Positions 1 through 10,307 of a DNA stretch of 10,307 nucleotides are shown here, piece by piece. The first letter of the stretch is position 1, and every line of letters begins with the position of its first letter. Source of the stretch: a bacterium. GTDB taxonomy: Bacteria > NPL-UPA2 > JAUVJM01. The position numbers and the translations under genes are program-made. The notes beneath the pieces are model-generated. The model was not told the origin of the DNA. It saw only the letters and a list, made by a program, of their open reading frames with translations, and did not search any database. The stretch is from the NCBI GenBank assembly GCA_030606215.1, contig JAUWGW010000032.1:1-10307 (forward strand), given 5' to 3'.

Positions 1-68
1 AATCATAGTGATGACAGCAGGATAAAACAAGGATGGTAGGAGTGTATCTACTTCAATCAGTCTATAAA

Positions 69-140
69 CCTACCCCTCTCTTTCAGGTTCGATGAATCGA
101 ACCGCTACAGTTCGTCCCCACCCGTAACTGAGGGGTTACG
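69..140. repeat. Cluster of short inverted repeats downstream of the DUF4416 gene
   Basis: This non-coding stretch holds several perfect small palindromes. GGTTCGAT at 86-93 pairs with ATCGAACC at 96-103. CGTAAC at 123-128 pairs with GTTACG at 135-140. ACCCCTC at 72-78 can also pair with GAGGGGT at 130-136, which is mutually exclusive with the CGTAAC/GTTACG stem. It lies just past the end of the seven-gene cluster, so it could form a transcript-end structure or be a small palindromic interspersed repeat. No T-run follows a stem on the minus strand, so a classical Rho-independent terminator is not supported. Bases 1-68 show only a weak 6-bp GGTAGG/CCTACC pair (35-40 with 69-74) and no gene. 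Confidence 0.5.
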
Positions 141-146
141 CTTGCT

Positions 147-167
147 GCTGACAGCTGATAGCTCATC
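147..167. repeat. Short heptanucleotide repeat (GCTGATA type) at the end of the DUF4416 gene
   Basis: Three consecutive 7-bp units are visible: GCTGACA, GCTGATA and a degenerate GCTCATC. The last unit overlaps the stop codon of the DUF4416 gene. The unit matches the one that builds the inverted repeat in the 23S-5S spacer near 9802-9832, so the two are probably members of one interspersed repeat family in this genome. Confidence 0.55.
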
Positions 168-681
168 ATATCCTGACCTGTTCTTCAAGGAAAAGAGTGC
201 GGATTTTGTTGAAGATTTCAATATATTCTTTGCTCCTATAATCAGGATATGTCCATGGCCAGACTTGAAAACTACCATTTCTGAAATGAAGTATTACCTC
301 CGCATAGATTCCATCCTTCAGGTAGACCCTGTGGTCATAATTCTTCGTAGTCGCAAGAACAAGTTTTGCACCACTGACATATCCCGGGTCAAGATTAATT
401 CTTCGGGCTCCTGTGGGAGAAGAAAACTGTTTTTCAACTCCACAAGTAAAGGTTTTTATCTCTGCAATACCCCCTGCATCTATTAAACCCTTGAAAGAAA
501 TGAACTTTCTAAGGATTCCCTGTCCCATCTCTTTATCATAATATTTTGTATGCGTGAATGGAATAAGTTTGCTTGAAAAATCAACCGCCCCAAAACGCTG
601 CCCAAGAACTTTTTCTGCCTCTGCAAACAATTCTTCCACCGGCGAAAGCATACCAACAATTAATTTCACACGCATCTTCAT
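166..681 (-). CDS. DUF4416 family protein
   Basis: A 171-residue protein of the DUF4416 family, whose function is unknown. Recognisable family blocks are the N-terminal KLIVGML strand, PFTHTKYYDKEMG near residues 41-53, RRINLDPGYVSGAKLVLAT near 93-111, the HRVYLKDGIYAEV block near 117-129 and WTYPDYR near 143-149. Length is typical for the family. No signal peptide or membrane segment is visible, so it is probably cytoplasmic. Its first ATG overlaps the stop of the alkyltransferase gene as ATGA. The second ATG, two codons later at 675, has AAGGA five bases upstream and may be the true start. It is the last gene of the overlapping cluster. Conserved polar and aromatic residues suggest an enzyme or ligand binder, but nothing in the sequence identifies the reaction. 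Confidence 0.9.
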   Translation of the reverse strand: MKMRVKLIVGMLSPVEELFAEAEKVLGQRFGAVDFSSKLIPFTHTKYYDKEMGQGILRKFISFKGLIDAGGIAEIKTFTCGVEKQFSSPTGARRINLDPGYVSGAKLVLATTKNYDHRVYLKDGIYAEVILHFRNGSFQVWPWTYPDYRSKEYIEIFNKIRTLFLEEQVRI

Positions 682-1001
682 CCTTCTTCTATCATGAGGA
701 GTTTCTTCTTAAGAAAAGTCCTTCCAGCAAATCCGCCGATACTACCGTCGCTTTTTATAACCCGATGGCACGGGATAATGATTGGCAGAGGATTTTTTGA
801 AAGAGCCTGCCCTACTGCTCTCGCAAACTGTCTCCCTCCTATCTTCTCTGCCACCCACAAATAGCTTCTTGTCTTGCCATAGGGAATAGTTCTCACGATT
901 TTTAATACCTTGACTGCAAAAGGAGAAAGGGCGCGCAAATCAACCGGATAGTCAAAACAGATTCTTTCGCCACTAAAATAAGTAATTAAATCCTTCTTCA
1001 T
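678..1001 (-). CDS. ogt: Short methylated-DNA--protein-cysteine methyltransferase (O6-alkylguanine repair)
   Basis: A single-use suicide enzyme that transfers an alkyl group from O6-alkylguanine in DNA to its own cysteine. The active site PCHRVI is intact, with the acceptor Cys at residue 78, so this is not an alkyltransferase-like protein in which that Cys is replaced. The DNA-binding part is clear: PYGKTRSY near 40-47, RAVGQAL near 61-67 with the probable arginine finger R61, then NPLPIIIPCHRVI and GGFAG. At 107 residues it holds essentially the C-terminal catalytic domain; the N-terminal RNase H-like domain of the usual 160-180-residue enzymes is missing. Start and stop overlap the flanking genes as ATGA, implying translational coupling to the UvrC-like nuclease upstream. 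The symbol is by family; ada-type or atl-type naming is less apt. Confidence 0.93.
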   Translation of the reverse strand: MKKDLITYFSGERICFDYPVDLRALSPFAVKVLKIVRTIPYGKTRSYLWVAEKIGGRQFARAVGQALSKNPLPIIIPCHRVIKSDGSIGGFAGRTFLKKKLLMIEEG

Positions 1002-1732
1002 ACACCTGATGAAACCATCTTCTGTTCCTCAAAAATTTTCCTCAACGCAGATACCCTATCACGAATAATTGCTGCCCTCTCAAAATGAAGTGCGTCACTT
1101 TCCCTTTTCATCTGATGCCGCAACTCTGCTGTCAATTTCTCAGCTCTCCCCTCAAGGAAAAGGCGGGCTGAGTGAACAAGTTCACCATATTCCTTCTCAG
1201 TTATTTTCCCAATGCACGGACCTATACATTGTCCCAGCTCGTAGTAGAGACAGGGGCGCGAAGGTGGTTTAATCTCCTTCCTACAACTCCTCAACATGAA
1301 TAGCTTCTTCATCAGTTTAATGGTTTTTCTTACTGCGCCAGCGCTGGTATAAGGTCCATAATACTTTGAGCCATCAATTTTTAATGTTCTTGTAATGGAA
1401 ATGGATGGGAAAGCACCAGCACTTATCTTGATAAAGGGGTACTTTTTGTCATCGCGCAGGCGGACATTGTAGCGCGGATGATGTTTTTTAATCAAATTGC
1501 ATTCTAAAATAAGAGCCTCAGCCTGCGAATCAGTAACAATATATTCAATATCCTTAACTGAATTTAGCAGCGCTATTATTTTCGGATTTGAAGTGGAACT
1601 GAAATAACTCTTCACCCTTTTCCTGATAGAGAGAGCTTTCCCGATATACATTATATCGCCGCTTCCATCCTTCATAAGATAAACGCCTGGACTATCGGGA
1701 AGATGCTTAAGTTTTTCCCGCAGTTCCTTCAT
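998..1732 (-). CDS. Half-length UvrC-like GIY-YIG nuclease with UVR motif
   Basis: Matches the N-terminal half of UvrC, the excinuclease subunit that makes incisions in nucleotide excision repair. The GIY-YIG domain (about residues 11-95) keeps the expected catalytic residues: GVY with Y18, YIG with Y29, K32, R39, E77 and N89. Four cysteines at 150, 161, 169 and 173 match the Fe-S cluster ligands described for UvrC. A UVR motif follows (about 205-238, LHFERAAIIRDRV), the region used to contact UvrB. The protein ends at residue 244, right after this motif, so the RNase H-like 5' nuclease domain and the helix-hairpin-helix pair of full UvrC (about 600 residues) are absent. The following DNA is the alkyltransferase gene in another frame, so this is not a simple frameshift. 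It resembles Cho-type proteins in having only the GIY-YIG half. It overlaps murJ and the alkyltransferase gene, both as ATGA. Confidence 0.9.
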   Translation of the reverse strand: MKELREKLKHLPDSPGVYLMKDGSGDIMYIGKALSIRKRVKSYFSSTSNPKIIALLNSVKDIEYIVTDSQAEALILECNLIKKHHPRYNVRLRDDKKYPFIKISAGAFPSISITRTLKIDGSKYYGPYTSAGAVRKTIKLMKKLFMLRSCRKEIKPPSRPCLYYELGQCIGPCIGKITEKEYGELVHSARLFLEGRAEKLTAELRHQMKRESDALHFERAAIIRDRVSALRKIFEEQKMVSSGV

Positions 1733-3285
1733 GACTTTAAAAAGGCCTTTTTCAGAATCTTTAATTCATCAACCTTGAACAGTAAGCACATGATGATAAA
1801 ACTTCCTGTGCCTGCGAGAAGTAAAATGGAAAGGTGAGCCAGTTCTTTCAGTGAAGAATCAGCCTGTGGAAGATTTCTCATTATAGCCCAGAGAAAAAAA
1901 CCCATAATGACAGAAGCTGTTAGAATCCTGAGACATGAAAACATAATTTTCTTGCCTTCAAAACTACCTATGCGTTTACGAAGGAAGTGTGAAAGAAGAC
2001 AGAAGTTTATTATAGAAGAAATGGAAGTGGCAAGAGCAAGCCCTCCTATCCTGAGCGGCCACATCAGAGTTAGGTTGAGTATGATGTTGGTTACCATTGC
2101 GAGACTTGCAACTTTCACCGGTGTTTTCATATCCTGAAGTGAATAGAAACTCCTGCTCAGTATATGCACCCCTGCATATGCGAAAAGACCCACACAATAA
2201 TAGAGAAGCGCAATAGAGGTAATCTCCGTTGAATAAGGACCAAATTCATTTCTTTCAAAAAGAATAGAGATTATTGGTTTCCTGAGAATAATCAACCCAG
2301 TTGCAGAAGGAATCATCAAGAAGAAAACTGTGCGAAGTCCGAAAGATACAGTCTCACCCAGAGTGCGCAAATCATTTTTTGAGGAAGAAACTGCCATCTT
2401 AGGGAAAATTGCCGTCGCCATCGCAAGCCCAAATATAGCAAGCGGAAATTGCATGAGACGGTTTGCATACCAGAGAGCCGCAATTGCTCCCTTTCCAACT
2501 ATTGATTCAAATGAGGCACATATCCCATCTACAAATATGTTTATCTGATAAATCCCAACCCCAAGAGTAGCTGGCAGCATAAGCAGGGCTATTTTCTTAA
2601 CCAGTGGATGATAAAGAATAAATTTTCTCCCAATAGGCATTCCCTTCTTAATAGCTGTAATCACCTGAATCCCAAGCTGTCCCACACCGCCAATTATGAC
2701 AGCAATCGCAAGACCGATAACCGGCTCATCTACCTTCCTTATAAAGAAAACGAGAAAAGTAAGCATGGATACATTCAGAATGATTGGAGCAAGTGCAGGA
2801 GCAGCGAAATGATGTAGTGAATTAAGGATTCCCATCATAAGAGCCGCTAAAGCAATAAAAAAAAGATATGGGAACATTATTCTGAGAAGTCTTGAGGTAA
2901 GTTCAATTTTTCCAGGGGTGTCGGCGAAACCCGGAACAATTATTCTGGTAATTAGAGGAGAGAAAATTACTCCCACAAGAACTATTCCTGCGAGCACAAT
3001 GGCAAGACTATTGAATACAGAAATCGCCAGCTTCCATGCCTCATCTTTCCCTTTCCTGGAAAGTTCGTCGGTGAAGACAGGGATAAAACTCGCACTCAGC
3101 GCCCCTTCACCAAAAAGTCTGCGCATGAGATTTGGAATACGGAAAGCCGCAAAGAAAGTCTGTGCAAAAATCCCTGTGCCAAAAAAGTTTGCAATAAGAA
3201 CATCTCTTAAGAATCCAAGTATACGACTTCCAAGTGTTGCTATACCTATTCCTGTTGCACTCCTTGCAATTTTTACACCTTCCAT
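1729..3285 (-). CDS. murJ: Lipid II flippase MurJ (MviN family)
   Basis: A polytopic inner membrane protein of the MOP/MviN family that flips the peptidoglycan precursor lipid II to the periplasmic face. About 518 residues with many hydrophobic segments, matching the usual 14-helix core. The N-terminal family signature is clear: GSRILGFLRD near 20-29, then FAAFRIPNLMRRLFGEGALS near 46-65, followed by SFIPVF. These arginines lie in the conserved cavity region of MurJ. I prefer the ATG at 3285, which overlaps the transporter's stop as TGATG; a TTG one codon earlier (3288) is the alternative. No strong ribosome binding site is visible, so translation probably depends on coupling to the efflux gene upstream. 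Its 3' end overlaps the UvrC-like gene as ATGA. Location in an efflux/DNA-repair cluster, rather than with cell-wall genes, is unusual. Confidence 0.95.
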   Translation of the reverse strand: MEGVKIARSATGIGIATLGSRILGFLRDVLIANFFGTGIFAQTFFAAFRIPNLMRRLFGEGALSASFIPVFTDELSRKGKDEAWKLAISVFNSLAIVLAGIVLVGVIFSPLITRIIVPGFADTPGKIELTSRLLRIMFPYLFFIALAALMMGILNSLHHFAAPALAPIILNVSMLTFLVFFIRKVDEPVIGLAIAVIIGGVGQLGIQVITAIKKGMPIGRKFILYHPLVKKIALLMLPATLGVGIYQINIFVDGICASFESIVGKGAIAALWYANRLMQFPLAIFGLAMATAIFPKMAVSSSKNDLRTLGETVSFGLRTVFFLMIPSATGLIILRKPIISILFERNEFGPYSTEITSIALLYYCVGLFAYAGVHILSRSFYSLQDMKTPVKVASLAMVTNIILNLTLMWPLRIGGLALATSISSIINFCLLSHFLRKRIGSFEGKKIMFSCLRILTASVIMGFFLWAIMRNLPQADSSLKELAHLSILLLAGTGSFIIMCLLFKVDELKILKKAFLKS

Positions 3286-6200
3286 CAAATATGTAACCGT
3301 TTTTTCATCCTGCTGCTGAGATTATCTAAGACGCTGTAGACCACAGGCATGATTATCAAGGTAACTATGCTCCCAAAGAGGAGACCTCCCATCACCGCAA
3401 GAGCCAGAGGTCGCCGCATCTCCGCTCCTGAGCCTCCCATAAATACCATAGGGGCAACTCCTAAAATAGTGGTGCAGGTAGTCATCAGAATCGGACGGAA
3501 TCTGACATGGGCTGCTCTTATTATTGCAATCTCCTTCTCCATCCCCTCCTTCCTCAACCTATTTACATAATCAATGAGCACAATTCCGTTATTAACTACA
3601 ATCCCGGAAAGCATAATAATTCCGATGAGGGCGTTAACCGAGAGATTTATCCCGCTCAGGAACAGCGTCCACAGCACTCCAACTAAAGCAAACGGGATGG
3701 AGAACATAATGACAAATGGGTAGAGCAAAGATTCAAACTGAGCCGCCATGATCATATACACTAACAGTACAGCCAGGAGGAAAGCAATGCCAAGGCTTGC
3801 AAAGGATTCCATCATATCCTCGTATGAGCCGCCATACTCAATAAAATATCCTGAGGGCATCTTAAGTCCGGTTAACCTGTTTCTTATCTCTTCCATTATG
3901 TGCCCCAAATCTCTCCGCTCGCTGATATTGGCTAAAATACTGACCTTTCTCTTTTGATTCTCCCTGACAATCTCGCTCGGACCGGTAGTCTTGTCTATTT
4001 TTGCTATGTCACCTAACTGCACTTCTATGCCCTTTGGAGTGAGAATGGGAATCCTTTTTATGTCGGAGATAGAGAGACGGTCATCCTCTCTCAACCTCAC
4101 TCTGACATCAATCTCCTCCCCCTCTTCTTCAAATCTGGTAGCAATCTTTCCTGCTATAGCCGCCTCTAAAACTGATGCCATCTCCCCTATGCCCAATCCA
4201 TACTGAGCAGACTTTTCCCGGTCAAACTTAATCTGCATCTCCGGACTACCATAGGTAAAGGTTTCTTCTACATCCCTTAACCCTTCTATTCCTTCTATTC
4301 TCTTCCTCGCCTTCTTAGACAACCCGGTTAGAATAGGAAGATGCTTCCCATAAATTTTTACCTCTACAGGTTTGCCTTCCCCACCTCCCATAGACATAGT
4401 CTGCAGATTTGTGAAATCAGCTTTCTCTATCTGGGGGAAAATGGAAATCTCCTCCCGAATTTCTTCTATTACCTCCGGAGTAGTTCTCCTCCGCTCACCC
4501 GCTTCTACTAATCTCACAATGACCATTGCTTCATGTGAAGCTAAAGTCTCCTGACCTGAACCGCCTCCCGCTACCCCCACCACAACTTGCTCACTCTCTA
4601 ATTCTGGAAGCGAAACCAGAATTTTCTCTATCTCCTTAACCACCTCATTGGTTTCCTCTAACTTTGTCCCCTCCGGAAGAGCAATCCCAATCATAAACAT
4701 CCGGTCATTTGCAGTAGGCATAAATTCCTTCCCTATGGGAAAAATCAAAAGAAGGCTCAAACCAAATAGGATGATAGCAGCCATAATCGTCTTTCCGGGA
4801 TGGGTAATGGCCCAGGAAAGTATTTCCTTATACTTGTCCCTCATTTTCCAGGGCTTCTCCTCCTCCCTTCTATATATGGCTACTCTTAATATCTTCGAAG
4901 CCATCATTGGAACCAGAGTTAAAGCAAAAAACAGGGAAGCAAGTAGAGAATAGCTGACCGTAAGAGCAAGCTCTCTAAATATTCTCGCCGCAATCCCGGT
5001 TGTAAAAGCAATGGGGACAAATACTCCAATGGTAGTAAATGTAGAAGCAATTATGGGCGCTGCTACCTCACTGGCTCCTTTCCGAGCCGCTTCCATTCGG
5101 GATTCCTTTTCCTCCTGCATCCGTCTGAAAACGTTCTCTAAAACTACAATAGAGTTATCTAAAAGCATTCCAATAGCTAAGGCTAACCCGCCTAAGGACA
5201 TCATGTTCAAAGTCATCTCGCTGAAATGAATAGGAATGAATGCGGCTAAAAGGGAGATGGGAATAGCCAGTCCAATAATAATTAGAGGGCGGATGTGTCT
5301 CAAGAAATAGAACAGGATAAAAATAGCTAAAATCCCTCCCCAGAGAGCATTATTTCCTAAATTTCCGATAGCCTTATTAATATACTCTGCCTGGTCAAAT
5401 CCAGTTCTTATTGTTACCCCTTCGGGTAGATGCCTCTCTATTTCTCCAATCTTCTGCCACGCTCTATTACATACCTGAACAGTATTTGTCCCTGCCTGTT
5501 TCATAAGCATTATTCCCACACTGGGCTCTAAATTTGTGCGGTTATAAACCCACTGCTCACCATAGGTATCATAAACCTTAGCCGCATTGCCTAAGTAAAT
5601 GGGAACTCCATTCCTCGTAGTTAAAATTATCTTTTCCAGTTCCTCTACTTTCTCAAACTTTCCCCTGGCCCGGATTAGATAATCCTTATATCCCTCTTTC
5701 AAATGTCCGGAGGTCGAATCAATATTTTCAGACGATAATTTCTGGATAACCTGAGCAATAGATATATTGTAGGCAGATAGCAATTCTCTATCCAGTGAGA
5801 CCAGAATCTCCCGCTCTGCGCCGGCGAAGATTACTACCCAGGCCACACCCTCCACCGATTCCAACTGCTTCTCCATATAATCATCTGCTATCTCCTTCAA
5901 CTGGTGTGTATCCATGTCCTTGCCAGAGAGAGATAGGAACATGAGAGGCATATCTGCCGGGTTATACTTCATTATTATCGGTCTTTCACTGTCCTCGGGC
6001 AGACCCCAGAATCCGGTTCCTATCTCATCTAACTTTTCTCTTATGTCCTGGCAGGCTGAATCCATATCCGTCCCCCAATCAAACTCAACCCGGACGATGG
6101 AGACACCTCTCTTAGAAACGGAATAGATATTCTTCACTCCGTCCACGCGGTTTACCGAACTCTCAATAAGTCGTGTGACTGAAGCCTCAATCTCCTCTGG

Positions 6201-6365
6201 ACCTATCCCTTCATATTCAGTCATTACAGCGGCTACGGGAAATTCTAAATCAGGCAGCAAGTCTATAGGCAGGCGGGAAACAGATACTATTCCCAACACC
6301 ACAATAATCAGAATTAGCATTAGAGCAGTGACCGGTTTTCTCACCGAAAAATCAGTAATAAACAT
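3285..6365 (-). CDS. RND family multidrug efflux transporter, inner membrane subunit (AcrB/HAE1-like)
   Basis: A proton-driven pump protein of 1026 residues, the usual length. The layout is classical: TM1 near 12-30, a large periplasmic loop to about 335, TM2-6 to about 490, TM7 near 525-543, a second periplasmic loop to about 855, then TM8-12. Family marks include FSVRKPV at the N-terminus, FPVAAVMTEYEGIGPEEIE near 42-60 and MAAQFESLLYPFVIMFSIPF near 873-892. In TM4 the proton-relay motif reads GMLLDNSIVVLEN, so D403 is present but the second Asp of AcrB (DD) is N404. In TM10 the AcrB lysine is replaced by VVNNG (N925, N926), a pattern seen in HAE1-like subfamilies outside classical AcrB. 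Substrate cannot be told. The start ATG directly follows the stop of the membrane fusion gene; the stop overlaps the murJ start. Confidence 0.95.
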   Translation of the reverse strand: MFITDFSVRKPVTALMLILIIVVLGIVSVSRLPIDLLPDLEFPVAAVMTEYEGIGPEEIEASVTRLIESSVNRVDGVKNIYSVSKRGVSIVRVEFDWGTDMDSACQDIREKLDEIGTGFWGLPEDSERPIIMKYNPADMPLMFLSLSGKDMDTHQLKEIADDYMEKQLESVEGVAWVVIFAGAEREILVSLDRELLSAYNISIAQVIQKLSSENIDSTSGHLKEGYKDYLIRARGKFEKVEELEKIILTTRNGVPIYLGNAAKVYDTYGEQWVYNRTNLEPSVGIMLMKQAGTNTVQVCNRAWQKIGEIERHLPEGVTIRTGFDQAEYINKAIGNLGNNALWGGILAIFILFYFLRHIRPLIIIGLAIPISLLAAFIPIHFSEMTLNMMSLGGLALAIGMLLDNSIVVLENVFRRMQEEKESRMEAARKGASEVAAPIIASTFTTIGVFVPIAFTTGIAARIFRELALTVSYSLLASLFFALTLVPMMASKILRVAIYRREEEKPWKMRDKYKEILSWAITHPGKTIMAAIILFGLSLLLIFPIGKEFMPTANDRMFMIGIALPEGTKLEETNEVVKEIEKILVSLPELESEQVVVGVAGGGSGQETLASHEAMVIVRLVEAGERRRTTPEVIEEIREEISIFPQIEKADFTNLQTMSMGGGEGKPVEVKIYGKHLPILTGLSKKARKRIEGIEGLRDVEETFTYGSPEMQIKFDREKSAQYGLGIGEMASVLEAAIAGKIATRFEEEGEEIDVRVRLREDDRLSISDIKRIPILTPKGIEVQLGDIAKIDKTTGPSEIVRENQKRKVSILANISERRDLGHIMEEIRNRLTGLKMPSGYFIEYGGSYEDMMESFASLGIAFLLAVLLVYMIMAAQFESLLYPFVIMFSIPFALVGVLWTLFLSGINLSVNALIGIIMLSGIVVNNGIVLIDYVNRLRKEGMEKEIAIIRAAHVRFRPILMTTCTTILGVAPMVFMGGSGAEMRRPLALAVMGGLLFGSIVTLIIMPVVYSVLDNLSSRMKKRLHI

Positions 6366-7472
6366 TTACTTTATCCTCACTCTGTCACCGTTCTTCAGAC
6401 CATACGCTCCCTCTATAATGACCTTTTCTCTCTCTTTCAACCCGGATGCTATTTCCACCATCCCTCCATTCTCCACACCCGTTTTCACTTCCCTCAATCT
6501 GGCGATACCTTGCTCCATTATAAACAACCTTTTCTTTCCATCCTGGTAGATTACCGCCTTTATGGGAACAATCAAAACATTCTCATGCTTCTCAATAACT
6601 ATCTCTACCCGGGCAAACATTCCCGGTTTGAGGAGATGCTCCGGATTGATAATTTCTATTTCTATCGGGGCAGTTCTGCTTAGAAGGTCCAAGACAGGCG
6701 AAATATTGGATACCTTACCTATAAAAACTTTATTTGGATAGGCATCCACCTTAACCTTTGCCTCCTGCCCTATCTTTATGCCAACTATATCCCTCTCGTT
6801 AACATTGACCATAACCTTAATTGTATCCATATCTACAATAGTAACCAGAGGGGCATTCTTCGTCATTGAGGCATCTATAATCATCTCCCCTTCATCAATG
6901 AACTTCCTGGCAATCGTCCCCTTAATGGGCGCGTAAATTTTAGAATCGGCAAGGTGGAGTCTGGCTAAGCCTAAAGCGGCTTTCAGTTCCTTTGCCTGAG
7001 CCTGGGCGCTCCTATAAGCAGTGTCTGTATTATCCATTTTCTGTCGAGAAACTGCATCCTTTTCAAACAGGCTTTTTATCCGCTCATAATCCTTGCGAAG
7101 CTTCTTCACATTTATTTCCGCCGCTTCTAAAGATGCCTCTAACCTTTCTACCTGCAGGATTAGCTTTTCCTTCTCAATCTCAGCGATGAGCTCACCCTTT
7201 TTTACTTTATCTCCAATATCAACTGCAATTCTTTCTACCTTCCCACTCACCTTGGAATACACAGTAACCTCGTGCTGAGGCTCAATATCCCCGGTAAGAG
7301 AAAGTTTATCCTCAACAGTCCCCAGCCCTACTTCTGCTGCTCTTACCTGGACCTCCATCACTTCCCCTGCTTTTTCCTCTCCCATCTTTTTAGATTCAAT
7401 AGCTTTATACACTCTATATCCCACCCCGCCCAAAAGGACTAAAACCACTATCAATATAATTAATTTTCTCAT
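6366..7472 (-). CDS. RND efflux periplasmic adaptor (membrane fusion protein)
   Basis: Links the inner membrane RND pump to the outer membrane channel. The 368-residue protein has an N-terminal hydrophobic anchor (about 4-19) with no lipobox cysteine, so it is probably membrane-anchored rather than a lipoprotein. The split lipoyl domain is seen at about 65-99 (YSKVSGKVERI, then GDKVKKGELIAEIE) and 173-198 (DSKIYAPIKGTIARK). Between them lies an alpha-hairpin coiled coil, about 100-172. A beta-barrel domain (about 210-295, including LKPGMFARVEI) and a C-terminal membrane-proximal domain (VPIKAVIYQDGKKRLFI onward) follow. Its ATG overlaps the stop of the channel gene as ATGA, with GAGAGGG just upstream as ribosome binding site. 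It ends with TAA immediately before the transporter's ATG. Order channel-adaptor-pump gives a complete tripartite set. Confidence 0.95.
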   Translation of the reverse strand: MRKLIILIVVLVLLGGVGYRVYKAIESKKMGEEKAGEVMEVQVRAAEVGLGTVEDKLSLTGDIEPQHEVTVYSKVSGKVERIAVDIGDKVKKGELIAEIEKEKLILQVERLEASLEAAEINVKKLRKDYERIKSLFEKDAVSRQKMDNTDTAYRSAQAQAKELKAALGLARLHLADSKIYAPIKGTIARKFIDEGEMIIDASMTKNAPLVTIVDMDTIKVMVNVNERDIVGIKIGQEAKVKVDAYPNKVFIGKVSNISPVLDLLSRTAPIEIEIINPEHLLKPGMFARVEIVIEKHENVLIVPIKAVIYQDGKKRLFIMEQGIARLREVKTGVENGGMVEIASGLKEREKVIIEGAYGLKNGDRVRIK

Positions 7473-8788
7473 CTACCCTCTCCTATCCGCCCCACAGCCC
7501 TTTCCAATGCCGCCAGAGCAAGGTTATAATCATATAGAGCCTGATAATAATCACTGCGGGTTTGACTCAACATAGTCTGGGCATCCAGCACATCGGTGTT
7601 AGTGGCCATGCCTTCTTTAAACCGCAAAGACGTATCCTGGAAATTTCTCTCCGCAGATCTAATCGCCTGCTCCTGCACTTTTATCTTTTCTTTAGCCGCC
7701 AACAAATCAAGATAAGCCTGGCGGACTTCAAGTTCTATACCGTTCTTTAAAAGCACGAAGCTATTTCTGAGTTGTTCATGCTGCGCTTTTGTTCTCCTGA
7801 ACTCATTTCTGCTTTCTCCCCAATCCCATATATTCATGTTCACTTGAATTACCGCACTCCAAGATTCTTCCCACTCATCTACAGGGATTTCTGCTCCTTT
7901 CTGCCTATCCCAATTCCCTATAAACATAACCTGAGGAAAGAAATTAGAGCGGGCAATTTTTACTCCCTCTTCTGCCATACTCAATCTACTCTTCATTTCT
8001 CCTATTTCTGGTCTATTATCAAAAGCCTCTTCGGCTAAAGAAGGAAAATCAAAATTTATCTCCTCAAAACTCAGTATATCTTCAAGGTTCACTTCCGTCC
8101 CCATGTTTCTGTTTAAAAGGTTATTAAAATAAGATTTGGCTAACTTTACTCCATTATTTGCATTTATCAAATTCTGCTTTGCATTGGCCAAAGCAACCTT
8201 TGCTTTCAAAACATCTACTTGTGGAACCATCCCCTCCCTGAAGAAATTTTCCACGACCTCAAGATGCGCAGTAACCTGGTTCACCGCTTCCTCTGCTACT
8301 TTCTCCAACTTCTCCATTTCAAGAACCTTAAAGTAGGATTTCTTCACTTCAAAGACTAAATCGTTTTTTACCTTTTCAAAATAACTTTGGCTTGCCTCAA
8401 AATTCTTTTTCTGCATCCTGTAGAGAGAGGTAATTTTGCCTCCTGTGAAAAGAGGCTGCATAACGCCTAAATTGTAATCATAAATTTCATCCCCCTTTTC
8501 CTCATCGAGTCTCGTATAGGAAGAAGAGGTATAAATCTTGGGGAAGAAATTACTTAAAGCTTTCCCTCTCTCCGCTTCCGCTTCCTCTATTTTCCCTCTT
8601 GCAACCATTATGGAAGGATTATTTCTCAGGGCTTCGGAAATACTTTCATCAAGGGTAAGACTTTCCGCAAGACAAGGAAAATGCAAAGTGCAAAGTGCAA
8701 GATGCAAAACGACAACGCGAAATACAAAATTTTTAGTTTTAATACTAATTTGGGATTTTTGCTCTTTTATATTTAATTTTCTATTCAT
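7469..8788 (-). CDS. TolC-like outer membrane efflux channel protein
   Basis: Outer membrane factor of the tripartite pump. The mature part carries two tandem OEP repeats: LTLDESISEALRNNPSI opens the first, and SLAEEAFDNRPEIGEMKSRL the second, each followed by long amphipathic helices (for example AKVALANAKQNLINAN) and a beta-strand segment (GVMQPLFTGGKI; VNMNIWDWGESRNEF). I prefer the ATG at 8788, which has AAGG seven bases upstream; an in-frame ATG at 8809 would add seven residues. The N-terminus is a long polar, Lys-rich stretch, then a hydrophobic core VVVLHLALCTLHF and a likely signal peptidase I site after CLA. This core is encoded by a heptanucleotide repeat, and no Met lies between it and the mature protein, so the gene must use it to be exported. 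First gene of the overlapping cluster; the stop overlaps the adaptor start. Confidence 0.93.
   Translation of the reverse strand: MNRKLNIKEQKSQISIKTKNFVFRVVVLHLALCTLHFPCLAESLTLDESISEALRNNPSIMVARGKIEEAEAERGKALSNFFPKIYTSSSYTRLDEEKGDEIYDYNLGVMQPLFTGGKITSLYRMQKKNFEASQSYFEKVKNDLVFEVKKSYFKVLEMEKLEKVAEEAVNQVTAHLEVVENFFREGMVPQVDVLKAKVALANAKQNLINANNGVKLAKSYFNNLLNRNMGTEVNLEDILSFEEINFDFPSLAEEAFDNRPEIGEMKSRLSMAEEGVKIARSNFFPQVMFIGNWDRQKGAEIPVDEWEESWSAVIQVNMNIWDWGESRNEFRRTKAQHEQLRNSFVLLKNGIELEVRQAYLDLLAAKEKIKVQEQAIRSAERNFQDTSLRFKEGMATNTDVLDAQTMLSQTRSDYYQALYDYNLALAALERAVGRIGEGR
8682..8785. repeat. Heptanucleotide repeat tract inside the 5' end of the tolC-like gene
   Basis: Four tandem 7-bp units with consensus TGCAAAG lie at 8682-8709 on the plus strand: two exact copies, then TGCAAGA and TGCAAAA. 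They continue into an A/T-rich stretch to about 8785 with a looser 7-bp rhythm (ACAAAAT, CTAATTT, GGGATTT). The tract looks like an intergenic interspersed repeat but is coding here. It specifies most of the signal peptide of the channel protein. Read on the minus strand the core is TTTGCAC repeated, which has no stop in any frame and gives the same cyclic peptide (Leu-His-Phe-Ala-Leu-Cys-Thr) in all three. Confidence 0.7.
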
Positions 8789-8832
8789 ATTCTTCCCTTC
8801 TCTCCGCATCTTTAATCATTCCTGCCCTTTTT

Positions 8833-8892
8833 GTCATTCCTGCGGAAGCAGGAATCCAAGCAGGAATAGATTCCCATTTTCATGGGAATGAC
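8833..8892. repeat. Twin-hairpin palindromic repeat element (REP/MITE-like)
   Basis: A compact 60-bp element bounded by terminal inverted repeats GTCATTCC (8833-8840) and GGAATGAC (8885-8892). Inside are two perfect 8-bp hairpins, each with a 4-base loop: ATTCCTGC/GCAGGAAT at 8836-8855 and ATTCCCAT/ATGGGAAT at 8870-8889. A direct copy of TCATTCCTGC (8834-8843) also occurs just outside, at 8816-8825. The form is that of the GTCATTCC-type interspersed repeats common in many bacterial genomes. It fills most of the gap between the lipid A deacylase gene and the tolC-like gene, so it lies in the leader of the efflux operon. Neither hairpin is followed by a T-run on the minus strand, so it is not an obvious terminator. 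Confidence 0.75.
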
Positions 8893-8906
8893 AGAAAACA
8901 CACTTC

Positions 8907-9524
8907 TTAGTAAAAGAAAGAAAAGCCGATAAGAAGGGAGTGAACATCAACCCCTCCATTTGGATGTTTGATTCCGGCATTTGAGAAATGTCTGAAGCGA
9001 TATCCCACATTTAACGATGCGGCTTCCCGAAAGAAATAATGGAGCCCAAACCCACATTGAGCAAGGAAATTCCATCTGGTAGCCTGCTGCTCCACATCCT
9101 GCGTAGTATACACTGCACCTGTGCCCGCTTCTATGTAAGGAGAAAAACAACTGTTAATTGAGTGGGCATATTTTAGAAGTAATCCGCATCCAACCTCCAC
9201 ATTTGAGTCAGGATTCAACACCGGATTTATAAAAGGTTCAACCATAAACTCAAACATATCCGGCGATTTTACTTTCAGAAACTTACCACTGGCATCAAAC
9301 CCGAAGCGAAGACCTAAATGGAGAATCTCGTAATCATCAACCTCCTTATTTAAGGAACCTTTACCCCAACCGGACATAAAGCCAAATTCTTTAAGGTGAG
9401 CTTCCTCCGCCCGCGCCACTTGAGAGACAATAGCCGCAATGCAAATTGCCCTGATGAGATGCCAGACCATCCATCGGGATGCCTTCAACACAAATCTTAA
9501 ATTGCAAATATTCCAAATCTCCAT
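8907..9524 (-). CDS. pagL: PagL-family lipid A 3-O-deacylase (acyloxyacyl hydrolase)
   Basis: An outer membrane beta-barrel enzyme family that removes the 3-O-linked acyl chain from lipid A. A 205-residue reading frame with an N-terminal signal sequence: hydrophobic LIRAICIAAIVSQ with a likely cleavage after ARA near residue 39. The mature part is made of alternating strands (FEFMVEPFINPVL, YIEAGTGAVYT, GFGLHYFF, SLNVGYRFRHFSN) and ends in an aromatic FSFFY, the usual barrel insertion end. The PagL active-site motif is clear: H179 and S181 in RFRHFSNAG. The acid position, Glu in Pseudomonas PagL, lines up with D193. The start is uncertain: the ATG at 9524 has no good ribosome binding site and its first codons fall in an A/T-rich repeat. 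The ATG at 9470 (residue 19) would still keep the whole signal peptide. It lies between the 5S gene and the efflux cluster. Confidence 0.85.
   Translation of the reverse strand: MEIWNICNLRFVLKASRWMVWHLIRAICIAAIVSQVARAEEAHLKEFGFMSGWGKGSLNKEVDDYEILHLGLRFGFDASGKFLKVKSPDMFEFMVEPFINPVLNPDSNVEVGCGLLLKYAHSINSCFSPYIEAGTGAVYTTQDVEQQATRWNFLAQCGFGLHYFFREAASLNVGYRFRHFSNAGIKHPNGGVDVHSLLIGFSFFY
9491..9520. repeat. A/T-rich loosely period-7 tract at the start of the lipid A deacylase gene
   Basis: The tract contains AAAT/AAATT motifs about every seven bases (CAAATCT, TAAATTG, CAAATAT, then CAAATCT again after a two-base phase slip). It resembles the A/T-rich part of the repeat in the tolC-like gene. It covers codons 2-11 of the longest deacylase reading frame, so it may be a leader sequence wrongly counted as coding if the start is at 9470. 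Confidence 0.35.
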
Positions 9525-9551
9525 TTTTCAAAGTATGAGAAACTATAGAAC

Positions 9552-9573
9552 ATTATACGTTAAATTGTGTCAA
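9552..9573 (-). promoter_or_regulatory. Promoter-like hexamers upstream of the lipid A deacylase gene
   Basis: On the minus strand a perfect TTGACA (9573-9568) is followed after only 10 bases by a perfect TATAAT (9557-9552), about 28 bases upstream of the longest deacylase start. Both hexamers match the sigma-70 consensus, but the spacing is far shorter than the usual 16-18. A second possible -10, TATAGT, lies 20 bases after TTGACA. Either the TATAAT works without this -35, or the match is partly chance in A/T-rich DNA. Confidence 0.35.
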
Positions 9574-9633
9574 GAAAAAAGGGAATTTATAAAAGTGGGC
9601 GGAAATGGGATTGGATGAGTGAGAAATAAAAAT

Positions 9634-9753
9634 GCCCTGACAGTGTCCTACTCTCCCAATCCGTCTCCAGATCAGTACCATCGGCGCCGGAGGACTTAAC
9701 GGCCGTGTTCGGAATGGGAACGGGTGTTGCCCCTCCGCTATAACCATCAGGAC
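9634..9753 (-). rRNA. rrf: 5S ribosomal RNA
   Basis: A complete 5S rRNA of about 120 nt. The terminal helix pairs the 5' GTCCTGA with the 3' TCAGGGC. The conserved internal segment, GGGGCAACACCCGTTCCCAT followed by TCCGAACACGG, is typical of bacterial 5S loop B/C, and CGATGGTACTG and GGGAGAGTAGG mark the loop E and helix IV region. It sits about 100 bp downstream of the 23S gene in the normal 23S-5S order. A T-rich run (ATTTTTATTT on the minus strand, next to 9633) follows the terminal helix and may contribute to termination. Confidence 0.96.
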
Positions 9754-9758
9754 AAAAC

Positions 9759-9832
9759 AGCTTTCAGCCACCAGTCGTCAGCCTTCAGCCAACATATTAT
9801 TGCTGATAGCTGAAAGCTGATTGCTGATAGCC
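9759..9832. repeat. Inverted repeat made of heptanucleotide units in the 23S-5S spacer
   Basis: The right arm (9802-9832) is four near-copies of a 7-bp unit, GCTGATA/GCTGAAA/GCTGATT. The left arm (9759-9790) reads as the complement of similar units (GGCTGAA, GGCTGAC). The arms match at about 22 of 30 positions and are separated by an A/T-rich loop (AACATATTATT). In the rRNA precursor this would fold into a long imperfect hairpin between the 23S and 5S. The GCTGATA unit also occurs near position 154. Confidence 0.75.
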
Positions 9833-9854
9833 AAAACATAAGGCAAAGGGAATA

Positions 9855-10307
<453 letters not shown>

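Follow-up and report, generated by a model that had tools for sequence, protein, structure and literature searches.

Heptanucleotide simple sequence repeats are known from bacterial genomes, among them GGGAATC in Xanthomonas and GGGGAYT in Nostoc (Mrazek 2007, as cited in PMC4692102 and PMC4679880), and polymerase slippage has already been proposed as the origin of bacterial heptamers (again as cited in PMC4692102 and PMC4679880). For arrays of a further heptamer, TAACTGA, the account in PMC4679880 recognises the repeating heptapeptide LSVISYQ and places some of the arrays within ORFs, mostly at protein ends. Heptanucleotide repeats and their heptapeptides are thus already known (PMC4692102, PMC4679880), as is in-frame repeat DNA in housekeeping genes (PMC2996958).

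Here we describe a heptanucleotide array inside the N-terminal coding region of a tolC-like gene. Like the heptanucleotide repeats of Mrazek, which as cited are over-represented in bacterial genomes, it is a short tandem 7-mer of few and sequence-variable units. The window, i.e. the whole stretch of DNA analysed, is one complete contig of 10,307 bp; the host belongs to a small phylum, represented by nine genomes in our comparison set.

An efflux operon and its channel gene

The channel gene is followed by genes encoding a membrane-fusion protein, an RND pump and then MurJ (Table 1). Its OEP domains, together with an operon that includes a fusion protein and an RND pump, identify the product as an efflux channel of the TolC/OEP type; SilC, CmeC, OprN and TolC are its solved relatives, and its closest named relative is a protein from an Omnitrophota MAG (58% identity).

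Table 1. Positions in the window of the efflux operon, the putative signal peptide and the array
Feature	Position	Strand	Evidence
tolC-like outer-membrane efflux channel (OEP family, PF02321)	7469..8788	-	hmmscan, E 1.4e-72
Putative Sec signal peptide of the channel, 41 residues, MNRKLNIKEQKSQISIKTKNFVFRVVVLHLALCTLHFPCLA	8666..8788	-	hydropathy, orthologue alignment; cleavage site inferred
Heptanucleotide array, 4.6 imperfect copies of TGCAAAR (coding strand TTTGCAY)	8678..8709	-	TRF, pattern search, translation
Membrane-fusion protein (HlyD/CusB-type), same operon, HlyD_D23	6366..7472	-	hmmscan
RND pump (ACR_tran), same operon	3285..6365	-	hmmscan, E 4.5e-269

Directly upstream of tolC, at positions 8832-8893, lies a palindrome (GTCATTCC...GGAATGACA) that resembles common ATTCC/GGAAT repeats; within 120 bp, the 741-kb genome sample described below has no other such pair. 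Elsewhere in the window, positions 998-1732 encode a UvrC-like protein of 244 residues with the GIY-YIG and UVR parts only, and this ORF overlaps a methyltransferase-like ORF at 678-1001 that carries an MGMT DNA-binding domain.

A short and decayed tandem heptamer

The array (AAAATGCAAAGTGCAAAGTGCAAGATGCAAAA) has the head-to-tail 7-bp units, above chance, of a heptanucleotide simple sequence repeat, with a match of 84% among its 4.6 units (TRF). In the 10,307-bp window, the pattern TGCAAAGTGCAAAG with up to two mismatches gave two matches against an expected 0.13. We also read directly stretches totalling 741 kb, just under half of the 1.52-Mb genome (34 contigs), and found five period-7 arrays with a TRF score of at least 40; none was present in three third-order Markov sequences simulated at a size equal to that of the sample. 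The array is a genuine tandem 7-mer, though short and decayed.

These dimensions bear on whether the array is a contingency (phase-variation) locus, at which gain or loss of a 7-bp unit would switch the efflux channel on and off. Seven is not divisible by three, the array occupies the 5' part of the coding sequence, and Haemophilus HMW adhesins are, in the account of PMC8262952, switched by heptanucleotide arrays. Such a role is nevertheless quite improbable here: a long, near-perfect array able to slip is what a phase-variation locus has, whereas short imperfect arrays such as this one slip little, and the array is absent from the orthologue in G001, a genome of the same family.

We found by translation that the pure unit TTTGCAC encodes the cyclic heptapeptide FALCTLH in all three frames without a stop, just as the original prediction had claimed (there written LHFALCT); the opposite strand reads VQSAKCK, likewise without a stop. 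Freedom from stops on both strands is a property of 50% of all 7-mers and is not rare. Among stop-free 7-mers, TTTGCAC ranks at the 90th and TTTGCAT at the 96th percentile of hydrophobicity, and it is hydrophobicity, rather than freedom from stops, that is the less common trait of these units. The further proposal that such a repeat is a ready-made hydrophobic segment whatever its frame holds inside an array but breaks down beyond it: frame-neutrality is confined to the interior, and each 7-bp unit gained or lost shifts the downstream frame unless it is compensated.

Contribution of the array to the putative signal peptide

Residues 27-37 of the channel precursor (VLHLALCTLHF) are encoded by the array, so that the earlier statement that the hydrophobic core is translated from tandem 7-bp units applies to these residues; it does not extend to the flanking FVFRVV (before) and PCLA (after), neither of which is a recognisable repeat. 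The array supplies most of the channel's hydrophobic core, without the first residues of the core or the cleavage region. Judged by hydropathy and residue rules, a rule of thumb rather than a trained predictor, the N-terminus has the parts of a Sec signal peptide, namely a Lys/Arg-rich n-region, a hydrophobic core and C-L-A before E, with small residues at -3 and -1; cleavage is likely before ESLTLDES. The array-encoded stretch is signal-like in hydropathy: the best 12-residue value of the N-terminus is 2.32, which ranks at the 83rd percentile among 237 ORFs sampled from 381 kb of the genome. The corresponding maximum in the G001 orthologue is 2.82, the array-encoded core, which includes two His and one Cys, being the less hydrophobic of the two.

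From ATG 8788 to the mature domain there is no Met codon besides ATG 8788 itself, which bears out the claim that no methionine lies between the core and the mature domain. TTG codons, which are possible starts, do occur in frame within the core and array. The real start could then be downstream (e.g. at a TTG inside the array), the upstream frame being open by luck, the array non-coding and the export signal missing or of another kind; many TGCAAAR arrays elsewhere, notably in genome G234, do lie outside recognisable genes. We consider this unlikely. Any downstream start would leave a truncated core with no positively charged n-region, and for the TTG codons inside the core we saw neither such an n-region nor a Shine-Dalgarno-like sequence. 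Ahead of ATG 8788, on the other hand, stands AGAAGGGAAGAAT, which could plausibly be a Shine-Dalgarno sequence, and the G001 orthologue starts at a similar place, 35 codons before the equivalent mature start. Outer-membrane channels, moreover, require a signal peptide.

A conserved cleavage slot with different cores

The G001 orthologue is 71% identical to the channel over the mature part and also has a fusion-protein neighbour. Alignment with homologues, which had been proposed as a check on whether they carry an unrelated signal peptide or share the exact N-terminus, gave the former result for this same-family protein: its signal, MNKRILYLNHLRQIVNPILLRSLLIILLFRTGVSA, is unrelated to that of the channel, and its mature part then begins EMLTLEES, starting at A|E as in the channel. 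An Omnitrophota relative (L007) has a third kind of signal peptide. The putative cleavage slot is conserved while the core differs and, because the signal peptide of the 71%-identical orthologue is unrelated, the array in this slot is lineage-specific. As far as one close orthologue can give the direction, the pattern fits an array that, on this branch, originated within an earlier core or displaced it.

Heptad units in the host genome

For the TGCAAAR unit, genome-wide statements derive from pattern searches and BLAST alone. Its 14-base double form is present once in the whole genome and, with up to two mismatches allowed, the whole-genome pattern search returned, besides the array, traces of two units each at two places, one on contig 5 and one on contig 6. 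A BLAST search of the whole genome with the 171-bp array region found no second copy, just matches of 14-26 bases. TGCAAAR is therefore not, in this genome, a dispersed non-coding repeat family, which would have many and mostly intergenic copies, and the original prediction of a non-coding repeat family taken over as a secretion signal is unsupported in that form; the absence of the unit from the rest of the genome, named in advance as a finding that would tell against it, is largely what was observed, save for the two traces. The description of such repeats as non-coding fails as well, as arrays lie in frame inside conserved enzymes in several genomes.

Other heptads are present in the host genome. 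Two further arrays lie in the 5S-23S rRNA spacer inside the window (positions 9758-9831), a GCTGAAR-like array on the minus strand followed by GCTGATA on the plus strand; they are face-to-face and could pair as a hairpin. One protein has a CAACTCT array, in frame, between its B12-binding domain and its radical-SAM domain, and the radical-SAM orthologue in G005 (L184) has CTTTCAA units at the place where the host protein (G000) has CAACTCT. In L184, a REP-like palindrome (TCCGCC...GGCGGA) is nested in frame within the heptad array. A TAATTTT array is in frame in another long ORF, and an AGCTATC array adjoins a gene start.

TGCAAAR arrays in enzymes and signal peptides of other genomes

The exact 21-mer (TGCAAAR)x3 was found in 12 of 386 bacterial genomes and in five of the six genomes of one order. 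G234 has 23 matches (overlaps counted), mostly outside recognisable genes. Among Pfam-confirmed genes, in-frame arrays, without exception in the hydrophilic reading, were identified in AsnB, NadC, DapF, MoeA, PdxA, an amidohydrolase and a ROK kinase. The AsnB genes of G006 (L079 1501-1535) and G101 (L126 1501-1528), which belong to distant phyla, carry a TGCAAAA array at the same site, after RGPDDEG, and G101 AsnB has a second array farther along. Relative to the best solved homologue, the array adds six residues to NadC and nine to AsnB. Arrays in coding sequence do not, however, invariably make a protein longer, an idea that we dropped since MoeA and DapF show no visible gain over their best solved homologues.

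Near N-termini, the unit is found in both readings. A TPR lipoprotein, an LptA-like protein and a PorV-like protein have the hydrophilic one in their n-regions, whereas in a multihaem cytochrome (L092) the hydrophobic one lies in the signal core. In the PorV-like protein (L088), a second array, TTACACC TTACACT TTACACG TTACACG, encodes the hydrophobic core LHLTLYTLH. With the channel, L092 and L088, cores spelled by heptads thus occur in three exported proteins that are unrelated to one another and come from three distant genomes. To this extent the original idea of a repeat-derived signal core carries over to two other bacteria. Orientation follows location: among Pfam-backed cases, TGCAAAR has the hydrophobic reading in two of two cores and the hydrophilic reading in 13 of 13 arrays elsewhere (P = 0.0095, by Fisher's exact test), a post hoc and small count that includes the window and scores two DapF arrays at one site separately.

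We found no further arrays in the phylum of the cytochrome genome (G093). Plasmids searched with a polymer of LHFALCT gave weak matches only, and none of 19 stretches on viral contigs was a clear signal-core case. On two viral contigs (L188 9347-9367 and L201 6684-6704), a small protein whose N-terminus resembles a signal peptide has a TGCAAAR array immediately behind the likely cleavage site (CAIFAQ then MQNAKCKVQSAK).

Change of unit at fixed sites

In the order of G101, at one site in NadC (loci L176-L179), the unit is TGCAAAA in G101 and G368, AGTCCAA in G388 and CAGGCTT in G387; at one site in DapF (loci L168-L171), it is TGCAAAA in G101 and AATCAAA in G368 and G388. Position and period are retained at both sites while the heptad unit is swapped between species of one order. 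Slippage of a single array does not give such a swap, which implies some form of replacement. This is the least expected of our observations, and it lies outside the window.

The same sites bear on the possibility that the array came in whole with a repeat element that is mobile or spreads horizontally. The TGCAAAR unit is scattered over distant genomes, and horizontal spread has been proposed by MacGregor for TAACTGA arrays, according to PMC4679880. Different units at one site in related species are, however, unexpected from one element family; the 171-bp region is without a second copy in the host genome; and informal inspection of the array loci revealed no common flank. An origin of this kind is, in our estimation, highly improbable.

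Origin and persistence of heptad arrays

The reading that we favour is that the core of the channel's signal peptide is probably, for the most part, the translation of a decayed heptad array that arose within the export signal of tolC, and that arrays persist in genes where their heptapeptide does no harm or is of use. Slippage or insertion within the N-terminal export signal would have produced the array in this lineage, after the split from the family relative, and the array would have taken the place of, or lengthened, the core of a Sec signal already present, whose start and cleavage slot were retained. Three steps of this account are inferred: a Sec-signal function of the array segment, an origin of the array by slippage, and displacement of an earlier core, as opposed to loss of the array in the relative. 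More generally, heptad arrays would arise in many bacteria and survive within genes at places to which the heptapeptide read in their orientation is suited, the hydrophilic one (NAKCKMQ/VQSAKCK) being kept in loops, linkers and n-regions and the hydrophobic one (LHFALCT/FAFCILH) in signal-peptide cores.

A broader and more tentative idea is that permissive protein sites (enzyme loops, linkers and signal cores) might be long-lived hosts of arrays whose units are replaced. New signal-peptide cores might then be supplied repeatedly and independently, because the chemistry of the heptapeptide selects the unit and orientation that survive.

On sequence evidence, the channel, the enzymes and the other signal peptides may be tangible cases in which simple-repeat DNA has become a working part of a protein. 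Heptad repeats would seem to be raw material for proteins, tolerated and reused in evolution. A rule follows for predicting which arrays genes tolerate: a unit length not divisible by three, no stop, and one hydrophobic and one hydrophilic reading. The change of unit in NadC and DapF, which plain slippage leaves unexplained, makes the origin of heptad repeats testable by comparison of close relatives.

Comparison with known repeats

The open-licence literature searched yielded no account of heptad arrays that serve as signal-peptide cores, none of one unit being exchanged for another at a fixed place in a protein, and nothing on these heptapeptides. The Mrazek repeats, as cited, are G-rich, mostly intergenic and discussed as G-quadruplexes, whereas TGCAAAR is A/T-rich, stop-free on both strands and coding. 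A closer likeness is offered by the TAACTGA arrays of Beggiatoaceae, Cyanobacteria and Bacteroidetes (MacGregor 2015, PMC4679880), in which one heptamer likewise occurs in scattered lineages. Unlike TGCAAAR, these arrays are described as mostly lying just upstream of start codons and as stop-rich in one orientation, and what PMC4679880 relates of them includes neither signal-peptide use nor unit swapping at a site. The RPE of Rickettsia and Wolbachia are similar in that, in the account of PMC2996958, repeat DNA lies in frame in housekeeping genes at tolerated places; RPE, however, are a dispersed palindromic family with several genome copies, while the channel array is a tandem 7-mer without a second copy in its genome. 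Finally, as in the de novo transmembrane segments of yeast (Vakirlis 2020, PMC7005711), T-rich DNA gives rise to hydrophobic protein segments; there, new whole ORFs came from non-genic DNA, whereas here it is the signal core of an established bacterial gene.
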